Assembly (NCBI GenBank): GCA_013178165.1
Contig: JABLXG010000004.1
Coordinates: 1-64,000 of the forward strand
Reading direction: 5' to 3'
Length of the DNA: 64,000 nt
Source of the DNA: Anaerolineae bacterium
GTDB taxonomy: Bacteria > Chloroflexota > Anaerolineae > Aggregatilineales > Ch27
Part shown: positions 1 to 64,000 of the stretch, piece after piece
Layout: each line of letters opens with the position of its first letter
Position numbering within the stretch: the stretch's first letter is position 1
The notes under the pieces: generated by a model
Database searches by the model: none
Told to the model about the DNA's origin: nothing
The model's input: only the letters and a program-made list of their open reading frames with translations
Made by a program: the position numbers and the translations under genes

Positions 1-98
1 GGGGTACACCCGGTCCCATCTCGAACCCGGTCGTTAAGCCCGTCAGCACCGATGGTACTGCTCTGGTAGCGGAGTGGGAGAGTAGGCCAACGCCAACC
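1..98 (+). rRNA. rrf: 5S ribosomal RNA, 3' part
   Basis: The window opens inside a 5S rRNA. The conserved loop core CCCGGTCCCATCTCGAACCCGG and the downstream GTTAAGCCC, GATGGTACTG and GGGAGAGTAGG blocks follow in the usual order. Roughly the first 20 nucleotides are missing, and a full rRNA operon probably lies to the left. A T-rich run at about 109-116 may terminate the operon. From 99 to 273 I see no gene; CCTGATCAT is present twice there (134-142 and 155-163). Confidence 0.93.
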
Positions 99-273
99 CG
101 CAGGAATGTTGTTTTTTCCCCTCAGGCGTTTCACCTGATCATTTGCGCTTTTTCCTGATCATCTGCCTTTATCTTGGCCTATTCCGCCAGGTTGATCTGG
201 TAATCCAACACTTCTATACTGAGGCTGCCTGGCGTTGCCGTCCTGATCTAAACACGGCGGAAGGAATTCCACC

Positions 274-1227
274 TTGGCGCGGCCTCCGATCATCTGCAGC
301 CTTGTTCTGGTTATGGCGGTCATCTTCCTGCTGACCGGATGCGAGGGCCACAGCGCCACCGCAACCGTCACCCCCTTGCCTACGAATACCCCTGATCTGC
401 CTGCCACCGAGACTCAGCAGGCATTCGCCGTTGCCCAGATGTCTGTGGCTATGACTCAGACCGCCCTGGCGGGGGCGCAGCAGACGGTCAGCGCTGCGCA
501 GGCCGCCGCGGCTGCAACGCTGGCCGCGCTGGATGCCGCCCGCGCTGACCTTCACCAGACCGCTACCGCTGGAGTTGCCAGCCTGATCGCTACAGAGACG
601 GCCATCGCCCTGGCTGTTGCCACACTGGAAGCCGGGGAAGAGCGTCTGGCTGCCCGGCAGACGGCTCTGGCGGCGGCTGCCAGTAGCACAGGTGTCGCGC
701 AGACAGCCACCGCTGCGTATCTGGCTACCCCTGCTGCTACCCCATCCCCTGCAGTACCGATCACCGTTGAAGCCTGGCAGGAAGTCACGCTGCCCGGCAT
801 CGGCGTCCGCGCCATCCTGCCGCCCGGTTTTGTCCTCGTGGAAAGCGGCCCGGATCGTGCGATTTTCGAGCGTGCCACCGCCAGCGGTGTGCCGGCGATC
901 ATCGCTTTCAACACCGATCCGGGTGATCTACCGGGCGTTGTCAACTTTGCTGATCCGGTCGCTGTCCTGCAGGCTGCACTGGACGACCCGGCCAACGCTG
1001 ATCTCTTCGATGTGCTGCAACCGGCGACGGCTTACCCCGGTCTGCGCTACCCTGCTGCCCAGGCTCGCATTCGGCTGCCCGACAGCGGGCAGATCGTTGC
1101 TTATCTCGCCCTCAAGGTGAGCGCAGATGACTGGCTGTTTTTCAGCCTGGCCGGGGCGGTGGAGGACGTCGAGCGCTGGTTACCGCCCATCGCTCCGGGC
1201 ATCCTCAGCACCGGCCGGGAGTCCTGA
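274..1227 (+). CDS. Putative lipoprotein with Ala/Thr-rich helical region
   Basis: This 317-residue protein has a hydrophobic N-terminus ending in the lipobox LLTGC (Cys23), so it is probably an exported lipoprotein. Residues 45-150 are an Ala/Gln/Thr-rich stretch with repeated TQTALA and QTA units, likely a coiled coil or extended spacer. A compact C-terminal part (about 165-317) resembles small secreted sensor-like domains, but I do not recognise the family. The chosen start is TTG at 274, because AAGGA lies 8 bases upstream and the lipobox then falls at a normal distance; an ATG at codon 14 would leave too short a signal peptide. It is followed closely by the URO-D-family gene. Function unknown. 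Confidence 0.75.
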   Translation: MARPPIICSLVLVMAVIFLLTGCEGHSATATVTPLPTNTPDLPATETQQAFAVAQMSVAMTQTALAGAQQTVSAAQAAAAATLAALDAARADLHQTATAGVASLIATETAIALAVATLEAGEERLAARQTALAAAASSTGVAQTATAAYLATPAATPSPAVPITVEAWQEVTLPGIGVRAILPPGFVLVESGPDRAIFERATASGVPAIIAFNTDPGDLPGVVNFADPVAVLQAALDDPANADLFDVLQPATAYPGLRYPAAQARIRLPDSGQIVAYLALKVSADDWLFFSLAGAVEDVERWLPPIAPGILSTGRES

Positions 1228-1254
1228 CCCTGGCTCTGGAGAAAGGGCCACCTG

Positions 1255-2322
1255 ATGAACCCCCGTGAGCGCGTGCTGACCGTCCTGCGCGGTGAGCAAC
1301 CCGACCGCGTGCCCCGGATGGTTAACTTCTACCCCTGCACCCTGCCGGGGCATCGCAACCGCGAAGCCGGCGAGATGTTCGACACTGACATTCGCTTCGT
1401 CACCATCCCCACGCCACAGGAACAGGCCGACTTCCTGGCCTATTTACGCTCCTTGCCGCCCGATGTTTACGTTGGCTCCACCACTATTCTGCGCACCTAT
1501 CACGACTGGGGTTACCACCCGGAGATCGCCCGCGACGCTCCTCTGAGCGACGCCCATACGGTTGCCCAGATCGCCGCTGCTCCGCTGCCCGACTTTCTGC
1601 AGCAGATCGACCCTGACGGCCTGCGGGCGCAGGTTGAACGGCTGCACGCGCTGGGCTATCCGGTGATGGCTTCTCCGCCCCATCTGGGCGGCGAATTGTT
1701 TGAGACAGCCTTCCGCCTGCGTGGCTTCGAGCAGTTCATGATCGACCTGGTCGAGAATCCGCCGCTGGTGGACTACCTGCTCGATCAACTCACCGCCATG
1801 CACCTGGCTGTCTCCCTGGCTCTGACGCGGGCCGGGATCGATATCCTGGCACTGGACGACGACGTGGCCGAACCGACGCGGATGCTGATCAGCCCGGCCA
1901 TGTGGCGGCGCTACTTCAAGCCGCGGGTAGCAGCCATCATCGCGGCCTGCCGGGCGGTCAATCCCGCTCTCGGTGTGTTCTGGCACAGCGATGGCTTCAT
2001 CGAGCCGATCATCCCCGACTTGATCGAGATCGGCGTCACTATCCTCAACCCTGTCCAGCCTGATGTGATGGATCCCGCCCGTCTCAAGCAACTTTACGGC
2101 GACCGGTTGGTCTTCTTTGGCACTGTTGGCACACCGCAGCGCTGGCACTGGGGCACGCCGGAGGACATCCGCGCTGAAGTCTACGAGCGCATTCAGACGG
2201 TCGGCGTGGGCGGCGGCCTGATCATCAGCCCGGCCTACGACCTGGAACCGGAAGTCCGCTGGGAGAATGTGCTGGCGTTCTTCGACGCTGTCGACCAGTA
2301 CGGCAGCTACGAGGGCAGTTGA
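1255..2322 (+). CDS. Uroporphyrinogen decarboxylase (URO-D) family protein
   Basis: The 355-residue protein starts with the family signature MNPRERVLTVLRGEQPDRVP and keeps the late motif HSDGFIEPIIPDLIE followed by NPVQPD, typical of URO-D-fold proteins related to corrinoid methyltransferases (MtaA/CmuA group) rather than true HemE. The zinc-binding HxC pattern of those methyltransferases is not evident because HSDG replaces it, so the substrate cannot be named. No haem or cobalamin gene lies nearby. The ATG at 1255 follows a GGAGAAAGGG Shine-Dalgarno. The gene lies 27 bases after the lipoprotein gene and may be co-transcribed. Confidence 0.85.
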   Translation: MNPRERVLTVLRGEQPDRVPRMVNFYPCTLPGHRNREAGEMFDTDIRFVTIPTPQEQADFLAYLRSLPPDVYVGSTTILRTYHDWGYHPEIARDAPLSDAHTVAQIAAAPLPDFLQQIDPDGLRAQVERLHALGYPVMASPPHLGGELFETAFRLRGFEQFMIDLVENPPLVDYLLDQLTAMHLAVSLALTRAGIDILALDDDVAEPTRMLISPAMWRRYFKPRVAAIIAACRAVNPALGVFWHSDGFIEPIIPDLIEIGVTILNPVQPDVMDPARLKQLYGDRLVFFGTVGTPQRWHWGTPEDIRAEVYERIQTVGVGGGLIISPAYDLEPEVRWENVLAFFDAVDQYGSYEGS

Positions 2323-2369
2323 TCCGGCTCAATTCCGCCGCAGCACCTGTATGCTTTCTCAATTTTCTC

Positions 2370-2398
2370 ATCATATTTTCATACCAAATCGATATAAT
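2370..2398 (+). promoter_or_regulatory. Candidate promoter for the dioxygenase/hydrolase operon
   Basis: A perfect TATAAT (2393-2398) sits in a markedly AT-rich island (about 2355-2405) upstream of the dioxygenase gene. The -35 at 17-bp spacing (ATCATA) is poor. The start would leave a leader of about 60 bases. Confidence 0.5.
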
Positions 2399-2465
2399 TA
2401 CGCTGAAAATGTGCTAAGCTTGCAAGGTGTCTGTATAGAGCGTTACTGGAAAGTGGCGAACGATC

Positions 2466-3554
2466 ATGACTATTCTTGGTTTACACCATATCACGCTTGT
2501 TTGCGGCAATGCTCAGCGTACTGTTGACTTCTACAGTGAAGTCCTGGGTCTGCGCCTGATCAAGCAAACCGTCAATTTCGATGCGCCGGATACTTACCAC
2601 CTGTACTTTGGCGATGAGATCGGTTCTCCCGGCACAGCAGTCACCTTCTTCGAATGGCCTGACGCCCCTCAGGGCCGGACAGGTCTGGGCGGCACCCATC
2701 ACTTCGCCCTGACGGTGGAGACGTACGATGGCCTGCTCAAGTGGAAGCGCCGCCTGACTGACCTTGGCCTGCGCGTCAGCGGTCCCCTGGATCGCCACTA
2801 TTTCACGTCGCTGTACTTTCGCGATCCGGATGGCGCCATCGTGGAGATCGCTACGCGCGGTCCCGGCATGGCGATTGACGAGGACCCGGATAAGCTCGGC
2901 ATGGCGCATCGCCCGCCGCCCCCGGAACTGACCCTGCACAACCGTGATCAGGCGCGTATTGCCGCACTTACCTGGCCGGAGCCGGTGCCCGTTATCACGG
3001 CGGACATGCACCTCCAGCATGGCATTCACCACATCAGCGTCATTGGCGCGGACATCCAGCGCACCGACGCTTTCTACAGCGAACTGCTCGGCATGCAGCG
3101 GGTCAAAATGACCTCCAACTTCGACGATCCCGCCTCAGCGCACTGGTACTGGGGCGTTGATGGTGGGCGGCCCGGTACGCTGGTCACGTACTTTGAGCGT
3201 CCCGGCGACCGACCGGCGGTTATCGGGCGCGGGCTGACCCATCACTTCGCCCTGGCTGTAGCCGACGACGAGGCACAGCTTGAATGGCGGGAGCGCCTGA
3301 TCCGCGCCGGTCTGGCGGTGACGCCCGTCCGCGACCGGGTATATTTCAGGAGCATCTACACCCGCGATCCTGACGGCCATATTGTGGAGATCGCCACGGT
3401 TGGGCCGGGCTTCACAGTTGACGAGGAGCCATCCGCGCTGGGCACGGCTCTCAAGCTGCCGCCCTGGCTGGAAGAACACCGCCGTTTTATCGAACGCGGA
3501 CTGACGCCGCTGAAGGCCCCCGCGTGGAGCACACCGGTTGAGGCTGAACCATGA
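2466..3554 (+). CDS. Ring-cleaving dioxygenase (VOC/glyoxalase superfamily, MhqO-like)
   Basis: The 362-residue protein contains two tandem vicinal-oxygen-chelate modules, about 3-140 and 182-320. Both open with LHHITLVCGNAQRT- or IHHISVIGADIQRT-type motifs carrying the metal-ligand His, and both contain the THHFAL and DPDGxIVEIAT elements. This is the layout of Fe(II)-dependent hydroquinone/catechol extradiol dioxygenases such as Bacillus MhqO. It overlaps the next gene by 4 bases (ATGA), a translational-coupling arrangement. In Bacillus the same dioxygenase/hydrolase pairing belongs to quinone and electrophile detoxification. The exact substrate here is inferred. Confidence 0.9.
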   Translation: MTILGLHHITLVCGNAQRTVDFYSEVLGLRLIKQTVNFDAPDTYHLYFGDEIGSPGTAVTFFEWPDAPQGRTGLGGTHHFALTVETYDGLLKWKRRLTDLGLRVSGPLDRHYFTSLYFRDPDGAIVEIATRGPGMAIDEDPDKLGMAHRPPPPELTLHNRDQARIAALTWPEPVPVITADMHLQHGIHHISVIGADIQRTDAFYSELLGMQRVKMTSNFDDPASAHWYWGVDGGRPGTLVTYFERPGDRPAVIGRGLTHHFALAVADDEAQLEWRERLIRAGLAVTPVRDRVYFRSIYTRDPDGHIVEIATVGPGFTVDEEPSALGTALKLPPWLEEHRRFIERGLTPLKAPAWSTPVEAEP

Positions 3555-4213
3555 CCGCGCCCGATCCGCTGCTGCCCGGCGTGACGCTCCTGACGGCAGG
3601 CGCACCCGTGGAAACAGCACAGGCGGCGGTGATCCTGCTGCATGGGCGCGGCGCTACCGCCGCGGACATTCTGTCACTGGGGCCACGGCTGGATTCCAGC
3701 CGTGCGACGCAGAAGCTCGCCTTTCTTGCACCGCAAGCCCCCGGACGCGCCTGGTATCCACACCACTTTCTGGCGCCACTGGCTGAGAACGAACCGGCGC
3801 TTTCCAACGCCCTGGCGACAGTCGGCGCGTTGATCGCCCGGATTGAGATGACAGGCATCCCGGTGGCGCGGATCGCGCTGCTGGGGTTCTCACAGGGCGC
3901 CTGCCTGGCCCTGGAATACGCAGCGCGGCATGCCCGGCGCTACGGCGGCGTGATCGCCCTGGCTGGCGGGTTAATCGGCCCACCGGGAACCCTCTTTCGC
4001 TATTCCGGTATGCTGGCCGGGACGCCGGTCTTCATCGGCTGTGGCGACTCCGATCCACACATCCCTCTGGCCCGCGTCAATGAGTCGGCTGAGGCGCTGG
4101 CTGAACTGGGAGCACGGGTAGATCGGCGCATCTATCCCGGTCTGGGTCATTCCATCGTCCAGGATGAGATCGACGCAGCACGCGCCATCCTGCACGCTTT
4201 GATCGACGACTGA
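3551..4213 (+). CDS. Phospholipase/carboxylesterase-family alpha/beta hydrolase (MhqD-like)
   Basis: The 220-residue protein is a carboxylesterase/phospholipase-type alpha/beta hydrolase. It carries the nucleophile elbow GFSQGACLA, an HGRG oxyanion-type segment near residue 33 (LLHGRGATA), a D in [10 protein letters not shown] and a final catalytic His in YPGLGHSI. Length matches the family (about 200-225). The start ATG overlaps the dioxygenase stop. Members paired with ring-cleaving dioxygenases, such as Bacillus MhqD, are thought to process ring-cleavage or quinone-adduct products; other members are acyl-protein thioesterases. No regulator of this pair is adjacent. Confidence 0.88.
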
Positions 4214-4235
4214 CGCCCATATACGCTACAATCAT

Positions 4236-4275
4236 CCCCCGCGCGATTCATGCGATCGGCGGGGGCTTTGGTTTC
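4236..4275 (+). terminator. Hairpin between hydrolase and gpmA
   Basis: CCCCCG (4236-4241) can pair with CGGGGG (4260-4265) around a short inner GCGAT/ATCGG region, followed by CTTTGGTTT. It may be a weak intrinsic terminator of the mhq-like pair. Confidence 0.4.
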
Positions 4276-4301
4276 TGTCCCCCATCCCTGGTGGAGCTAT
4301 C

Positions 4302-5009
4302 ATGCCCCAACTGGTGCTACTGCGACACGGCGAAAGCGAATGGAACAAAGCCAACCGCTTCACCGGCTGGACTGATGTTGACCTTACCCCGACCGGGATC
4401 GACGAGGCGGTGCGGGCGGGGCAGCGGCTGAGAACGGCGGGCTTCACTTTCGACGTCGCTTATACCTCCGTGCTCAAGCGAGCCATCCGCACCCTGTGGT
4501 TGGTGCTGGATGTGATGGACTTGATGTGGATTCCGGTGGAAAAAGCATGGCAACTCAACGAGCGTCACTATGGAGCGCTGCAGGGCCTCAACAAAGCGGA
4601 AACCGCGCGCCTGCGCGGGGAGGCAGTCGTTCACGCCTGGCGGCGCAGTTATACCGCCCGGCCACCCGCGCTGGAACGCAACGACCCGCGCTTCCCCGGC
4701 CATGACCCGCGTTACCGGGATGTGCCGCCGGACTTGCTGCCAACAACAGAATCGCTGGAAGATACATTGAAGCGGGTGCTGTCCTACTGGCAGGGGACGA
4801 TCGTCCCCGCCCTGCAGGCCGGGAAGCGCGTCCTGGTGGTGGCGCACGGCAATAGCCTGCGGGCGCTGGTCACCTACCTGGATGGTATCGCCGAGGAAGA
4901 TGTCCCTGCCCTGCACATCCCGACCGGCGTGCCGCGCGTTTACGAACTGGATGAGGCCAGTCTGCAGCCCCGGCGGCGCTACTACCTGGACGGCCCGGCT
5001 GGGGATTAG
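4302..5009 (+). CDS. gpmA: 2,3-bisphosphoglycerate-dependent phosphoglycerate mutase
   Basis: This 235-residue cytosolic glycolytic enzyme interconverts 3- and 2-phosphoglycerate through a phosphohistidine. It shows the phosphohistidine motif [10 protein letters not shown] (His9), FTGWTDVDL, the [12 protein letters not shown] block and the second catalytic [11 protein letters not shown]. Length is slightly below the usual 245-250. The start ATG has GTGGAGC just upstream. The 3' end overlaps the convergent patatin gene by 4 bases. Confidence 0.95.
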
Positions 5010-6088
5010 GCCCCGGAGCCGAGCATGGCGTCGACTTCGGCGGTTGTCAACGGCGGAAGCCGCGCCGGACGGAAGGGATAGCCTCCGTAGCCTGGTGGCG
5101 CGTTGAGGGCCAGCTCCACGCCGCTGAGGGTGAAATCCAGCCCGGCGGCGAACTTCGTGCCGATCTCGCGCATCAGCTCCACTTCCGCCGGCGAGGCTGA
5201 ATCCAGGCCCAGATTGTTGGAGCGCAGCCCTGGCGGGATGGTGATGCCCAGTTCCCGGGTCACCACTTCATCCTGCAGCGAGACCTGGTAGCGCCGGAAG
5301 TCGATCCTTTCCCCGTAATGACGGACAGTCAGGCGCACGTTGTTGTCTGACGCCTCATCCAGCATCTCCCCCAGCAGCCACAGCGGCCACTGCCAGGGCA
5401 TCCAGCCCTGCACCTCTCCGCGCCGGAGCTGGTTGACCGGCAGGCCGGTGCCCAGCGAAACGTGGATGACGTTGCCATCCTCCCAGCCTGGCTCACCCAG
5501 ATACTCCATCGCCTCAACGGTGGCCACATAGCAGGCGTTGGTGAACGTGCCCACGCCGCCATCGACGGCGTCGCCAACCGGCTGGAAGTAGAGCGGGGCG
5601 CTGGCGCTGGCCTCAGCTACCCGGGCCAGCGAAGCGTGACCGGTCAGCGCTGCGCCCGGCCCCCGGTTGACGAAGAAGATCGTCTCCGCACGGGCCATAT
5701 CCTTGACGGTGAGCAGGATAATCTTGTCCAGGTCGCCCAGCCGGACATCCCCGACAAAGTCGGCCAGCAGGCGACGCATAGCGGTTTTGTCGTAGATATA
5801 GCGCAGGCCGTGCCGGAAGACGATCGCCTGCCAGTCCTTGCGGAAGATCATCTGCACAAAGCGGTCATACAGCTCGATCATCTCGGAGGCGTTGCGCCCG
5901 GCGGCGATGCCGGCGGCGATCAACGCGCCGACGCTTGTCCCACCGACGAAATCGAACAGGCGATTGATGGGCTTGCCGGTGACTTCCTCCATCCGGCGGA
6001 GGATCATCAGAGGGATGATGCCGCGCGCCCCGCCGCCGTCAATCGTCAACAGGGTCTTTTTGTGTTCCGGGTTGAAGTCAACCGTCAT
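5006..6088 (-). CDS. Patatin-like phospholipase
   Basis: The 360-residue protein has the anion-hole motif DGGGARG (about 17-23), the nucleophile elbow GTSVG (Ser52) and the second dyad residue in DGG (Asp176), so all catalytic elements are intact. There is no signal peptide, so it is probably an intracellular or peripheral membrane lipid acyl hydrolase. Patatins with this N-terminal layout occur as general lipases and as anti-phage effectors (CapV), but no cyclic-nucleotide synthase or other CBASS gene lies nearby, so a household role is the simpler reading. It is followed upstream (39 bases) by a V4R-domain gene. Confidence 0.9.
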
Positions 6089-6127
6089 CAGGCGTCTCCT
6101 CGGGCGGTCCCGATCACCGCAGGGCGT

Positions 6128-6772
6128 TCATTCGGCAGGCGCAGGCGCTGTCACCGGGCGCTTGCTGATGCTGATTGTGCAGGTGGGATCCCCCTGGGCG
6201 ATGCAGCTGGTTTCCGCTACCAGGAAGTCTTTGCCGTTCGTCGCCCAGCGCAGACTTTCCTCCAGGATGCCAACCGCCAGATGGCAGCATGGCGCGTCGG
6301 TGTGCCGCCCCCAGCAAACCGGGCAGCGCTCGATGATCCAGTAGTAGAACTTCTGATCCTCGCTGAGGGAGACGACCTGATCGGAGAACCGGTTGAAGAC
6401 CATGGCGAAGATATCAAAGCCGACATGCAGCTTGAGTGAGAGCGGCATCATGCGCACCGGCAGGTCGGCAATGCCCAGTAGCGGGTTGAACTCCCGCAAA
6501 CCGTTATTGAGGCACATCTGGCCGACCTTGCGGTTCAGTTCTCGCCCGGCAGCAGCGCCATGAACGGCCTCAACCGCCGCCTGCAGCGCGCCCAGGTGTT
6601 CAAAGGGAAAGCCCAGTTCCAGGTCATTGGGCGGGTAACGCTCGCTGTAGGCTTCCAGCCCGCCAGCCTGCAGGATTTCATCCAGCGCGGCCTTACCGAC
6701 CAGTTCTTCCATCGAACGCAGAATGATCAACCCCATGCGATTCGGGTAAAAGTACTGCCCTTCCTCAGCCAT
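6128..6772 (-). CDS. V4R-domain small-molecule-binding protein (paralogue 1)
   Basis: The 214-residue protein starts with a motif of the form YFYPNRMGLIILRSMEEL and ends with a V4R (4-vinyl-reductase-like) domain containing ERCPVCWG, a CCHLAVGIL segment and the Cys-containing GDPTCTISI end. V4R domains are predicted ligand or metal-binding sensors. The protein is clearly paralogous to the one at 52870-53532 (same YPNRMG start, CWG, CCH-AVG-L and C-terminal CTI motifs), suggesting an interchangeable sensor family in this genome. It probably forms a unit with the patatin downstream. Conserved Cys residues could bind a metal or haem; that is inference. Confidence 0.82.
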   Translation of the reverse strand: MAEEGQYFYPNRMGLIILRSMEELVGKAALDEILQAGGLEAYSERYPPNDLELGFPFEHLGALQAAVEAVHGAAAGRELNRKVGQMCLNNGLREFNPLLGIADLPVRMMPLSLKLHVGFDIFAMVFNRFSDQVVSLSEDQKFYYWIIERCPVCWGRHTDAPCCHLAVGILEESLRWATNGKDFLVAETSCIAQGDPTCTISISKRPVTAPAPAE

Positions 6773-6854
6773 GATCCCCCCTCCCTGAGCCTGCTTTTAC
6801 CGCTTACCGGGGCAGTATAAACTGCTTTATCTGGTGGCGAAAGCTGGATGCCGC

Positions 6855-7790
6855 CTAGCGTGCATGCGACTCGCCCGTCCCGTCCCGGCCCGGCGTGCCA
6901 GCCAGCGCCTGACGAATCTGGCGCCCGTTGACCAGGCCTACCCCGGCTCCGATCAGCAACGCTCCGCCGATCAGCAGGGCGTCCAGCGGCTCCCGCAGGA
7001 AGATCACGCCCAGTGTCAGGCCCACCGGTGGCATCAGGTAGGTGACCAGCGTCGCCCGCGTTGCCCCCCAGCGATCGATGATCCAGTAGTAGAGCAGGTA
7101 GGCGATGTAGGTGTTGACCACGCCCAGCGTCAGCACAGCAGCAACAGCCCCGCCGGAAATGTGCGTCAGGTCAGGCGCGCCATCAACCAGCAGGGTGATG
7201 GCGATCATGGTTGTGGCGGCGGAGAGCAACGCCCCGCTGGAGACGACCATCGGACGTAGATGGCGCAGGGTACGCCGCATATACACCGCCGCCGCGGCAT
7301 AGCACAGGGACGCCGCCAGCACCGCCAGTTGTCCGGCGATGCTGTTGGCCCTCCCGCCATCCGCCGCTGTCCGGCTGGCCAGCAGCATCACCCCGCCGAA
7401 GCCACAGAGCAGGCCCAGTACCCTGAACGGTGTGATCCGTTCATCCTGCAGGGCGAAATGGGCGATCACCAGCGAGAACAACGGCACGGTGGCGTTCAAG
7501 ACAGTTGCCAGGCCGCTATCGATGCTCTGTTCGCCCCAGGTGATCAGCACGAAAGGCAGCGCCGTGTTGAGCAGGCCAACACCCGCCAGCCGCAGACGGG
7601 TAGGGCGGTCAGCTGGAAAATGCTGGCGCGTGAGCCGCAGCGTGATCAGCATGGCCGCCGCGGCTATCGCCACGCGCACCGCCACCAGTTGCAGTGGCGT
7701 CAGCTCCGCCACACCGAGCTTGATCAGCAGGAAGGAAGACCCCCAGATCGTCCCCAGCAACAAGAAGCCTGCCCATACAGCCATGATCAA
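6855..7790 (-). CDS. EamA/DMT-superfamily transporter
   Basis: The 311-residue protein is very hydrophobic, with about ten membrane segments in two five-helix EamA repeats (the first contains GTIWGSSFLLIKLGV, the second starts at about residue 165). Length and repeat order match drug/metabolite exporters of the RhaT/YdcZ-like group. The substrate cannot be read from the sequence. Its neighbours (V4R protein, NifU-like protein) give no clue. Confidence 0.9.
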   Translation of the reverse strand: MIMAVWAGFLLLGTIWGSSFLLIKLGVAELTPLQLVAVRVAIAAAAMLITLRLTRQHFPADRPTRLRLAGVGLLNTALPFVLITWGEQSIDSGLATVLNATVPLFSLVIAHFALQDERITPFRVLGLLCGFGGVMLLASRTAADGGRANSIAGQLAVLAASLCYAAAAVYMRRTLRHLRPMVVSSGALLSAATTMIAITLLVDGAPDLTHISGGAVAAVLTLGVVNTYIAYLLYYWIIDRWGATRATLVTYLMPPVGLTLGVIFLREPLDALLIGGALLIGAGVGLVNGRQIRQALAGTPGRDGTGESHAR

Positions 7791-7931
7791 CGCCCCCTCT
7801 CTTCGACAATGATGATCGCAATGAACGTCCCCCCTGCCTCAAAGCACAGCCCGGCGAGGGTCACTTCGCCGGGCCAGCATGGGCCACCACAAGAGCCGGA
7901 AAAGCCGGACTCACCGGTTTAGCCGGGCCGC

Positions 7932-8198
7932 CTACTCGACCTGCACAACGCGGATATTGGGGAAGAACTGGCGCACCGTCCCCGCCACCCAGCCATGGAG
8001 GGTCATCATCGAGAGCGGACAGCCATCACACGCGCCGCCCAGCCGTACGCGGGCGGTTGTGCCGTCAAAGTCCACAAGCTGCACCGACCCGCCATGATAC
8101 ATTTCCACATAGGCCGAGATATTCTCAATCAGCGCAGCCAGCCGCTCTTCCACTGGCGCGTCCGCCGGGACCGGTTCGGTAGTGGGTTGGTCAGTCAT
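7932..8198 (-). CDS. NifU-like C-terminal domain protein (Fe-S scaffold type)
   Basis: The 88-residue protein consists of a NifU C-terminal domain with the cluster-ligand motif CDGCP in a context GGACDGCPLSMMTLHGW. It also has the preceding GGSVQLVDFDG strand typical of Nfu proteins. Such proteins carry and deliver [4Fe-4S] clusters. The ATG at 8198 is chosen over an upstream in-frame start at 8306 because AAGGAA precedes it at good spacing and the upstream residues are not domain-like. It stands alone between the EamA gene and rocD. Confidence 0.88.
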   Translation of the reverse strand: MTDQPTTEPVPADAPVEERLAALIENISAYVEMYHGGSVQLVDFDGTTARVRLGGACDGCPLSMMTLHGWVAGTVRQFFPNIRVVQVE

Positions 8199-8296
8199 GG
8201 GTTTTCCTTTGCTCACCGGGCGTGCAGGCCCACCTTTCCGATCAACAGCTTCGCTCTCAGTATACCCTGAACGCTGCACTGCCGGTAAGATCGCAG

Positions 8297-8318
8297 CCGG
8301 TGGCATTCATGCCACCGG
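8297..8318. repeat. Short perfect inverted repeat upstream of the NifU-like gene
   Basis: CCGGTGGCAT and ATGCCACCGG form a 10-bp perfect stem with a 2-base loop. It lies between the rocD terminator and the NifU-like gene. It could be a second terminator stem or a regulator site; no T run follows on either side. Confidence 0.5.
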
Positions 8319-8354
8319 GCACAGTGGCCACTTCCTGTGGATTGCCCCGCGAAT

Positions 8355-8389
8355 CAAAAGCGGGCGGTTCCACCCCCGGAACCGCCCGC
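8355..8389 (-). terminator. Intrinsic terminator of rocD
   Basis: GCGGGCGGTTCC (8360-8371) and GGAACCGCCCGC (8378-8389) form a perfect 12-bp stem with a 6-base loop. Read on the minus strand the stem is followed by TTTTGATT, placed 16 bases after the rocD stop. Confidence 0.85.
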
Positions 8390-8404
8390 CTGTTCTTGCC
8401 ACGT

Positions 8405-9628
8405 CTAGGCCATCAGCAACACGTCGCGGATACGCTCCACTGCCCAGTCGATGTCCTGGCGGGTGATGACCAGCGGTGGGGCGAAGCGGATGGTGTGCTT
8501 GCGCGTTTCCTTGCACAGGATGCCGCGCTGTTGCAGCGCCTCGCAGAAGCGGCGAGCGCCCCCGGCCTGCGGCTTGAGTTCCACGCCGATGAGCAGCCCT
8601 TTGCCACGCACTTCTTTGATGTGCGGGCTGTTGATCTCGGCCAGCCGCTCCATGAAGTACTCGCCCATTTCCGCGGCGTTCTCGATCATGTCCTCATCTT
8701 CCAGCACGTTGAGTGCCTCCAGGGCCACTGCTGCGCCCAGGGGGTTGCCGCCAAACGTGCTGCCGTGATCGCCGGGCTTGAAGAGGCCCAGCACGTCGTC
8801 ATCGCTGAGCACCGCGCTGACCGGGTAAAAGCCGCCGGAGAGCGCCTTGCCGATGATCATCACGTCCGGGCGAACGTCCTCATGATCGCAGGCGAACAAC
8901 GCCCCAGTCCGCCCCAGGCCGGTCTGGATTTCGTCAGCCATCATGAGCACGTTGTGGCGATCACAGATCTCTCTGACCCGCCGTAGATACCCCGGCGGCG
9001 GGACAACCACGCCTGCTTCTCCCTGGATCGGCTCTACCAGGAACGCCACCGTGTTTGGCGTGATCGCCGCTTCCAGGGCTTCGGCATTGCCGTAAGGGAC
9101 GATCACGAAACCCGGTGTGAAAGGGCCAAAATCTTCGCGGTAAGCTTCTTCGGAGCTAAAGCTGATGATGGTGGTCGTGCGACCGTGGAAGTTACCCTGG
9201 CAGACAATAATCTCGGCTTTATTCGGCGCTACCCCTTTGACGCGATACCCCCACTTGCGGGCTGCCTTGACTGCCGTTTCGACAGCCTCGGCCCCGCTGT
9301 TCATGGGTAAGAATCGCGCGTAGCCGGTCATCTCATGCAGCTTTTCATAGAGCAGGGCCAGCTTGTCGCTGCGGAAAGCCCGGCTGGTCAGGGTCACCCG
9401 ATACGCCTGATCGATCAGCGCCTGCCGGATTCGCGGGTGGCAGTGGCCCTGGTTGACGGCGCTGTAGGCGGATAGACAATCCATATAACGGTTGCCATCC
9501 ACGTCATACACCCAGATGCCTTCCGCCCGCTCGATCACCACATCCAGCGGATGATAGTTGTGCGCCCCGTAGCGATCTTCAAGCGCGATGTAGTCGGCAC
9601 TGGTTCGGATGCGGAGTGTCTCTACCAT
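8405..9628 (-). CDS. rocD: Ornithine aminotransferase (ornithine--oxo-acid transaminase)
   Basis: This 407-residue class-III PLP aminotransferase has the RocD-type N-terminus ([21 protein letters not shown]), the cofactor Asp in [12 protein letters not shown] and the Schiff-base Lys in [12 protein letters not shown]. It converts ornithine and 2-oxoglutarate to glutamate semialdehyde in arginine/proline metabolism. Full length compared with Bacillus RocD (401). The ATG at 9628 follows GAGGAGAAC. The gene is monocistronic, with a candidate -10 upstream and a strong terminator downstream. Confidence 0.95.
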
Positions 9629-9661
9629 ACGCAGTTCTCCTCAACAACAAGCGCTTTATGC

Positions 9662-9667
9662 ATTATA
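9662..9667 (-). promoter_or_regulatory. Candidate -10 box for rocD
   Basis: TATAAT on the minus strand (plus ATTATA), about 34 bases before the rocD start and inside an AT-rich stretch. No good -35 lies at 17 bp, so an activator may be needed. Confidence 0.45.
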
Positions 9668-9810
9668 CATAACTATTGGCGCTCAGACTAGTACAATTTG
9701 CATAACCTTTGTCTGTGAGCCAGTGGCTTAGCCTGCTGCCTCGAAACTGCCACCCACCGACTACTCGCCGCACCAGCAGGCTGCACGGAGTATACCCGCC
9801 TCGTCAGGAA

Positions 9811-10638
9811 CTAATGGGCGATCAACCACGCGCTGACATCTGCCAGAACTTCTTCCTTGCCCGGCTCGTTGAAGATTTCGTGGTACATCCCCTCATAGCG
9901 CCGGATGGTTTTGTCTGCAGCACCAAGCTCACGGGCGATAATCGTCAGGCTAGCGGGTGGGGCGATAGTGTCTGCACCTCCATGGAGGCATAGCGCCGGG
10001 ATCGCGATCTTCGGCAGGCCGGCCCGCGCGTCATCCGCCAGCGCAATCAGTTCTACGCCCTGCCGGGCACCCAGCCAACCGCGATAGTTGAGCGGATCGC
10101 TGTCATAAGCCGCGCGCACCGCCGGATCGCGGGAGATATCAGAGGTGCTCAGCCTGACAACCGGCAGACGCGGCGCAATCCGCGCCAGCATGCCAGCCGC
10201 GGTCTGCAACCAGCGTGGCGTCACCTCCCCCAGAACCACCGGTGCGCCGGAGGTGATCATCCCGGCCAGCAGGGACTGATGGCGAGCGGTGAACGCCAGC
10301 GCCAGCAACCCGCCCATGCTATGCCCCAGGATGAAGACCGGAAGGCCCGGATTAGCCGCCCTCACCTGATGGAAGTACCCCAGCAGATCATCCAGATACA
10401 GGCTGTAATGCTCGACACAGGCACGCGGGCCGGGGCTGCGACCATGCCCGCGCAAATCAAAAGCGCAGACGGCATAGCCCTGCGCGTTCAGGTGCGCCGC
10501 CACGTGAGCGTAACGCCCGCTATGTTCGGCTACACCATGCACCAGCAGAATCACAGCGCGGGCGCCGTCAACGGGCCACTGCCGTGTGAACAACATTGTG
10601 CCATCCGGCGCCTGGAATGTGCCGGTGATCTCGCTCAT
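9811..10638 (-). CDS. Alpha/beta hydrolase, monoacylglycerol-lipase type
   Basis: The 275-residue hydrolase matches the monoacylglycerol lipase family (hydrolase_4): LLVHGVAEHSGRYAHVA oxyanion region, AFDLRGHGRSPGPR, nucleophile elbow GHSMGGLLAL, and the C-terminal LHGGADTIAPP and YEGMYHEIFNEP motifs carrying Asp and His. It probably releases fatty acids from monoglycerides or lysolipids in the cytoplasm. The ATG at 10638 is preferred to an upstream in-frame start because AAGAGG precedes it and the upstream residues overlap the pyrophosphatase gene in another frame. It is the last gene of the signalling operon, 14 bases after its neighbour. Confidence 0.88.
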   Translation of the reverse strand: MSEITGTFQAPDGTMLFTRQWPVDGARAVILLVHGVAEHSGRYAHVAAHLNAQGYAVCAFDLRGHGRSPGPRACVEHYSLYLDDLLGYFHQVRAANPGLPVFILGHSMGGLLALAFTARHQSLLAGMITSGAPVVLGEVTPRWLQTAAGMLARIAPRLPVVRLSTSDISRDPAVRAAYDSDPLNYRGWLGARQGVELIALADDARAGLPKIAIPALCLHGGADTIAPPASLTIIARELGAADKTIRRYEGMYHEIFNEPGKEEVLADVSAWLIAH

Positions 10639-10652
10639 CTCATCATCGCCTC

Positions 10653-11003
10653 TTAGCGCGGTCTGGGGCGTGGAATCAGGATGGCGGCCTGGCCGCCGCG
10701 GTTGTGGCTCTGCAGGGCCAGCTGGGCTTCCTGGGGCGTGCAGCCCAACAGGATCTTCAGTTCGGTTTCCCGCTTGAGCCGATCCACTGTCCCGATCACG
10801 GCTACGACCTCGCGGTCGGGAAGGGAACCGATCCACACATCGATGCCCTCGCCGTCCATGGTGCGGGTGTCATCCAGGTGGCCGTAATCAAGCGGGTAGA
10901 CAAAATCAGGATAGCGCGGATGGCGCGTACCCGCCGGACGGTCAATTGTAATCGAGCTGATGGCAACCAGCGCATCCAGAAACAGCCAGAAATCATCGCC
11001 CAT
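10653..11003 (-). CDS. Short inorganic-pyrophosphatase-fold protein
   Basis: The 116-residue protein has the pyrophosphatase-like signatures ITIDRPAGTRHPRYPD, YPLDYGHLDDT and GEGIDVWIG, corresponding to the short bacterial group annotated as inorganic pyrophosphatase. It is much shorter than classical Ppa (about 175) and lacks part of the acidic metal cluster, so hydrolysis of pyrophosphate is probable but unproven. The ATG at 11003 has AAGGGGAA upstream. It sits 8 bases after the receiver-like gene. Confidence 0.72.
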   Translation of the reverse strand: MGDDFWLFLDALVAISSITIDRPAGTRHPRYPDFVYPLDYGHLDDTRTMDGEGIDVWIGSLPDREVVAVIGTVDRLKRETELKILLGCTPQEAQLALQSHNRGGQAAILIPRPRPR

Positions 11004-11011
11004 CCTCGTTG

Positions 11012-11368
11012 TTATTCCCCTTTCACCAGCACCTCCAGCGCGGCCAGTAACCCATCCCAGGGCACCCATTGCGCCTCCGGCGCAGCGGCCAGCGCTTTTT
11101 CCACTGCTTCCGCCGGGCCGCCGACGAAAACCAGCGGCAGCCAGCGTGTTGCCGCCGTGGCCCACAGGGCGCGGGCGAGTTCGCGGCCATGCGCCGCCCG
11201 GCGACTCAGGTCAATCACGACGGCGTCCGGCGACTCATTCCGGATGATGTGAAAGATACGCCCGCCATCTTCCTCCTCAACCTCGACAAACCAGCCTGCG
11301 TCGCGCAATGCACAGGCGCGGCAGTCGGTGTCCTCACCCCACAGTACCAGCACGACCCGGCCTTTCAT
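11012..11368 (-). CDS. Receiver-like (CheY-fold) protein, probably degenerate
   Basis: The 118-residue protein has an alternating beta/alpha pattern like a response-regulator receiver. It contains VVLVLWGED at the N-terminus (acidic pair position), SPDAVVIDLSRR (candidate phospho-acceptor Asp) and LPLVFVGG near the switch Thr position. The conserved Lys is not evident, so it may be a pseudo-receiver. The start is ATG 11368, since GAGGAG lies 9 bases upstream. It lies between FHA and pyrophosphatase genes, suggesting a regulatory adaptor in the kinase operon. Confidence 0.6.
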   Translation of the reverse strand: MKGRVVLVLWGEDTDCRACALRDAGWFVEVEEEDGGRIFHIIRNESPDAVVIDLSRRAAHGRELARALWATAATRWLPLVFVGGPAEAVEKALAAAPEAQWVPWDGLLAALEVLVKGE

Positions 11369-11382
11369 ACCGCTCTGGCTCC

Positions 11383-11757
11383 TCACGGATCGATCCGCAG
11401 CCATGTTCGCCCGACACGGAAGAGTTCGCCGGGTTTCAGTTCGGCGCTCTCATTCCGCAGCCGCCGGTCGTTCAGAAGCGTGCCATTCTTGCTGCCGTCG
11501 TCGGTCAGCAGGAAGCGCAGCGGCCCGCTCTGATGGGTGGCCGCGCCATCGGCAATGGTATCGTCGCTGCTCAGGCAGATCAGGCTGGCATGGCGGCGCG
11601 ACACCTGTGAGTCATAAGGCAGCGAGATATCGCACTCCTCGCTGCGGCCAATCGTCCACTGTGTCCTGCCGCCTAGGGCGGGCAACTGCAACAGAATCTG
11701 TAGCCCATCCTGCGGGCCGCTCATGATACGCAATGAGATCGTCCTGCCTGCCACCAT
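11383..11757 (-). CDS. FHA-domain phosphothreonine-binding protein
   Basis: The 124-residue protein is a single FHA domain: IGRSEECDI, SQVSRRHASL and DDGSKNGTLLNDRRL are the canonical GRS, SxxH and NGT motifs that bind phosphothreonine. There is no membrane segment or signal peptide. It starts 18 bases after the Ser/Thr kinase stop, so the kinase or its substrates are likely partners. The ATG at 11757 has a purine-rich GGGGGAGA very close by; a GTG one codon later is equally possible. Confidence 0.9.
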   Translation of the reverse strand: MVAGRTISLRIMSGPQDGLQILLQLPALGGRTQWTIGRSEECDISLPYDSQVSRRHASLICLSSDDTIADGAATHQSGPLRFLLTDDGSKNGTLLNDRRLRNESAELKPGELFRVGRTWLRIDP

Positions 11758-11775
11758 TCTCCCCCTGTTGGTACG

Positions 11776-14700
11776 CTAGGGCGTCTCTGGCCCGGCCTCG
11801 CCCTGCCGCAACCGGCGCGCCTCCGTCCGCCGCGTACGGGAAGGCTCGTGCTGGGGGTCGAGGTTCAGCGCCTGGTTAAAGGCTTCGATCGCTTCCAGGT
11901 AGCGTCCCAGGCTCATCAGCGCCTCGCCCTGATTGTGCCAGAACCAGACATCTCCGCCATTGTAGCGGGTGGCCTGCTGGTGATTGCGCAGGGCATCTTC
12001 CCAGCGGCCCAGTGCGGCGTAAGCCAGCCCCAAGCCGTTGTAGGCCCAGGCGTACTGCGGATCGAGGACGACGGCCCGCTCGTAACTGGTGATGGCTTCC
12101 TCGTGGCGACCCAGCCGGCGCAGGATCTGGCCTCGCCGCGCCCAGAGGTTGGCATTGTCGGCGGCAACCGCCAGGGCCTGGTCTACCACTGCCAGCGCCC
12201 GTTCGTTCTGGTGCAGTTCCAGCAGCGGGTCAAGCTGGTTGGTGTAGTACCACAGCCCTGATGGATCCTCCTGTACGGCCCGCTCGAAGCTGGCCAGCGC
12301 CTCCTCGCGGCGCCCCAGTCCTTCCAGGGCCAGCCCGCGCCCGTTCCAGGCCCAGGCATAATGCGGGTCGATGGCCAGCGCCTGATCATAGGCGACCACG
12401 GCTTCTTTGTAGCGTCCCAGCCGGCGCAGCACCTGCCCCTTCTTGGCCCAGGCTTCGATGTGCTGCGCGTCCAGCGCCAGCGCCCGCTCCAGCGGCGCCA
12501 GCGCCTCCTCATAGCGATGCAGGACGACCAGCGCATCACCCTGATTGTACCAGAACCAGGCGTCGCCCGGCTCCTCCTGGGTTGCCCGCTGGAAGCACTC
12601 CAGGGCCAGGTCGGGCTGGCCGAGTGCGCTATGGATCAGCCCTTTGCCGTTCCAGGCCCAGCCGTAATGGGGGTCAAGGTACAGGGCCTGCTCGTAGGCT
12701 TCCAGCGCCTCGGTCAGGCGATCCTGGCGGCGCAGCAGCTGACCACGTTTGGCCCAGGCGCGGTGATGGGTGGGGCTATGCGTCAGCAGGCGATCAAGCA
12801 GGGCCAGGGCCTCGTCGTTGCGCTGCAGCGTGATCAGCAGGTCAGCCTGGTTGTACAGGTAGAGGGGGTTTTCCGGTTCGGCGGCTACCGCCTGCTCGTA
12901 AGCCTTCAGGGCGTCATCCAGGCGCTGGATCGCCTCATAGACCGCGCCAAGTTCGTTCCAGGCCCAGGCGTAGGTCGGGTCGAGTTCAACCGCATGCTCC
13001 AGGTAGGGTAATGCCTCGTGGGGACGGCCCAGGTGGCGCAGGCAGTTGCCGATGCGCGCCCAGCTCCGGCTATGTTCCGGTTGGAGGGCGATGGCCTGCT
13101 TGAGCGGTTCCAGCGCCTCGTCGTAACGCTTGAGCAGCACCAGCACATTGCCCTGGTTATACCAGTGCCAGACATCGCCCGGCATGGCTTCCGCCGCCCG
13201 CCGGTAGCATTCCAGGGCTTCGACGTAGCGTTCCAGCCGCTCAAGGACGATCCCCTGGCCGTTCCAGGCCCAGCCATAAGCCGGGTCGATCGTCAGTGCC
13301 CGCTCGTAAGCTTCCAGCGCCTCATCATACTGCCGCAGATAGCGGTACACCTGCCCCAGTTTGGCCCAGCTATACGCATGTTGCGGATCGATGGTGACCG
13401 CCTGACGGGCCGGCGCTAGCGCTTCGTCATAGCGGCCCAGTTCCACCAGCATTTCCACCTGGTTGTACCAGTGCCAGACCTCATCCGGCGCGTCGCGGGC
13501 GGCGTCGCGGAAAGCGTTCAGCGCCTCTGCCCAGCGACCCAGCGCCTTGAAGGCCAGGCCCAGCCCGTTACTGGCCCAGCCGTAGTCCGGCTGAAGCTTG
13601 AGGGCCATGCGGTAGGCCTTGACGGCGTCTTCATAACGCTCCAGCAGGCGGTAGACCTGGCCGCGTTTGGCCCAGCTATGGGCGTGCAGCGGATCGACTG
13701 ATAGCGCCCGGTCGAGCATGGCCAGCGATTCCTCGTGGCGGCCCAGCGCCTGCAGGATATCCGCCTGGTTGTACCATGTCCAGACATCGCCCGGCTTGAG
13801 TTGGGAGGCGCGGCGGTAAGCTTCCAGTGCTTCCTCCGCCCTGCCCAGCCGCTCCAGCACGATTCCTTTGCCGTTCCAGGCCCAGCCGTAATCCGGCGAG
13901 AAGTGGATGGCATTGTCAAAAGCGGCCAGCGCCTCGTCGTAGCGGCCCAGCAGGCGCAGGGTGCGGCCTTTGCGCGCCCAGGCCCAGGCGTAATCCGGTT
14001 GCAGGGCCAGCGCCCGGTCGTAAGCTTCCAGCGCTTCCTCCGCCCGGCCCAGTTCGGTCAGGCTATAGCCCTTGTCCATCAGTTCATGGGCCTCAAGCTG
14101 TGTCGCGCTGACTTCCAGGATCGGCGGCGTGCCATGGATATCCGCGTAGATCGCGCTCAAGGCCTGTACCACGGCATCCCAATCCGGCGGGCGTTCATCG
14201 CGGTTTTTGGCCAAACAGGAGAGCACCAGCCTGCCGAGTGCCTCCGGGATGTCCAGCGCGACATCCTGGGGGATAACCGGCGTCTCGGTCAGGTGGGCGA
14301 TGATCCAGGTGTGGAATTTGCGCGCCCCGAAGACCGGCCGCCCGGCCAGCATCTCGTACAGGATGCAGCCAAAGGCGTAGATGTCGGAGCGCGGGTCGAC
14401 CTCCTCAGCCCGGCATTGCTCCGGAGACATATACGGCGCAGTGCCGACGATTGCCCCGCCGCGTGTCAGCCGCTGCAGATCTTCGTCCACGTCGTCTGCA
14501 AAGGGCACGTCACCGATTTCCACGGAACGCACCAGCCCGAAGTCGGTCACCTTGGCGACTTCATCATGCGTGACCAGGATGTTAGCCGGCTTAAGGTCGC
14601 GGTGAACCAGGCCCGGCATCTTCTGCTGGGCGTGGCTCATACCCAGGGCGATGTGGAGGCCAAAGGTGACAGCCTGTGGCAGGCCGATCCGGTTGTGCTC

Positions 14701-15816
14701 GATCCATCCCCGCAGGTCTGGCCCCAGCCCTTCCGGGCCGCTGACATGCTCCAGGAAGATGTGCGGGCGGTCGCGGATGGTGCGCACCACCCGCGCCTGG
14801 ACGATGTTCGGGTGCTTTTCCAGCCGGACCCAGGTCAGCGCTTCCTGTACGAAGCGGGCGACAGCGCGGTCGTTGCCAAAAAAGCGCGACTGAAAGCTCT
14901 TGATCGCTACCGGCTCGCGCTGCTCGTGGTCGTAGCACAGGTAAACCACGCCCATCCCGCCCCGCAGCACCTGGGCCACCTCGTAGCGATCCTCAATGCG
15001 CTCGCCGGGAGCAAATTCGTCCTCGACCGGCTGGGCGCTCTCCCGCCCCAGTGACAGGTATGGCATATCGACTGCCGAGAAAGCGCCCTCCGCCCGGGCA
15101 GGTTGATCCTCCGGCGGCGAATCGGGCGCGGCTTCCGCTGCCGGGCCAGTTGCCCGCACGGCTGGCTCCACTTCGGATAGCACCTGAGGTGCAACGGCCA
15201 GTTCATCCTGGGTGTCTGTCAGGGCACGGGGGAGGGGGGAGGGCATGGCCGCCACCGTCCGCGCCTCGCCGCGCCGGATGATGGGCGGCGCGTTGAAGGT
15301 CAGGCCGCTCTCCAGGCCAACGGGGTATGCCTGAAGCAGGCGGAACAGCATCTCCTGTAGCGCCTCGCTCTGCCGGTCGGGTTCGATCTCAGCGGCGGCC
15401 CACAGGGCCACGGCCACGTTGCGGGCCGAGGGCAGCGCCAGGGCTGCCGCGCACACCCATTCCGCCAGGCGAGCGATAGCATCCTCGGCCAGGGCACGAT
15501 CGGCATCGCTTGCGGCGCGGGCAGCAGCCCGCCGGTACGCCGTGAACGCCTTGCCGACGTAGAACACCCGCAGCTGGTCTTCCGCCAGGATGCGCTGGGC
15601 ACACAGATCGCCCAGCGCAAAGGCGTCGTCAGGCTCCGGCGGAATCCGCCGCAGGGCCAGCAGGCCGAGCTGACGGATGTCCTTATCCGGATCATTGGCG
15701 AATAGATCGACGGCGTCCTCTTTGTGGTGGGCCGAAAGCAAGCGAGCCACCTCGGCGGCGGGTAGCGGCGGCGCGGCGCGGTCGGTCTGAGGTACTGGGG
15801 GGATGGATTGGCTCAT
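11776..15816 (-). CDS. Ser/Thr protein kinase with a 22-copy TPR array
   Basis: The 1346-residue protein has a helical N-terminus (about 20-170), a linker, a eukaryotic-type kinase domain (about 285-550) and a long TPR array to the end. Kinase motifs are intact: RGGMGVVYL, VAIKSF, VHRDLKPANILV, VTDFGLVRS and GTAPYMSPEQC. No membrane segment is seen, so it is cytoplasmic. The TPRs cycle through three types, beginning roughly YxWAWNGxG, DVWxWYNQ and HxxSWAKxGQ, giving a 102-residue super-repeat repeated about seven times. It is 18 bases after the Clp gene and before the FHA gene, in one operon. The ATG at 15816 has AGAGGAAT upstream. Confidence 0.95.
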   Translation of the reverse strand: MSQSIPPVPQTDRAAPPLPAAEVARLLSAHHKEDAVDLFANDPDKDIRQLGLLALRRIPPEPDDAFALGDLCAQRILAEDQLRVFYVGKAFTAYRRAAARAASDADRALAEDAIARLAEWVCAAALALPSARNVAVALWAAAEIEPDRQSEALQEMLFRLLQAYPVGLESGLTFNAPPIIRRGEARTVAAMPSPLPRALTDTQDELAVAPQVLSEVEPAVRATGPAAEAAPDSPPEDQPARAEGAFSAVDMPYLSLGRESAQPVEDEFAPGERIEDRYEVAQVLRGGMGVVYLCYDHEQREPVAIKSFQSRFFGNDRAVARFVQEALTWVRLEKHPNIVQARVVRTIRDRPHIFLEHVSGPEGLGPDLRGWIEHNRIGLPQAVTFGLHIALGMSHAQQKMPGLVHRDLKPANILVTHDEVAKVTDFGLVRSVEIGDVPFADDVDEDLQRLTRGGAIVGTAPYMSPEQCRAEEVDPRSDIYAFGCILYEMLAGRPVFGARKFHTWIIAHLTETPVIPQDVALDIPEALGRLVLSCLAKNRDERPPDWDAVVQALSAIYADIHGTPPILEVSATQLEAHELMDKGYSLTELGRAEEALEAYDRALALQPDYAWAWARKGRTLRLLGRYDEALAAFDNAIHFSPDYGWAWNGKGIVLERLGRAEEALEAYRRASQLKPGDVWTWYNQADILQALGRHEESLAMLDRALSVDPLHAHSWAKRGQVYRLLERYEDAVKAYRMALKLQPDYGWASNGLGLAFKALGRWAEALNAFRDAARDAPDEVWHWYNQVEMLVELGRYDEALAPARQAVTIDPQHAYSWAKLGQVYRYLRQYDEALEAYERALTIDPAYGWAWNGQGIVLERLERYVEALECYRRAAEAMPGDVWHWYNQGNVLVLLKRYDEALEPLKQAIALQPEHSRSWARIGNCLRHLGRPHEALPYLEHAVELDPTYAWAWNELGAVYEAIQRLDDALKAYEQAVAAEPENPLYLYNQADLLITLQRNDEALALLDRLLTHSPTHHRAWAKRGQLLRRQDRLTEALEAYEQALYLDPHYGWAWNGKGLIHSALGQPDLALECFQRATQEEPGDAWFWYNQGDALVVLHRYEEALAPLERALALDAQHIEAWAKKGQVLRRLGRYKEAVVAYDQALAIDPHYAWAWNGRGLALEGLGRREEALASFERAVQEDPSGLWYYTNQLDPLLELHQNERALAVVDQALAVAADNANLWARRGQILRRLGRHEEAITSYERAVVLDPQYAWAYNGLGLAYAALGRWEDALRNHQQATRYNGGDVWFWHNQGEALMSLGRYLEAIEAFNQALNLDPQHEPSRTRRTEARRLRQGEAGPETP
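11800..14110 (-). repeat. 306-bp (102-residue) TPR super-repeat, about seven tandem copies
   Basis: The TPR-coding part of the kinase gene repeats every 306 bp, made of three 34-codon TPRs with distinct consensus starts (A: YxWAWNG, B: DVWxWYNQ, C: HxxSWAKxG). The order ABC is kept through the array. Copies are diverged, not identical. Confidence 0.85.
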
Positions 15817-15834
15817 ATTCCTCTTGCCTCGCGC

Positions 15835-18177
15835 TCAAAACGATGACGAACCTGACCGGTCTTCTTCTTCCCGGTACACCTCGGCTGATCCTCCGGTGAA
15901 GGTCAGGCCGTCTTCCCCCTGGCGCACGTAGATCGTCTGGCCGGGGGCAAAGGTGTCTTCCAGCAGCAATGCGCTCAGGGGGCGGGTCAGCAGGCGTTCG
16001 ATCGCTCGCCGCAGCGGGCGCGCGCCCCGAGCCGGATCATACCCTTCCTGCAGGAGCGCCTGCCGCGCCGATTCATCCAGGATCAGCGTCAGTTTCTGCT
16101 GCGCCAGGCGTTCGCGCAACTCGCGCAGTTGCAGGTCCAGGATGCGGTTGAGGTCCTCCGTGCTCAGCGCCCGGAAGGTCACCACCTCGTCCAGGCGGTT
16201 CAGGAATTCCGGGCGGAAGAATTCGTGGAGATGTTCAGCGTAATCCGGCAGGCGATCTTCCGGCTGTTGCCCGAAGCCCAGGCCGCGGGCGCTTTCCCCT
16301 GCGCCGATGTTGCTGGTCATGATGAACACGGCATGGCGGGCGTCAACCGTCCCGCCGCGCGAATCGGTCAACCGCCCTTCGTCAAACACCTGCAGGAAGA
16401 GGTCAAAGACCTCCGGGGCCGCTTTTTCGACCTCGTCCAGCAACACGACGCTGTACGGGCGGCGGCGCAGGGCCTCGGTGAACTGGCCGCCGCGGTCGGC
16501 GTCGCGGTAACCGGGTGGCGCGCCAATCAGGCGGGCTACCGTATGCGCATCATGATATTCGGACATGTCCAGCCGGATCAATGCTTCTTCCGTGCCGAAC
16601 AGGAATTCAGCCAGGGCCTTGGCCAGTTCGGTCTTGCCCACGCCCGATGGCCCCAGGAACAGGAACACCCCGATCGGTCGGTCGGGGTCAGACAGCCCCG
16701 CCCGTGCCTGTTTGATGGCAGCGGCGACCGCCCGGACCGCCTGATCCTGGCCGACCACGCGGGCTTTGAGCGCCGCTTCCATGGTTGCAAGGCGGCGGCG
16801 CTCATCGGCGGTCAGTTCGGCTACCGGGATACCCGTCCACTCCGCCAGCACCGCGGCGACCATCTGCGCGGTAACCTCATTAGAGGAGGCACTGTCAGAT
16901 ACGCTGGTGCGCACCACCAGCCGCGCACAGGCTTCATCGATCAGATCAAGCGCCTTATCCGGCAAACGGCGCTCAGGCTGGTAGCGCACCGACAGGCGCA
17001 CCGCCGCCTCCAGCGCCTCAGGGCGGATGGTCACACCGTGATGGCGCTCGTAGTTTTCCCGCAGGGCGGAAAGGATGGCCAGGGTATCCTGCTCGCTTGG
17101 CTCGTGGATTTCGATGACTCGAAACCGGCGGTCAAGCGCCGGGTCCTGGGCGATCACGCGCCGGTATTCCTCGACCGTCGTGGCGCCGATGCAGCGCAGG
17201 TCCCCGCGGGAGAGCGCGGGTTTGAGGATGTTGGCGGCGTCCAGATTGCTTTCCACCGTGTCGCCTGCGCCGACAATCGTGTGAATCTCGTCGATGAACA
17301 GGATGACATCCGGGGCATCTTTGAGTTCATCCAGAATGCCCACCAGCCGCTCCTCAAACTGGCCGCGCAGGCTGGTTCCGGCGACCAGCGTGCCCAGCTC
17401 GATCGCCACGATGCGCCGGTTGGCGATGGAGGGCGGGGCGGTGCCATTGGCGATGGCCCAGGCCAGCCCTTCGACAACCGCTGTCTTGCCCACGCCGGAA
17501 TCGCCCACCAGCAGAGGATTGTTCTTCTTGCTACGGACGAGCGTCCGCACCAGGCTGCGGATTTCCTGCTCGCGTCCGATGGCCGGGCCGATCTTGCCCG
17601 CCCAGGCCTGGGCGACCAGATCGCGCCCGAATTTGTCCAGCAATGGCGTCGGCGCGTGGCGCAGGAGTTCGGTCGGGCGGCGCATCTCCTCCCCGGCGAT
17701 TTCCAGCGCCCCTGCTTCGCGGCGGGCCTCCGCTTCCCGGATGAGCAGGTTAGTCCAGTAAGTCAGGTCAAAGCCCAGTGTCGCCAGGCAACGCACGGCG
17801 ACACCCTCGCCTTCCTTGAGCAGGGCCAGCAGAAGATGCTCCTCCGTTACCGCGTCTTCGTCCTCGTCGTCGGCGGCGTAGATGGCCAGGGAGAGCACCA
17901 GGCGGCTGCGAGGGGTGAGCGGGATGGGTTCGGCGGGGTGATCGCTGCCCCGTCCGGCGGCTTCGCGCACGGCCAGGCGTACCGCAGCCGGGTCCAGAGC
18001 CGCGTCGGTCAGGAGCCGCCGGGTACGCCCGCCCTCGATCTTGGTCAGGGCGATGAAGAGATGTTCGGTGCCGATGTAGTTGTGCTCCAGGCGGATGGCT
18101 TCGTCCGTTGCCAGGCTGAGCAGGTGCTGGCAACGCTCGCGGATTTCCTGTTCGCTGATTTCAGGTGGGAGTGTCAC
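15835..18177 (-). CDS. Clp/Hsp100 double-AAA+ unfoldase (ClpC/ClpA-like)
   Basis: The 780-residue protein has a Clp N-domain (1-150), a first AAA+ module (GDSGVGKTAV, VILFIDEIHT) and a second (GPSGVGKTEL, VVLLDEVEKA) followed by a C-terminal D2-small domain. The two modules are joined by a short segment with no room for the ClpB coiled-coil M domain and no evident UVR, unlike typical ClpC. A GLGF loop just after TSNIGAGESAR resembles the ClpP-docking loop of ClpA/ClpC/ClpX, so it probably feeds a ClpP peptidase encoded elsewhere. Start codon is GTG at 18177. It is the first gene of the kinase-FHA-receiver operon. Confidence 0.9.
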   Translation of the reverse strand: MTLPPEISEQEIRERCQHLLSLATDEAIRLEHNYIGTEHLFIALTKIEGGRTRRLLTDAALDPAAVRLAVREAAGRGSDHPAEPIPLTPRSRLVLSLAIYAADDEDEDAVTEEHLLLALLKEGEGVAVRCLATLGFDLTYWTNLLIREAEARREAGALEIAGEEMRRPTELLRHAPTPLLDKFGRDLVAQAWAGKIGPAIGREQEIRSLVRTLVRSKKNNPLLVGDSGVGKTAVVEGLAWAIANGTAPPSIANRRIVAIELGTLVAGTSLRGQFEERLVGILDELKDAPDVILFIDEIHTIVGAGDTVESNLDAANILKPALSRGDLRCIGATTVEEYRRVIAQDPALDRRFRVIEIHEPSEQDTLAILSALRENYERHHGVTIRPEALEAAVRLSVRYQPERRLPDKALDLIDEACARLVVRTSVSDSASSNEVTAQMVAAVLAEWTGIPVAELTADERRRLATMEAALKARVVGQDQAVRAVAAAIKQARAGLSDPDRPIGVFLFLGPSGVGKTELAKALAEFLFGTEEALIRLDMSEYHDAHTVARLIGAPPGYRDADRGGQFTEALRRRPYSVVLLDEVEKAAPEVFDLFLQVFDEGRLTDSRGGTVDARHAVFIMTSNIGAGESARGLGFGQQPEDRLPDYAEHLHEFFRPEFLNRLDEVVTFRALSTEDLNRILDLQLRELRERLAQQKLTLILDESARQALLQEGYDPARGARPLRRAIERLLTRPLSALLLEDTFAPGQTIYVRQGEDGLTFTGGSAEVYREEEDRSGSSSF

Positions 18178-18283
18178 CGTCTGGCCCCCGGCAGGTGGAT
18201 GACTTGGCCTTCCATCGCAGAGTATACCGCAGCCAGGGCCGGGCCGAACAGGACGGCATTCCCCGCCAAGCCAGAAAAACCGC

Positions 18284-18289
18284 TATAAT
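18284..18289 (+). promoter_or_regulatory. Candidate -10 box for the histidine kinase gene
   Basis: TATAAT 55 bases before the kinase ATG, in an AT-richer stretch between divergent genes. No consensus -35 is present at 17 bp. Confidence 0.4.
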
Positions 18290-18343
18290 CTTCGATAAAC
18301 ACCATCACAAACATCTGGTCGCGGGCAGAGACACAGGAGAATC

Positions 18344-19930
18344 ATGAGCCACCCCAACGATGATCAGAATCGCCTGACGCAGGAGGTCATCCTGCTGGCC
18401 AGCATTGCGGAATTGCTGAACTCGCTCGATCTGGACACCGTGCTGGCCAGGACACTCTCGCTGTTGACCGAAAGCGTCGGCGCAGATCGGGGGAGCTTTT
18501 TCGTCTTCAGCCCCACCAGTACTACCGCCGAACGCTACATCATCCACCGCGATCTGCCGCCGGAACGTTCCCAGATGGTTGTGGAGCAGGTGTTGCAGTC
18601 CGGGCTGGCCGGCTGGGTTTATCGCCAGCGGCAGGCGGCGCTGGTCAACGACACGCTGAATGATCCGCGCTGGGTAACCTTCCCGGATGATCCGCTGCCC
18701 ATCCGCTCGGCGCTGTGTGTGCCGTTCATGGTTGCCGAGCGCATCAATGGCATCATGACTCTGGAGTGCTTCCAGCCGGGTCAGTTCACAGAGGCTGACC
18801 TGCGCCTGGCCACGACAGTCGCCAACCAGGCGGCGGTTACCCTGCACAATGCCCAGCTTTTTCACCGCGTGGAGACCCAGCAACGCCAGCTGCAGGCCGT
18901 CCTGCAGAGCACCCACGCGCCCATCCTGACCATCACCGCCTCCGGCCACATCCGGCTGGCTAACCCGGCGGCGCTGGCAATGATCGGCCTGCCCGCTTTC
19001 AGTATCACCGACCAGCCGCTGGCGGCGCTGGAAGCCTGCGCGGTCTGCCCGGCGGTGGCCCGGCGGATCGCCGCTGGCGAAACCCGCTTTGAGTTGCACG
19101 ACGAGACCGCCCAGCGCGATTACGACGTGCAGGTCTCCAGCTGGCGCGAGGGCGATTCAGCCGAATCCGGATACGTGATCGTCTTCAACGACATCACTAC
19201 CCTCAAGGACCTGGATCGCCTCAAGACTCAGATGATCCGCATGACCTCCCATGACCTGCGCAACCCGCTGATGGTCATCCTGGGTTACACCGAGATGATG
19301 CTGGCTGAACTGGATCCGGGCAGCCCGCAGTTTGAGCAGGTCGCCGAGATCACCAAGGTCACCCAGCGCATGCTGGACACCGTCACCCAGCTCCTCAGCC
19401 TGGAGCGCATCGAATCAACCATTCGGGGGACGGGCGAGTTATTCTGCCCGCTGGATTTGATTCAGGATGTCATGGCTGGCCTGGCTCCTCTTGTTGCCCG
19501 CAAAGGGCACACGGTGACCATCCACCTGCCGGAGACCCGCCCCCGTGTCCGGGGTGCGCCCGCCCTGCTACGCGAGGCCTTCCTCAACCTGGTCGATAAC
19601 GCTATTCAGTACACCCCGGACGGCGGTCAGATCGACGTTCACGCCAGCGTAGACTGGGAACGGCGTCGCTTTGACTTTGCGGTGGAGGATAACGGCTACG
19701 GCATTCCCCGCCACCTGCAGGCCGATCTGTTCAAGCAGTTCTACAGGGCCAGGCAGCCGGGCACCGAGCGTATCCCCGGCACCGGGCTGGGGCTGAGCCT
19801 GGTCAAGGCTACGGTAGAGCATCATGGCGGGGAAGTCTGGTTTGAAAGCGCGCCGGGTGTGGGCAGCACATTCGGCTTCTGGTTGCCCCTGCCGGAAGGC
19901 GAAGATGCCCTGGAAACCGGCGTCGCCTGA
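18344..19930 (+). CDS. GAF-PAS sensor histidine kinase
   Basis: The 528-residue cytoplasmic kinase contains an N-terminal GAF domain (about 10-175), a PAS domain (about 180-290), HisKA with the phospho-acceptor His in MTSHDLRNPLMVILGYTE, and an HATPase domain with NLVDNAIQYTP (N box), DNGYGIP (G1) and GTGLGLSLVK (G2). No membrane segment is visible, so it senses a cytoplasmic ligand. There is no adjacent response regulator; candidate partners in the window are the CheY-like proteins at 44302 and 56197. The ATG at 18344 follows CAGGAGAATC. It converges on the ATPase gene with a 6-base gap. Confidence 0.95.
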   Translation: MSHPNDDQNRLTQEVILLASIAELLNSLDLDTVLARTLSLLTESVGADRGSFFVFSPTSTTAERYIIHRDLPPERSQMVVEQVLQSGLAGWVYRQRQAALVNDTLNDPRWVTFPDDPLPIRSALCVPFMVAERINGIMTLECFQPGQFTEADLRLATTVANQAAVTLHNAQLFHRVETQQRQLQAVLQSTHAPILTITASGHIRLANPAALAMIGLPAFSITDQPLAALEACAVCPAVARRIAAGETRFELHDETAQRDYDVQVSSWREGDSAESGYVIVFNDITTLKDLDRLKTQMIRMTSHDLRNPLMVILGYTEMMLAELDPGSPQFEQVAEITKVTQRMLDTVTQLLSLERIESTIRGTGELFCPLDLIQDVMAGLAPLVARKGHTVTIHLPETRPRVRGAPALLREAFLNLVDNAIQYTPDGGQIDVHASVDWERRRFDFAVEDNGYGIPRHLQADLFKQFYRARQPGTERIPGTGLGLSLVKATVEHHGGEVWFESAPGVGSTFGFWLPLPEGEDALETGVA

Positions 19931-19936
19931 AGGCCA

Positions 19937-21274
19937 CTACGGTGCTGTCGCCGTCTGTGTGGCGTTGTAGGCGTCAGCCGTCGCCTGCAGGTCGAACATC
20001 AGCGTAATGGTGGCGTCGCTCGCCCCGGTTGTCGCTTCCGGCCCGCCGCCAGGATTGGCGCTGAGGATGGCCAGGAGGAGCGCCAGCAGGGCAACCGTAG
20101 CCGCCACCAGCAGGATCACCCGCCGCCAGGAGGCGCTTATCCTGCCTGCTGGCAGGGTCACATGGCTGCGTAGCCAGCGCCGCTGTAACCCGCCAGCGAT
20201 CGTCAGCTGCCCATCGCCCGTCAACCTGAGCACACCCTCGTATTCCAGCCGACGCCAGGCCGCGTTGACCGTGCGTGGATCAAGCGGCAGATCAGCGGCG
20301 ATCAGCCAGGCCCCGATGTCTTCATGCGGAACCGGCGTCGGTGGTTCCTGTGGGTTGAGGGCGGTCAGAGCCGTCAACACAAGCTGCTCCTGCCGCGTGC
20401 CCTGTGACCAGACCGCGCTCAGCGTGTCACTGCCCATCGCTACCGCCGAGTCGGCTACGGCCAGCGCATCCCCGGCGGTGATTGGCCCGTTGTGGCCGCG
20501 CCCGGCGGAGCGTTCAAAAAGCAGCCATCCCACCAGTTGCGTCAGGTATGGATGCCCGGCGGTCAAGTCATAGATTGTGTCCAGTGCCGCCGGTTCGATG
20601 GCAAGCCCTTCCGGCAGCCGGCCGGTGATCAAGGCGCTGGTTTCCTCAGGGGAAAGCGGCCCCAGCCGGTGAAAAAGCCCAGGGTCGAATGGCGGGCCGG
20701 CGGCCAGCAGTTCTGGCTCGTAGTGTGAGTCAAAGGCCATCAGCACATCGAAGTGGCGATGCTTTTCCAGTAATTCGGCCAGGAAATGGAAGGTATCGCG
20801 CGGCAGAGTATGATTCTGCACGGCGGTCAGCAGGCGTTCGGCATTATCGACCAGCATCAGCAGGTGCCGGTCACGGCGCATGGCGTTTAACCCCTGGCTG
20901 AAGACTTCCCCGATCAGCATCTCGCGTAATTCAGCAGGATGCGCGGGCAGCTCCGGGATGCGCGCCGATTGCATGTTCAGCATGCTTAACGCCTGGGGGA
21001 GAGTTTCCGCCAGGGCGGTCAGCCAGGCCTTTTCGCTGGCGACCGTTCCCGCTCGCAGGGCCAGCCGCACCGGGATGTAGCGCGGGTCGAGAACCGCTGG
21101 CAGGCGGCGCAAGACCGAACTCTTGCCCATCTGGGGCGCGCCAAGAATCACCAGGGCGTGGCGCTGATGCCCGCCGACCAGATTCGCTTGCACGAAGGAG
21201 AAGACTTCCTGCCGCCCGGCAAAGACGCCCTCTTCGCCAACCGGCGCATTGTGGTCAAAAGGGTTCTCGGCCAT
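19937..21274 (-). CDS. P-loop ATPase with winged-helix-like region and C-terminal membrane anchor
   Basis: The 445-residue protein begins with FAGRQEVFSFVQANL, then Walker A GAPQMGKSS and a Walker-B-like HLLMLVDNAERL. This resembles STAND/AAA-type ATPases with an Orc/MalT-like core. After a helical region that could hold a winged helix (about 300-365) it has one membrane segment (about 385-407) and a short Thr-rich external tail. Stand-alone ATPases of this type are often regulators, but no partner is nearby. Function unknown. The start ATG at 21274 lies within a CATGATGCC stretch with CGCGGAGG upstream. Confidence 0.72.
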   Translation of the reverse strand: MAENPFDHNAPVGEEGVFAGRQEVFSFVQANLVGGHQRHALVILGAPQMGKSSVLRRLPAVLDPRYIPVRLALRAGTVASEKAWLTALAETLPQALSMLNMQSARIPELPAHPAELREMLIGEVFSQGLNAMRRDRHLLMLVDNAERLLTAVQNHTLPRDTFHFLAELLEKHRHFDVLMAFDSHYEPELLAAGPPFDPGLFHRLGPLSPEETSALITGRLPEGLAIEPAALDTIYDLTAGHPYLTQLVGWLLFERSAGRGHNGPITAGDALAVADSAVAMGSDTLSAVWSQGTRQEQLVLTALTALNPQEPPTPVPHEDIGAWLIAADLPLDPRTVNAAWRRLEYEGVLRLTGDGQLTIAGGLQRRWLRSHVTLPAGRISASWRRVILLVAATVALLALLLAILSANPGGGPEATTGASDATITLMFDLQATADAYNATQTATAP

Positions 21275-21585
21275 GATGCCTCCGCGGCGCTTCCCGGCTC
21301 ACTGCCGGAAAACGTATTGGGCTTTCCCGCACCGCTGATAGCTGTTAGCACTTCCGAGTAGTGTAGACAGGCGGCGAGACGGCGTCAAGTTCGCCTGGCA
21401 GCAGCAGGATCAGCTATACCTACCGCTTGTCGCTTGCCGCTCTTTCCTGGCTTCCTGCTTTCCGTCTTCGCTGACCGCCAAACTGACCATAGCCGCACCG
21501 CCCTCCCGCCGCTATAATCGCGCTGCTGGCCGCCGCTAGCGGCCCCTGCGCTACCCCGCTGAAGAAAAAGTGACGGTTTGCCGTA
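21275..21585. other. Intergenic region between divergent genes
   Basis: About 310 bases without a gene. A TATAAT at 21513-21518 could be the -10 for the kinase-like gene at 21586, but its -35 is not consensus. I see no hairpin with a T run and no repeat. Confidence 0.4.
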
Positions 21586-22197
21586 ATGATGTTCCCCAGA
21601 ATCAACCGCCCTTACCCGCCCTCTCTGCGCGGCGATACTCAGGCCCGGCTATTGGCCCTGGTGGGGATGCCCGGTGCGGGCAAATCGCTGCTGGCCAGCT
21701 ATCTGGAACAGCAGGGCTTTCCTCAGTTTCGCTTCGGCGGGATCACCATGGACGAGCTTGAGCGGCGTGGCTGGGAGGTAACCCCCCATAATGAGAAGAT
21801 CGTCCGGGAGGAAATCCGCGCCAGAGAGGGAATGGATGCTTATGCCCGCCGGGCGCTGCCGATCATCCAGGCCATGCTGGCCGAACACCGGGCGGCGGTC
21901 ATCGATGGGCTGTACAGCTTCAGCGAGTACCGGACTCTGAAGGCGGAGTTTGGCCCGCAGCTGGTTGTTGTTGCTGTCGCCTGTGACCGCGCCCTGCGCT
22001 ATGCCCGGCTCGCCGCCCGCCCGGAGCGCCCGCTCACCCCGCAGGAAGCCGAAGAACGCGACATTGCCGAGATCGAGTCACTGGAGAAGGGCGGCCCGAT
22101 CGCCATCGCCGATTTCACCATCCTCAATAACACGACCCCGGCTGACGTCATCGCCGCATTGCAGCGCCTGCTGGATGACCTGAACCTGCGCCCCTGA
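21586..22197 (+). CDS. P-loop kinase resembling archaeal UPF0200 / dephospho-CoA kinase-like proteins
   Basis: The 203-residue protein has a Walker A LVGMPGAGKSLLA, a GGITMDELERRGW segment, and ID GLYSFSEY where UPF0200 proteins have IEGIRS. The later pattern RDIAEIESLEKGG also fits. That layout matches archaeal UPF0200 nucleotide-kinase-like proteins, which are uncommon in bacteria. The reaction is unknown; a nucleoside-monophosphate or cofactor kinase is likely. Two ATGs are adjacent at the start (21586 and 21589). It converges on the next gene with a 5-base gap. Confidence 0.72.
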   Translation: MMFPRINRPYPPSLRGDTQARLLALVGMPGAGKSLLASYLEQQGFPQFRFGGITMDELERRGWEVTPHNEKIVREEIRAREGMDAYARRALPIIQAMLAEHRAAVIDGLYSFSEYRTLKAEFGPQLVVVAVACDRALRYARLAARPERPLTPQEAEERDIAEIESLEKGGPIAIADFTILNNTTPADVIAALQRLLDDLNLRP

Positions 22198-22202
22198 GGC
22201 GC

Positions 22203-24269
22203 TCAGTCCGAGGCGCAGACGGTGAACTCAGCTACCTCATGCCAGCGACCGCCGAAAGTGTCCCGCGTCTCCAGCATCACATAGCGTGCCCGGACCCCTG
22301 ACGGTAACTCAAACGAGAGCGTGTAGCGGTATCGTTCGGTCAGCAGCGTGGAAAACACCTCGCGGAAGGCTTCCGGGCGCTGGGTTGTCTCCGATACCAG
22401 CACGGCAAAGCGACTGACGTTGTGGGCGCTACCATCGCCCCCTGTCGCCGAAGGGTTGATCCGGAATCGCGCCAGCGGTTGCACGTCGCCCGCCAGATCG
22501 AGGATCACGAATTCCCGCCGGGCGCTGACCGTACCCGGCGCGGAAGCCCAGCCGGTTTCCTCGCTGCCGTCATGCAGGAAGGCGGCCTGCCAGCGCCCGC
22601 CAAATTCGCTGGAAAAGTTGACAATGCTCCCACCAGCTGCCTGCGACGACACATCCCGGCACGGCGGCAATTCCGGCGCTGGCGGCGGCGTAGCCTGAAT
22701 GCGCTGGCCATCAATGGTCAGCACAAACGGCCCGCCACCCGTAAGGCTGCGCGCCCGCACGACCAGCGGCCCTTCCTCCGCTAAAGTCGCCTGTAACCCG
22801 GCGTCCCACAGATTGGGCAATGATAGTTCCGGGGGGTGCTCGTCGTTATCGGCCAGTAGTCGCCCGGTGCTATCGTAGACTTCCAGCACCGGGTCGAAGG
22901 CTTCGCTGCTGAGTGTGACGGTCAGTGTCGCGTTCTGGAGCGCGTACAGGCGGTATTCGATGTACGAATCCCGGGGGCGTAGCTGGCCGTGGATCAGGTA
23001 GGGCGGTTCGCCGCTGAGCCTCTCGACGGCGCGACCGGCCAGGGTTGTGCAGGCGTTGAACTCGGCGGCCTGGGTGTAGCGCCCGCCATAATTGGACTGC
23101 AGGCGCAACAGGACATAACGGGCCGCTACCGGTGTGAACGGGTATTCCTGGAGCGTGTTTGCCTGTGGGAATTCGGCTTCCAGCACTGTCGTGAATGCCT
23201 CCGGCGCGACCAGTGCCGTTGACACGCCTACGCTGAAGGCCCGCACGCTGTCAGCCTCAAATCCTGGCGAGGCGGAAAAGCCATTGAAGATCACCCCGTC
23301 CAGGGTCAACGCCGCCCCACCGGCTACCTCGAAGATCAGATAAGGCGTAGTGTCTCCCTCACGGGACGACCAACCGGTTGCCGGATCGCCATCGAGCAGA
23401 TTGCCCGCGGCGAAATCCCCGCCAAAGGTGGAAGATACGGCCACCACGCGTCCCAGTACACGGTCGCATTCGCCGGGGCGGGGGCCTTCCTCGACGCTGG
23501 TGATCACCGTTGCCCGGCCAAAAGCCGCGCCGTCGATCGCCAGGGTGAAGCGCCCCTGCCCTTTGTCCTCAAACGACCGCACCAGCGCCACATACAACCC
23601 GTCTGCTGGGGCAGTGAAGCGCAACGCAGCATCAGTACGCGCTGGCAGGGAAAAGGCCGTGGCCTCGTGATCGTCGTTGGCAGCGATAGCAGTGCCCGCT
23701 TCGTCGAACACATCAAGCATGGCGTCAAAGGCAGCGCTGGTCAGGGTGAGCGTGACTGTTGCTCCGGCGCGGGCCAGGAAGGGGTAGGCCAGGCGCGGTG
23801 CACGGCCCTCCTGTGGGGTCAACGTGCCCTCGATCACGCGGCCCTCCGCATTTTCCACGATACTAACCGGGTTCTGGTCAAGTACAGTCGCACCAACGAT
23901 CGTCAGGGTATAGTTGCCTGCATAGGCCCAGTTGTAGCCCGCCACGCGGATCACGACCGGCGCATCGGCTATTGGCGTGAAAACCAGCGCTGCATCGCGC
24001 GGTGATGGCAGGCCAAACCCGCCTTCGTGATCGTCGTTGAAGGCCAGCACCTGCCCGACCGCATCGTATACGGTCAGCGTCGGGTCGATCGTCGGCGCGG
24101 AAAGCGTCAGGGTGACCGGCAGCCCGGCGGTTACCCTCACCAGCACGTCGCTCGCCGGCTCAAACGGCCTGAGCGTCCCGCTGATCGTGACCGGCCCGTC
24201 TTCCTGAGCGCGGACTCTCCCGGCCAGCAGTAGCACACACAGCCCAATCAACAACAACTCGCGTCGCAT
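22203..24269 (-). CDS. Secreted multidomain protein with PPC-like and discoidin-like domains
   Basis: The 688-residue protein has a clear signal peptide (hydrophobic LLLIGLCVLLLAG, then AQE). Three beta-sandwich units with the pattern VTLTLSAPTIDPTLTVYD, D(D/N)HEGG/DDHEATAFSLP and YTLTIVG-like ends resemble bacterial pre-peptidase C-terminal (PPC) domains. Two other units (about 250-380 and 540-680) with a FGGDFAAGNLLDGDPATGWSS-type start and a YVLLRLQSNYGGRYTQAAEF end resemble F5/8-type discoidin domains. No catalytic domain is seen, so it is probably a surface adhesin or scaffold. The start ATG 24269 is chosen because the signal peptide begins there; longer in-frame reading would be out of character. 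Confidence 0.78.
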   Translation of the reverse strand: MRRELLLIGLCVLLLAGRVRAQEDGPVTISGTLRPFEPASDVLVRVTAGLPVTLTLSAPTIDPTLTVYDAVGQVLAFNDDHEGGFGLPSPRDAALVFTPIADAPVVIRVAGYNWAYAGNYTLTIVGATVLDQNPVSIVENAEGRVIEGTLTPQEGRAPRLAYPFLARAGATVTLTLTSAAFDAMLDVFDEAGTAIAANDDHEATAFSLPARTDAALRFTAPADGLYVALVRSFEDKGQGRFTLAIDGAAFGRATVITSVEEGPRPGECDRVLGRVVAVSSTFGGDFAAGNLLDGDPATGWSSREGDTTPYLIFEVAGGAALTLDGVIFNGFSASPGFEADSVRAFSVGVSTALVAPEAFTTVLEAEFPQANTLQEYPFTPVAARYVLLRLQSNYGGRYTQAAEFNACTTLAGRAVERLSGEPPYLIHGQLRPRDSYIEYRLYALQNATLTVTLSSEAFDPVLEVYDSTGRLLADNDEHPPELSLPNLWDAGLQATLAEEGPLVVRARSLTGGGPFVLTIDGQRIQATPPPAPELPPCRDVSSQAAGGSIVNFSSEFGGRWQAAFLHDGSEETGWASAPGTVSARREFVILDLAGDVQPLARFRINPSATGGDGSAHNVSRFAVLVSETTQRPEAFREVFSTLLTERYRYTLSFELPSGVRARYVMLETRDTFGGRWHEVAEFTVCASD

Positions 24270-24286
24270 ACCCACCCACCCACACG

Positions 24287-25222
24287 CTACAGAAACGGCA
24301 ACAGAACCTGGCTGTAAGGCACCCATGCCGCCAGGCTGATGGCCAGCGCCACCCAGGGCCAGCGTGTGGCAACCAGCGCAAAAACGGGCATCAGCCCGTA
24401 AAACGTCACATAAGGCACAAAGAACTGCCAGGCCACCACAGCCAGGACGACATCCCTGCGGCGAACGGCCAGGAAGGCCAGCGCCAGCCCGATCCCCCAA
24501 CTCATCGGGCGCGGGATGATCTGCGAGAACGCCATGTTGACCCGCGATCCCCACTCCCCTAATGTATTGTTGAACCAGGCGTGCAACATGCCATCCACCC
24601 AGTTTGGCCAGATCACCAGCGAAACGGCCATGATCACGAAGACCAGCACGCCGCTCCATAGAATATCCCGCCAGCGGTAGGCAAGCCAGGCACCCAATGC
24701 CTGGTGCGGCTTGACCAACAGGAATGGCCCGCTGAGCACCGGCGGCACCAGCAGGCCGATCACCGTCACCCATTCCAGGTTAATCTCCAGCGCCGTGTCG
24801 TAGGCCAGCGATGACGTGAGCACCAGCAGCACCGTCCACCACCGACCACCATAGCGGAAGATTAATAGAGCCAGCAGCACGAAGTACAGGATCATCTGCA
24901 CCAGCACGGCGACCCGGACAGGCAGCAGGGCCAGAGGGTAGAAGATCACCGCCGTCCAGGGCACGTAGGGGAATAACGTGAAGCTGTAGGGGTTAGCCAG
25001 GTTTTCTCCCAGCGGCTTGAAGAAGTTGTACTGGTCAGCCCACAGGAAGATGCCCGTCCGCGCCTCCACACGGAGGACGATGGCAATCCAGGCCAATGCC
25101 AGGCCAACGGCCAGCGCCAGCGTGGGCCAGAAGTATGGCTGCTTCAGCGTCTCCGTCCAGGAAAGCGGCCCATACGCCAGGCGAGGGGCCGGAGATGTGG
25201 CCGCTGTTGCCTGCGTTGCCAT
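24287..25222 (-). CDS. Polytopic membrane protein, tandem paralogue A
   Basis: The 311-residue protein has about eight to nine membrane segments. It carries conserved blocks NPYSFTLFPYVPWTAV, LVQMILYFVLLALLIFRYGG, DTALEINLEWV and IPPxxSGPxLLVKP-type (VPPVLSGPFLLVKP). It resembles DUF2029/GT87-type mannosyltransferase-like proteins in hydropathy, but I cannot confirm that. It is clearly paralogous to its upstream neighbour 25227-26162 (same blocks in the same order). A GTG lies one codon before the ATG at 25222; the ATG is better spaced from GGGGAGG. It is probably co-transcribed with the paralogue and the secreted protein downstream. Confidence 0.75.
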   Translation of the reverse strand: MATQATAATSPAPRLAYGPLSWTETLKQPYFWPTLALAVGLALAWIAIVLRVEARTGIFLWADQYNFFKPLGENLANPYSFTLFPYVPWTAVIFYPLALLPVRVAVLVQMILYFVLLALLIFRYGGRWWTVLLVLTSSLAYDTALEINLEWVTVIGLLVPPVLSGPFLLVKPHQALGAWLAYRWRDILWSGVLVFVIMAVSLVIWPNWVDGMLHAWFNNTLGEWGSRVNMAFSQIIPRPMSWGIGLALAFLAVRRRDVVLAVVAWQFFVPYVTFYGLMPVFALVATRWPWVALAISLAAWVPYSQVLLPFL

Positions 25223-25226
25223 CACT

Positions 25227-26162
25227 TCACCTCCCCTGCGCCGTCAGCAGGAATGGGATCAGCACGCTGCCGTACAGCGCCCACAGAGTCAGACTGGCGA
25301 CCAGCGCCAGCTTCGGCCAGCGGGACGCGAACAGGGCGAAGGCTGGCATGATCCCGTAGAGCGTGGCATACGGCACCACAAACTGCCAGGCGAACACGCC
25401 GATCACCGGATCACGCCGGCGCAGTGCCAGGATCGCCAGCACCGCCCCGATCGCCCAGGAGAGCGGGCGCGGCATCAGATTGGAAAACGCGATATTGATC
25501 CGTGCACCCCAGTCCCCCAGCGTGTTTTCCTGGATGTCGGCCACTATACCTCCCACCCAGCCCGGCCAGATCAGCAGCGCCGCCGCCACCACCGCCAGCA
25601 CCACCAGCCCTCCCCACAGCCATTCACGCGGCGAAAAGCCCAGCCATGCTCCCAACGCTGCCTGCGGCTTGACCAGTAGCAGCGGCCCGCTCCACACCGG
25701 CGGGATGAGCAGCCCGATTACGACGATCCACTCCAGGTTGATCTCCAGGGCCGTGTCGAAGGCAATGGCCGAAGTCAGGACGATCAGCATCGCCGTCAAC
25801 CCACCATCAAAGCGATAAATCAACGCTGTCAGCAGGCCGAAGTACAGAATCATCTGCAGCAGCACCGCCAGCGCCGTCGGCAGCAGGCCAAAAGGAATCA
25901 GCGGCAGGACCGTCCAGGGCACATATGGCCAGACCAGGGCACTGTATGGATCGGCCAGGTGGTGGACGGCCTGAGTGAACGTGTGCCGCTGGTCGGACCA
26001 CGGCTCGACGCCTGTCCACGCCCCGAAAGCCAGCGCTACCAACCACCAGACAATCGCCAGCGCCACCGCAATCAGCATCGCCCGTCGGAAGCCTGGCCGG
26101 GTCGCATATGCCGGGAGTCTGAAGCCCGTTTTGAGAGGGAAAATCGCCTGCATCATTGACAC
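25227..26162 (-). CDS. Polytopic membrane protein, tandem paralogue B
   Basis: The 311-residue protein aligns along its length with 24287-25222, sharing PYVPWT, LLQMILYF, DTALEINLEWIVVIGLL, PPVWSGPLLLVKPQ, ENTLGDWGARINIAFSNLMPRPLSWAIG and WQFVVPYATLYG. It has the same membrane-segment order. The stop codon lies 4 bases from the next start, so translation may be coupled. The first possible start is GTG at 26162, with in-frame ATGs at 26156 and 26153; no start has an ideal Shine-Dalgarno. An insertion sequence lies 67 bases upstream, in the terminator that once separated this gene from the ABC exporter. Confidence 0.75.
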   Translation of the reverse strand: MSMMQAIFPLKTGFRLPAYATRPGFRRAMLIAVALAIVWWLVALAFGAWTGVEPWSDQRHTFTQAVHHLADPYSALVWPYVPWTVLPLIPFGLLPTALAVLLQMILYFGLLTALIYRFDGGLTAMLIVLTSAIAFDTALEINLEWIVVIGLLIPPVWSGPLLLVKPQAALGAWLGFSPREWLWGGLVVLAVVAAALLIWPGWVGGIVADIQENTLGDWGARINIAFSNLMPRPLSWAIGAVLAILALRRRDPVIGVFAWQFVVPYATLYGIMPAFALFASRWPKLALVASLTLWALYGSVLIPFLLTAQGR

Positions 26163-26202
26163 GTTCTATGCGTGAAAACCCCTCCTCAGTCTACAGAAGA
26201 CG

Positions 26203-26227
26203 CCTGAAAATACAACAGCGGGCCACA
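26203..26227 (-). terminator. Split terminator: left arm and T tail
   Basis: CAGCGGGCCACA (26216-26227) is one arm of a 12-bp stem. Read on the minus strand it is followed by TTGTATTTTC. Its partner arm lies across the insertion sequence at 27651-27662. Confidence 0.8.
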
Positions 26228-26229
26228 AT
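26224..26229. repeat. Target-site duplication, left copy (CACAAT)
   Basis: CACAAT is present directly before the left inverted repeat and again at 27641-27646 directly after the right one. One extra base could be shared, so the duplication is 6 or 7 bp. Confidence 0.75.
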
Positions 26230-26296
26230 GGGGTGCATTCCAGATTGGGGGCAAGAAAGGGGTAGACTAGGGGGAACGCTAAGGAGGATAAGCCAA

Positions 26297-26679
26297 ATGG
26301 GACAATCAGACGGGGCGTTGCGGGCGGCGCTGCAAGCGCAAATGAGCGAGATACTCGATGCTTTACTGGCCGAGAAGACGGCAGCTGAGCAGATCACCTT
26401 GAGTGAGTAGAGCAATTGGTGACGGTGGCAGGGAAGAAGATGCAGGCGGTGTTGACGGCGGGGTTGGTGGAGCAGGCGAGCGAGGAAGACCGGTCAGCGG
26501 CGGGGCCAGTGTGTGCGCATTGTGGGCAGGCCATGCACTACAAGGGACAAAAGGGGAAGTACGTAGTCACGGCAACAGGGGGAGTGCAGGTCAAGCGGGC
26601 CTATTACTACTGCAAGACCTGCCGGGCGGGTGTTTTTCCCCCTGGATCAGCGATGGGGACTGGGAGCGAGCCAGTATAG
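26297..26679 (+). CDS. Transposase N-terminal segments (ISKra4), in two frames
   Basis: A 37-codon segment starts at ATG 26297 (AGGAGG upstream) and ends at a stop at 26408. The next segment, in a frame one base back, runs from about 26407 to 26679 and encodes the Cys-rich N-domain (CAHCGQAMHYKGQ, YYYCKTC). In related transposases such segments form one protein, with LSE joining VEQLV. An ISKra4 product would therefore need a -1 shift near GAGTAG at 26405-26410. This could be programmed or simple decay. Confidence 0.7.
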
Positions 26680-27613
26680 TGAGCGACTGAGCAAGCAAAT
26701 CGTGTGGCTGAGCAGCCTGTTGCCCTATGCCCAGGTGAGCCAGGTCATGGCGTGCATTGGGGGGCAGACCATCGGTCAGACCAATGCCTGGCGTGAGACC
26801 CAGCACCGGGGGGCACAACTGCAGGCGGAAATGGCCCGCCGACAGGCTGCCCTGCGGCCTGAGCGCATCGTGCCCAGCAATGCTCGCCAGGACCATCAGC
26901 GGCTGAAAGGGGTGAGCCTAGATGGCGGGATGGTGCATGTGCGTGGCGAGGGCTGGAAGGAGTTTAAAGTCGGGGTAGTCTATGATCTGGGCGTCCGTGA
27001 TGGGTATGATGTGCGGAGTGGGGAAGCCGCTGCGCAGCCCTGCGCGGAACAGAGCCACTACACGGCAGTGCTGGGTGACGTAGCCCGCTTTTCCCCGGCT
27101 TTGTGGGAACTGGCCGCAGCTCATGACCTGTTGAATGCCGCCCGCAGCAGCGTCACCGCTGACGGGGCCGAGTGGATTTGGAACCTCTGTGCCGACATAT
27201 TTCCCGACAGTGTCCAGATTGTCGATTGGTACCATGCCACCCAACACCTGGCTGAGGCGGCGCAAGCCCTCTTCCCTACCGCGGAGGCCCAGGCGATAAG
27301 CTGGTATCACCAGGCCCAGGACCTCTTGTTCTACGGCCAGGCCTGGCGCATCGTTCAGACCTTGCACCAGGCGGGATTACCAGACCTGGCGCTGTATTTC
27401 GAGCGGCACCAACGTCGTATGCGCTACCACGAGTTTCGCGAAGACGGCTGGTTGATTGGGTCTGGCCCTGTTGAAAGCGGCATCAAACAATACCGAACCC
27501 GCCTGGCCGCTTCCGGAATGCACTGGTCTCGCCCAGGTGTGGAGCGGATGCTTGTCCTGCGTTCCGCGGTCTTGAGCCATGACTTCGATGACCTCTGGGC
27601 TGCCGCAGCTTGA
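26630..27613 (+). CDS. Transposase catalytic segment (ISKra4 family)
   Basis: This frame gives 327 residues covering FPLDQRWGLG to the C-terminus. The catalytic triad is visible as Asp in SLDGGM, Asp in IVDWYHATQH and Glu in GSGPVESGIKQ. The preceding Cys-domain segment is in the previous frame; the frames overlap at T5C5 (26633-26642), where a +1 shift would join GVF to PLDQRWG. The listed start is only the frame's first possible initiator; the natural protein probably begins upstream. Confidence 0.85.
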   Translation: MFFPLDQRWGLGASQYSERLSKQIVWLSSLLPYAQVSQVMACIGGQTIGQTNAWRETQHRGAQLQAEMARRQAALRPERIVPSNARQDHQRLKGVSLDGGMVHVRGEGWKEFKVGVVYDLGVRDGYDVRSGEAAAQPCAEQSHYTAVLGDVARFSPALWELAAAHDLLNAARSSVTADGAEWIWNLCADIFPDSVQIVDWYHATQHLAEAAQALFPTAEAQAISWYHQAQDLLFYGQAWRIVQTLHQAGLPDLALYFERHQRRMRYHEFREDGWLIGSGPVESGIKQYRTRLAASGMHWSRPGVERMLVLRSAVLSHDFDDLWAAAA

Positions 27614-27650
27614 CCCTGCCCCCAATCTGGAATGCACCCCCACAATGACC

Positions 27651-27662
27651 TGTGGCCCGCTG
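27651..27662 (-). terminator. Split terminator: right arm
   Basis: TGTGGCCCGCTG is the perfect complement of 26216-26227. In the pre-insertion sequence the arms were separated by 6 bases (ATGACC), forming an intrinsic terminator 26 bases after the ABC transporter stop. The insertion sequence now separates them by 1.4 kb. Confidence 0.8.
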
Positions 27663-27687
27663 TCCCTGTAGCTGCCTGTGGAAAGCC

Positions 27688-29687
<2,000 letters not shown>

Positions 29688-29688
<1 letters not shown>

Positions 29689-31652
29689 TACGCCACCTCC
29701 TGACCGGCAGTCAGAACCGCCGATTCGTCGTCATCTGCCAGCGTGGTATCTTCCACCAGTTGCGAGGTGTAGATCTCCGCGTAAAGTTCGCTGCTTTCCA
29801 GCAGGTCCTCATGCTTGCCTGCCGCCACGATCCGGCCCTTGTCCAGTACCAGAATCTGATCGGCGTTGACCACGGTGCTGATGCGTTGGGCAATCACGAA
29901 GCTTGTGCGTCCCTGCATCAGGCCTTTGAGCGCCTGCTGGATGTAATACTCGGTGGTCACATCGACGCTACTCGTTGAGTCATCCAGAATCAGGATGCGC
30001 GGGTCCATCAGCAGGGCGCGGGCGATGGCAATGCGTTGCTTCTGGCCGCCGCTGAGCGTGGAGCCGCGTTCGCCAACCAGCGTGTCATAGCCCTGCGGGA
30101 ATTCCATGATAAAGTCATGGGCTGCTGCAGCACGCGCCGCCGCCTCGATCTCTTCCTGGGAGGCATTGGGCCGCCCGAAGGCGATGTTCTCGCGGATGGT
30201 GCCGCTGAAGAGCGTGGCCTCCTGCAGAACAATGCCGATCTGGCGGCGCAGGCTGGCGATGGTCACATCGCGGATATCCTGCCCGTCGATGGTGATCCGG
30301 CCTTCAGAGACATCGTAAAAGCGCGGGATCAGGTTGATGATTGTGGTCTTGCCGCTGCCGGTTGCGCCCAGCAGGGCCACTGTCTGGCCCGGCTCCGCCA
30401 CAAAACTCACATCATTCAGCACCGGCTCCCCGCTTTTGAAGTAGCGGAAAGTGACGTGTTCAAAGGCTACCCGCCCCTTGATCGGTGGCATTTCCACGGC
30501 GCCAGGCCGGTCAGTTACCTCGTTCTCAGCGTCCAGGATGTCGAACACGCGCTGGGCGGAAGCTGCCGCCTGGGACATCAGCGAGACAATCATGCCCAGC
30601 TGGCCGAGCGGGAAGAACACATACATCAGGTACAGGCTGAACTTCTGCCACTCGCCGATTGTCAGCGTGCCGTACACAATCTGCTGCCCGCCAAAGTACA
30701 GTACGGCGACCTGGCCCAGGCTGGCGACCAGAAAAACCACCGGGAACAGGAAAGAAAACACGCGGGCCACCTTGAGCGCCTGTTGCAGGTGGGAATCGAC
30801 CGCCGACTCGAAGCGAGCCTGTTCCTTTGGCTCCTGCACGAAGGCTTTGACCAGCTTCAGCCCGGCCAGATTCTCCTGGAGGACGGTATTCAGCGCGGAA
30901 AGGCGCTTTTGCAGTTCGCCGAATAACGGCTGAGCCAGCATGCCAAAGACCAGGAATAGCACCAGCGCAATCGGCAGCGTGGGTAACACGACCAGCGTGA
31001 TCTGCCAGTTGGTGGTCAGCAGGATGAGCAACGTGGCTACCAGCAAGAGAATGGATTCCAGGAGCATCGTTAGCCCCTGGCCGATGAACAGGCGCAGCCG
31101 TTCCACGTCATCGGTGGCGCGCACCATCAACTGGCCGGTCTGGTTGCGGTCGTGGTAGCTGAACGACAGGCGCTGGATCTTCTCATAGAGTTCGTTGCGG
31201 AAATCATAGGCCAGGTACTGGGAGAGTTTTTCCGCAAAGTAGCCGCGCAGGAAGGAGAACGTCGCCCGTGCTACCGCAAAAGCGATGATTGCCGCCAGCG
31301 CTCCCAGCAATGCCGAAAAGGCGGTGTCGGCGTCTCTCTGCAACTGATCGAGGGTGGTGCCCATTGCAGTCGCGGCCAGCCCCCGTGCCAGCAGCGGCAA
31401 CTCCAGCACGCGGTGGGCCACATACCCGCTGGTGATGGCATCCATGATGTTCTGGATCAGTTGCGGGATGGCCAGTTGCGCCAGCGTAGCCACCACCAGA
31501 CTACCGTAGGCCACCAGCGCCATCTGCCGGAACCGCCCGATGTAGCGTATCCCGCGCATTAACTGGGGGAAGCTACTCGGCGGGCGGGCGGCCCCGGTCG
31601 AGTCTCCGCGCATGCGTTTTCTTGAAGGTGTTTGTACCGTGATCTCAGCCAA
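29688..31652 (-). CDS. ABC exporter half-transporter, subunit A
   Basis: The protein is about 654 residues, with a six-helix membrane domain (roughly 45-345) and an ATPase domain carrying Walker A GATGSGKTT, the canonical LSGGQKQ signature, Walker B ILILDDSTS and H-loop IAQRIST. The Glu after Walker B is replaced by Asp, and the H-loop His by Gln. Together with subunit B this looks like a heterodimeric exporter with one degenerate and one consensus ATP site. The start is taken as TTG at 31652, overlapping the MarR stop with a GGAG before it; an ATG at 31613 lacks a Shine-Dalgarno. Confidence 0.88.
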
Positions 31653-32148
31653 GGTCTTCCGTCTCCGTGTCGTGTGTTGCGTCCACTTCTGTCTGATCCA
31701 CCGCCTCGCCCAGGTTGGCGCGGAGGCGCTCCAGCAGGGCGCGCAACTGATCGCGCTCCTGGGCGCTAAACCCGGCAAAGGCAATCTGTTCGATCTCCGC
31801 CATGATTGCCGGGAAAATCCGCATCATGGCCTGCCCCTCGTCCGTCAGGTGGATGAGCATCGCCCGTGCATCAACAGGGTGTGGTGTGCGCTGCAGCAGG
31901 CCGTCGCGCTCCATATCACTTAACAGGCGGCTCATGCTGGCTGCCGTCACACCCAGGCAGCGGCGCAACTCGGCAGCTGTGACGCCCTCAGTATGGTGGG
32001 CCAGGTGCCCCAGAACCATCCCCCGCGACCGGTTGAGACCGGCGGCCTGGGTGCGGCTTTCAACGGCCCGACCCAGCATGCGCACCGTGTGAAACAGCTG
32101 ATAGGTGATGCTATCCACCGCAAACGGCGGCGGAGGCGGTCTACGCAT
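31645..32148 (-). CDS. MarR-family transcriptional regulator
   Basis: The 167-residue protein has the MarR winged-helix core: LGHLAHHTEGVTAAELRRCLGVTAASMSRLLSDMERDGLLQR and the wing DARAMLIHLTDEGQ. It is the first gene of an operon with both ABC genes, so it probably represses them and is relieved by the exported drug or lipid. An imperfect palindrome overlaps its promoter. The start ATG at 32148 follows GGAGAGG. Confidence 0.92.
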   Translation of the reverse strand: MRRPPPPPFAVDSITYQLFHTVRMLGRAVESRTQAAGLNRSRGMVLGHLAHHTEGVTAAELRRCLGVTAASMSRLLSDMERDGLLQRTPHPVDARAMLIHLTDEGQAMMRIFPAIMAEIEQIAFAGFSAQERDQLRALLERLRANLGEAVDQTEVDATHDTETEDLG

Positions 32149-32174
32149 GGGCCTCTCCTTCCAGGCGCCCGGCG

Positions 32175-32212
32175 AGAGTAGATTGATATAGTTAGTTAGT
32201 CAACTAATCAAC
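32175..32212 (-). promoter_or_regulatory. MarR promoter and overlapping palindromic operator
   Basis: On the minus strand TTGACT (32198-32203) and TACTCT (32175-32180) are separated by 17 bp. An imperfect palindrome with arms GTTxxTTAGT and ACTAAxxAAC spans 32191-32212, covering the -35. This is a typical location for a MarR operator (autorepression). Confidence 0.65.
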
Positions 32213-32483
32213 CGGCGGTATCATAGCATGGTTGGCCGGTCGAGTCTAGCCTCTGGCGGCGACTCTCATCGGGCGCTCATCCTGGCCGGGTGTCGGACAA
32301 GAAAGCTCCAGGCGCACGGCCCGGAGCCTGAAATAAGTTCTTCAAACCGAACTATTGTGGCAGTTCCGATGAATACAGCAGGCGCGATGAACCGAGGCCT
32401 GCTTATCCCAGGAGATCACCAGCGTCAATGAGGCGATGGCAAGACAGCCGCCGGGATCATGGCCACCGGTATTCCTTGCCCGT

Positions 32484-33752
32484 TTATTGACTCAGGAGTA
32501 CCTTAGCGTTGTCACCGTACTGCAAAGCCCGCTTGGCGCGATCCGGGTCGATCTGGCGCAACCGGTCATAGGCCAGCCGGGCCTCGTCGCGTCTGCCGGC
32601 CTTGACATACACGTCGACGGCCTGGTTCAGGTGAGCGGGATTCTGTGTGTCGGTTTGCATGAGCTTGTCCACCATGTCAATGGCGTCAGCGATTCGACCA
32701 TCCATTTCATAATCGATGGACAGGTTAACGATGTAAGACGGATCATCAGGTACCAGCTTGAGGACACGTTCGCCGATCTGGATAGCTGCCGCAAAGTCCC
32801 CTTTGCCAAAATACAGCTTTGCGAGCTGGTTAAGGAACCAGGCCTGTATCTCGGCGCTGGCCTTGATCTGGTCAAGCTCCAGAATCTTGCCGATAAGCGG
32901 TTCTATCTTGGGGATGGCCTCTTCTTCCCGATCGACCATCCCGTAGTAATCTACCATCGACGCCGTGGCGAAGATGATGTCTTCAACGTCGGTGAAGGCA
33001 GTCAGATTGTCGTTGAGCAGCCGATACACAACGTCAACCCCAACTTCGACTCCCGCCTGTGCCACCACTGCCGCCGAACTGAGCAACTTGGGGCTTGGGC
33101 CGAAGACCATTTCAAGGCGGGGAAGGAGCGCCACCATCACCCGGAGATCGCCCCGGTCCAGCGCCCGCTGGAATCGTTCGTACGGGTTACCCAGCAGATC
33201 GTCATCGGGTTGATCCGCCCCGGCAATTGAGGGCGTCGCCACCTGCGACAGCTTCCGCTCGATGCGGTCGATCGCCGCCGCCAGTGTGGCCAGCGAGACG
33301 CCTGTGCCGCGGCGACCATAAGGAGCATCACTGCTTTCCTCGATCTCCCTGACAAAGGAGACAATTTCCTTCTGTACTGCATGGGCAACCCGTGCCTGGG
33401 AGATATCGTCATACATGATGGTTCTGATAGGGGCGACATCAAAGGGGATTGGATCGCCTTTGCGAATCAGGTGAATGTAAGGCTTGCCTGTCTCGTGGCG
33501 GCGACCCATTTCGTAGTAGACATTCGGGTTGTGTCCCGTCAGGACGATAATGCATAACTCGGAATCCTGAATGAGCTGAATGATCTCATTCGTGATCGCC
33601 TTGGCTCCCTTGAGCCGATCCACGCGGATCACCTCAAACCCGACAGGCTCAAGCGCCGGGGTGATGACCAGATCGAGGAGGGTATCGGCTTCTTCTCGTA
33701 CCGGTGAGCCTTCGTCGCCAATGGGGGAGATCACAAAGCACTTCTTAGCCAT
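32484..33752 (-). CDS. TIR-like/nucleotide-hydrolase-like domain fused to TPR-like repeats
   Basis: The 422-residue protein starts with CFVISPIGDEGSPVREEAD and continues to GHNPNVYYEMGRRHE. That is the pattern of a TIR-like/nucleoside-deoxyribosyltransferase-like fold; the Glu in YYEMG (Glu81) sits where a catalytic Glu is expected. Residues about 150-190 are a linker, and from about 240 the protein is helical with TPR-like pairs (EIQAWFLNQLAKLYFGKGDFAAAIQIGERVLKL). Such fusions occur among stress and immunity effectors. Neither substrate nor partner is visible. It is monocistronic, in a low-GC pocket (33780-33860). A weak hairpin-and-T-run lies upstream. Confidence 0.65.
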   Translation of the reverse strand: MAKKCFVISPIGDEGSPVREEADTLLDLVITPALEPVGFEVIRVDRLKGAKAITNEIIQLIQDSELCIIVLTGHNPNVYYEMGRRHETGKPYIHLIRKGDPIPFDVAPIRTIMYDDISQARVAHAVQKEIVSFVREIEESSDAPYGRRGTGVSLATLAAAIDRIERKLSQVATPSIAGADQPDDDLLGNPYERFQRALDRGDLRVMVALLPRLEMVFGPSPKLLSSAAVVAQAGVEVGVDVVYRLLNDNLTAFTDVEDIIFATASMVDYYGMVDREEEAIPKIEPLIGKILELDQIKASAEIQAWFLNQLAKLYFGKGDFAAAIQIGERVLKLVPDDPSYIVNLSIDYEMDGRIADAIDMVDKLMQTDTQNPAHLNQAVDVYVKAGRRDEARLAYDRLRQIDPDRAKRALQYGDNAKVLLSQ

Positions 33753-33923
33753 GTTCCTAGCCCTCCTGCTCTGGTAATTGCGGGACGAAAAGATAACGAT
33801 CAGCGCAGTTCTTTAGCCTTCAGTAAGAAGACTACAATACATTTCAAAAAAAGACAAACTGTGCTGCAGAGCATCAGCAGGGAGCCAACAGGCCCTGTTG
33901 TCCGGTCAGGACTGCCCAGCCGC

Positions 33924-35720
33924 TCACTCTTCCAGCGGCAGGCTCTCCAGGTAGCGGATCAGGCGCTCGATATCGGTCAGGGGCAGCGTTTTGACCAGCG
34001 CGTGCGGACCATCATCGACTTTGAATACTTCAAACAGCGTCGGCGCGCGGCCATCGTGATAGTAGGGCGCACTGTCCCACAGCCAGCGCAGGGATGGCGT
34101 GTTGACCGGCCCCTGGCCCAGATCGTGCGCCAGCCCGTCCGTGTACAGCGGCGGTGGATGGCATTCGGCGCAGCCCTGGGCCAGCCAGACTTCCTCGCCG
34201 GCCAGCACTTCCTGCGGCGGGATGCGCAGGGCGTTGCGCCCCGGCCCGCTGAGGGTGTTCAGGTAAGCCACCAGCGCATCCAGGTCGGGGGAGCGCCCGG
34301 CGTTCGGCTCGCCCAGCGGCGGGTGCGGGACGCCGTCGATCAACCCGTCACCATGCTGCACCATCCGGAAGAACAGGTCAAAGTCGGCTAACTCATCGTA
34401 TTCCCCGCGCCAGCCCCAGGGAGCTGTCTGGGCCACATTATAGAGCGACGGTGTGTTGCGCGGCCCGCCGGGGAAGCCAACCCACACCTGGCTGTCATCC
34501 GCGCCGTCAAAGTGGCATGTCGCGCAGCTCAAGCGGCGATCTTCAGAAAGCCGTTCGTCCGCGCTGCTATAGAATAGCTGCGCTCCGATCAGCAGGTCGA
34601 TGGGCATCTGCAATTGCGTAGCCGGGAGGGTATCTACCCGCTGCAGAAAGGCTGTTTCAATCACCGAGATCGTGCCATCCAGCGCGTTGTAAACGTAAGC
34701 CCACCGGCCGTCAGAGGTTGTGACAATCCCGCGCGGATTGTTGCCCACCGGGATGTTGGCCACAGCGAAGCCAGTCGCCAGGTCGATCACGGAGACGTCG
34801 TTACTGCCAGCGTTGACCACCCATAGCCGCCGCCGCGCCCGGTCAAAGAGCAGGTCAAATGGCAGGCTGACCGGCCGGTCAGCCACTCCCAGCGCCACAC
34901 GGTCCTGACGTAACAGGCGCATATCGCTCAATTGAAAGGCATTGACCACCGGGAAGACTGTCGTGTCGAAGGTCAGCACCGGATTGGCAGCGTTGGCCCG
35001 CGTCGCTGGCACGTAAGCCCGTCCGTCGAATGGGCTGACCCATACCGTTGGCGATAGCCGGGAATCCGGGGTGCCGCGCACAGTGTCGGCGACCTGGCCG
35101 GTGGGACGGTACAGCAGGGAAAGCGCCCCGTCCTTGAAATGGGTCACATACAGGAAGTCGCCCCACAGCGCCAGACCGGCGGGGGAATCGGGCACGGGCA
35201 GTGTGCGCAACACCCGCCGCGAGGCAACATCGATTTCGGCCACGGCGTCATCGCCCTGCAGGGTCACGTACAGTGTTGCCCCGTCGGTCACCACACCCCA
35301 CGGCCACAATCCCACCCGGATAGTGTCGGTCAGGGTGAAGGTGTTCAGATCAATCAGGCTGACCGTGCCTGCTGTGCGGGAGGTAACCGCCATCCAGGTC
35401 TGATCCGGCGAGACGGCCAACCCGCGCGGGTCGCCGCCGATCGGGATTTCCACCCGGATTTCCTTGCGAGCCAGGTCGACAACCGACACTGTGCCGCTGA
35501 AGGCGTTGGCTGTCACCGCGTAGCGCTGGTTGCCGACCAGGGCGATCACCGTGTTGCGGAAGACGCGCGTCGCGTTGGGGTCAGGCAGCGCGTAAAGCGG
35601 GCGGGGCGTCGGCGTGAAGCTGGCCTGCGCCTGCGCCGGGACGCCCGGCAGCAGCGCCAGCATGATCAGCAGGAGGCCGCCCGCCAGCAACGCGGGCACC
35701 AACCATGGTTTCCCAGTCAT
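33924..35720 (-). CDS. Secreted di-haem cytochrome-c-peroxidase-like protein with YVTN beta-propeller
   Basis: The 598-residue protein has a signal peptide, then a YVTN-type beta-propeller (about 55-365, repeats like VSVVDLARKEIRVEIPIGGDPRGLAVSPD). A C-terminal part holds two c-haem motifs, CATCH (Cys399-His403) and CAECH (Cys517-His521). The second half resembles MauG/di-haem peroxidase modules. It is probably periplasmic or extracellular, in electron transfer or oxidative modification. Its start codon overlaps the stop of the giant secreted protein upstream by 4 bases, so the two are translationally coupled. Confidence 0.85.
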   Translation of the reverse strand: MTGKPWLVPALLAGGLLLIMLALLPGVPAQAQASFTPTPRPLYALPDPNATRVFRNTVIALVGNQRYAVTANAFSGTVSVVDLARKEIRVEIPIGGDPRGLAVSPDQTWMAVTSRTAGTVSLIDLNTFTLTDTIRVGLWPWGVVTDGATLYVTLQGDDAVAEIDVASRRVLRTLPVPDSPAGLALWGDFLYVTHFKDGALSLLYRPTGQVADTVRGTPDSRLSPTVWVSPFDGRAYVPATRANAANPVLTFDTTVFPVVNAFQLSDMRLLRQDRVALGVADRPVSLPFDLLFDRARRRLWVVNAGSNDVSVIDLATGFAVANIPVGNNPRGIVTTSDGRWAYVYNALDGTISVIETAFLQRVDTLPATQLQMPIDLLIGAQLFYSSADERLSEDRRLSCATCHFDGADDSQVWVGFPGGPRNTPSLYNVAQTAPWGWRGEYDELADFDLFFRMVQHGDGLIDGVPHPPLGEPNAGRSPDLDALVAYLNTLSGPGRNALRIPPQEVLAGEEVWLAQGCAECHPPPLYTDGLAHDLGQGPVNTPSLRWLWDSAPYYHDGRAPTLFEVFKVDDGPHALVKTLPLTDIERLIRYLESLPLEE

Positions 35721-38700
35721 GGGGTCGACTCCTCAGGGGCCGGCCAGCCAGCATACAGGGTCAACAGGCGGTCGCCAAACAGCGCCAGTGTGCGCCCGGC
35801 CAGCACCTCCTGGCCTGCGGCATCCGTGCCGATTAGCCCCAGGGTGATCCGCACCACGTCCGCTGAATACGGGTTGAGAGTCCCCTGGAAGGTTGTATCC
35901 AGGCTGGGGAAGCGCTGGTTGAGCCGCCGCGGATCGTAATTGTAGGCGAAGATGCCACCGTAGGCAGGCTGGATGCCGCTATCCAGGATCATGCCGTTCA
36001 TGACCACAGTGTAAACCAGCCGGACATTCTGCCAGCCGCTGGGGACGGCCAGAGTCAGGTTGAAGGGCAGGGCAACCGGCATTATGATATCCGCCCCGCG
36101 CGGGTTGGTCAGCTCCACAGTCGGGGCCTCTTCCGGCAGCACATAGATAAAGACCTCGCCCTCCCCGGCACCGGGCACACCGCCGGCTGGATACGGCGGA
36201 TAGACCTGCCCGGCAGAGGTGACCCCGCTATAGCTGACGCGCACCCGTAACCGCCAGAGGCCCGGCTCGGTCAGGGGCAGGTTCTGCGACGGATCGTAAT
36301 AGTAGCCTACCGCGTTGGCCTGCCCGCCGATATGCAGGATGCGCCCGGAAGGCATGGTCACCTGCGCTGTGACCGTCGCCGGTAGCGTCGGTGCTACCTG
36401 TCCGGCCAGCGCCAGCGTCTCGCCAACGGTGAAGACCTGCCCCGGCTGGAAGCCGGTCAGGACGAAAAACATCTCCACCGGACGGCCGTCAATGGTCAGC
36501 AGCGGGCCGCCGCTCGGCCCCCCGGCTTCCCCGAAGAACGGCGGGAACACCCGCCCGCCGACCGGATCATTGGCCTGGATAGTCATGGCCAGCGCCCCAT
36601 AGAGCGCCGTTTCGTGCAGGTTAAGATCGTCGTTGTGCACGACCAGTCCGCCGAAGAGGAAAGTATAGTCGCCCGGCAGGTCGCCATTGACGCCCACCCC
36701 GCGCTGATAGTTATACGGGTCGTCTGGGTTCCAGCCATAGCGGGCCAGCGCCGGCCCTTCGCCCCCCAGGATCATGCTGCGGGCGGTCACGCCGGGCCGG
36801 ACGGCGCTCAGGTAGGCGTAGGCCCGGTTCCCGCTGAAAGTCTGCAGGGGTAGTTCGTCTTCATTGGCCAGAACGTCAAGGCTGTTGCCGTCGCTGTCCG
36901 TCCAGTTCGCCAGCCGCGCCCGCAGCCAATCCGCATAAGTGCCATCGGGATCAGTCAGGCGCAGCCCGGCTTGTAGTCGGCCCTGCCCATCTGGCACCCA
37001 CAGGACATCGCCGCTATGGTAGGGCCAGCGCATCCGCGCCGCCGGGTTGAGCAGGAAGACCTCCGGCGCCCGGTTTTCCACCATGTACCAGGCCAGCCGA
37101 TCTTCCGCCGGTTGCCCGGCCAGCCAGCGCCCACCGCGCGCTACCAGCCGTCCCTCCGGCGAGGCGATCACGCCCGCCCCGCGCACTGTCCCCATCCACA
37201 GGCGTCCCAGCGTGTCGGTATAGCGGGCTGTGATGTCGACCATGTACTCGCCCGGCGTGTCCATTACCCAGGCCACGGCGTCCGGCGTAGGGAAAAAGTG
37301 GCCATGCCGGTTGGCCGTCCCGGTAACTTCGTGCGTTTGTGGCGGGCGGCCATCCAGAGGGTAGACCGTCAGGCGTAGGCTGACCTCCGCCGGGAAGGCG
37401 GGGACAACCGTCAGCGCCGGGTTGAACACGTCGCCGACCTCAAACGGCGTCCCCGGCAGGACGCCGGGCAGCATTTGCAGCGGCTCGGCAGCCCAGACCT
37501 CATACGTCCCGCCGCCGCTGTACGTATGCCCCCAGATGTCGCGCACCATGCCGGTCAGGGTGATCCGGTACAGGCCATCCTGGGGGAAGGTGTAGGCGGT
37601 CAGGCGCGGGTTAAGCGTGGTCAGGCGGTAAATATCCAGCGGGGAATCCGCGCCAAAGGCTGTTGATTCGATCCGTTCGGCGGTGCCCAGCCGGTTCTGC
37701 ACGATCGGGAGGCTGCCCAGATCATCCTGTGTGCCATCGGGCCGGGTGACGCTCACCGTCAGTTCGCCTGAATCGAAAGCGAACGGGATCAGCGGCGGTA
37801 CGGCCTGGTAGAAGCTGTTGCCCAGCAGGGCCGGCAGGTACGGTTCCAGCGGATAGGCGATCGGCTCGCCGGCGGTGTTCACGCGGGGCAGGATGTATAC
37901 CTCGCCGCCATAGGCAACCCGGCCAGTTACGGCGATGCGCCCGGCGTTTTCTTGCGGCAGGACGCCCCGCGCCCCGTTACTAGAGGGCTGATCCTGGAAC
38001 AACGACCAGATCAGATGTTGCTCTGCCCCGGCATCCCCAACCTGCACGATCAGCGGCAACCGCGCCTGCGGCACGTCGGCGCCCGATCCACTTCCCAGCA
38101 GCCCGGAAGCGCCCCAGGGCTGATGCAATCCCGGCACAGCGGCGTAGCCGGTCAAGGAGAACGCGTACAGGCCGGGGGGGATATCCGCCGCCAGTGGCAG
38201 CGCCCAGCGCAGGGCAAACGTCAGCGTGCCGTCTGCGATGGTTAGTTTCTGTGCTGTGGCATCCCCCAGCCAGATCGCGCCATCGACATTCTCGATCGGC
38301 AGGCCTGATGGCGTGAGCGTCCCGCTCCAGCCGTTGCCGGTAGCGGGCGCGGCTACCGTCTGCGCCCCGTTGACAGTTACCGGCTCCAGCCACAGGTCCG
38401 CGCCCAGCCGCAGGCCGGTGCCGTCACCGGGCATGGCCGGGGCCTGCAGGGCCACCTGCAGTTCCAGGAAGAGCATCTCGCCGGAGGAGTAAGCCAGCCG
38501 GTCAAGGCGTCCCCAGGCTTGCCAGATGCCGCTGCCGCCGCCCACCGGCCCGGAGAGCGTGAACGGTGTCGCCGTGTCCCAGGTGGCGGCGTAAGGCAGA
38601 AATTCAGGCAGGTCGGCCTCCTCGCGTTCGACCACAGGCAGGTAGAGATTGCCTGCCCAGGTGTCGCCCGTCAGGATCAGCTCGTCAGTCCGAAAGCGAA

Positions 38701-39571
38701 CAGCACTCACTATGATCGGGGCTGGGCCGCCGGTGAACATCGTACGGGGCAGGCGCAGTTCTACCGCACTTTCGGGAGCGCTCCCCTGGACGCTGAAGCC
38801 GCCCAGCGGCCCCAGGTCGGCCAGCCCGTCGCTGCTGGTACGCCCGTACAACCGCCCGCCGCTGCCCCGGCGCGGGTCTACCCGGATGAGGAAGCGCTGC
38901 CCTTCGACCTCCAGCATGATCTCAACCGTGGTATAGGTCGCCGGCAGGAGCCGGATCGGGTCAGCGGGTGTGACCGCCAGGTACAGGCTGTCCACGTTGG
39001 CCAGGGCATAGACCAGAGCATCCGTACCCTCTGCCACGCTGACCGCTACCGGCTCGGCCAGGGCAGACCATTCATCGGCCAGCCCATCGAGGACGATCGG
39101 TGTGACTGGCAGGGCTGGCTCAGGCGGCTCCGGTAGCGGTGGTGGGGTATAGCGCTCCGGCAGCGGGCCATAGAGGATGATCCCCGGTCCGCCAGGTAGC
39201 GCGCCCGGCACGTTGCGTTCGAACGACTCAATGCGGCTGGCCGGGCTGATCCAGAAGGGCGTGTTGCCCGGCCCATAGATTTCTCCCAGGAACGCGCCGG
39301 TCAGTTCCGCACGCGGGTAAACCGTCTGGCCGGTGTACAGGTTGCGGATGGCTACCACGGCACCGGGGAAGACCGCTCCCGGCTCGCCCCGGATCACCAC
39401 CCGGCCGTTTTCATCCGGTTCGGAGATGGTGATCAGGTTGGCCAGCGGCGGGTCGCCAAAGGCCGCAGCCTGGATGCGTCCCTCCTGCGCGGCCGCCGGT
39501 GCGATCGGGCTGGCCAGCAATGCCAGGAGCAGCAGCCAGAAGGCGGAATGACGGACTCGGCAGGTGATCAT
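35717..39571 (-). CDS. Very large secreted protein, function unknown
   Basis: The 1284-residue protein has a signal peptide (hydrophobic WLLLLALLASPIAPAAAQ). Residues after that look like many small beta-rich modules: a carbohydrate-binding or DOMON-like unit around 160-320 (contains VYALANVDSLYLAVTPAD), later units with Ig/fibronectin-like patterns, and a repeated FEVGDVFNPALTV / FTVGETLALAGQV module. There is no membrane anchor and no recognisable catalytic motif. It is coupled to the di-haem propeller gene downstream (ATGA overlap), suggesting a shared cell-surface or redox task. Confidence 0.78.
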   Translation of the reverse strand: MITCRVRHSAFWLLLLALLASPIAPAAAQEGRIQAAAFGDPPLANLITISEPDENGRVVIRGEPGAVFPGAVVAIRNLYTGQTVYPRAELTGAFLGEIYGPGNTPFWISPASRIESFERNVPGALPGGPGIILYGPLPERYTPPPLPEPPEPALPVTPIVLDGLADEWSALAEPVAVSVAEGTDALVYALANVDSLYLAVTPADPIRLLPATYTTVEIMLEVEGQRFLIRVDPRRGSGGRLYGRTSSDGLADLGPLGGFSVQGSAPESAVELRLPRTMFTGGPAPIIVSAVRFRTDELILTGDTWAGNLYLPVVEREEADLPEFLPYAATWDTATPFTLSGPVGGGSGIWQAWGRLDRLAYSSGEMLFLELQVALQAPAMPGDGTGLRLGADLWLEPVTVNGAQTVAAPATGNGWSGTLTPSGLPIENVDGAIWLGDATAQKLTIADGTLTFALRWALPLAADIPPGLYAFSLTGYAAVPGLHQPWGASGLLGSGSGADVPQARLPLIVQVGDAGAEQHLIWSLFQDQPSSNGARGVLPQENAGRIAVTGRVAYGGEVYILPRVNTAGEPIAYPLEPYLPALLGNSFYQAVPPLIPFAFDSGELTVSVTRPDGTQDDLGSLPIVQNRLGTAERIESTAFGADSPLDIYRLTTLNPRLTAYTFPQDGLYRITLTGMVRDIWGHTYSGGGTYEVWAAEPLQMLPGVLPGTPFEVGDVFNPALTVVPAFPAEVSLRLTVYPLDGRPPQTHEVTGTANRHGHFFPTPDAVAWVMDTPGEYMVDITARYTDTLGRLWMGTVRGAGVIASPEGRLVARGGRWLAGQPAEDRLAWYMVENRAPEVFLLNPAARMRWPYHSGDVLWVPDGQGRLQAGLRLTDPDGTYADWLRARLANWTDSDGNSLDVLANEDELPLQTFSGNRAYAYLSAVRPGVTARSMILGGEGPALARYGWNPDDPYNYQRGVGVNGDLPGDYTFLFGGLVVHNDDLNLHETALYGALAMTIQANDPVGGRVFPPFFGEAGGPSGGPLLTIDGRPVEMFFVLTGFQPGQVFTVGETLALAGQVAPTLPATVTAQVTMPSGRILHIGGQANAVGYYYDPSQNLPLTEPGLWRLRVRVSYSGVTSAGQVYPPYPAGGVPGAGEGEVFIYVLPEEAPTVELTNPRGADIIMPVALPFNLTLAVPSGWQNVRLVYTVVMNGMILDSGIQPAYGGIFAYNYDPRRLNQRFPSLDTTFQGTLNPYSADVVRITLGLIGTDAAGQEVLAGRTLALFGDRLLTLYAGWPAPEESTP

Positions 39572-39677
39572 GGCAACTCCGCTGGGGAAGGCAGAGCACG
39601 GGCATCAGCAGGGCAGTATAGAGCGGGGCAGGGCGGCTGTCAAAAGCGACCCTGCTCTGTGTGTCAGGCTGCGTGTC

Positions 39678-39890
39678 TCAGGCAACAGCGTGCAGCCCAC
39701 GCATGGCGCGCAGTGTCACCCACTTGTTGGGCTGCTTCTTCCGCCCGACGTCGATCCATATCTTGCCCGCATAATCGTATTCCAGCGGCCAGCGTCCGTT
39801 CGCGTCCGCTTTGCCCCGGATGACCGCCAGCGCCCGCGCCAGGCGCGGATCATGCCCATAGCCCAACCCGGCCAGCGCCTTTTCGTCCAT
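39678..39890 (-). CDS. Small ORF resembling the C-terminal end of a terpene-cyclase-like alpha-toroid
   Basis: The 70-residue product (DPRLARALAVIRGKADANGRWP, then KWVTLRAMRGLHA) resembles the last alpha-helical repeat of squalene-cyclase/prenyltransferase-like proteins, where such (DxDGRW)-type motifs precede a terminal W-T-L-RA helix. AAGGAGC precedes the ATG at good spacing, so it may be expressed. Without the remaining repeats it is either a remnant or a genuine mini-protein. Confidence 0.45.
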   Translation of the reverse strand: MDEKALAGLGYGHDPRLARALAVIRGKADANGRWPLEYDYAGKIWIDVGRKKQPNKWVTLRAMRGLHAVA

Positions 39891-40117
39891 GTTTCCCGCT
39901 CCTTAGGCAGGCTCAAACGTCTGGGTTGGAATTGCGGCGTAGCTCTGGCCGCCGTGCGGCTATGCTGCCTCCGGTGTCCTGAGCCGTTCAGATGAGAGGG
40001 GATATTCCCGTGAGGGGTCACATCCACACGCTGCATTTTTTCAGGCGACCTGAAAGCCTGCCTGCGGATAACTGTGCAGGATGCTCAGTCTGGCTCTCTG
40101 CACCCATCAGATCAGTG

Positions 40118-41038
40118 CTAGGGCACGCGCAGGGTGGACTGCACCACGCCACTGGCATTGGCCAGGCTGATCACGTCTCCGGGCTGCCAGATCGCCCGCG
40201 TTTCTCCCCAGAACAGGGCTGCCGGGGTGTTCTCGCCGATGCGGGTGAAGACGCGTACGCCCGCGCCGGGGAACAGCCGGTATTCCGGAAAGGTGTAGAT
40301 GTTACCCTCAGTGTCGTAGAGTGTCCAGCCGCGCAGATCAACCAGACCGCCCAGGTTGTTGATGAACACTTCCTCACGGGTTACGTCGTTGGCGCCCACG
40401 ACCTGAGCGATCACCACCTGGGCATCTTCCGCGGTAGGTGCCAGGGTTACCGTGGGAACCGGGGTAGCCAGCGCCGCCACCCCCACCGGTGTGGCGATCT
40501 GGGCCGTCGGGACCTCAGTCGGCGGGACCAGCGCCAGACCGCAGACGAAATCCGCGCCGGGGATGATCAGCACCTGGCCGGGATAGATGTACTCAGGGTC
40601 GTCGACCGTCCCCAGATCGTTGGCGCACAGCAGATCGTCCAGATCGACCTCAAAGCGCTGGGCGATCGTGGACGGGCTGTCGCCGCTGACCACCGTGTAG
40701 GTGCGCTCCTCAGCGCCGCTGCTGCTGACGGCGGCCTGGGTCAGCGCCGCGCTGGTGGCGATCGCGGGCAGGATTTCCGGGTTGAGCGTAGGGGCAATCG
40801 TCGGCTCGCCCGACTGGATTGCGCTGAAATCCGGCGTTTCATTGCCCACGACCGTGACGATCCAGGGCGTCTGGGTTGGCCCAGGCGTGGCCGTGATGAT
40901 CACCTCAAAGACCTGCACCATTGGCTCACCCGGCGCCACAGCCTGGTTAGACTGCCACCAGGTGATGACCAGCAGGGCCACCCCAACAGAAATGGCGATG
41001 TTCAGGATCACAAATACAATCAAAGCGCGTCTGTTCAT
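40118..41038 (-). CDS. Membrane-anchored LysM protein with C-terminal lamin-tail-like domain
   Basis: The 306-residue protein has one N-terminal membrane segment (about 8-27), a Pro/Thr-rich region, a LysM domain (about 110-160; YTVVSGDSPSTIAQRFEVDLDDLLCANDL ... YIYPGQVLIIP) and a C-terminal LTD-like beta domain (about 210-306; EEVFINNLGGLVDLRGWTLYD, VFTRIGENT). LysM should bind peptidoglycan or a related glycan. LysM plus LTD anchors are known in Chloroflexota surface proteins. It is divergent from the phosphoesterase gene. Confidence 0.85.
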   Translation of the reverse strand: MNRRALIVFVILNIAISVGVALLVITWWQSNQAVAPGEPMVQVFEVIITATPGPTQTPWIVTVVGNETPDFSAIQSGEPTIAPTLNPEILPAIATSAALTQAAVSSSGAEERTYTVVSGDSPSTIAQRFEVDLDDLLCANDLGTVDDPEYIYPGQVLIIPGADFVCGLALVPPTEVPTAQIATPVGVAALATPVPTVTLAPTAEDAQVVIAQVVGANDVTREEVFINNLGGLVDLRGWTLYDTEGNIYTFPEYRLFPGAGVRVFTRIGENTPAALFWGETRAIWQPGDVISLANASGVVQSTLRVP

Positions 41039-41229
41039 CGGCCTGGTACCTTTGCGGATCGACTCGTCGTCCCATTGCTGTCATTATAGACCAGCGATCC
41101 CGGCGGGGCAATTCGGCCCGCGATAGCCCACCTGGCCTATGGCTGGCGCGCATGGCTACGGGTATGATCCGGATAGTGATCGCGTTTTAGTGTTAGCGGC
41201 AGCAACCGCCGCCCGGATTGAGTCGTACG

Positions 41230-42102
41230 ATGAGCACTGTACTTTCCCGCCGCAGGTTCCTGAAGATGCTGGCCGGTGGGGTTGCCGGTCTGGGTGTCAC
41301 CGGGATCGGCGCATCGGCTTACATCACCTGCATCGAGCCTTACTGGCTGAGCCATAGCGCGGTAACCACCCCCCTGCGGCACCTGCCGCCCGCGTTCGAA
41401 GGTTTCACCATTGCGCACATCAGTGATCTACACATGGGCGACTGGATCACGGCGGCGCAGCTGGAGGAAGTCGCGGCGCAGGTGAACGCGCTGGCCCCTG
41501 ACCTGATCGCCGTCACCGGGGATATCGCCAGCCGTGCTTACCGCGGTCTGCAGGCCGATATCACCCGCTTCCTGCGTTCTCTGCGTGCCCGCGAGGGGGT
41601 GGCGGCCACGCTGGGCAACCATGACCACTGGCTGGACGCCCGCACTGTGCGGCGGGCCATCCTGGATGCCGACACCTGGCTGTTGTGGAACACCCATGCC
41701 GAGGTTCGGCGCGGCGGGGATACGCTGTACATCGTCGGCGTAGACGATGTCTGGGAGCATGAGGACGATCTGGACGAGGCGCTGGCGGAAGTCCCGCCTG
41801 AGGCAGTCGCCACCGTCCTGCTGGCCCACGAGCCAGACTTCGCCGATGAAGCGGCGGCAACCGGACGGATCGGGCTGCAGCTTTCCGGCCACAGTCATGG
41901 CGGGCAGGTGCGCCTGCCGGGGATTGGCGCGCCGGTGCTGCCCCGGCTGGGTCGCCGCTACGACATGGGCCTCTACACTCTGGCGGGCATGCGCCTCTAC
42001 GTGAACCGAGGCATCGGCATGACCGCGCCTTACGTGCGCTTCAATTGCCCACCGGAGATCACGCTGATCACCCTGACCGCCACCACCAACCTTCAGAGCT
42101 AG
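41230..42102 (+). CDS. Metallophosphoesterase, YkuE-like, with twin-arginine-type signal
   Basis: The 290-residue protein starts with SRRRFLKMLAGGVAG, a twin-arginine-like export signal, and a hydrophobic core. Calcineurin-like motifs follow in order: HISDLHMGDW, VTGDIASR, GNHDHW, AHEPDF and GHSHGGQ. Together they form a binuclear metal site. YkuE-type enzymes are exported phosphodiesterases; the substrate is unknown. The ATG at 41230 is chosen so that the arginine pair lies close to the N-terminus; a TTG four codons earlier is possible. Confidence 0.9.
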   Translation: MSTVLSRRRFLKMLAGGVAGLGVTGIGASAYITCIEPYWLSHSAVTTPLRHLPPAFEGFTIAHISDLHMGDWITAAQLEEVAAQVNALAPDLIAVTGDIASRAYRGLQADITRFLRSLRAREGVAATLGNHDHWLDARTVRRAILDADTWLLWNTHAEVRRGGDTLYIVGVDDVWEHEDDLDEALAEVPPEAVATVLLAHEPDFADEAAATGRIGLQLSGHSHGGQVRLPGIGAPVLPRLGRRYDMGLYTLAGMRLYVNRGIGMTAPYVRFNCPPEITLITLTATTNLQS

Positions 42103-42158
42103 CTATACGCTGTTGCCTTTGCCGTGCAGTCAGTCTGGTCAGCCCAGCGCCGGAACGG

Positions 42159-42164
42159 TATAAT
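42159..42164 (+). promoter_or_regulatory. Candidate -10 box for the membrane protein at 42237
   Basis: TATAAT 73 bases before the ATG. A TGGTCA at 17-bp spacing (42136-42141) is a weak -35. Confidence 0.4.
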
Positions 42165-42236
42165 GCCCCCGCTGGACACCCAATCTGAATTATTCCCCGG
42201 CGGCGCACCGGCAGCCGGGAGGCCGCAAAGGCAATC

Positions 42237-43340
42237 ATGAGCGATCAACCATCTCCAACGCAGCGCTTGCAGGGCGGCCCGGCTACCCGGCCAGGGCAGC
42301 CGCCGCTGCACCCTGAACCGGAGCCAGCCACGCCGGAAGGACGCGGCGGCAGCGCGCTCCTGCTGGCGGTTGTTGCTGTTATCGGGGTATGCCTGTCGTG
42401 CAGCATCATCGGGCTGGCCGGGTTGGCCGGCTACAACGATGGCGTGCAGGCTCTGGAACGTTACGCCCGTTCCACCCGGCAGGCTGACATCGCCACCCAG
42501 TACAGCCTGGCCCTCACTGATGTTGCCGCTGGCAACAACGAACTGGCCGCCATGCGTCTGCAGCACGTGGTGCTTACCCTGGGCGCTCCGGGGGGCAGTC
42601 CTGCTGCCCTGCTGACCGAGGTGCTGGCGGTCACTTCCACACCCACCGCCTCGCCAACGCTGACGCCTTCGCCCACCCTGGAAAGCACGCCGACGCCCTC
42701 GCCATCGCCGACGGGTGGCGTCCAGCTCTCTGCTGATGCCCTGTTTGCAGAAGCGCAAGCGGCGCTGACCGTACGTGACTACCCGACGGTCATCAACCGG
42801 CTGGACATCCTGCGCGGGCTGGATCCGCAATACCGGCAGGCGGAAGTCAACACCATGCTTCATCAGGCGTTGACCTCCCTCAGCCGCCAGTACCTGACCG
42901 GCCCGGACACTAACCGGCTGGCGGAAGGCATCCTGCTGGCGGAGCAGGCGCGGGCCATCGCCCCGATCGGCGATCTGGGCTATGAAGCCTATGTCGCCGG
43001 GCGCTATCTGGACGGTCTCAATGCCGAGGGCATGGAATGCCTGCTGGCTGTGCGCGAGTGGGAAAGTGTGTACGCGGAAGCGCCGCAGTACCGCGATGTG
43101 CTCCAGCGGCTGGCCAACAGCTACGCTGCCTGCGGCGACGCCTACACCTACCAGACCGAATTCTGCCCGGCGGAACAGTATTACCGGCGGTCGCTCAGTC
43201 TGGTCAACAATAGCAGCGTGGCGGCTCGCCTGGCTGACGCCCGCGAGAAGTGCGCTAACGCCACGCCTACCCCCACTCCTACCATCGAGGGGGTGCCGCC
43301 GGAAGGTGTGCCAACCGAGGGCGTGCCGCCCTCCGGCTGA
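42237..43340 (+). CDS. Single-span membrane protein with Pro/Thr linker and TPR-like external part
   Basis: The 367-residue protein has a Pro-rich cytoplasmic N-terminus, one membrane segment (about 40-65, LLLAVVAVIGVCLSCSIIGLAG), a helical region and a Thr/Pro linker (TASPTLTPSPTLESTPTPSP). A C-terminal helical domain follows with TPR-like AEAQAALTVRDYPTVINRLDILR and conserved Cys residues. The final tail again is Pro/Thr-rich. It resembles other Chloroflexota surface proteins of unknown function. A bidirectional terminator follows 12 bases after the stop. Confidence 0.7.
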   Translation: MSDQPSPTQRLQGGPATRPGQPPLHPEPEPATPEGRGGSALLLAVVAVIGVCLSCSIIGLAGLAGYNDGVQALERYARSTRQADIATQYSLALTDVAAGNNELAAMRLQHVVLTLGAPGGSPAALLTEVLAVTSTPTASPTLTPSPTLESTPTPSPSPTGGVQLSADALFAEAQAALTVRDYPTVINRLDILRGLDPQYRQAEVNTMLHQALTSLSRQYLTGPDTNRLAEGILLAEQARAIAPIGDLGYEAYVAGRYLDGLNAEGMECLLAVREWESVYAEAPQYRDVLQRLANSYAACGDAYTYQTEFCPAEQYYRRSLSLVNNSSVAARLADAREKCANATPTPTPTIEGVPPEGVPTEGVPPSG

Positions 43341-43352
43341 GTTCCGTGCAAT

Positions 43353-43387
43353 AAAAGGCCCCGGCGACGAAGCGCGTCGGGGTCTTT
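43353..43387. terminator. Bidirectional intrinsic terminator
   Basis: GGCCCCG and CGGGGTC (43357-43383) form a stem flanked by AAAA on the left and TTTT on the right. It serves the gene ending at 43340 and the convergent small membrane protein ending at 43416. Confidence 0.8.
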
Positions 43388-43415
43388 TCTGGCGGGATTA
43401 TGCAGCGGGTTCGGC

Positions 43416-43691
43416 TCAGTGAGCCTCATCATGCCCGTGATGCCCGGAATCACGGGGCACGTTGATGTCGTCAAACTGTGTCCAGGGCCGGATGAACGCC
43501 AGCCAGAACACCATGCCCATCACGAACGCCGCCGCCCCCAGCCCGAACAACGTGCCAAAAACGACGGGGTTGGCATCCTTCAGGGAAACCCCTACTGCGC
43601 CAGCCAGCATCATCAGCAGCATGCCAAAACCGATCAGAAAAGCCAGCGCTATCTCTTCTGACGTCAACTTGCCGCGTGCCGCCACGGTCAA
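43416..43691 (-). CDS. Small two-span membrane protein
   Basis: The 91-residue protein has two membrane segments (about 13-35 and 45-67) and a His-rich C-terminus (SGHHGHDEAH). I do not recognise the family. The His-rich tail could bind metal. It starts at an ATG with GAGAGGAG upstream and is monocistronic. Confidence 0.65.
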   Translation of the reverse strand: MTVAARGKLTSEEIALAFLIGFGMLLMMLAGAVGVSLKDANPVVFGTLFGLGAAAFVMGMVFWLAFIRPWTQFDDINVPRDSGHHGHDEAH

Positions 43692-43836
43692 CTCCTCTCG
43701 CCAGGTCGTGATGAACTGACCTATAGCTTACCGCCAAAACGCCGGACGCAAAAGGGCACCGCGCGGCCCGCGGCTATTCCACCTTGCTTGAACTGACGCC
43801 TGTCTGTATACTGATCGGCAAGCACCGCCCTGCGGA

Positions 43837-43865
43837 TAGACGAGAGCGCCCGCGGGTGGTACAAT
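43837..43865 (+). promoter_or_regulatory. Candidate promoter of the tRNA cluster
   Basis: TAGACG (43837-43842) and TACAAT (43860-43865) are separated by 17 bp and lie just before the first of three tRNA genes. Confidence 0.55.
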
Positions 43866-43877
43866 AGGCGCACATCG

Positions 43878-43952
43878 CGGGGCGTAGCGCAGTTTGGTTA
43901 GCGCGCACGGTTTGGGACCGTGAGGTCCCCGGTTCAAATCCGGGCGCCCCGA
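43878..43952 (+). tRNA. tRNA-Pro (TGG)
   Basis: A complete cloverleaf: acceptor CGGGGCG/CGCCCCG, anticodon loop TTTGGGA with anticodon TGG, and T-loop TTCAAAT. No CCA is encoded. Confidence 0.95.
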
Positions 43953-43995
43953 CTCCAGATGACCTTAACATTCTGGAAAAGGTATCTTCTAACCG

Positions 43996-44066
43996 GCGGG
44001 CATGGTGTAAGGGTAACACAACAGCCTTCCAAGCTGTTTTTACGGGTTCGAATCCCGTTGCCCGCT
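43996..44066 (+). tRNA. tRNA-Gly (TCC)
   Basis: Acceptor GCGGGCA/TGCCCGC, anticodon loop CTTCCAA giving anticodon TCC, and T-loop TTCGAAT. No CCA is encoded. Confidence 0.95.
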
Positions 44067-44087
44067 CTTTGTTTTAGCTCTCCAGAC

Positions 44088-44160
44088 GGGCCTGTAGCTC
44101 AGCGGTTAGAGCAGCCGGCTCATAACCGGTCGGTCGTAGGTTCGAATCCTACCAGGCCCA
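44088..44160 (+). tRNA. tRNA with CAT anticodon (Met or Ile2)
   Basis: Acceptor GGGCCTG/CAGGCCC, D-arm AGCTCAGCGGTTAGAGC, anticodon loop CTCATAA and T-loop TTCGAAT. The short D-loop resembles E. coli tRNA-Ile2 (CAT, lysidine-modified) as much as elongator tRNA-Met, so the charge is uncertain. It lacks initiator features. No CCA is encoded. Confidence 0.9.
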
Positions 44161-44301
44161 TCCTTTCACGCCTGCAAGCATAGGGGGAGCGGGTGTGGTG
44201 GGAAGTAAACACTGTGCCGCCAGGACATGCCCGGTCTTTTTGCTCCAGTTCCCCCACCGGGCAGCGTACCCACCCATCAAGCGACATGAGACTTGCCAGC
44301 G

Positions 44302-44673
44302 ATGAGTCCTGCCGTCTTGATCATCGAAGATGAACCGGAAGTGCTGACGCTGCTCACGCGGATGCTTCAGCGTGAGGATTGCCAGATCATCCCCGCTTTG
44401 GGCGGAGAAAACGCCCTGCAGGCCCTTCAGCAATACACCCCGGATATCATCCTTCTCGATCTGGCCATGCCGGGAATCAACGGCCTTGACCTGCTGGAAG
44501 CTATCCAGGGGATGCCCCACCTGAGCAACACCAAAGTCATCGTTATCACTGCCCGCCCGATGATGGTGGAGGAAGCCCGGCAGTACAATGTCGTCGCCCG
44601 CATCTTCCTCAAGCCCGTGCGGGCTATCCAGCTTCTGCACACCGTCCACGAACTACTGGATACCACAGCCTGA
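44302..44673 (+). CDS. CheY-like single-domain response regulator
   Basis: The 123-residue protein is one receiver domain: acidic pair IIEDEP, phospho-acceptor Asp in DIILLDLAMPGING, and switch Thr in VIVITARP. The late Lys in FLKPVRAIQLLH completes the active site. No output domain. ATG 44302 is used rather than the TTG three codons upstream. The partner kinase could be the orphan kinase at 18344 or another elsewhere. Confidence 0.9.
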   Translation: MSPAVLIIEDEPEVLTLLTRMLQREDCQIIPALGGENALQALQQYTPDIILLDLAMPGINGLDLLEAIQGMPHLSNTKVIVITARPMMVEEARQYNVVARIFLKPVRAIQLLHTVHELLDTTA

Positions 44674-44770
44674 ACTTGGCAGCACGCGCCACTAGCGCCA
44701 GCGTTACCAGGGAAGTTGCACCCACCGGCGGCGGTTGACGGGCTTTGTTCCGGCTCGCCACAAACGCCAC

Positions 44771-44820
44771 AAAAAAAGAGGACGGCCGCTTGCTGTGAGG
44801 GGGGGCACAGCAAACGGCCG
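44771..44820 (-). terminator. Intrinsic terminator of the small RNA
   Basis: CGGCCGCTTGCTGTG (44783-44797) and CACAGCAAACGGCCG (44806-44820) form a 15-bp stem with one G-U wobble (minus strand). Minus-strand reading ends with TCCTCTTTTTTT (T7 at 44771-44777). Confidence 0.85.
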
Positions 44821-44937
44821 TAGGCTTGAGGCATCCTTATCGGATTGGCCAGTGAAATCGACTTGCTGCGTTTGGCGCAGCCTGGGGGGTCATTTCACTG
44901 TCCAAAGATTACTTCCCTTGCCTGAGTCAGTCCTTAA
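44771..44937 (-). ncRNA. Candidate structured small RNA (about 167 nt; 6S-like shape)
   Basis: The gene-free interval 44674-44985 carries, on the minus strand, a promoter, three nested pairings and a strong terminator. From outside to inside they are AGGCA/TGCCT (44829-44833 with 44919-44923), TTGG-x-CAGTGAAAT/ATTTCACTG-x-CCAA (44846-44858 with 44892-44905), and GCTGCG/CGCAGC (44865-44870 with 44876-44881). The shape, one long rod with internal loops, recalls 6S RNA, but I cannot confirm homology. A read-through leader or attenuator of the NYN gene is less likely because it lies after that gene's stop. Confidence 0.55.
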
Positions 44938-44943
44938 TTGTGC

Positions 44944-44972
44944 ATTAAAGCCTTATGAGAAATCCGGCACAA
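44944..44972 (-). promoter_or_regulatory. Promoter of the small RNA
   Basis: On the minus strand TTGTGC (44967-44972) and TTTAAT (44944-44949) are separated by 17 bp, just after the NYN gene stop. The same -35 hexamer and spacing occur before the SRAP gene. Confidence 0.65.
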
Positions 44973-44985
44973 TCGATGCAGCGGC

Positions 44986-45474
44986 TTATTCCGCATCCGG
45001 TGGGGTGAAGAGCCGCAGCCAGTCCTCAAGCTCATCCGGGTCGTCTACATAGATATCCCTGGTGTCTTCATCGATTGGGGCGGCGGCGGGAGGGTGCAGA
45101 GTAATCTGGAGTTTCTCGGCAAACTCCTGGCTTGTCATCGTCTGCAAACCGCGGGCCATGGCTGCCATACGAATGGTGCGGTCGGAGGAAACGACCAAAT
45201 ACTGGCCGCGGTTGCTGACCTGTTCGATCCGGCTGATGATCAGGCGATCGGCGGTGGTGTGTAACGGCGCAAAGATCACCTTGACCTGCCCGGATGACAG
45301 TTCACGCGAAGGGCCGCCCGGCAAACCGCGATCGAAAATCACGGTTGCATGGCGCCGCGTACGCCCGCAATAGGCCCTCAGCCTTTCGACTAACCGCGCC
45401 TCATCATCAGGATCGGCCAGGTCGATGCCGGGCAGGGCATGGATCAGATTGTGGCCATCGATCAGGAGTTCCAT
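44986..45474 (-). CDS. NYN-domain protein, YacP-like (putative ribonuclease)
   Basis: The 162-residue protein has the YacP/NYN N-terminus MELLIDGHNLIHALPG, FDRGLPGG, TTADRLIISRIE and VVSSDRTIRMAA. These hold the acidic residues of a PIN/NYN-type metal nuclease. YacP (Rae1) of Bacillus is a ribosome-associated RNase, which is a reasonable guess for this short form. A C-terminal acidic tail (DEDTRDIYVDDPDELEDW) is extra. The start is ATG 45474, with AGGAAGGCGAGG upstream. Confidence 0.85.
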   Translation of the reverse strand: MELLIDGHNLIHALPGIDLADPDDEARLVERLRAYCGRTRRHATVIFDRGLPGGPSRELSSGQVKVIFAPLHTTADRLIISRIEQVSNRGQYLVVSSDRTIRMAAMARGLQTMTSQEFAEKLQITLHPPAAAPIDEDTRDIYVDDPDELEDWLRLFTPPDAE

Positions 45475-45500
45475 CCTCGCCTTCCTCATGCAGCCGCCGG

Positions 45501-47408
45501 TCAGCGAGGCCGGTTGCGGCGGATGAATGCCCGCGGGTCGACGTAATCGCGCAGCAGCCGCGCCCGATCCAGGCCGGGCCAGTCGTTAGGCCTGATAGCC
45601 AGCGCCTCGGTGGGGCTGATGTCAAAGTGCAGGTGTTCGGTTCCCCCGCGGGGTCGGCCAATTGTCCCCAGCGGCTCGCCCCGTCTGACCCGCTGCCCGA
45701 TGCGGACGTTCACCGCTGCCAGGTGCGCTGAGCGCGAATACACCACCGGCCCACCGGGAGCCAGGGGATCGTGGCGGATGATCACGATGTTGCCCCACAG
45801 GCCGGGGCTGCCCACATATACCACCACGCCACTGGCGACAGCGTAGACCGGCATCCCGGCATCGCGGTTCCACGAAGGCCGGTTGAGGTTCAGGTCAGCG
45901 CCGGTGTGATAGGCGGCGTTGCCACCGCTGTCGGTATAACGGGTGCCGAAACCGGTCGAATCCACCCACTCGCCAGGCCAGACGGCGTCGCCCCGGCGTT
46001 CCGCCAGCGTGCCTATCGGCGGGTCAAAGCCATCGGCCAGGCCAGCGGGCGTATCGGCTGGCTCCCCGCTTTCCTCGCCGGAAGCCGGGTCAACCAGCCG
46101 CCAGCGCAGCGCGCCAAAAGCGATCCGGCGGCCTTCTTCCCCAGTCAGGTTAGTCAGGTTAACCATGCCACGCCGGGACTGCGCCCCATCCAGCGCAAAG
46201 ACCCCCAGCGAAGCCCAGGTGTCGTAGAATTGCCCCTGATTGATCTCCACCCGCAGCGGCGTGACGCAACCGGCCACGCCGTGGATCGCATAGCGCGCCC
46301 GGCGGGTATCGGCGTTGACGCCCGGCACCCAGGCGGCAATCTCATAGACGCCGGGGGCCAGCGACTCCGGCACCCAGGCTGCCCACACACTGCTACGGGC
46401 GCGGCTGGTCGGCGCGCTTTTCAGGCGTTCTCCTCCACGGGTAAACTCGCGAAAGCCACCAGAAGCCCGGTCATAGACGCCATCATGGTAGCCTGCACTA
46501 CCCACCGTGATGATCACGCTCTCCGGGCCAGCCTGAGGCCTGGGGATCGGGTCAACCGGTGTCGCTGTGTAATCGTAGGCTGCTGCTGCATCCCAGAGTT
46601 GTGTGCCAGGATAGTCGCGGTTGGCGCTGTCATTACGGGCGTGCTGCCAGCTCCACAGGTTAGCCGCCGGACAGCCCAGCGTTCTGGCCCGGTGCAGGAA
46701 TAACGCGATCTGATCAGGCCGGGCTGACCAGAAAAAACGCCCGGCGCCGGAACCGTAGTATTCGCCGTAGGCTGAGCCGGTGGGGATGAAAGGTTTATCT
46801 GGAAAAGCGGCGCGGTATTCCTGATAGCTATCCTCCAGGGTACGGACCGGATCGCCGCCGTCCTGTGACGGCCAGTAGACCTGTGGCATGGCGATGTCAC
46901 AGGCAGCCATGAACGCCGCAAACGGGAAATCTGGGTGCCAGCTGGGGTAGCGGTAGGAACTGAGCGCGGTCAACACGCCGCCGGCAACCCCCGCCAGATC
47001 ATTCCTGAGTGTTTCTATAAAGCGCCGGGCGCGGTCCACGCCGCCGGGCGCCGACCAGCGATAGCGGCCATAGTCCTCGGCGTTGATCGCCGCGCCGGGC
47101 AATTCGTACTGGCGTACTCGCGCCGCCAGGCGGTGGGCCTGCGCTTCCTGATCAACTTCGCTGCCATAGACGAAACCCCAGCCCCACACGGTGATCCCGG
47201 CCTTGCGAAAAGCCACGATCACATCGTGCGTCAGGCGCTCCTTGCGGCCGTCCGGATCAGTGGCCGGGATCGGGTAACTGTACTCGCCGTCGCTCAGTTT
47301 GACCAGGATGTGCTCAATATCTGCTGCACGGGCCAGTTCTACCATCCGCGCCGGATGGGCCTCCGTGTGGTCGATCTCCCACAGCCACATCCCTTTGCCG
47401 CTGAGCAT
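45501..47408 (-). CDS. Glycosidase-like barrel fused to M23 peptidase
   Basis: The 635-residue protein starts with KGMWLWEIDHTEAHPARMVE and continues as a TIM-barrel-like domain (to about 280, with AAINAEDYGRYRW, IAMPQVYWPSQ), similar to GH25-like or DUF4015-type barrels. The middle is beta-rich. The C-terminus (about 520-635) is an M23 peptidase with YHTGADLN and HLHFDIS, the zinc-binding HxxxD and HxH motifs. It should cleave peptidoglycan cross-links, and the barrel may bind or cleave glycan. No signal peptide is visible, which is odd for a wall hydrolase. ATG 47408 follows AGGGGGT. Confidence 0.8.
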   Translation of the reverse strand: MLSGKGMWLWEIDHTEAHPARMVELARAADIEHILVKLSDGEYSYPIPATDPDGRKERLTHDVIVAFRKAGITVWGWGFVYGSEVDQEAQAHRLAARVRQYELPGAAINAEDYGRYRWSAPGGVDRARRFIETLRNDLAGVAGGVLTALSSYRYPSWHPDFPFAAFMAACDIAMPQVYWPSQDGGDPVRTLEDSYQEYRAAFPDKPFIPTGSAYGEYYGSGAGRFFWSARPDQIALFLHRARTLGCPAANLWSWQHARNDSANRDYPGTQLWDAAAAYDYTATPVDPIPRPQAGPESVIITVGSAGYHDGVYDRASGGFREFTRGGERLKSAPTSRARSSVWAAWVPESLAPGVYEIAAWVPGVNADTRRARYAIHGVAGCVTPLRVEINQGQFYDTWASLGVFALDGAQSRRGMVNLTNLTGEEGRRIAFGALRWRLVDPASGEESGEPADTPAGLADGFDPPIGTLAERRGDAVWPGEWVDSTGFGTRYTDSGGNAAYHTGADLNLNRPSWNRDAGMPVYAVASGVVVYVGSPGLWGNIVIIRHDPLAPGGPVVYSRSAHLAAVNVRIGQRVRRGEPLGTIGRPRGGTEHLHFDISPTEALAIRPNDWPGLDRARLLRDYVDPRAFIRRNRPR

Positions 47409-47509
47409 GTCACCCCCTGTCTTGCTGCGCGCTGCACCCCGCCCACAGGAGCGCCCCGGTCTTATCATAGCCGATTCCGCCCGCAACAGGCGATCCGCAG
47501 CGCCCTTCC

Positions 47510-49363
47510 TCAAGGCCCGGCAGGCCGCACCTGCTGCCAGGCGATCACCTCCAGGGCTACCTCCCGCCCGATCTGCTCGGCCAGCAACGCCTGCAGTTTG
47601 GCCACCTGATCCGGCGTCGGCGGTTCCGGGCCTTGCACCGTAGCAACAATGGCCGTATGCGAGCCATCGACCCATTGCACATCCATGACTCTGGCCCCGC
47701 TTAGCTGGTCGCGCAACACTGTCCAGGCGGATTCCAGATGGCTGGCTGCCAGCGCCGATTGCCGCAGTGAATCCCCCAGTGGCACGGCCAGCAGCAGGAG
47801 CACGATTGCCGCTGCCACGAACCGCCGCCGATAGCTGGCTGCATCGTCGGCGCTACGCCGCAGGCGTAGCCCCAGCCACAGGAAGACCGCCGCACCACCC
47901 AGACTGATCGCCGCAATATTGGTGATAAACAGGAAGAAAGCTCCAGAAGCCAGCGCCGGGCGGGCAAACGCCAGGGCAATACCGACGGTACACAATGGCG
48001 GCATCAACGCCGCTGCGATCGCCACGCCAGCCAGCGCGGAGGGGATGTCCTTGCGGGCCATAGCGTACGCCCCGGCCATCCCGGCGAAGAGCGCCACCCC
48101 CAGATCGGGCAGCGATGGTTCCCCGCGAGCCAGCATCTCGGCGGTCGGCTTCTTGAGCGGGGTCAACAGGCCCACGACTATCGCCAGCAACAGCGCCAGC
48201 AATACGCCACGCAACATTGTTAGCGCCGCCCGGCGCATCAGCTGGGTATCTCCCTCTACCATGCCCACCGCGAAGCCCATCAGCGGTGACATCAGCGGGG
48301 CAACCAGCATGGCCCCGATGATCACCGCCGGGCTGTTCTGTACCAGCCCCAAGCTGGCGATCAGGCAGGAAAGCACCACCAGCACTACGAAGTCAACTGT
48401 AGGCCGGGCCATATCCAGCGCTGCCTGCCGCACCTCTAATTCTTCGGCGGGTGTCAGGGTGGGCATCAGGTTGGCCAGGCGGTGGCCGACCTTCTGCGTT
48501 ACCCGTTCACCGACGATCTGCTTGACCAGGATCAGCGGCCCCGGAGCACGGGCCAGCATCCGCTGCGGGATGTCGCCAAACAGCCAGTTATCCAGGGAGC
48601 TTTGTTCCGAAAAACCCAGCAGGACCAGCGTGTCCGGTGAGGAGCGCTCGACAATGCCGCTGACGACATCTGCAGCACGAATAACCTGCCGGCGGATTTC
48701 CACACCGTGCTCCAATTCCGGCAGGTCTTCCAGGCTGGCTTCGATCAGGCCCAGGGCCTGCCAGCGACGCATCCGCGCCTCGGTTTGCACGTACACCATT
48801 GTCAGGGGAACGCCGATCCGGCGGGCAAAGCGCAGGCCGATACGCGCCGCCAGCCGTGAGTGGCGGCTGCCATCCGCGGGCACCACCACCTGGCGGTACC
48901 CTTTGCCCTGATGCAGTGGCCGGGTGCCGCGATAGATCAGGACATTGCAGGGAGCCGTGCGGGCCACCGCTTCCGCCACGGGGCCAAGCACCACCTGCCC
49001 GTGCTGCTGACCACGCACGCCAACGAGGATCAGGTCGGCATTCTGTTCCTGGGCCATATCCAGAATGCCGCGGGGGATGCTGGTGGCGGCGTCTGTCACC
49101 AGAGTCACCGGCGCGCCCTCTGCCTGCAGGGTTTCAACGATGGCCTGTAGCTCCTGCAGCGGCTGGGGATGCGGCTCGACGCTGTGTGGCATCACAAAAG
49201 CGGCGATCACCCGGCCATCCGTTTCTAGCAGCGAGAGTGCCAGCCGCAACAGGTTCTCCGCGGTGGCCGGGTTGGCCACCGGTACCAGGATACGCTCAGC
49301 GATGGCAGGCAATTCCGGCGGAGTCGCGTCCTCCCCAGGTTTCACGCGCTGTGTTTCCGACAT
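47510..49363 (-). CDS. Universal-stress-protein tandem fused to DUF389 membrane domain
   Basis: The 617-residue protein has two USP-like halves (about 20-140 and 145-270; the first has ILVPVANPATAENLLRLALSLL, the second VVVPADGSRHSRLAARIGLRFARRIG). A DUF389 (TIGR00341-type) membrane domain follows (about 325-530) with VVLSCLIASLGLVQNSPAVIIGAMLVAPLMSPLMG. The fusion suggests a nucleotide- or stress-gated membrane protein. Start ATG 49363 has GGAGAGGG upstream; the in-frame extension to 49471 looks non-coding. Confidence 0.88.
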   Translation of the reverse strand: MSETQRVKPGEDATPPELPAIAERILVPVANPATAENLLRLALSLLETDGRVIAAFVMPHSVEPHPQPLQELQAIVETLQAEGAPVTLVTDAATSIPRGILDMAQEQNADLILVGVRGQQHGQVVLGPVAEAVARTAPCNVLIYRGTRPLHQGKGYRQVVVPADGSRHSRLAARIGLRFARRIGVPLTMVYVQTEARMRRWQALGLIEASLEDLPELEHGVEIRRQVIRAADVVSGIVERSSPDTLVLLGFSEQSSLDNWLFGDIPQRMLARAPGPLILVKQIVGERVTQKVGHRLANLMPTLTPAEELEVRQAALDMARPTVDFVVLVVLSCLIASLGLVQNSPAVIIGAMLVAPLMSPLMGFAVGMVEGDTQLMRRAALTMLRGVLLALLLAIVVGLLTPLKKPTAEMLARGEPSLPDLGVALFAGMAGAYAMARKDIPSALAGVAIAAALMPPLCTVGIALAFARPALASGAFFLFITNIAAISLGGAAVFLWLGLRLRRSADDAASYRRRFVAAAIVLLLLAVPLGDSLRQSALAASHLESAWTVLRDQLSGARVMDVQWVDGSHTAIVATVQGPEPPTPDQVAKLQALLAEQIGREVALEVIAWQQVRPAGP

Positions 49364-49493
49364 ACCCACCCTCTCCAGACAGGCGTGGCGTATGCCCTCC
49401 GGTATACCATGAGCGCCCTGATCTGCAAATACCGGAAGCGGTGGCCTGCACGGCGTTGCAGCGTCCGGCAAGGTGGCGGCGTTGCTTGAGTCG

Positions 49494-50192
49494 CTACAAC
49501 AGTCGATCTGGCGGTGGCGAAGCGGGCAGCGGGCGAATCAGATCGGGTACGTCAGTATGCGGGCTGTTGACTGCCCTGGAGACTTCGTAGGCGGTTAAGG
49601 GCAGCATCTCCAGTGGAGCCAGCAGGGGCATCAGTTCCAGGGGATCCACATCGCCGGGCGTTAACCAGTCCTCCACAACAGCGCGGTCAAGGATCACGGG
49701 CATCCGGGCATGGATTGACGCCATGAAGGCGTTGGGGCGGGTGGTGACGATGGTGCAGGTGCGCAGCGCCTCGTCGCTGTGAGAGGGCTGCCATATCTCC
49801 CATAGCCCGGCCAGCGCAAATGGCTCTCCGCTGGCCAGCCGGATATACATTGGCCGTCTGCGGCCATCCGGCAGACGCTGCCATTCATAGAAGCCATCGG
49901 CGAAGATCACACAACGGCGTCGCCGGAAGGCATGTCGGAAGGCCGGCTTTTCCGCCAGCGTCTCTGACCGGGCGTTGATCAGGCTATTGCCAATGGATGG
50001 ATCTTTGGCCCAGGCCGGGATCAGCCCCCAGCGGAGCATGGTGGCACGGCGGTGGCCCTCGTTGGTCAGGGCCAGCACCGGCTGGGTTGGCGCGATGTTA
50101 TAGCGCGGCGTGTAATTGGCCGGGACAGACTCCAGGGCAAATGCCAGCTGGACGACTTCTGGATTGACGGTCAGGGTAAAACGGCCACACAT
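49494..50192 (-). CDS. SOS-response-associated peptidase (SRAP/YedK/HMCES family)
   Basis: The 232-residue protein starts with MCGRFTL. Cys2 becomes the catalytic N-terminal residue that forms a thiazolidine with abasic sites in single-stranded DNA. Other family motifs are RYNIAPTQ, RWGLIPAWAKD, NARSETL, FADGFYEW and SIHARMPVIL (active-site His). It protects abasic sites at replication forks. The ATG at 50192 is chosen because it makes Cys2 N-terminal and AGGAGG lies 6 bases upstream. A GAAC-N4-GTTC box and a good promoter precede it, suggesting LexA control. Confidence 0.95.
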   Translation of the reverse strand: MCGRFTLTVNPEVVQLAFALESVPANYTPRYNIAPTQPVLALTNEGHRRATMLRWGLIPAWAKDPSIGNSLINARSETLAEKPAFRHAFRRRRCVIFADGFYEWQRLPDGRRRPMYIRLASGEPFALAGLWEIWQPSHSDEALRTCTIVTTRPNAFMASIHARMPVILDRAVVEDWLTPGDVDPLELMPLLAPLEMLPLTAYEVSRAVNSPHTDVPDLIRPLPASPPPDRLL

Positions 50193-50204
50193 CACCCGCC
50201 TCCT

Positions 50205-50216
50205 GAACATTTGTTC
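50205..50216 (-). promoter_or_regulatory. SOS-type (LexA) box, GAAC-N4-GTTC
   Basis: GAACATTTGTTC is a perfect palindrome of the DinR/LexA type used in Gram-positive bacteria. It sits between the -10 and the Shine-Dalgarno of the SRAP gene, covering the expected transcription start. Confidence 0.75.
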
Positions 50217-50224
50217 TTTTCCAT

Positions 50225-50253
50225 ATTATAATTGAAATTGTCTTACGGCACAA
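50225..50253 (-). promoter_or_regulatory. Promoter of the SRAP gene
   Basis: TTGTGC (50248-50253) and TATAAT (50225-50230) on the minus strand at 17-bp spacing. Confidence 0.75.
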
Positions 50254-50401
50254 ACGCCCGAATGCCTGCACTGGGGAAGTCCGCCCTGCCGCCTTGCGCC
50301 ATTGCTTTGCAGGCCGATTGTCGAATACGGCGCTTGGTCGTAGAATGCCTTTAGCGAATATGTATACTGGACAGGGTGGGGCTGGCTGGTTTCTACCCTG
50401 G

Positions 50402-50430
50402 TTGACTCGGTTTTTTGCCGGGGGTATAAT
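50402..50430 (+). promoter_or_regulatory. Consensus promoter of the DUF4388/GTPase operon
   Basis: TTGACT (50402-50407) and TATAAT (50425-50430) separated by exactly 17 bp, the best promoter in the window. It precedes the first of eight co-directional genes by 65 bases. The interval 50193-50495 holds only this, the SOS box and the SRAP promoter. Confidence 0.85.
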
Positions 50431-50495
50431 GCCCGGCAGTCCAACATGGGTCGCCAACTCGATACTCTGTCCACAAGATCAAGAACAGGTCATGG

Positions 50496-51371
50496 ATGGC
50501 GCTTAAAGGTAATCTCAGAGACTTCAGCACGACCCAGCTTTTGAACCTCATCAATCTTGCCAAGAAGACCGGTATCCTGAAGATATACGAGGGTATCCCT
50601 ACCACCGAGAGAGACGCGAACGACAGGATCAAGTATGTGCCCGGCACTGAGCGGGCGAGCGTCGCCTTCAGGGAGGGAAAGCTGGTTCATGCGTCAATGG
50701 GCAACCAGGACGGAAACCTGGCTACCGTGCTTTATAAGGCTGGCAAGCTTAACCAGCGCCAGGCTCAGGTGATCCGCGAACGCGCCAGCAACACCAGCGA
50801 CAAGGCGCTGGCTTTGTTGTTGATCCAGGCCAATTACGTCACCCAGGTTGATATTGTCACCAGCATTCAGCAGTATATGCTGGACATCATCTACGACCTC
50901 CTGACCTGGTCGGAAGGGCCATTCCTGTTTCATGAAGGTCAGCTGGTTGGTGATGACCGGATCACTGTCCCGGTTGACCTTGAAGACGTGATCATGGAAG
51001 CCAGCCGCCGCATCCGTGAGGTGGCGCTGCTGAACGAGGAGTTGCCCAACCTCGACCTGGCGCTGAAATTCCCTGAGGCGCCGGGTGACAAGTTCAAGGG
51101 GCTTCACCTCAGCCAGGATGAATGGCGTGTAGTTTCCTTTGTTAATCCCAAGAATTCGATCCGCCAGATTGCCAAAGCGACCAACCTGAGCGACACCCAG
51201 ATTCGGCGGATTGTCTACGGGTTGCTGCAGGCGGGACTGGTGGAACTGGTCCGCCCACCGGAGATGGTGGAGCAGGCCCGTCAGGCGGCGGCCCTGCGTC
51301 GCCGCCGGGAGATGTCCCAGGTGCAGCCAACCGTCATCAACAAGCTTATCGAACGTATCCGGACGCTTTAG
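50496..51371 (+). CDS. DUF4388-domain protein
   Basis: The 291-residue protein opens with the DUF4388 pattern MALKGNLRDFSTTQLLNLI, then KKTGILKIY and ASVAFREGKLVHA. It continues to about residue 170. Residues about 205-265 look like a winged helix (NSIRQIAKATNLSDTQIRRIVYGLLQAGLVELV). DUF4388 proteins often pair with MglA-type GTPases and roadblock proteins in polarity or signalling operons. Here a small GTPase follows in 62 bases. It probably acts as a protein-protein adaptor. Confidence 0.88.
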   Translation: MALKGNLRDFSTTQLLNLINLAKKTGILKIYEGIPTTERDANDRIKYVPGTERASVAFREGKLVHASMGNQDGNLATVLYKAGKLNQRQAQVIRERASNTSDKALALLLIQANYVTQVDIVTSIQQYMLDIIYDLLTWSEGPFLFHEGQLVGDDRITVPVDLEDVIMEASRRIREVALLNEELPNLDLALKFPEAPGDKFKGLHLSQDEWRVVSFVNPKNSIRQIAKATNLSDTQIRRIVYGLLQAGLVELVRPPEMVEQARQAAALRRRREMSQVQPTVINKLIERIRTL

Positions 51372-51433
51372 GCGTTCTGTTCTGTCCGGTTACGGACAGG
51401 CGTAGTGCGTGGGGAAAAAGCGAGTAGCCAGTT

Positions 51434-51967
51434 ATGCAAACAGTCAAGATGGTCATCACCGGCCCCTTTAGTTCGGGCAAAACGGAATTCATCCGCTCCA
51501 TCTCGGAAATCGAAGTCGTCTCCACCGAACGCGACCTGCGTAATCCTGCGGAGCAGGAGATCAAGGAGCAAACCACGGTGGCGATGGACTTCGGGCGCAT
51601 CACGGTCGATGACGACCTGGTGCTGTACCTGTTTGGCACGCCCGGCCAGCGCCGCTTTGACTTTATGTGGGAGATTCTGGCCGAGGGGATGCTGGGCTTT
51701 GTGGTGATGGTCGATAGCTCCAAGCCGGAGACGTTCCGCGAGGCCAAGAGCATCCTGGAGACCTTCCGCGCATACGCCCCCACGCCGTATGTTGTGGCCG
51801 CCAACAAGCAGGATCACGAAGATGCCTGGTCGCCGGAAGATCTGCGGATTGCCCTGCGCATCGACGACAACGTCAAGCTGCTGCCGTGCGTGGCGCTGGA
51901 CAAGGAAAGCGTCAAGAACGTTCTGCTGGAGCTGCTGTATTCCATCCTGGAAGAGATGGAAACCTGA
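51434..51967 (+). CDS. Small Ras/MglA-like GTPase
   Basis: The 177-residue GTPase has Walker A GPFSSGKTEF, a switch-type DFGR, a G3 block LFGTPGQRRF where the usual Asp is Phe, and G4 NKQD. Length fits single-domain bacterial GTPases of the MglA/Arf-like class. The G3 difference resembles other prokaryotic MglA relatives that deviate from DxxG. Its partner GTPase-activating roadblock protein is not in this operon. The protein sits between DUF4388 and an alpha/beta hydrolase. Confidence 0.88.
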   Translation: MQTVKMVITGPFSSGKTEFIRSISEIEVVSTERDLRNPAEQEIKEQTTVAMDFGRITVDDDLVLYLFGTPGQRRFDFMWEILAEGMLGFVVMVDSSKPETFREAKSILETFRAYAPTPYVVAANKQDHEDAWSPEDLRIALRIDDNVKLLPCVALDKESVKNVLLELLYSILEEMET

Positions 51968-52062
51968 TGCGCACCGGCTCCAATCTGGCCGGGGCTGAGC
52001 GGGCTGTAGACCGGCGGATGACAGGCGTGCGGGGATAGGCCAGCGCGGGGGGGCCGGTTGCC

Positions 52063-52857
52063 GTGGCGTCACTGGTAACTGATCAGGGCATTGTCCATTA
52101 TGAGACGTATGGTCGGGGGCGGCCCGTCCTGCTCCTGCATGGCTGGCTTGGCTCCTGGGCACTGTGGCGGGACACGATCGAAGTCCTGGGGCGGGAATTC
52201 AAGACCTACTCCCTGGACTTCTGGGGCTTTGGAACCAGCAGCCCGATTGAGGAAGGCTTCAGCTTTTCGGTGCCCAACTTTGTCGAACTGGTTAACCAGT
52301 TCATGGATCAGCTGGGGATTCGCCAGGCGCCGCTGATCGGCCATTCGATGGGCGGGACAGTCTCGCTGGGCACGGCCATCAAATATCCGGAACGGGTAAC
52401 TAAGGTTGGGGTGGTTGGATCGCCGATTGTCGGGTCGTCGCTGAACCTGTTGCTCAAGGCATCTGGCTACAGGGCGGTAGCGCGGTTCTTCTTCATTTCA
52501 CCACCGGCGGTCAAGCTATTCCTGCGCGGCTATGCTTACTTCATGGCTAATGACGGCGCCCGGATGTCCCGGATGATCGCCGAGGATTTTTCCCAGGTCA
52601 CCGTCAATTCGTTCTTTGAGAGTATTGGCACCCTGCGCCGGACCGATCTCCGCCCGGCGCTGTCCAGGTTGCGCATCCCAACGCTAGGCATCTATGGGCG
52701 CAAGGACATCATTGTCCATCCGAACCAGCACCGTGTGCTGACCGCCGGCGTGCCCCATGCCCAGGTACACCTCTTTCAAAATTCCGGTCATTTTGTCATG
52801 CTGGATGAACCGGAGAAGTTTCACGAGATTGTCCTTGGCTTTTTGCGCAGCGCCTAG
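52063..52857 (+). CDS. Alpha/beta hydrolase
   Basis: The 264-residue protein is a typical alpha/beta hydrolase: LLHGWLGSWALWRD, DFWGFGTSS, nucleophile elbow GHSMGGTVSL, YGRKDIIVHPNQH with the Asp, and SGHFVMLDEP with the His. All three catalytic residues are present. The substrate is unknown; its position before lipid-type genes suggests an ester or thioester. Start GTG at 52063. It ends 12 bases before the V4R gene. Confidence 0.88.
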   Translation: MASLVTDQGIVHYETYGRGRPVLLLHGWLGSWALWRDTIEVLGREFKTYSLDFWGFGTSSPIEEGFSFSVPNFVELVNQFMDQLGIRQAPLIGHSMGGTVSLGTAIKYPERVTKVGVVGSPIVGSSLNLLLKASGYRAVARFFFISPPAVKLFLRGYAYFMANDGARMSRMIAEDFSQVTVNSFFESIGTLRRTDLRPALSRLRIPTLGIYGRKDIIVHPNQHRVLTAGVPHAQVHLFQNSGHFVMLDEPEKFHEIVLGFLRSA

Positions 52858-52869
52858 CAGGAGGCGGCT

Positions 52870-53532
52870 GTGGTTGAGCCGCAGATGGATCAGCCCCCGC
52901 TGATGGCGGGCAACGAGCGACGTTACACCTATCCGAACCGGATGGGGCGTATCCTGTTGCTCTCTTACGAGGAGGTGCTGGGCCGTACCGGCTTGCAGGC
53001 ATTGCTCAACCTGGCCGGGTATGCCCATTATGCCCAGTCCCCCCCGCCCAATAATTCAGATCGGCAGTTCAGCTTTGAGGTCATCGGCGGCCTGACCCAG
53101 GCCTTGCTGGATATGTACGGGCCACGCAGCGCGCGCGGCATTGCCCTGCGGGTGGGGCGGGTGTGCTTCAAGCACGGCATCCGCGAATACGGACCGATGA
53201 TGGGGTTGGCTGAACTTACCTTCCATCTGCTGCCGTTCAGCATCAAGCTTTCCCAGGGCGCCAGGGCGTTTTGCGAGCTGTTCAACCGCCAGACAGACCA
53301 GATCGTGCGGCTCCAGGACACCCCGGAGGCTCTGTTCTGGATCATTGAACGCAATCCGGTGTGCTGGGGGGTGACCGCTGATCGCCCGTGTTGCCATGTT
53401 GCCGTCGGCCTGCTGCAGGAATCCCTGCTGTGGCTGAGCGGCGGCAAGACCTTCCAGGTGGAAGAGACGACCTGCATGGGCTGTGGTGATGAGGTCTGCA
53501 CGATTACCATCACCAAAAAACCACTTGACTGA
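52870..53532 (+). CDS. V4R-domain sensor protein (paralogue 2)
   Basis: The 220-residue protein is paralogous to 6128-6772: RRYTYPNRMGRILLLSYEEVLGR at the start, ERNPVCWGV, CCHVAVGLLQESL and TCMGCGDEVCTITI at the end. The C-terminal domain is V4R-like, with a Cys-rich CMGCGDEVC segment that could bind a metal. V4R domains are thought to bind small hydrophobic or haem-like ligands. The gene uses a GTG start with AGGAGG 5 bases before. It is 5 bases ahead of the beta-helix gene, so it is in the operon. Confidence 0.85.
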   Translation: MVEPQMDQPPLMAGNERRYTYPNRMGRILLLSYEEVLGRTGLQALLNLAGYAHYAQSPPPNNSDRQFSFEVIGGLTQALLDMYGPRSARGIALRVGRVCFKHGIREYGPMMGLAELTFHLLPFSIKLSQGARAFCELFNRQTDQIVRLQDTPEALFWIIERNPVCWGVTADRPCCHVAVGLLQESLLWLSGGKTFQVEETTCMGCGDEVCTITITKKPLD

Positions 53533-53537
53533 CGACT

Positions 53538-54887
53538 ATGGCTCCTAAACTGCGCAAATTCATCCTGCAGGACGAACGGCACATCCCGCCGTTCAACGAA
53601 CCGGCCAGCGAGCTGTCTTTTATGGGTAAGCAGCTCAAGCTGCACCAGGAGGACTTGCTGGCGGAATACTTTGGCGAGCAGCTTGAGCCGACCGCGGAGT
53701 TACCGCTGACCCGGCTGGAAGAACTGGCGGAGCGCGATGTTGACGGGCCATGCCTGGTTTTCCGCGCCAGCATCTACTTTGACCGCGAGTATCTGGACGC
53801 CTTCTACCGGGCGGCGCGGCGGCTGGCGCAGCAAACCGGGCGGGCGATGCGGGCGGCCTACGCGCCGGATGATCGCGTTTTTCAGACTTATGTCCGGCCA
53901 CTGACGCGCGGCTTCGAACCGTACTATGGCCCCGATGGAGAAGTGGCCTGTTACATGGCTGACCTGTGGTACTTCCCCGCCGGGTACACGGATGACATCC
54001 AGCCGATGATCATCCCCACCGATCCGCAGGAGAAAGGCTTCTATTCCGTCCCGCACTATATGTCCCAGGATGGGCAGGACCTGACGCATTTCCTTTCCGA
54101 GCGGGTGCTGTTTTCCATCGAGAGCTGGGTGCATGTCTACTTTGCCAATACGGTGCAGGGCGTCTTTGCCCGTGGGAGCCGCTTTGAGGAACGGATCAAG
54201 CGGAGCAACTTTCTGCAGCTCAAGATGCTGTGGCGGGCCATCCTGGAATGGAAGCAGTTGCTCTCCAGTTCGGCGCTGGTTAAGGTGGGCAAGAATACCC
54301 AGATTCACCCGTCGGCGACCATCCTGGGGCCGACCACCATCGGCGATAACTGCTACATTGGGCCGGGGGTGGTGATCGATAACTGTCATATCGGGGATAA
54401 CGTCAGCATCGACCAGGGCTGTCAGTTGATGACCAGCGTTATCGGCAACAATTGCTTCTTCCCCTTCCGGGCTTCGTGCTACTTCAGTGTCTTCATGAAC
54501 AACTCCATCCTGGCTCAGAACACGTGCGTCCAGATGTGTGTGATCGGACGCAATACGTTCATTGGCGCGGGCAACACCTTCACCGACTTCAACCTGCTGC
54601 CCACGCCGATCCGGGCGATGAGCATCCACGGCCTGGAAGAAGTGGGGCAGATCGTGCTGGGCGGTTGCGTGGGGCATAACTGCCGCATCGGTTCCGGTTT
54701 TGTGATCTTCCCGGCGCGGATGATCGAATCGGATACCGTTGTGGCCGCCGACCCTAACAACCGTGTGATCATGCGCAATGTGACCTTTGAGCAGAGCGCG
54801 CACCATAACATGCCAGATTACATCCGTGAGATGCACCCGCGCTACTACCCGCGCCCCGGCGAGGAAGCTGAGGAGGAGGAGTGGTAG
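53538..54887 (+). CDS. Left-handed beta-helix (hexapeptide-repeat) protein
   Basis: The 449-residue protein has an unrecognised N-terminal region (about 1-240) and a hexapeptide-repeat beta-helix (about 250-405: IHPSATILGPTTIGDNCYIGPGVVIDN, then DNVSIDQGC, VIGNNCFFP, VIGRNTFIGAGNTF). The C-terminal tail is acidic (EEAEEEEW). The repeat resembles GlmU/acyl- or nucleotidyl-transferases, but no nucleotidyltransferase motif is present, so it may act as an acyltransferase or scaffold. It lies between the V4R and acyl-reductase genes. Confidence 0.8.
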   Translation: MAPKLRKFILQDERHIPPFNEPASELSFMGKQLKLHQEDLLAEYFGEQLEPTAELPLTRLEELAERDVDGPCLVFRASIYFDREYLDAFYRAARRLAQQTGRAMRAAYAPDDRVFQTYVRPLTRGFEPYYGPDGEVACYMADLWYFPAGYTDDIQPMIIPTDPQEKGFYSVPHYMSQDGQDLTHFLSERVLFSIESWVHVYFANTVQGVFARGSRFEERIKRSNFLQLKMLWRAILEWKQLLSSSALVKVGKNTQIHPSATILGPTTIGDNCYIGPGVVIDNCHIGDNVSIDQGCQLMTSVIGNNCFFPFRASCYFSVFMNNSILAQNTCVQMCVIGRNTFIGAGNTFTDFNLLPTPIRAMSIHGLEEVGQIVLGGCVGHNCRIGSGFVIFPARMIESDTVVAADPNNRVIMRNVTFEQSAHHNMPDYIREMHPRYYPRPGEEAEEEEW

Positions 54888-54921
54888 GCGCGGGGCGCCC
54901 TGCCCGGAGGCCAAAGGGGCT

Positions 54922-56049
54922 ATGTCCAACCCGGCTATCACCGATACCTTTGCCTTCATCATCCACCCGATTGATCCCAAAAAGGATGTCTCGCGCAAGT
55001 GGCCCTGGCTGGGCCGCCTGTTGACTCCTGAGCAGGTGGATTTTTTCTCGCTGTTCTTCCCGCCGGTCTACATCTCTGAGATCACAGGGATTCGCTCCGC
55101 CAGCACCGGCCGCGAACTGCGGGGCTGGTTTGTGGCCTGTCCGTTCACGCCGCAGCGGATGATGACCCTGCCAGAAGCGCGCGTTTACCGCAAGATCATC
55201 GCTACAGGCCGGCTGGCCGAGCGTCTTGGTGCGCGGATACTGGGCCTGGGCGCTTACACGTCAGTGGTGGGCGACGCCGGGATCACCATCGCCCGCGCTC
55301 TGGATGTGCCGGTGACCACCGGCGACGCTTACACGATTGCCATGGCGGTGGAAGCGGTACGCCGGGCGGCGGCGATCATGGGCATCGGCCTGGGGCAGGC
55401 GCATGCGGCGGTCGTCGGCGCGACCGGTGCGATCGGGCAGGTCTGCGCGGAATTGCTGGCCGGGGATGTCGCCCGCCTGACCCTTGTGAGCCGCCGTCCT
55501 GACGCGCTGGCAGCGTTGCAGGAGCGCTGCGCCGCAGCCGGCAGCGCAGAACTGATCACCAGCACCGACCCGGCCAGCATCTATGATGCTGACCTGGTGC
55601 TGACGGTGACCAGCGCCATCACCGCCGTGATCGAGCCGGAGCATCTTAAGCCGGGGGCGGTCGTCTGCGATGTGGCCCGCCCGCGCGACGTTTCCCGGCG
55701 GGTGGGGGAGCAGCGTGACGACGTACTGGTGATCGAGGGTGGCATGGTGGAAGTGCCTGGCGACGTCGATTTTCACTTCGATTTTGGTTTTCCGCCGCGT
55801 ATGGCCTATGCCTGCATGGCTGAGACGATGGCCCTGGCCCTGGAAGGCCGCTACGAGGATTACAGTCTGGGCAAGCAGATCTCCCGTGCCCGCGTGGAGG
55901 AGATCAGCGCGATTGCCGCCCGGCACGGTTTTCGACTGGGGCCTTTCCGCAGTTTTGAGCGCGGCCCGGTCACGCCGGAGACGATCGCCCGCGTACAGGA
56001 GCGCGCTGCCAGCGAGCGGCGGCGCTGGTCGCCGCGTCACGGCCGTTAA
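54922..56049 (+). CDS. Acyl-ACP reductase-like protein (cyanobacterial AAR relative)
   Basis: The 375-residue protein has the AAR family pattern. It contains FFPPVYISEITGIRSASTGRELRGWFV, ILGLGAYTSVVGDAG, VVGATGAIGQVCAELL (Rossmann NADP site), VIEGGMVEVPGDVDFHFDFG, and MAYACMAETMALALEG with Cys298. That Cys aligns with the catalytic cysteine of cyanobacterial long-chain acyl-ACP reductase. The cyanobacterial enzyme makes fatty aldehydes that ADO turns into alkanes; no ADO is seen in the window. The start ATG at 54922 has AAAGGGG upstream; the in-frame extension to 54787 overlaps the beta-helix gene. Confidence 0.85.
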   Translation: MSNPAITDTFAFIIHPIDPKKDVSRKWPWLGRLLTPEQVDFFSLFFPPVYISEITGIRSASTGRELRGWFVACPFTPQRMMTLPEARVYRKIIATGRLAERLGARILGLGAYTSVVGDAGITIARALDVPVTTGDAYTIAMAVEAVRRAAAIMGIGLGQAHAAVVGATGAIGQVCAELLAGDVARLTLVSRRPDALAALQERCAAAGSAELITSTDPASIYDADLVLTVTSAITAVIEPEHLKPGAVVCDVARPRDVSRRVGEQRDDVLVIEGGMVEVPGDVDFHFDFGFPPRMAYACMAETMALALEGRYEDYSLGKQISRARVEEISAIAARHGFRLGPFRSFERGPVTPETIARVQERAASERRRWSPRHGR

Positions 56050-56196
56050 ACCACCTGAGGGAATGACCGGCCGCACTGCCGGTGGCGGTTAGGCCATTTC
56101 GTATGTATAGTTTAGGCGCAGGTATCAATGGATGGAGAGAGTGTAAGGCCTGCCATCCGGCAGGGCTGGCGGGCCTTTGGCGCTGGAGAGCAGCCC

Positions 56197-56642
56197 ATGA
56201 TCAGCAGAGCCAAGCTTCTGGTTGTTGAGGACGATGTCGATATCTCCAACATGCTGCGCATCTACTTCAATGGCCAGGGATACGACGTCCACGTTGCGCC
56301 GCGTGGCGGTGATGCGCTGGAGTACACCCGCCGGCAACTGCCACACCTGATCGTGCTGGACATCATGTTGCCGGATATGGACGGCTATACCGTCTGCCGG
56401 GAACTGCGGACGACAACCCGTACCAGCCACATCCCGATCATCTTCCTGACCCAGAAAGACGAGCGCAGCGACAAGATCGCCGGGCTGGAACTGGGCGCGG
56501 ATGACTACATCACTAAGCCTTTCGATATCGAGGAGCTACGGCTGCGCGTCCAGAACGCCATCCAGCGCTCGGAGATGATCTCCCTGACCGATCCCAATTC
56601 TAACCTGCCCAGTGGGCGGCTGATCGAGGAGCAGTTGCGCAG
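56197..56642 (+). pseudogene. Receiver-GGDEF-like protein, 5' part (split by IS)
   Basis: The receiver domain is intact: VVEDDVD, LIVLDIMLPDMDGYTVCREL (phospho-acceptor Asp), PIIFLTQKD and ITKPFDIEELRLRV. The start is ATG 56197 with GGAGAG 7 bases upstream. At residue 146 the frame hits TTGCGCAG, where the insertion sequence follows. Translation of the interrupted gene would end in the element at about 56679. Joined to 57870-58353 it encodes a protein of about 310 residues. Confidence 0.88.
56635..56642. repeat. Target-site duplication TTGCGCAG, left copy
   Basis: Identical to 57862-57869 at the right end of the insertion sequence; 8 bp, as usual for ISAs1 elements. Confidence 0.9.
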
Positions 56643-57861
56643 TAGGGCAATCGCATGTGCTTCTCTAATCTGGGCATAGCACGCGGAATAGATAGTCATT
56701 GTCCCAGCCGGCCATCTTGCGTTTGGCCGCGATACCCACTTTGACGGATTTATCCTGTTTGAGCAGGTTGGTTGCCATGTGGCGGAGCACGGCCATGTTC
56801 TGGGGGGCATGGTCTTTGCGAAGGCGGGCTTCATCTTCACGGAAAGCGATGTCCAGCACCCAGTGGAGGCCGTTTTCAATCTGCCAATGGGCCTGGATGC
56901 GCTGCAAGAACTGCCGGGCGGAAGCCCGCCAACTACTGATGAAGTAGCGGGTTGTGATTTCCGTCCTGGTACCGATGGTGCGCACGGTTATCAGTTTGAC
57001 CAGGCTGGTTAGGCGTGGCCAGGTGGACGCACGGCGCAGGTAGGCCCAGTAATCGGGGTGGGCCACGACCCAACAGTGCCGGATTTCACGGCGGCCATGC
57101 CCTTCGGTGACCTGTTTGTAGTCATCGTAGAGCGCATCGGCATATTCGGTGTCTTCAAAACCCTCAAATAACATCTCCAGGTCTTCGTAGAGTGTGCCCT
57201 GGTTCTCTTTGACCGCCAGGATGTAGTCGGCATCTGCCGCCACGATAGCCTCGGCAATCGCACTTTGTGTGCCCATGGCGTCAATCGTCACCACACACCC
57301 GGTTATGTCCAGGGCCTCTAACAACGGCGGTATGGCGGTGATTTCATTGCTTTTGTCCTCCACCTGCCGCTGTCCCAGCACCAGTCGGTTCGCTGTTGCC
57401 CAGGCATTCACCATCCAAATGCCCTCTCGGCCATGGGGCCGGTCATGCGACCGCCGTAGCTTCTTGCCATCCACACTGACTAACTGACCTTGCGTGTGTT
57501 GGCACAGGCTTTGTGTCCAGGTGATGAACCGGGCTTGAAACGCTTCCGGGTCTAGCCAGCGAAACACTCGGCCAAAGGTGTCATGCGACGGTATCCCATG
57601 GCTCAAGTCCAGGAAGCTTGCCAGCCACCCCTGCTTCGCCTTGCCGTACCGTTCGATGTCTACCCAGTTGTCGGCTCCACAAATCACCCCCAGGATGGCG
57701 ATGACAATGATATTCATCAGCGGATGTGTGCATTGATGGTCATTGCGCGGGTCTTCCAGGTCTGCAAAGTATGCGAGCAAGCTCGTTTCGGGTAGCATGG
57801 CAGCCTCCTTGTCGTTTGGCTGCCATTGTCCTACATTAGAGTTTCACATGCGATTGCCCTG
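56643..57861 (-). mobile_element. ISAs1-family insertion sequence (1219 bp)
   Basis: The element's ends carry inverted repeats beginning T/CAGGGCAATCGCATGTG with a shared CTCTAAT further in. The 8-bp duplication TTGCGCAG flanks it. It contains one transposase gene. Removing one duplication copy and the element restores a continuous frame through the receiver-GGDEF gene (TTG CGC AGC CTG CTG), so the insertion is recent. Confidence 0.92.
56665..57798 (-). CDS. ISAs1-family transposase
   Basis: The 377-residue transposase has the family N-terminus LEDPRNDHQCTHPLMNIIVIAI, catalytic Asp in SVDGKKLRRS, second Asp in VVTIDAMGTQ and Glu in the WQIENGLHWVLDIAFREDEAR block. Full length, no frameshift, so the element is probably active. 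It is transcribed against the host operon. Confidence 0.92.
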   Translation of the reverse strand: MLPETSLLAYFADLEDPRNDHQCTHPLMNIIVIAILGVICGADNWVDIERYGKAKQGWLASFLDLSHGIPSHDTFGRVFRWLDPEAFQARFITWTQSLCQHTQGQLVSVDGKKLRRSHDRPHGREGIWMVNAWATANRLVLGQRQVEDKSNEITAIPPLLEALDITGCVVTIDAMGTQSAIAEAIVAADADYILAVKENQGTLYEDLEMLFEGFEDTEYADALYDDYKQVTEGHGRREIRHCWVVAHPDYWAYLRRASTWPRLTSLVKLITVRTIGTRTEITTRYFISSWRASARQFLQRIQAHWQIENGLHWVLDIAFREDEARLRKDHAPQNMAVLRHMATNLLKQDKSVKVGIAAKRKMAGWDNDYLFRVLCPD

Positions 57862-57869
57862 TTGCGCAG

Positions 57870-58353
57870 CCTGCTGCGGAACCCTTCCAACAATACGTGG
57901 ACGTACATCGATCTCAAGATCAACCATCTGGAAGCTTTTAAGGAAGTATATGGCTTTCTGGCCGGCAATGATGTTCAACGTTTTACCGCATTGTTGCTTG
58001 GCGAAGTGGTGGACGAACTGGGCACGCCCAACGATTTTGTCGGTCATCCCGGCGGGGATAACTTCATCATCATCACCCATAGCCCCGATCCGGAGGCCAT
58101 GCGGGGGCGGATCGAAACACGCTTTGAGAACGAGATCAAGCAGCATTATTCGTTTATCGACCGCGAGCGCGGTTATGTGATTGTTCAGAGTGAGGGGATC
58201 GAGCGGCAGGCGCCGCTGATGACCATCTCCACCGGCGCGGTATCCGCGCGGATGCACACTTTTGCCGACATCCGCGAGATCACGGAGCTGGCCGCCGAGG
58301 ATCGCCGGTCCGGCGGGCAGGCAGCGATCGAAGATTACGAAACGGAGTGGTGA
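57870..58353 (+). pseudogene. Receiver-GGDEF-like protein, 3' part
   Basis: The segment encodes a GGDEF-type domain with the signature changed to GGDNF (HPGGDNFIIITHS), which is unlikely to make cyclic di-GMP and may bind nucleotide instead. It runs to the natural stop. A TTG inside the element (57826) could start a fused read (MSYIRVSHAIALLRSLLRN), so the fragment may still be expressed. It is followed 41 bases later by the large sensor gene. Confidence 0.85.
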
Positions 58354-58394
58354 GCCGGCCCGCCCCTGCCGCACCATAGCAAAGCTGTACGACC

Positions 58395-61300
58395 ATGAAC
58401 CTGGCGCTAGTGTTCATCATCGCCGGTCTGGTGCTGCTGGCGGGCGTGTATGTCGCCCTGCGCTACCGGCCCCAGACCGACCCGCCCGCATCCGGGCCGC
58501 CGGTGCCGGTCAGCCTGGCCAGCACGACCGACGCCATCCTGCTGGCCAGCGGCTATGGGCGGATTGCCTTTGCTAACCGCCATGCCCGCGAGTGGTTCTC
58601 GCTGGACGACAGCGAGCCGGACCTGGAACTGCTGGCCACACAGGTTCGCCCGGCGGACGCCTTCCGCGATCTGTTCGCCACTGAGGGGCGGGCGATGCTT
58701 CAGGTCGGCCAGCGACGCGTGGAAGCCGCCTCGTACGCGTTGCCGGCAGAGACCGGGCGTTACCAGGTGGTTATCCTGCGGGATACCGCCAGTGCGCGAA
58801 CCGTCTATGGCCCGGATACAGCGCGAGCGCTGACGACATTGGGCGAGATCGGCCAGCGCATCGGTGATGGTGCCCCGCTGCCGGACACACTAAATGCTAT
58901 CCTGGCCGCTTTACGCCGGGCTATTCCTTTCGATGCCGGGCAGGTGCTGATCGCCAGCGCGGAAGGCCAGTCGTTGCGATCCCTGGCGGCTGTCGGCGAG
59001 CGGGCAATCTTGCAGGCCCTGGAGCGCCAGGCGCGGGAAGGCCAGGGCAACAGCGGCTGGATCATGACCTACCGCGAGCCGTTGCTGGTGGAACATGCTC
59101 CGGATGCCGGTGTGGGGCACGAGGCTCCCCTCTTTGAGAGCTACATTGGCGCGCCGCTGCGTATTGGCGGGCAACTCATTGGCGTGCTGCAGGTAGTCAA
59201 GGCGGAGCCGGAAGCGTTTGACTTCGATGACCTGAGCCTGCTCAGCGCGGCGGCAGATCAGACCGCCGCAGCCATTGACCGTGCCTGGCTGCTGGATGAG
59301 AAAATCGCCCGCGCCAGGGAACTGGCCGGGTTGCAGGCCATCATCCAGGCAGCAGCTGGCGCAACCGATCGGGAGGCCCTCTTTGCCGCACTGACCCGTC
59401 AGGTAGCCGAGGCAATGGATGTCGAGCTGTGCGGCATCTTTGTCTACGATCCGGTGAGCGCCCGGCTGGTCCCTGCACCGCCGTTCTATGGCGTCCCTGA
59501 GGCGGCGGTGGCCGCGGCCCGCTACTCGCTGGCGGAAGGCACGCTGACACGCCGCGCCTGGCTGCGTGACGAGGGCTGGTACGCCAATGATCTGCGCGAG
59601 GGCGGGCTGATCGACAGCCTGGGCTGGCACGACCATGCGGCAGCGATGGGCCTGCGCACGCTGGCGCTGATGCCATTGCTGGTGGGGCGGCGGCGGGTGG
59701 GCCTGATCCTGCTGGGCAACCGGCGTGGCGGGCAACTCTTTGGCCCGGCGGAATTGCAGCGGTTACGCCTTTTTGCTGCTCAGACGGCAGTGATTGTGGA
59801 GGCCGCGGCGCTGGCCGAACGTGACCGTCGCCGCCACCGTGAACTGGGAGCGTTGCAGAGCTTCAGCCTGGCCGTGGGGCGGGCGGGTGAAGCCGAAGCT
59901 GTGTTCCGGGCGGCTGCCGAGCAGATCACGGCGCTGCTGGGGGCGGAGATGGGCGGCGTGCTGCTGCTGGACGACCGCGCCAGCGTGCTGGTGGCACATC
60001 CTACCTTTTATGGCGTTGACCCGGCGCTGATCGAATCGGTGCATCTGCCTGTCCCGGCGGGGAGTAAGCTGGCCAGTCTGTGGGTGGCGGAGGGCTGGCT
60101 GTGCAACGATCTCAGCCAGGACCCGGTGGCGCAAGAAGCCGGCCTTGAACAGCTGGCCGATTGGGTCGGCATGCGCCAGGTGTTGCTGGCGCCGCTGATC
60201 GTCAATGGCCGTCCGATCGGCGCGTTGCTGGTCAGCAACAAGCGGGATGGCAGCAGCTTCACCCCTGATGATGCCCGGCTGGCGAATATCTTCGCCGCCC
60301 AGGTTGCGGTGATCCAGGCCAACTCCCGCCTGCAGGCTGAGGCGCAGGCTCAGGCAACCGAGGCGCGTGTCCTGGGCGAACTGGCGGAACTCCTGGTGTC
60401 TCCCGCTTCTCTGGATGCTCTGGTGGGAGAGACGCTGGCGGCAGTCGCCCGCCTGTTCGACAGCCCGATCGCGCTGGTCGATCTCTGGGATGAGATCGGT
60501 GGTGCGCTCAGGGTGCAGCCGGAACATGTGCGTGGCGCGGCACTGGGTCAGCCGCTGTTGCTGCCGGGTGCAACTCCGTTTGAGCAGCCCTTTCTGAGCA
60601 ACGATCTGCTCCGGGAAGGCCCCCTGCCGATCGCGTACCGCCCGCTGATCGAGCAGCTTGGCCTGCGGAAGGCGCTTGTCGCGCCCCTGCGGAGTGGCCG
60701 CCAGACCCTGGGCGATCTCGTCGTCGCCAATCGCAGGCGCGCTGATTACAGCCCGGCTGAACTGCGCACCCTGACACTGATCGCGGCCCAGCTCAGCGCC
60801 GCCGTGGAACGCCAGCGTCTGACGGCTATGACCGATCAGGCACTGCAGGCCCGGCTGGCCGAACTGGAGGCGCTAGGCCGGGTCAGCAATGCGCTGGGTT
60901 TGAGCGTCGAACTGGAGCACATCCTGCAGGTTATCCGCCAGGAAGTGATTCGCGTCACTGGCGCTGAATGCACCATTCTCATGCTGGCTCCTCAGGAGGA
61001 CTGGGCCGACCTGGATCAGCCGGAGATCATGCGTCGCCATGGCGCGGAAGATCGGTTGACGGAGATCGTGCCGGTCGAGCATATGGCGCTGGAGAGCGGC
61101 GAGGTCGTCCGCATCCCGGACTACGCTGCCGTTGCGCTGGTCCCGGCTCCGGCGGGGGCGGCCTCGGCACTGGTTGTACCGGTGCATTACACCGGGCGGG
61201 TGGTCGGCACGATTCATGTTTTTGCCGGTGTGCCGGACGCTTTTGACGCGCGGACTGAAGACTTCCTGACCGCGCTGGCGCTCAAGGCTTCTACCGCTTA

Positions 61301-64000
61301 CGCCAACGCGACGCACTTCCGGGAACAGATCAGCCGCAACCAGCTGCTCAGCCGACGCGTGGAACAACTTAACCAGGTGTTCGAACTAGGCCAGGTCATT
61401 CGCGCCGGACGCGACGTGGATGCGTTGCTGGAAGCGGTTGCTCATGCTGTGCAGTCAGCAGCGGGTTACGCGGTCGTGCTGATCAGCCTGTACGATGAAA
61501 CAGTCGATGGCTTCCGCCGCACCGCCCAGGCAGGCATTCCGCTGGCAACTTTTGAAGCGATGCGGGGGGTGGTGCTGCGCCGGTCGCGGATCGAGGGCCT
61601 GCTGCAGGAGAAGTTCCGCATCAGCCACTCGTATTTCTTCCCGGCGGAGCGGGCTGCCGAATGGCGTCCATTCCTGACGGATGAAGAGATCATCTACCAC
61701 CGCGAGTACGTGCGGGATGAGCAGGTCAGCGCCCTGTGGCAGCCGGATGACGCGCTGGTGGTGCCGCTGCGGGATACACGCGGCGGGTTGCTGGGTATCA
61801 TGACTGTTGACGCGCCGCTGGATGGCCGCCGCCCAACCGCTGCCACGCTGGAGCCGCTGGAGATCTTCGCCCAGCAGGCAGCGATCGGCGTGGAGAACGC
61901 CCGCCTGCTGGAGGTGATCCAGCGGGAGGCGCAGACTGCCCGCCGCGACCGCGATCTGATGGAGCGCCTGTACGCCGTTTCCACCCAGATTCAGCAGGCC
62001 CTGGACGTGCCCTCCCGGTTGCAGGTAGTGGCCCAGGGTATCCAGAACGCCGGGTGGCGGCATGTGTCGATCACCCTGCGCGACGCCAACCTGGACCCGA
62101 CCACGCTGATCGCCGTAGGCTATACCGAGGCGGAACTGGATGTGCTGCAGGCGAGCCTGGAAAGCGGTCGCCAGCTCCGTGCCTGGCTGGATGATCCCCT
62201 GTTCTACGAGACCCGGGTCGGGGCTGCCTTCTACCTGCGTCATGACGCGCCGTGGGTGATTCAGAACCTGCGCGGCGGTCAGCTACCCGACCCCGCCGAG
62301 GCTGTCCCCGCCGGACGCTGGCATCCCGCCGATCGGATTCTGTTGCCAATTTACGGGGCGGAGAACCGGCTGATCGGCCTGATCGGCATGGCTGACCCGA
62401 CGGATGGCCGGGCGCCGACTGAGGACAGTCTGCGGCCGATTCAGTTATTTGCCAGCCAGGCTGCCAGCGCCATCGAACTGACCCGGCTGTACCAGGAGAC
62501 CAGCCGCGCCGCCGAACAGGAAGCGCTGTTCAACCAGATGATGCAGGCTGTGACCGGCACGCTGGATGTTGAGCAGATCATTCAGGCAGTGGCTGAAGGG
62601 TTGCAGCACTTCCTGCTTTTCACTCATATGAGCGTGGCCCTCTATAACGCCGCCGACGACCGGTTTGACCTGCTGGAGGCCAGCTTTGTCGCGGTGGATC
62701 GCGTCGAGGTGCGGCCCGGCGGTTCCCTGCCGGCAGCCGGGACGGCGCTGGCTGCCGTGCGGGAGGCCAACCGCGGGCAGGTGCGCTTTGCTCCGGCCAG
62801 CCTGGAGCCATCTCTGGAGCCGGATGTCCGTCAGTGGTGGGAAGGCGGAGAGCGTTCGACGATGCTGATCCCGATGCCGGCTGGCGGCGATGTGATCGGC
62901 GTCCTGCATCTGGGTAGCGAGAGCCAGCGTGCTTTTGGTTTTGACGAAGCTACGCTGGCGCTGGTCCAGCGCATGACCAACCTGGCCTCGGTGACCATCG
63001 CCAACGCCCGACTTTACCAGCGGACGGTTGAACGCGAGCAATTCTCGGCGGCGCTTGTCCGGCTGGGCAACGAACTGAACGCCACCCTCGATCTTTCCAC
63101 CATCCTGGCCAGCATCTGCCAGGAGAGCCTGGCCATCCTGGAGGTGGACGGGGCGTATATCTGGCAGGCCGAGCGCGATGAACTGGTGGGTATTGCCGGG
63201 GTAGGGCCAGCCAGTGATCGCTTTGTAGGCCTGCGTATTCCCCAGACCGACGACCGGCTGCTGGCGTCGCGCGTCTTTGCCACGCGGGAGCCGCTGTCGG
63301 TCAACCGCTTTGCGGAGCAGGACGCGGTGCAAATTGCCCTGGCGGAAGCGGTCACGGCCAGGGCGGTGATGGGCGTGCCATTGCTGCGGGAGGGACACGC
63401 CCTGGGCGTGCTGGTTGTCGCCCGCACTGCCTCTGACCGGCCGTTTACCGCTGACAGCCTGGAACGGGCGGCAATCTTTGCCACGCAGGCTTCGATTGCC
63501 GTGCAGAACGCCCGCCTGTACCAGGACATGCGCGACCTGCAGGGCTATACCAGCGCGATCATTGAGTCCATCCAGCAGGGCATTGCCGTGCTGGATCGTG
63601 AGGGACGGATCACGCTGTTCAACTCCGCCATGCGCCGCGCCTACGGCTGGGGGCCAGAGGCGACGGGCCAGCTGCTTTCCGCTTACCGTCCGGAAGTAGC
63701 CGCTCTGTTGGCAGAGGATATGGGCGCTGTCCTGGCGGAGGGTGAGCCGCGCCTGGTGTACAACGCCCCGGCTCACACGGTCAGCGGGCAGGCGGTCATC
63801 CAGAACCTCTACCTGTACCCGCTGCAACAGGGATCGGAAGTTGCCGGGCTGGTGCTGCTCGTGGATGACGTCACCGAGCGCGCCCAGCTTGAAGCTGACC
63901 TGGAACGCCGGGCGGAGCAGCTGGCCGCCCTGACCGATATCTCCAGCCGGCTGACGGCCACGCTGGAGCCGGACGACGTGATCCAGCTGGTGCTGGAGCA
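58395..64000 (+). CDS. Giant membrane-anchored multi-GAF sensor (C-terminus outside window)
   Basis: The open frame continues without a stop to the window edge (1868 codons visible). It starts with one membrane segment (about 3-20) and a PAS-like region (about 40-135). Nine GAF domains follow, beginning near residues 144, 309, 482, 657, 823, 988, 1188, 1376 and 1550; then a PAS domain (about 1722-1840), and a tenth GAF starts at about 1843. The kinase module, if any, would lie beyond 64000. The gene is in line with the operon from 50496. A start ATG at 58395 lacks a strong Shine-Dalgarno. Confidence 0.85.
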   Translation, partial: MNLALVFIIAGLVLLAGVYVALRYRPQTDPPASGPPVPVSLASTTDAILLASGYGRIAFANRHAREWFSLDDSEPDLELLATQVRPADAFRDLFATEGRAMLQVGQRRVEAASYALPAETGRYQVVILRDTASARTVYGPDTARALTTLGEIGQRIGDGAPLPDTLNAILAALRRAIPFDAGQVLIASAEGQSLRSLAAVGERAILQALERQAREGQGNSGWIMTYREPLLVEHAPDAGVGHEAPLFESYIGAPLRIGGQLIGVLQVVKAEPEAFDFDDLSLLSAAADQTAAAIDRAWLLDEKIARARELAGLQAIIQAAAGATDREALFAALTRQVAEAMDVELCGIFVYDPVSARLVPAPPFYGVPEAAVAAARYSLAEGTLTRRAWLRDEGWYANDLREGGLIDSLGWHDHAAAMGLRTLALMPLLVGRRRVGLILLGNRRGGQLFGPAELQRLRLFAAQTAVIVEAAALAERDRRRHRELGALQSFSLAVGRAGEAEAVFRAAAEQITALLGAEMGGVLLLDDRASVLVAHPTFYGVDPALIESVHLPVPAGSKLASLWVAEGWLCNDLSQDPVAQEAGLEQLADWVGMRQVLLAPLIVNGRPIGALLVSNKRDGSSFTPDDARLANIFAAQVAVIQANSRLQAEAQAQATEARVLGELAELLVSPASLDALVGETLAAVARLFDSPIALVDLWDEIGGALRVQPEHVRGAALGQPLLLPGATPFEQPFLSNDLLREGPLPIAYRPLIEQLGLRKALVAPLRSGRQTLGDLVVANRRRADYSPAELRTLTLIAAQLSAAVERQRLTAMTDQALQARLAELEALGRVSNALGLSVELEHILQVIRQEVIRVTGAECTILMLAPQEDWADLDQPEIMRRHGAEDRLTEIVPVEHMALESGEVVRIPDYAAVALVPAPAGAASALVVPVHYTGRVVGTIHVFAGVPDAFDARTEDFLTALALKASTAYANATHFREQISRNQLLSRRVEQLNQVFELGQVIRAGRDVDALLEAVAHAVQSAAGYAVVLISLYDETVDGFRRTAQAGIPLATFEAMRGVVLRRSRIEGLLQEKFRISHSYFFPAERAAEWRPFLTDEEIIYHREYVRDEQVSALWQPDDALVVPLRDTRGGLLGIMTVDAPLDGRRPTAATLEPLEIFAQQAAIGVENARLLEVIQREAQTARRDRDLMERLYAVSTQIQQALDVPSRLQVVAQGIQNAGWRHVSITLRDANLDPTTLIAVGYTEAELDVLQASLESGRQLRAWLDDPLFYETRVGAAFYLRHDAPWVIQNLRGGQLPDPAEAVPAGRWHPADRILLPIYGAENRLIGLIGMADPTDGRAPTEDSLRPIQLFASQAASAIELTRLYQETSRAAEQEALFNQMMQAVTGTLDVEQIIQAVAEGLQHFLLFTHMSVALYNAADDRFDLLEASFVAVDRVEVRPGGSLPAAGTALAAVREANRGQVRFAPASLEPSLEPDVRQWWEGGERSTMLIPMPAGGDVIGVLHLGSESQRAFGFDEATLALVQRMTNLASVTIANARLYQRTVEREQFSAALVRLGNELNATLDLSTILASICQESLAILEVDGAYIWQAERDELVGIAGVGPASDRFVGLRIPQTDDRLLASRVFATREPLSVNRFAEQDAVQIALAEAVTARAVMGVPLLREGHALGVLVVARTASDRPFTADSLERAAIFATQASIAVQNARLYQDMRDLQGYTSAIIESIQQGIAVLDREGRITLFNSAMRRAYGWGPEATGQLLSAYRPEVAALLAEDMGAVLAEGEPRLVYNAPAHTVSGQAVIQNLYLYPLQQGSEVAGLVLLVDDVTERAQLEADLERRAEQLAALTDISSRLTATLEPDDVIQLVLE

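Follow-up and report, generated by a model that had tools for sequence, protein, structure and literature searches.

A previously uncatalogued small RNA gene with a C-run terminator loop and a putative response-regulator promoter in Anaerolineae

We analysed a 64,000-nucleotide stretch of DNA from an Anaerolineae bacterium (hereafter the window). In it, the genes for a single-domain response regulator (44293-44673, plus strand) and for a NYN_YacP domain protein (45489-44986, minus strand) converge on a gap, which confirms the gene arrangement of the original prediction. The minus strand of this gap carries a real and previously uncatalogued independent small RNA gene, with the following features:

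44293..44673, plus strand: single-domain response regulator (PF00072), convergent, without a DNA-binding domain; a neighbour in family f1
44771..44777, minus strand: T-tract of seven T's, the termination point (sequence)
44772..44901, minus strand: small RNA of ~130 nt, its extent inferred from the -10 position and the terminator
44782..44821, minus strand: terminator hairpin of 16 bp, loop CCCCCCCT
44798..44805, minus strand: terminator loop CCCCCCCU, predicted base-pairing seed (C-run kept while the stem varies)
44833..44845, minus strand: small middle hairpin, ATCC GATAA GGAT (fold)
44850..44900, minus strand: 5' rod-like hairpin, CAGTGAAAT...ATTTCACTG (fold; equivalents in genomes G004 and G003)
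44906..44911, minus strand: -10 element TAATCT, 10 nt after the last unit of the box (pattern match; spacing kept in most relatives)
44922..44961, minus strand: predicted response-regulator box of four 7-bp units with an 11-bp period (array shared with relatives)
44986..45489, minus strand: NYN_YacP domain protein (yacP, PF05991), the upstream gene

The start of the RNA probably lies at an A or C at about 44901-44898, which gives a shorter transcript than the 167 nt originally claimed. The terminator had been described as a 15-bp stem with seven T's and is present as the 16-bp hairpin followed by TTTTTTT. Compared with this hairpin, the other terminator-like sites in the 64 kb (19 in all) have shorter stems, and none has a C-run loop. 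We considered whether a C-run loop is simply the generic terminator style of this genome and rejected this, on the grounds of that one loop in 19 and of the single match in the own genome of R1, a covariance model of the terminator alone built from six sequences. We also rejected a small open reading frame, ATGACCCCCCAG... (18 codons), which is open in two near-identical members of the genus but has no ribosome-binding site and no counterpart seen by eye in G004. In G001, a CCCCCCC loop also caps a terminator of another kind, downstream of a coding region (L249 1501-1551, G001:C14:69233); it first surfaced as a weak 6C match and counts against the explanation that we favor below.

R1 matched 63 of 151 relatives, usually once each, with some weak matches being false and removed by eye, and across the phylum only six further genomes matched (6 of 399). 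One false match (L093, G134:C372) is apparently a CRISPR array, built of spacers and GTTTCAGTATCCTCAAGAGCGGATCGAATAATGCAAG repeats. When the complete RNA served as BLASTN query, matches were confined to the genus and part of the family. A search by the yacP neighbor led to Chloroflexota contigs, two of which (L033 and L039) carry a quite different RNA at this place with the same C-loop terminator. One of the six matching genomes from the wider phylum, G467 from another family of the class, is a clear member, with the array, yacP upstream and the C-loop. Common to the ~51 curated relatives are the C-run terminator loop, a yacP or TPR-like gene upstream, and the 11-bp array with its -10 element. 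The small RNA gene is duplicated in tandem in two genomes (G002 at L057 and G015 at L089), each copy with its own array; the upstream copy in G002 is ~80 nt and comprises little beyond the C-loop terminator. Many f4 members have a tRNA-Pro gene close downstream of the small RNA. In the window, three tRNA genes (Pro, Gly, and Met in relatives) are clustered at 43878-44160, adjoining a gene for a TPR-like protein and the response regulator gene, a neighborhood kept in family f1. We conclude that the small RNA is a single-copy gene of an order of Anaerolineae and that many related Chloroflexota have about one per genome.

The four units of the window's array are, in order, TTCTCAT, CTTTAAT, AATTAAG, and GACTCAG, separated by aagg, gcac, and gact. 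At least three strict units (nnYTMAN) at exactly an 11-bp period were found in 45 of 51 curated members (three or four units each). With the other periods between 8 and 15, none of the 51 had three units, and shuffled sequences never reached a three-unit array. In most members, a gap of 10 nt from the fourth unit, or of 21 nt from the third, leads to the -10 hexamer; the window's own hexamer is weak. The natural reading of this layout is that of an OmpR/PhoB-type response-regulator promoter, since the repeat driving the CiaR-dependent csRNAs of streptococci likewise has an 11-bp period and ends ten bases from the -10 element (PMC3091779), the CreB tag is TTCAC-N6-TTCAC (PMC3660660), and both are OmpR-family sites. 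The small RNA therefore appears, from its promoter pattern, to be under the positive control of a two-component regulator. The promoter originally proposed, TTGTGC-17-TTTAAT, exists as sequence (TTGTGC at 44972-44967 and TTTAAT at 44949-44944, minus strand), but its role as a promoter is probably wrong: the pair was not called in a promoter scan, its TTTAAT is unit 2 of the conserved array, and the conserved -10 position in relatives lies ~33-38 nt downstream of it. The array first resembled a Pho box, and membership in a Pho regulon was rejected when the strict three-unit array was found at none of 30 phosphate-binding-protein (PF12849) loci. Several of these loci instead carry CTTTAAA-type repeats. 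At L117, L128, and L130, such repeats stand upstream of phosphate-binding-protein genes with an 11-bp period, and they probably form the genuine Pho box in these bacteria.

The 171-nt minus-strand sequence folds with a z-score of -5.2, and none of 200 shuffled sequences was as stable. From ~44901, the RNA contains three hairpins and two C-runs, the second of which, CCCCCC (44889-44884), lies largely unpaired inside the 5' hairpin. Within the window's own family, this hairpin persists while its pairs differ (CAGTGAAAT/ATTTCACTG in the window, CAGTGAACGAG/CTCGTTCAC in G004), and G003 has an equivalent; at the position of the middle hairpin, relatives carry a longer GGAGATGC hairpin, seen in L044, L065, and nearly all members of type B. 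For the window's own subfamily, covariation draws on few, distant sequences. The compensatory changes by which the original prediction was to be judged are present in the best-sampled related family, type B. In an alignment of the entire RNA from 16 type-B members (family f4), 12 of the 45 consensus pairs had changed on both sides and 97.9% of cells were paired; pairing fell to 38-49% when the alignment was slid, and the observed double changes were reached in none of 500 shuffles. The type-B terminator is a 14-pair helix with seven doubly compensated pairs, so that its stem varies while the C-run is constant. The nested stems predicted between promoter and terminator are present, but the outermost, AGGCA/TGCCT, uses promoter bases upstream of the likely start and is therefore probably not part of the RNA. 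In family f9 (L157, L158, L159, and L163), terminator hairpins GGGTGCCCCCCTCACCC with CCCCCC loops stand ~10-20 nt behind -10-like sequences; these may be 45-nt RNAs consisting of the C-loop hairpin alone, and the 11-bp array is indistinct there.

At gathering thresholds, Rfam identified only tRNAs and 5S RNA in the window and nothing at the small RNA. With E values up to 10, the 311-bp region gave only implausible animal and snoRNA matches, and no Rfam match was seen at the RNA in relatives from several families. The 6S model (RF00013) did not match the locus at E values up to 10; the sole match in the genome is a genuine 6S RNA on a separate contig (G000:C34:8738-8913, 71.3 bits). The 6C model (RF01066) did not match the locus either, and in seven genomes it gave only sub-threshold matches elsewhere (E 0.27 and 0.62). 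Identity with 6C RNA was rejected on this basis. Rfam and literature searches found no described Chloroflexota small RNA of this kind, and the family is absent from Rfam 15.

What, then, is the transcript? The original prediction had likened it to 6S RNA, with which it shares being an intergenic structured RNA; 6S identity was rejected on the missing model match and the separate 6S gene. A diverged 6S RNA acting on RNA polymerase, a reading to which the rod-like 5' hairpin lends itself, is extremely improbable, since with the true start the rod is short and the large central bubble is absent. It is also quite improbable, if less so, that the hairpin is the 3'-UTR or plain terminator of the yacP mRNA and the small RNA its processed tail. 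In the window and most yacP-bearing members, yacP does precede the hairpin and shares its strand (among the members examined, this holds for nearly all of f1, f4, f6, and f20), but the conserved array and -10 element stand between gene and hairpin, and long structured regions upstream of the hairpin are conserved. Moreover, the upstream gene in family f2 is instead related to the gene for the TPR-like protein in the window (42237-43340). Since upstream genes are unrelated from family to family, the small RNA is not the tail of one mRNA; together with G004, where yacP is more than 1 kb away with an intervening gene, this argues against a 3'-UTR fragment. That this is an independent small RNA gene carrying its own promoter and terminator, as originally predicted, is strongly supported by conservation, the promoter array, synteny, and covariation, and what we found is an intergenic gene with its own conserved promoter, terminator, and structure.

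Such an RNA could act by binding a protein, which its C-rich loop or the conserved GGAGAUGCGCGUCGCC hairpin would titrate with no pairing to mRNA. In favor of this reading, long stretches with little or no pairing are nearly invariant in type B (CAGTGGCTCATGTAATGGGATA); we nevertheless consider it unlikely, as the window copy has no such long conserved stretches and what all members keep is a simple C-run, an element that pairs with G-runs in RepG and 6C/B11 (PMC8295292, PMC10470900). Most likely, on our analysis, the C-loop acts as an antisense regulator of G-rich ribosome-binding sites, as in those RNAs. C-rich loops of both act on G-runs (PMC8295292, PMC8628891, PMC10470900). In RepG of Helicobacter pylori, the C/U-rich terminator loop is the active part and binds G-repeats, and an orphan response regulator gene adjoins the RNA (PMC8295292); RepG belongs to another phylum, no sequence relation is claimed, and a four-unit response-regulator box is not described for it there (PMC8295292). 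The 6C/B11 RNAs of Actinobacteria (RF01066) have exposed runs of six or more C's, a trait that the window RNA shares in its loop CCCCCCCU and the C6 run of the 5' hairpin, and in Mycobacterium abscessus a gene whose leader contains a G6 tract is repressed by two C-loops with redundant roles (PMC10470900); their structure, promoter, and neighbors are unlike those found here. The csRNAs of the streptococcal CiaRH regulon, a regulon that includes htrA, carry anti-Shine-Dalgarno stretches (PMC3091779). Their period and 10-nt spacing agree with ours, but the CiaR repeat is NTTAAG-N5-TTTAAG with two units, whereas the family described here has four mixed units (TCAT/TCAC/TTAAG) under the consensus nnYTMAN; the csRNA pairing region lies between stem-loops rather than in the terminator loop, and the RNAs are not homologous by Rfam. 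The family also suggests separate origins, in several phyla, of C-loop small RNAs controlled by two-component systems.

We think it probable, with some reservation, that the RNA is a trans-acting small RNA, activated by an OmpR/PhoB-type regulator, whose C-loop, together with the second C-run, acts on G-rich ribosome-binding sites in envelope stress. Judging by the sequence pattern only, an OmpR/PhoB-type response regulator would bind the four tandem units and recruit RNA polymerase to the -10 box 10 nt downstream. The ~130-nt RNA would then adopt three hairpins: one at the 5' end, a small one in the middle, and the terminator, with seven C's in its loop. This loop and, in the window's genus, the second C-run in the 5' hairpin would most likely pair with G-rich ribosome-binding sites of the AGGGGG type, and, under envelope stress, this pairing would repress the translation of proteins that are exported or reside in the membrane. 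Candidate targets were predicted by patterns only. AGGGGG occurs in ~5% of start regions (2/43). In the own genome, we counted 49 cases of AGGGGGG near an ATG vs. 32 in the reversed control, and the enrichment of 1.5- to 1.8-fold over the reversed control is modest and makes a weak target test. In both genus members, CCAGGGGGAAAA, which fits CCCCCU, is conserved ahead of the ATG of the DrrA-like mRNA. With its regulator site, regulon, and pairing site all predicted, the family is directly testable.

Across 17 genomes, the strict four-unit pattern matched the small RNA promoters and a few other sites, with no match in the reversed control, and a three-unit pattern followed by a -10 element gave 25 matches in 15 genomes, small RNA promoters included, compared to two in the reversed control. 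The three-unit box with a -10 element precedes ccmE-ccmF in all five f1 genomes; these promoters (L178, L173, L174, L188, and L186) contain TTCTCACCTGATTCTCA and the -10 hexamer TATCTT. Boxes also precede a DrrA-like ABC operon in G000 and G001, a gene for an HtrA-like protease (trypsin and PDZ domains) and one for a PDZ protein in G002, and a DnaJ gene in G040. Just upstream of HtrA-type loci, four of 27 scored above 5, vs. none in other windows or on the reverse strand, a modest enrichment. The identity of the box-carrying genes suggests a candidate envelope-stress regulon. More tentatively, and at somewhat less than even chances, one regulator may control an HtrA-type protease, a chaperone, cytochrome c maturation, and an ABC exporter along with a C-loop small RNA that silences membrane-protein mRNAs with G-rich Shine-Dalgarno sequences. 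Such a two-component circuit for envelope stress would be conserved in Anaerolineae, with a fixed array and C-loop and a fast-evolving RNA body. The DrrA-like ABC transporter operon (L152 1501-2588, G000:C10:34728 onward, and L153) has both a four-unit box and the CCAGGGGGAAAA ribosome-binding site, which is complementary to the small RNA loop, a combination that would allow a feed-forward loop.
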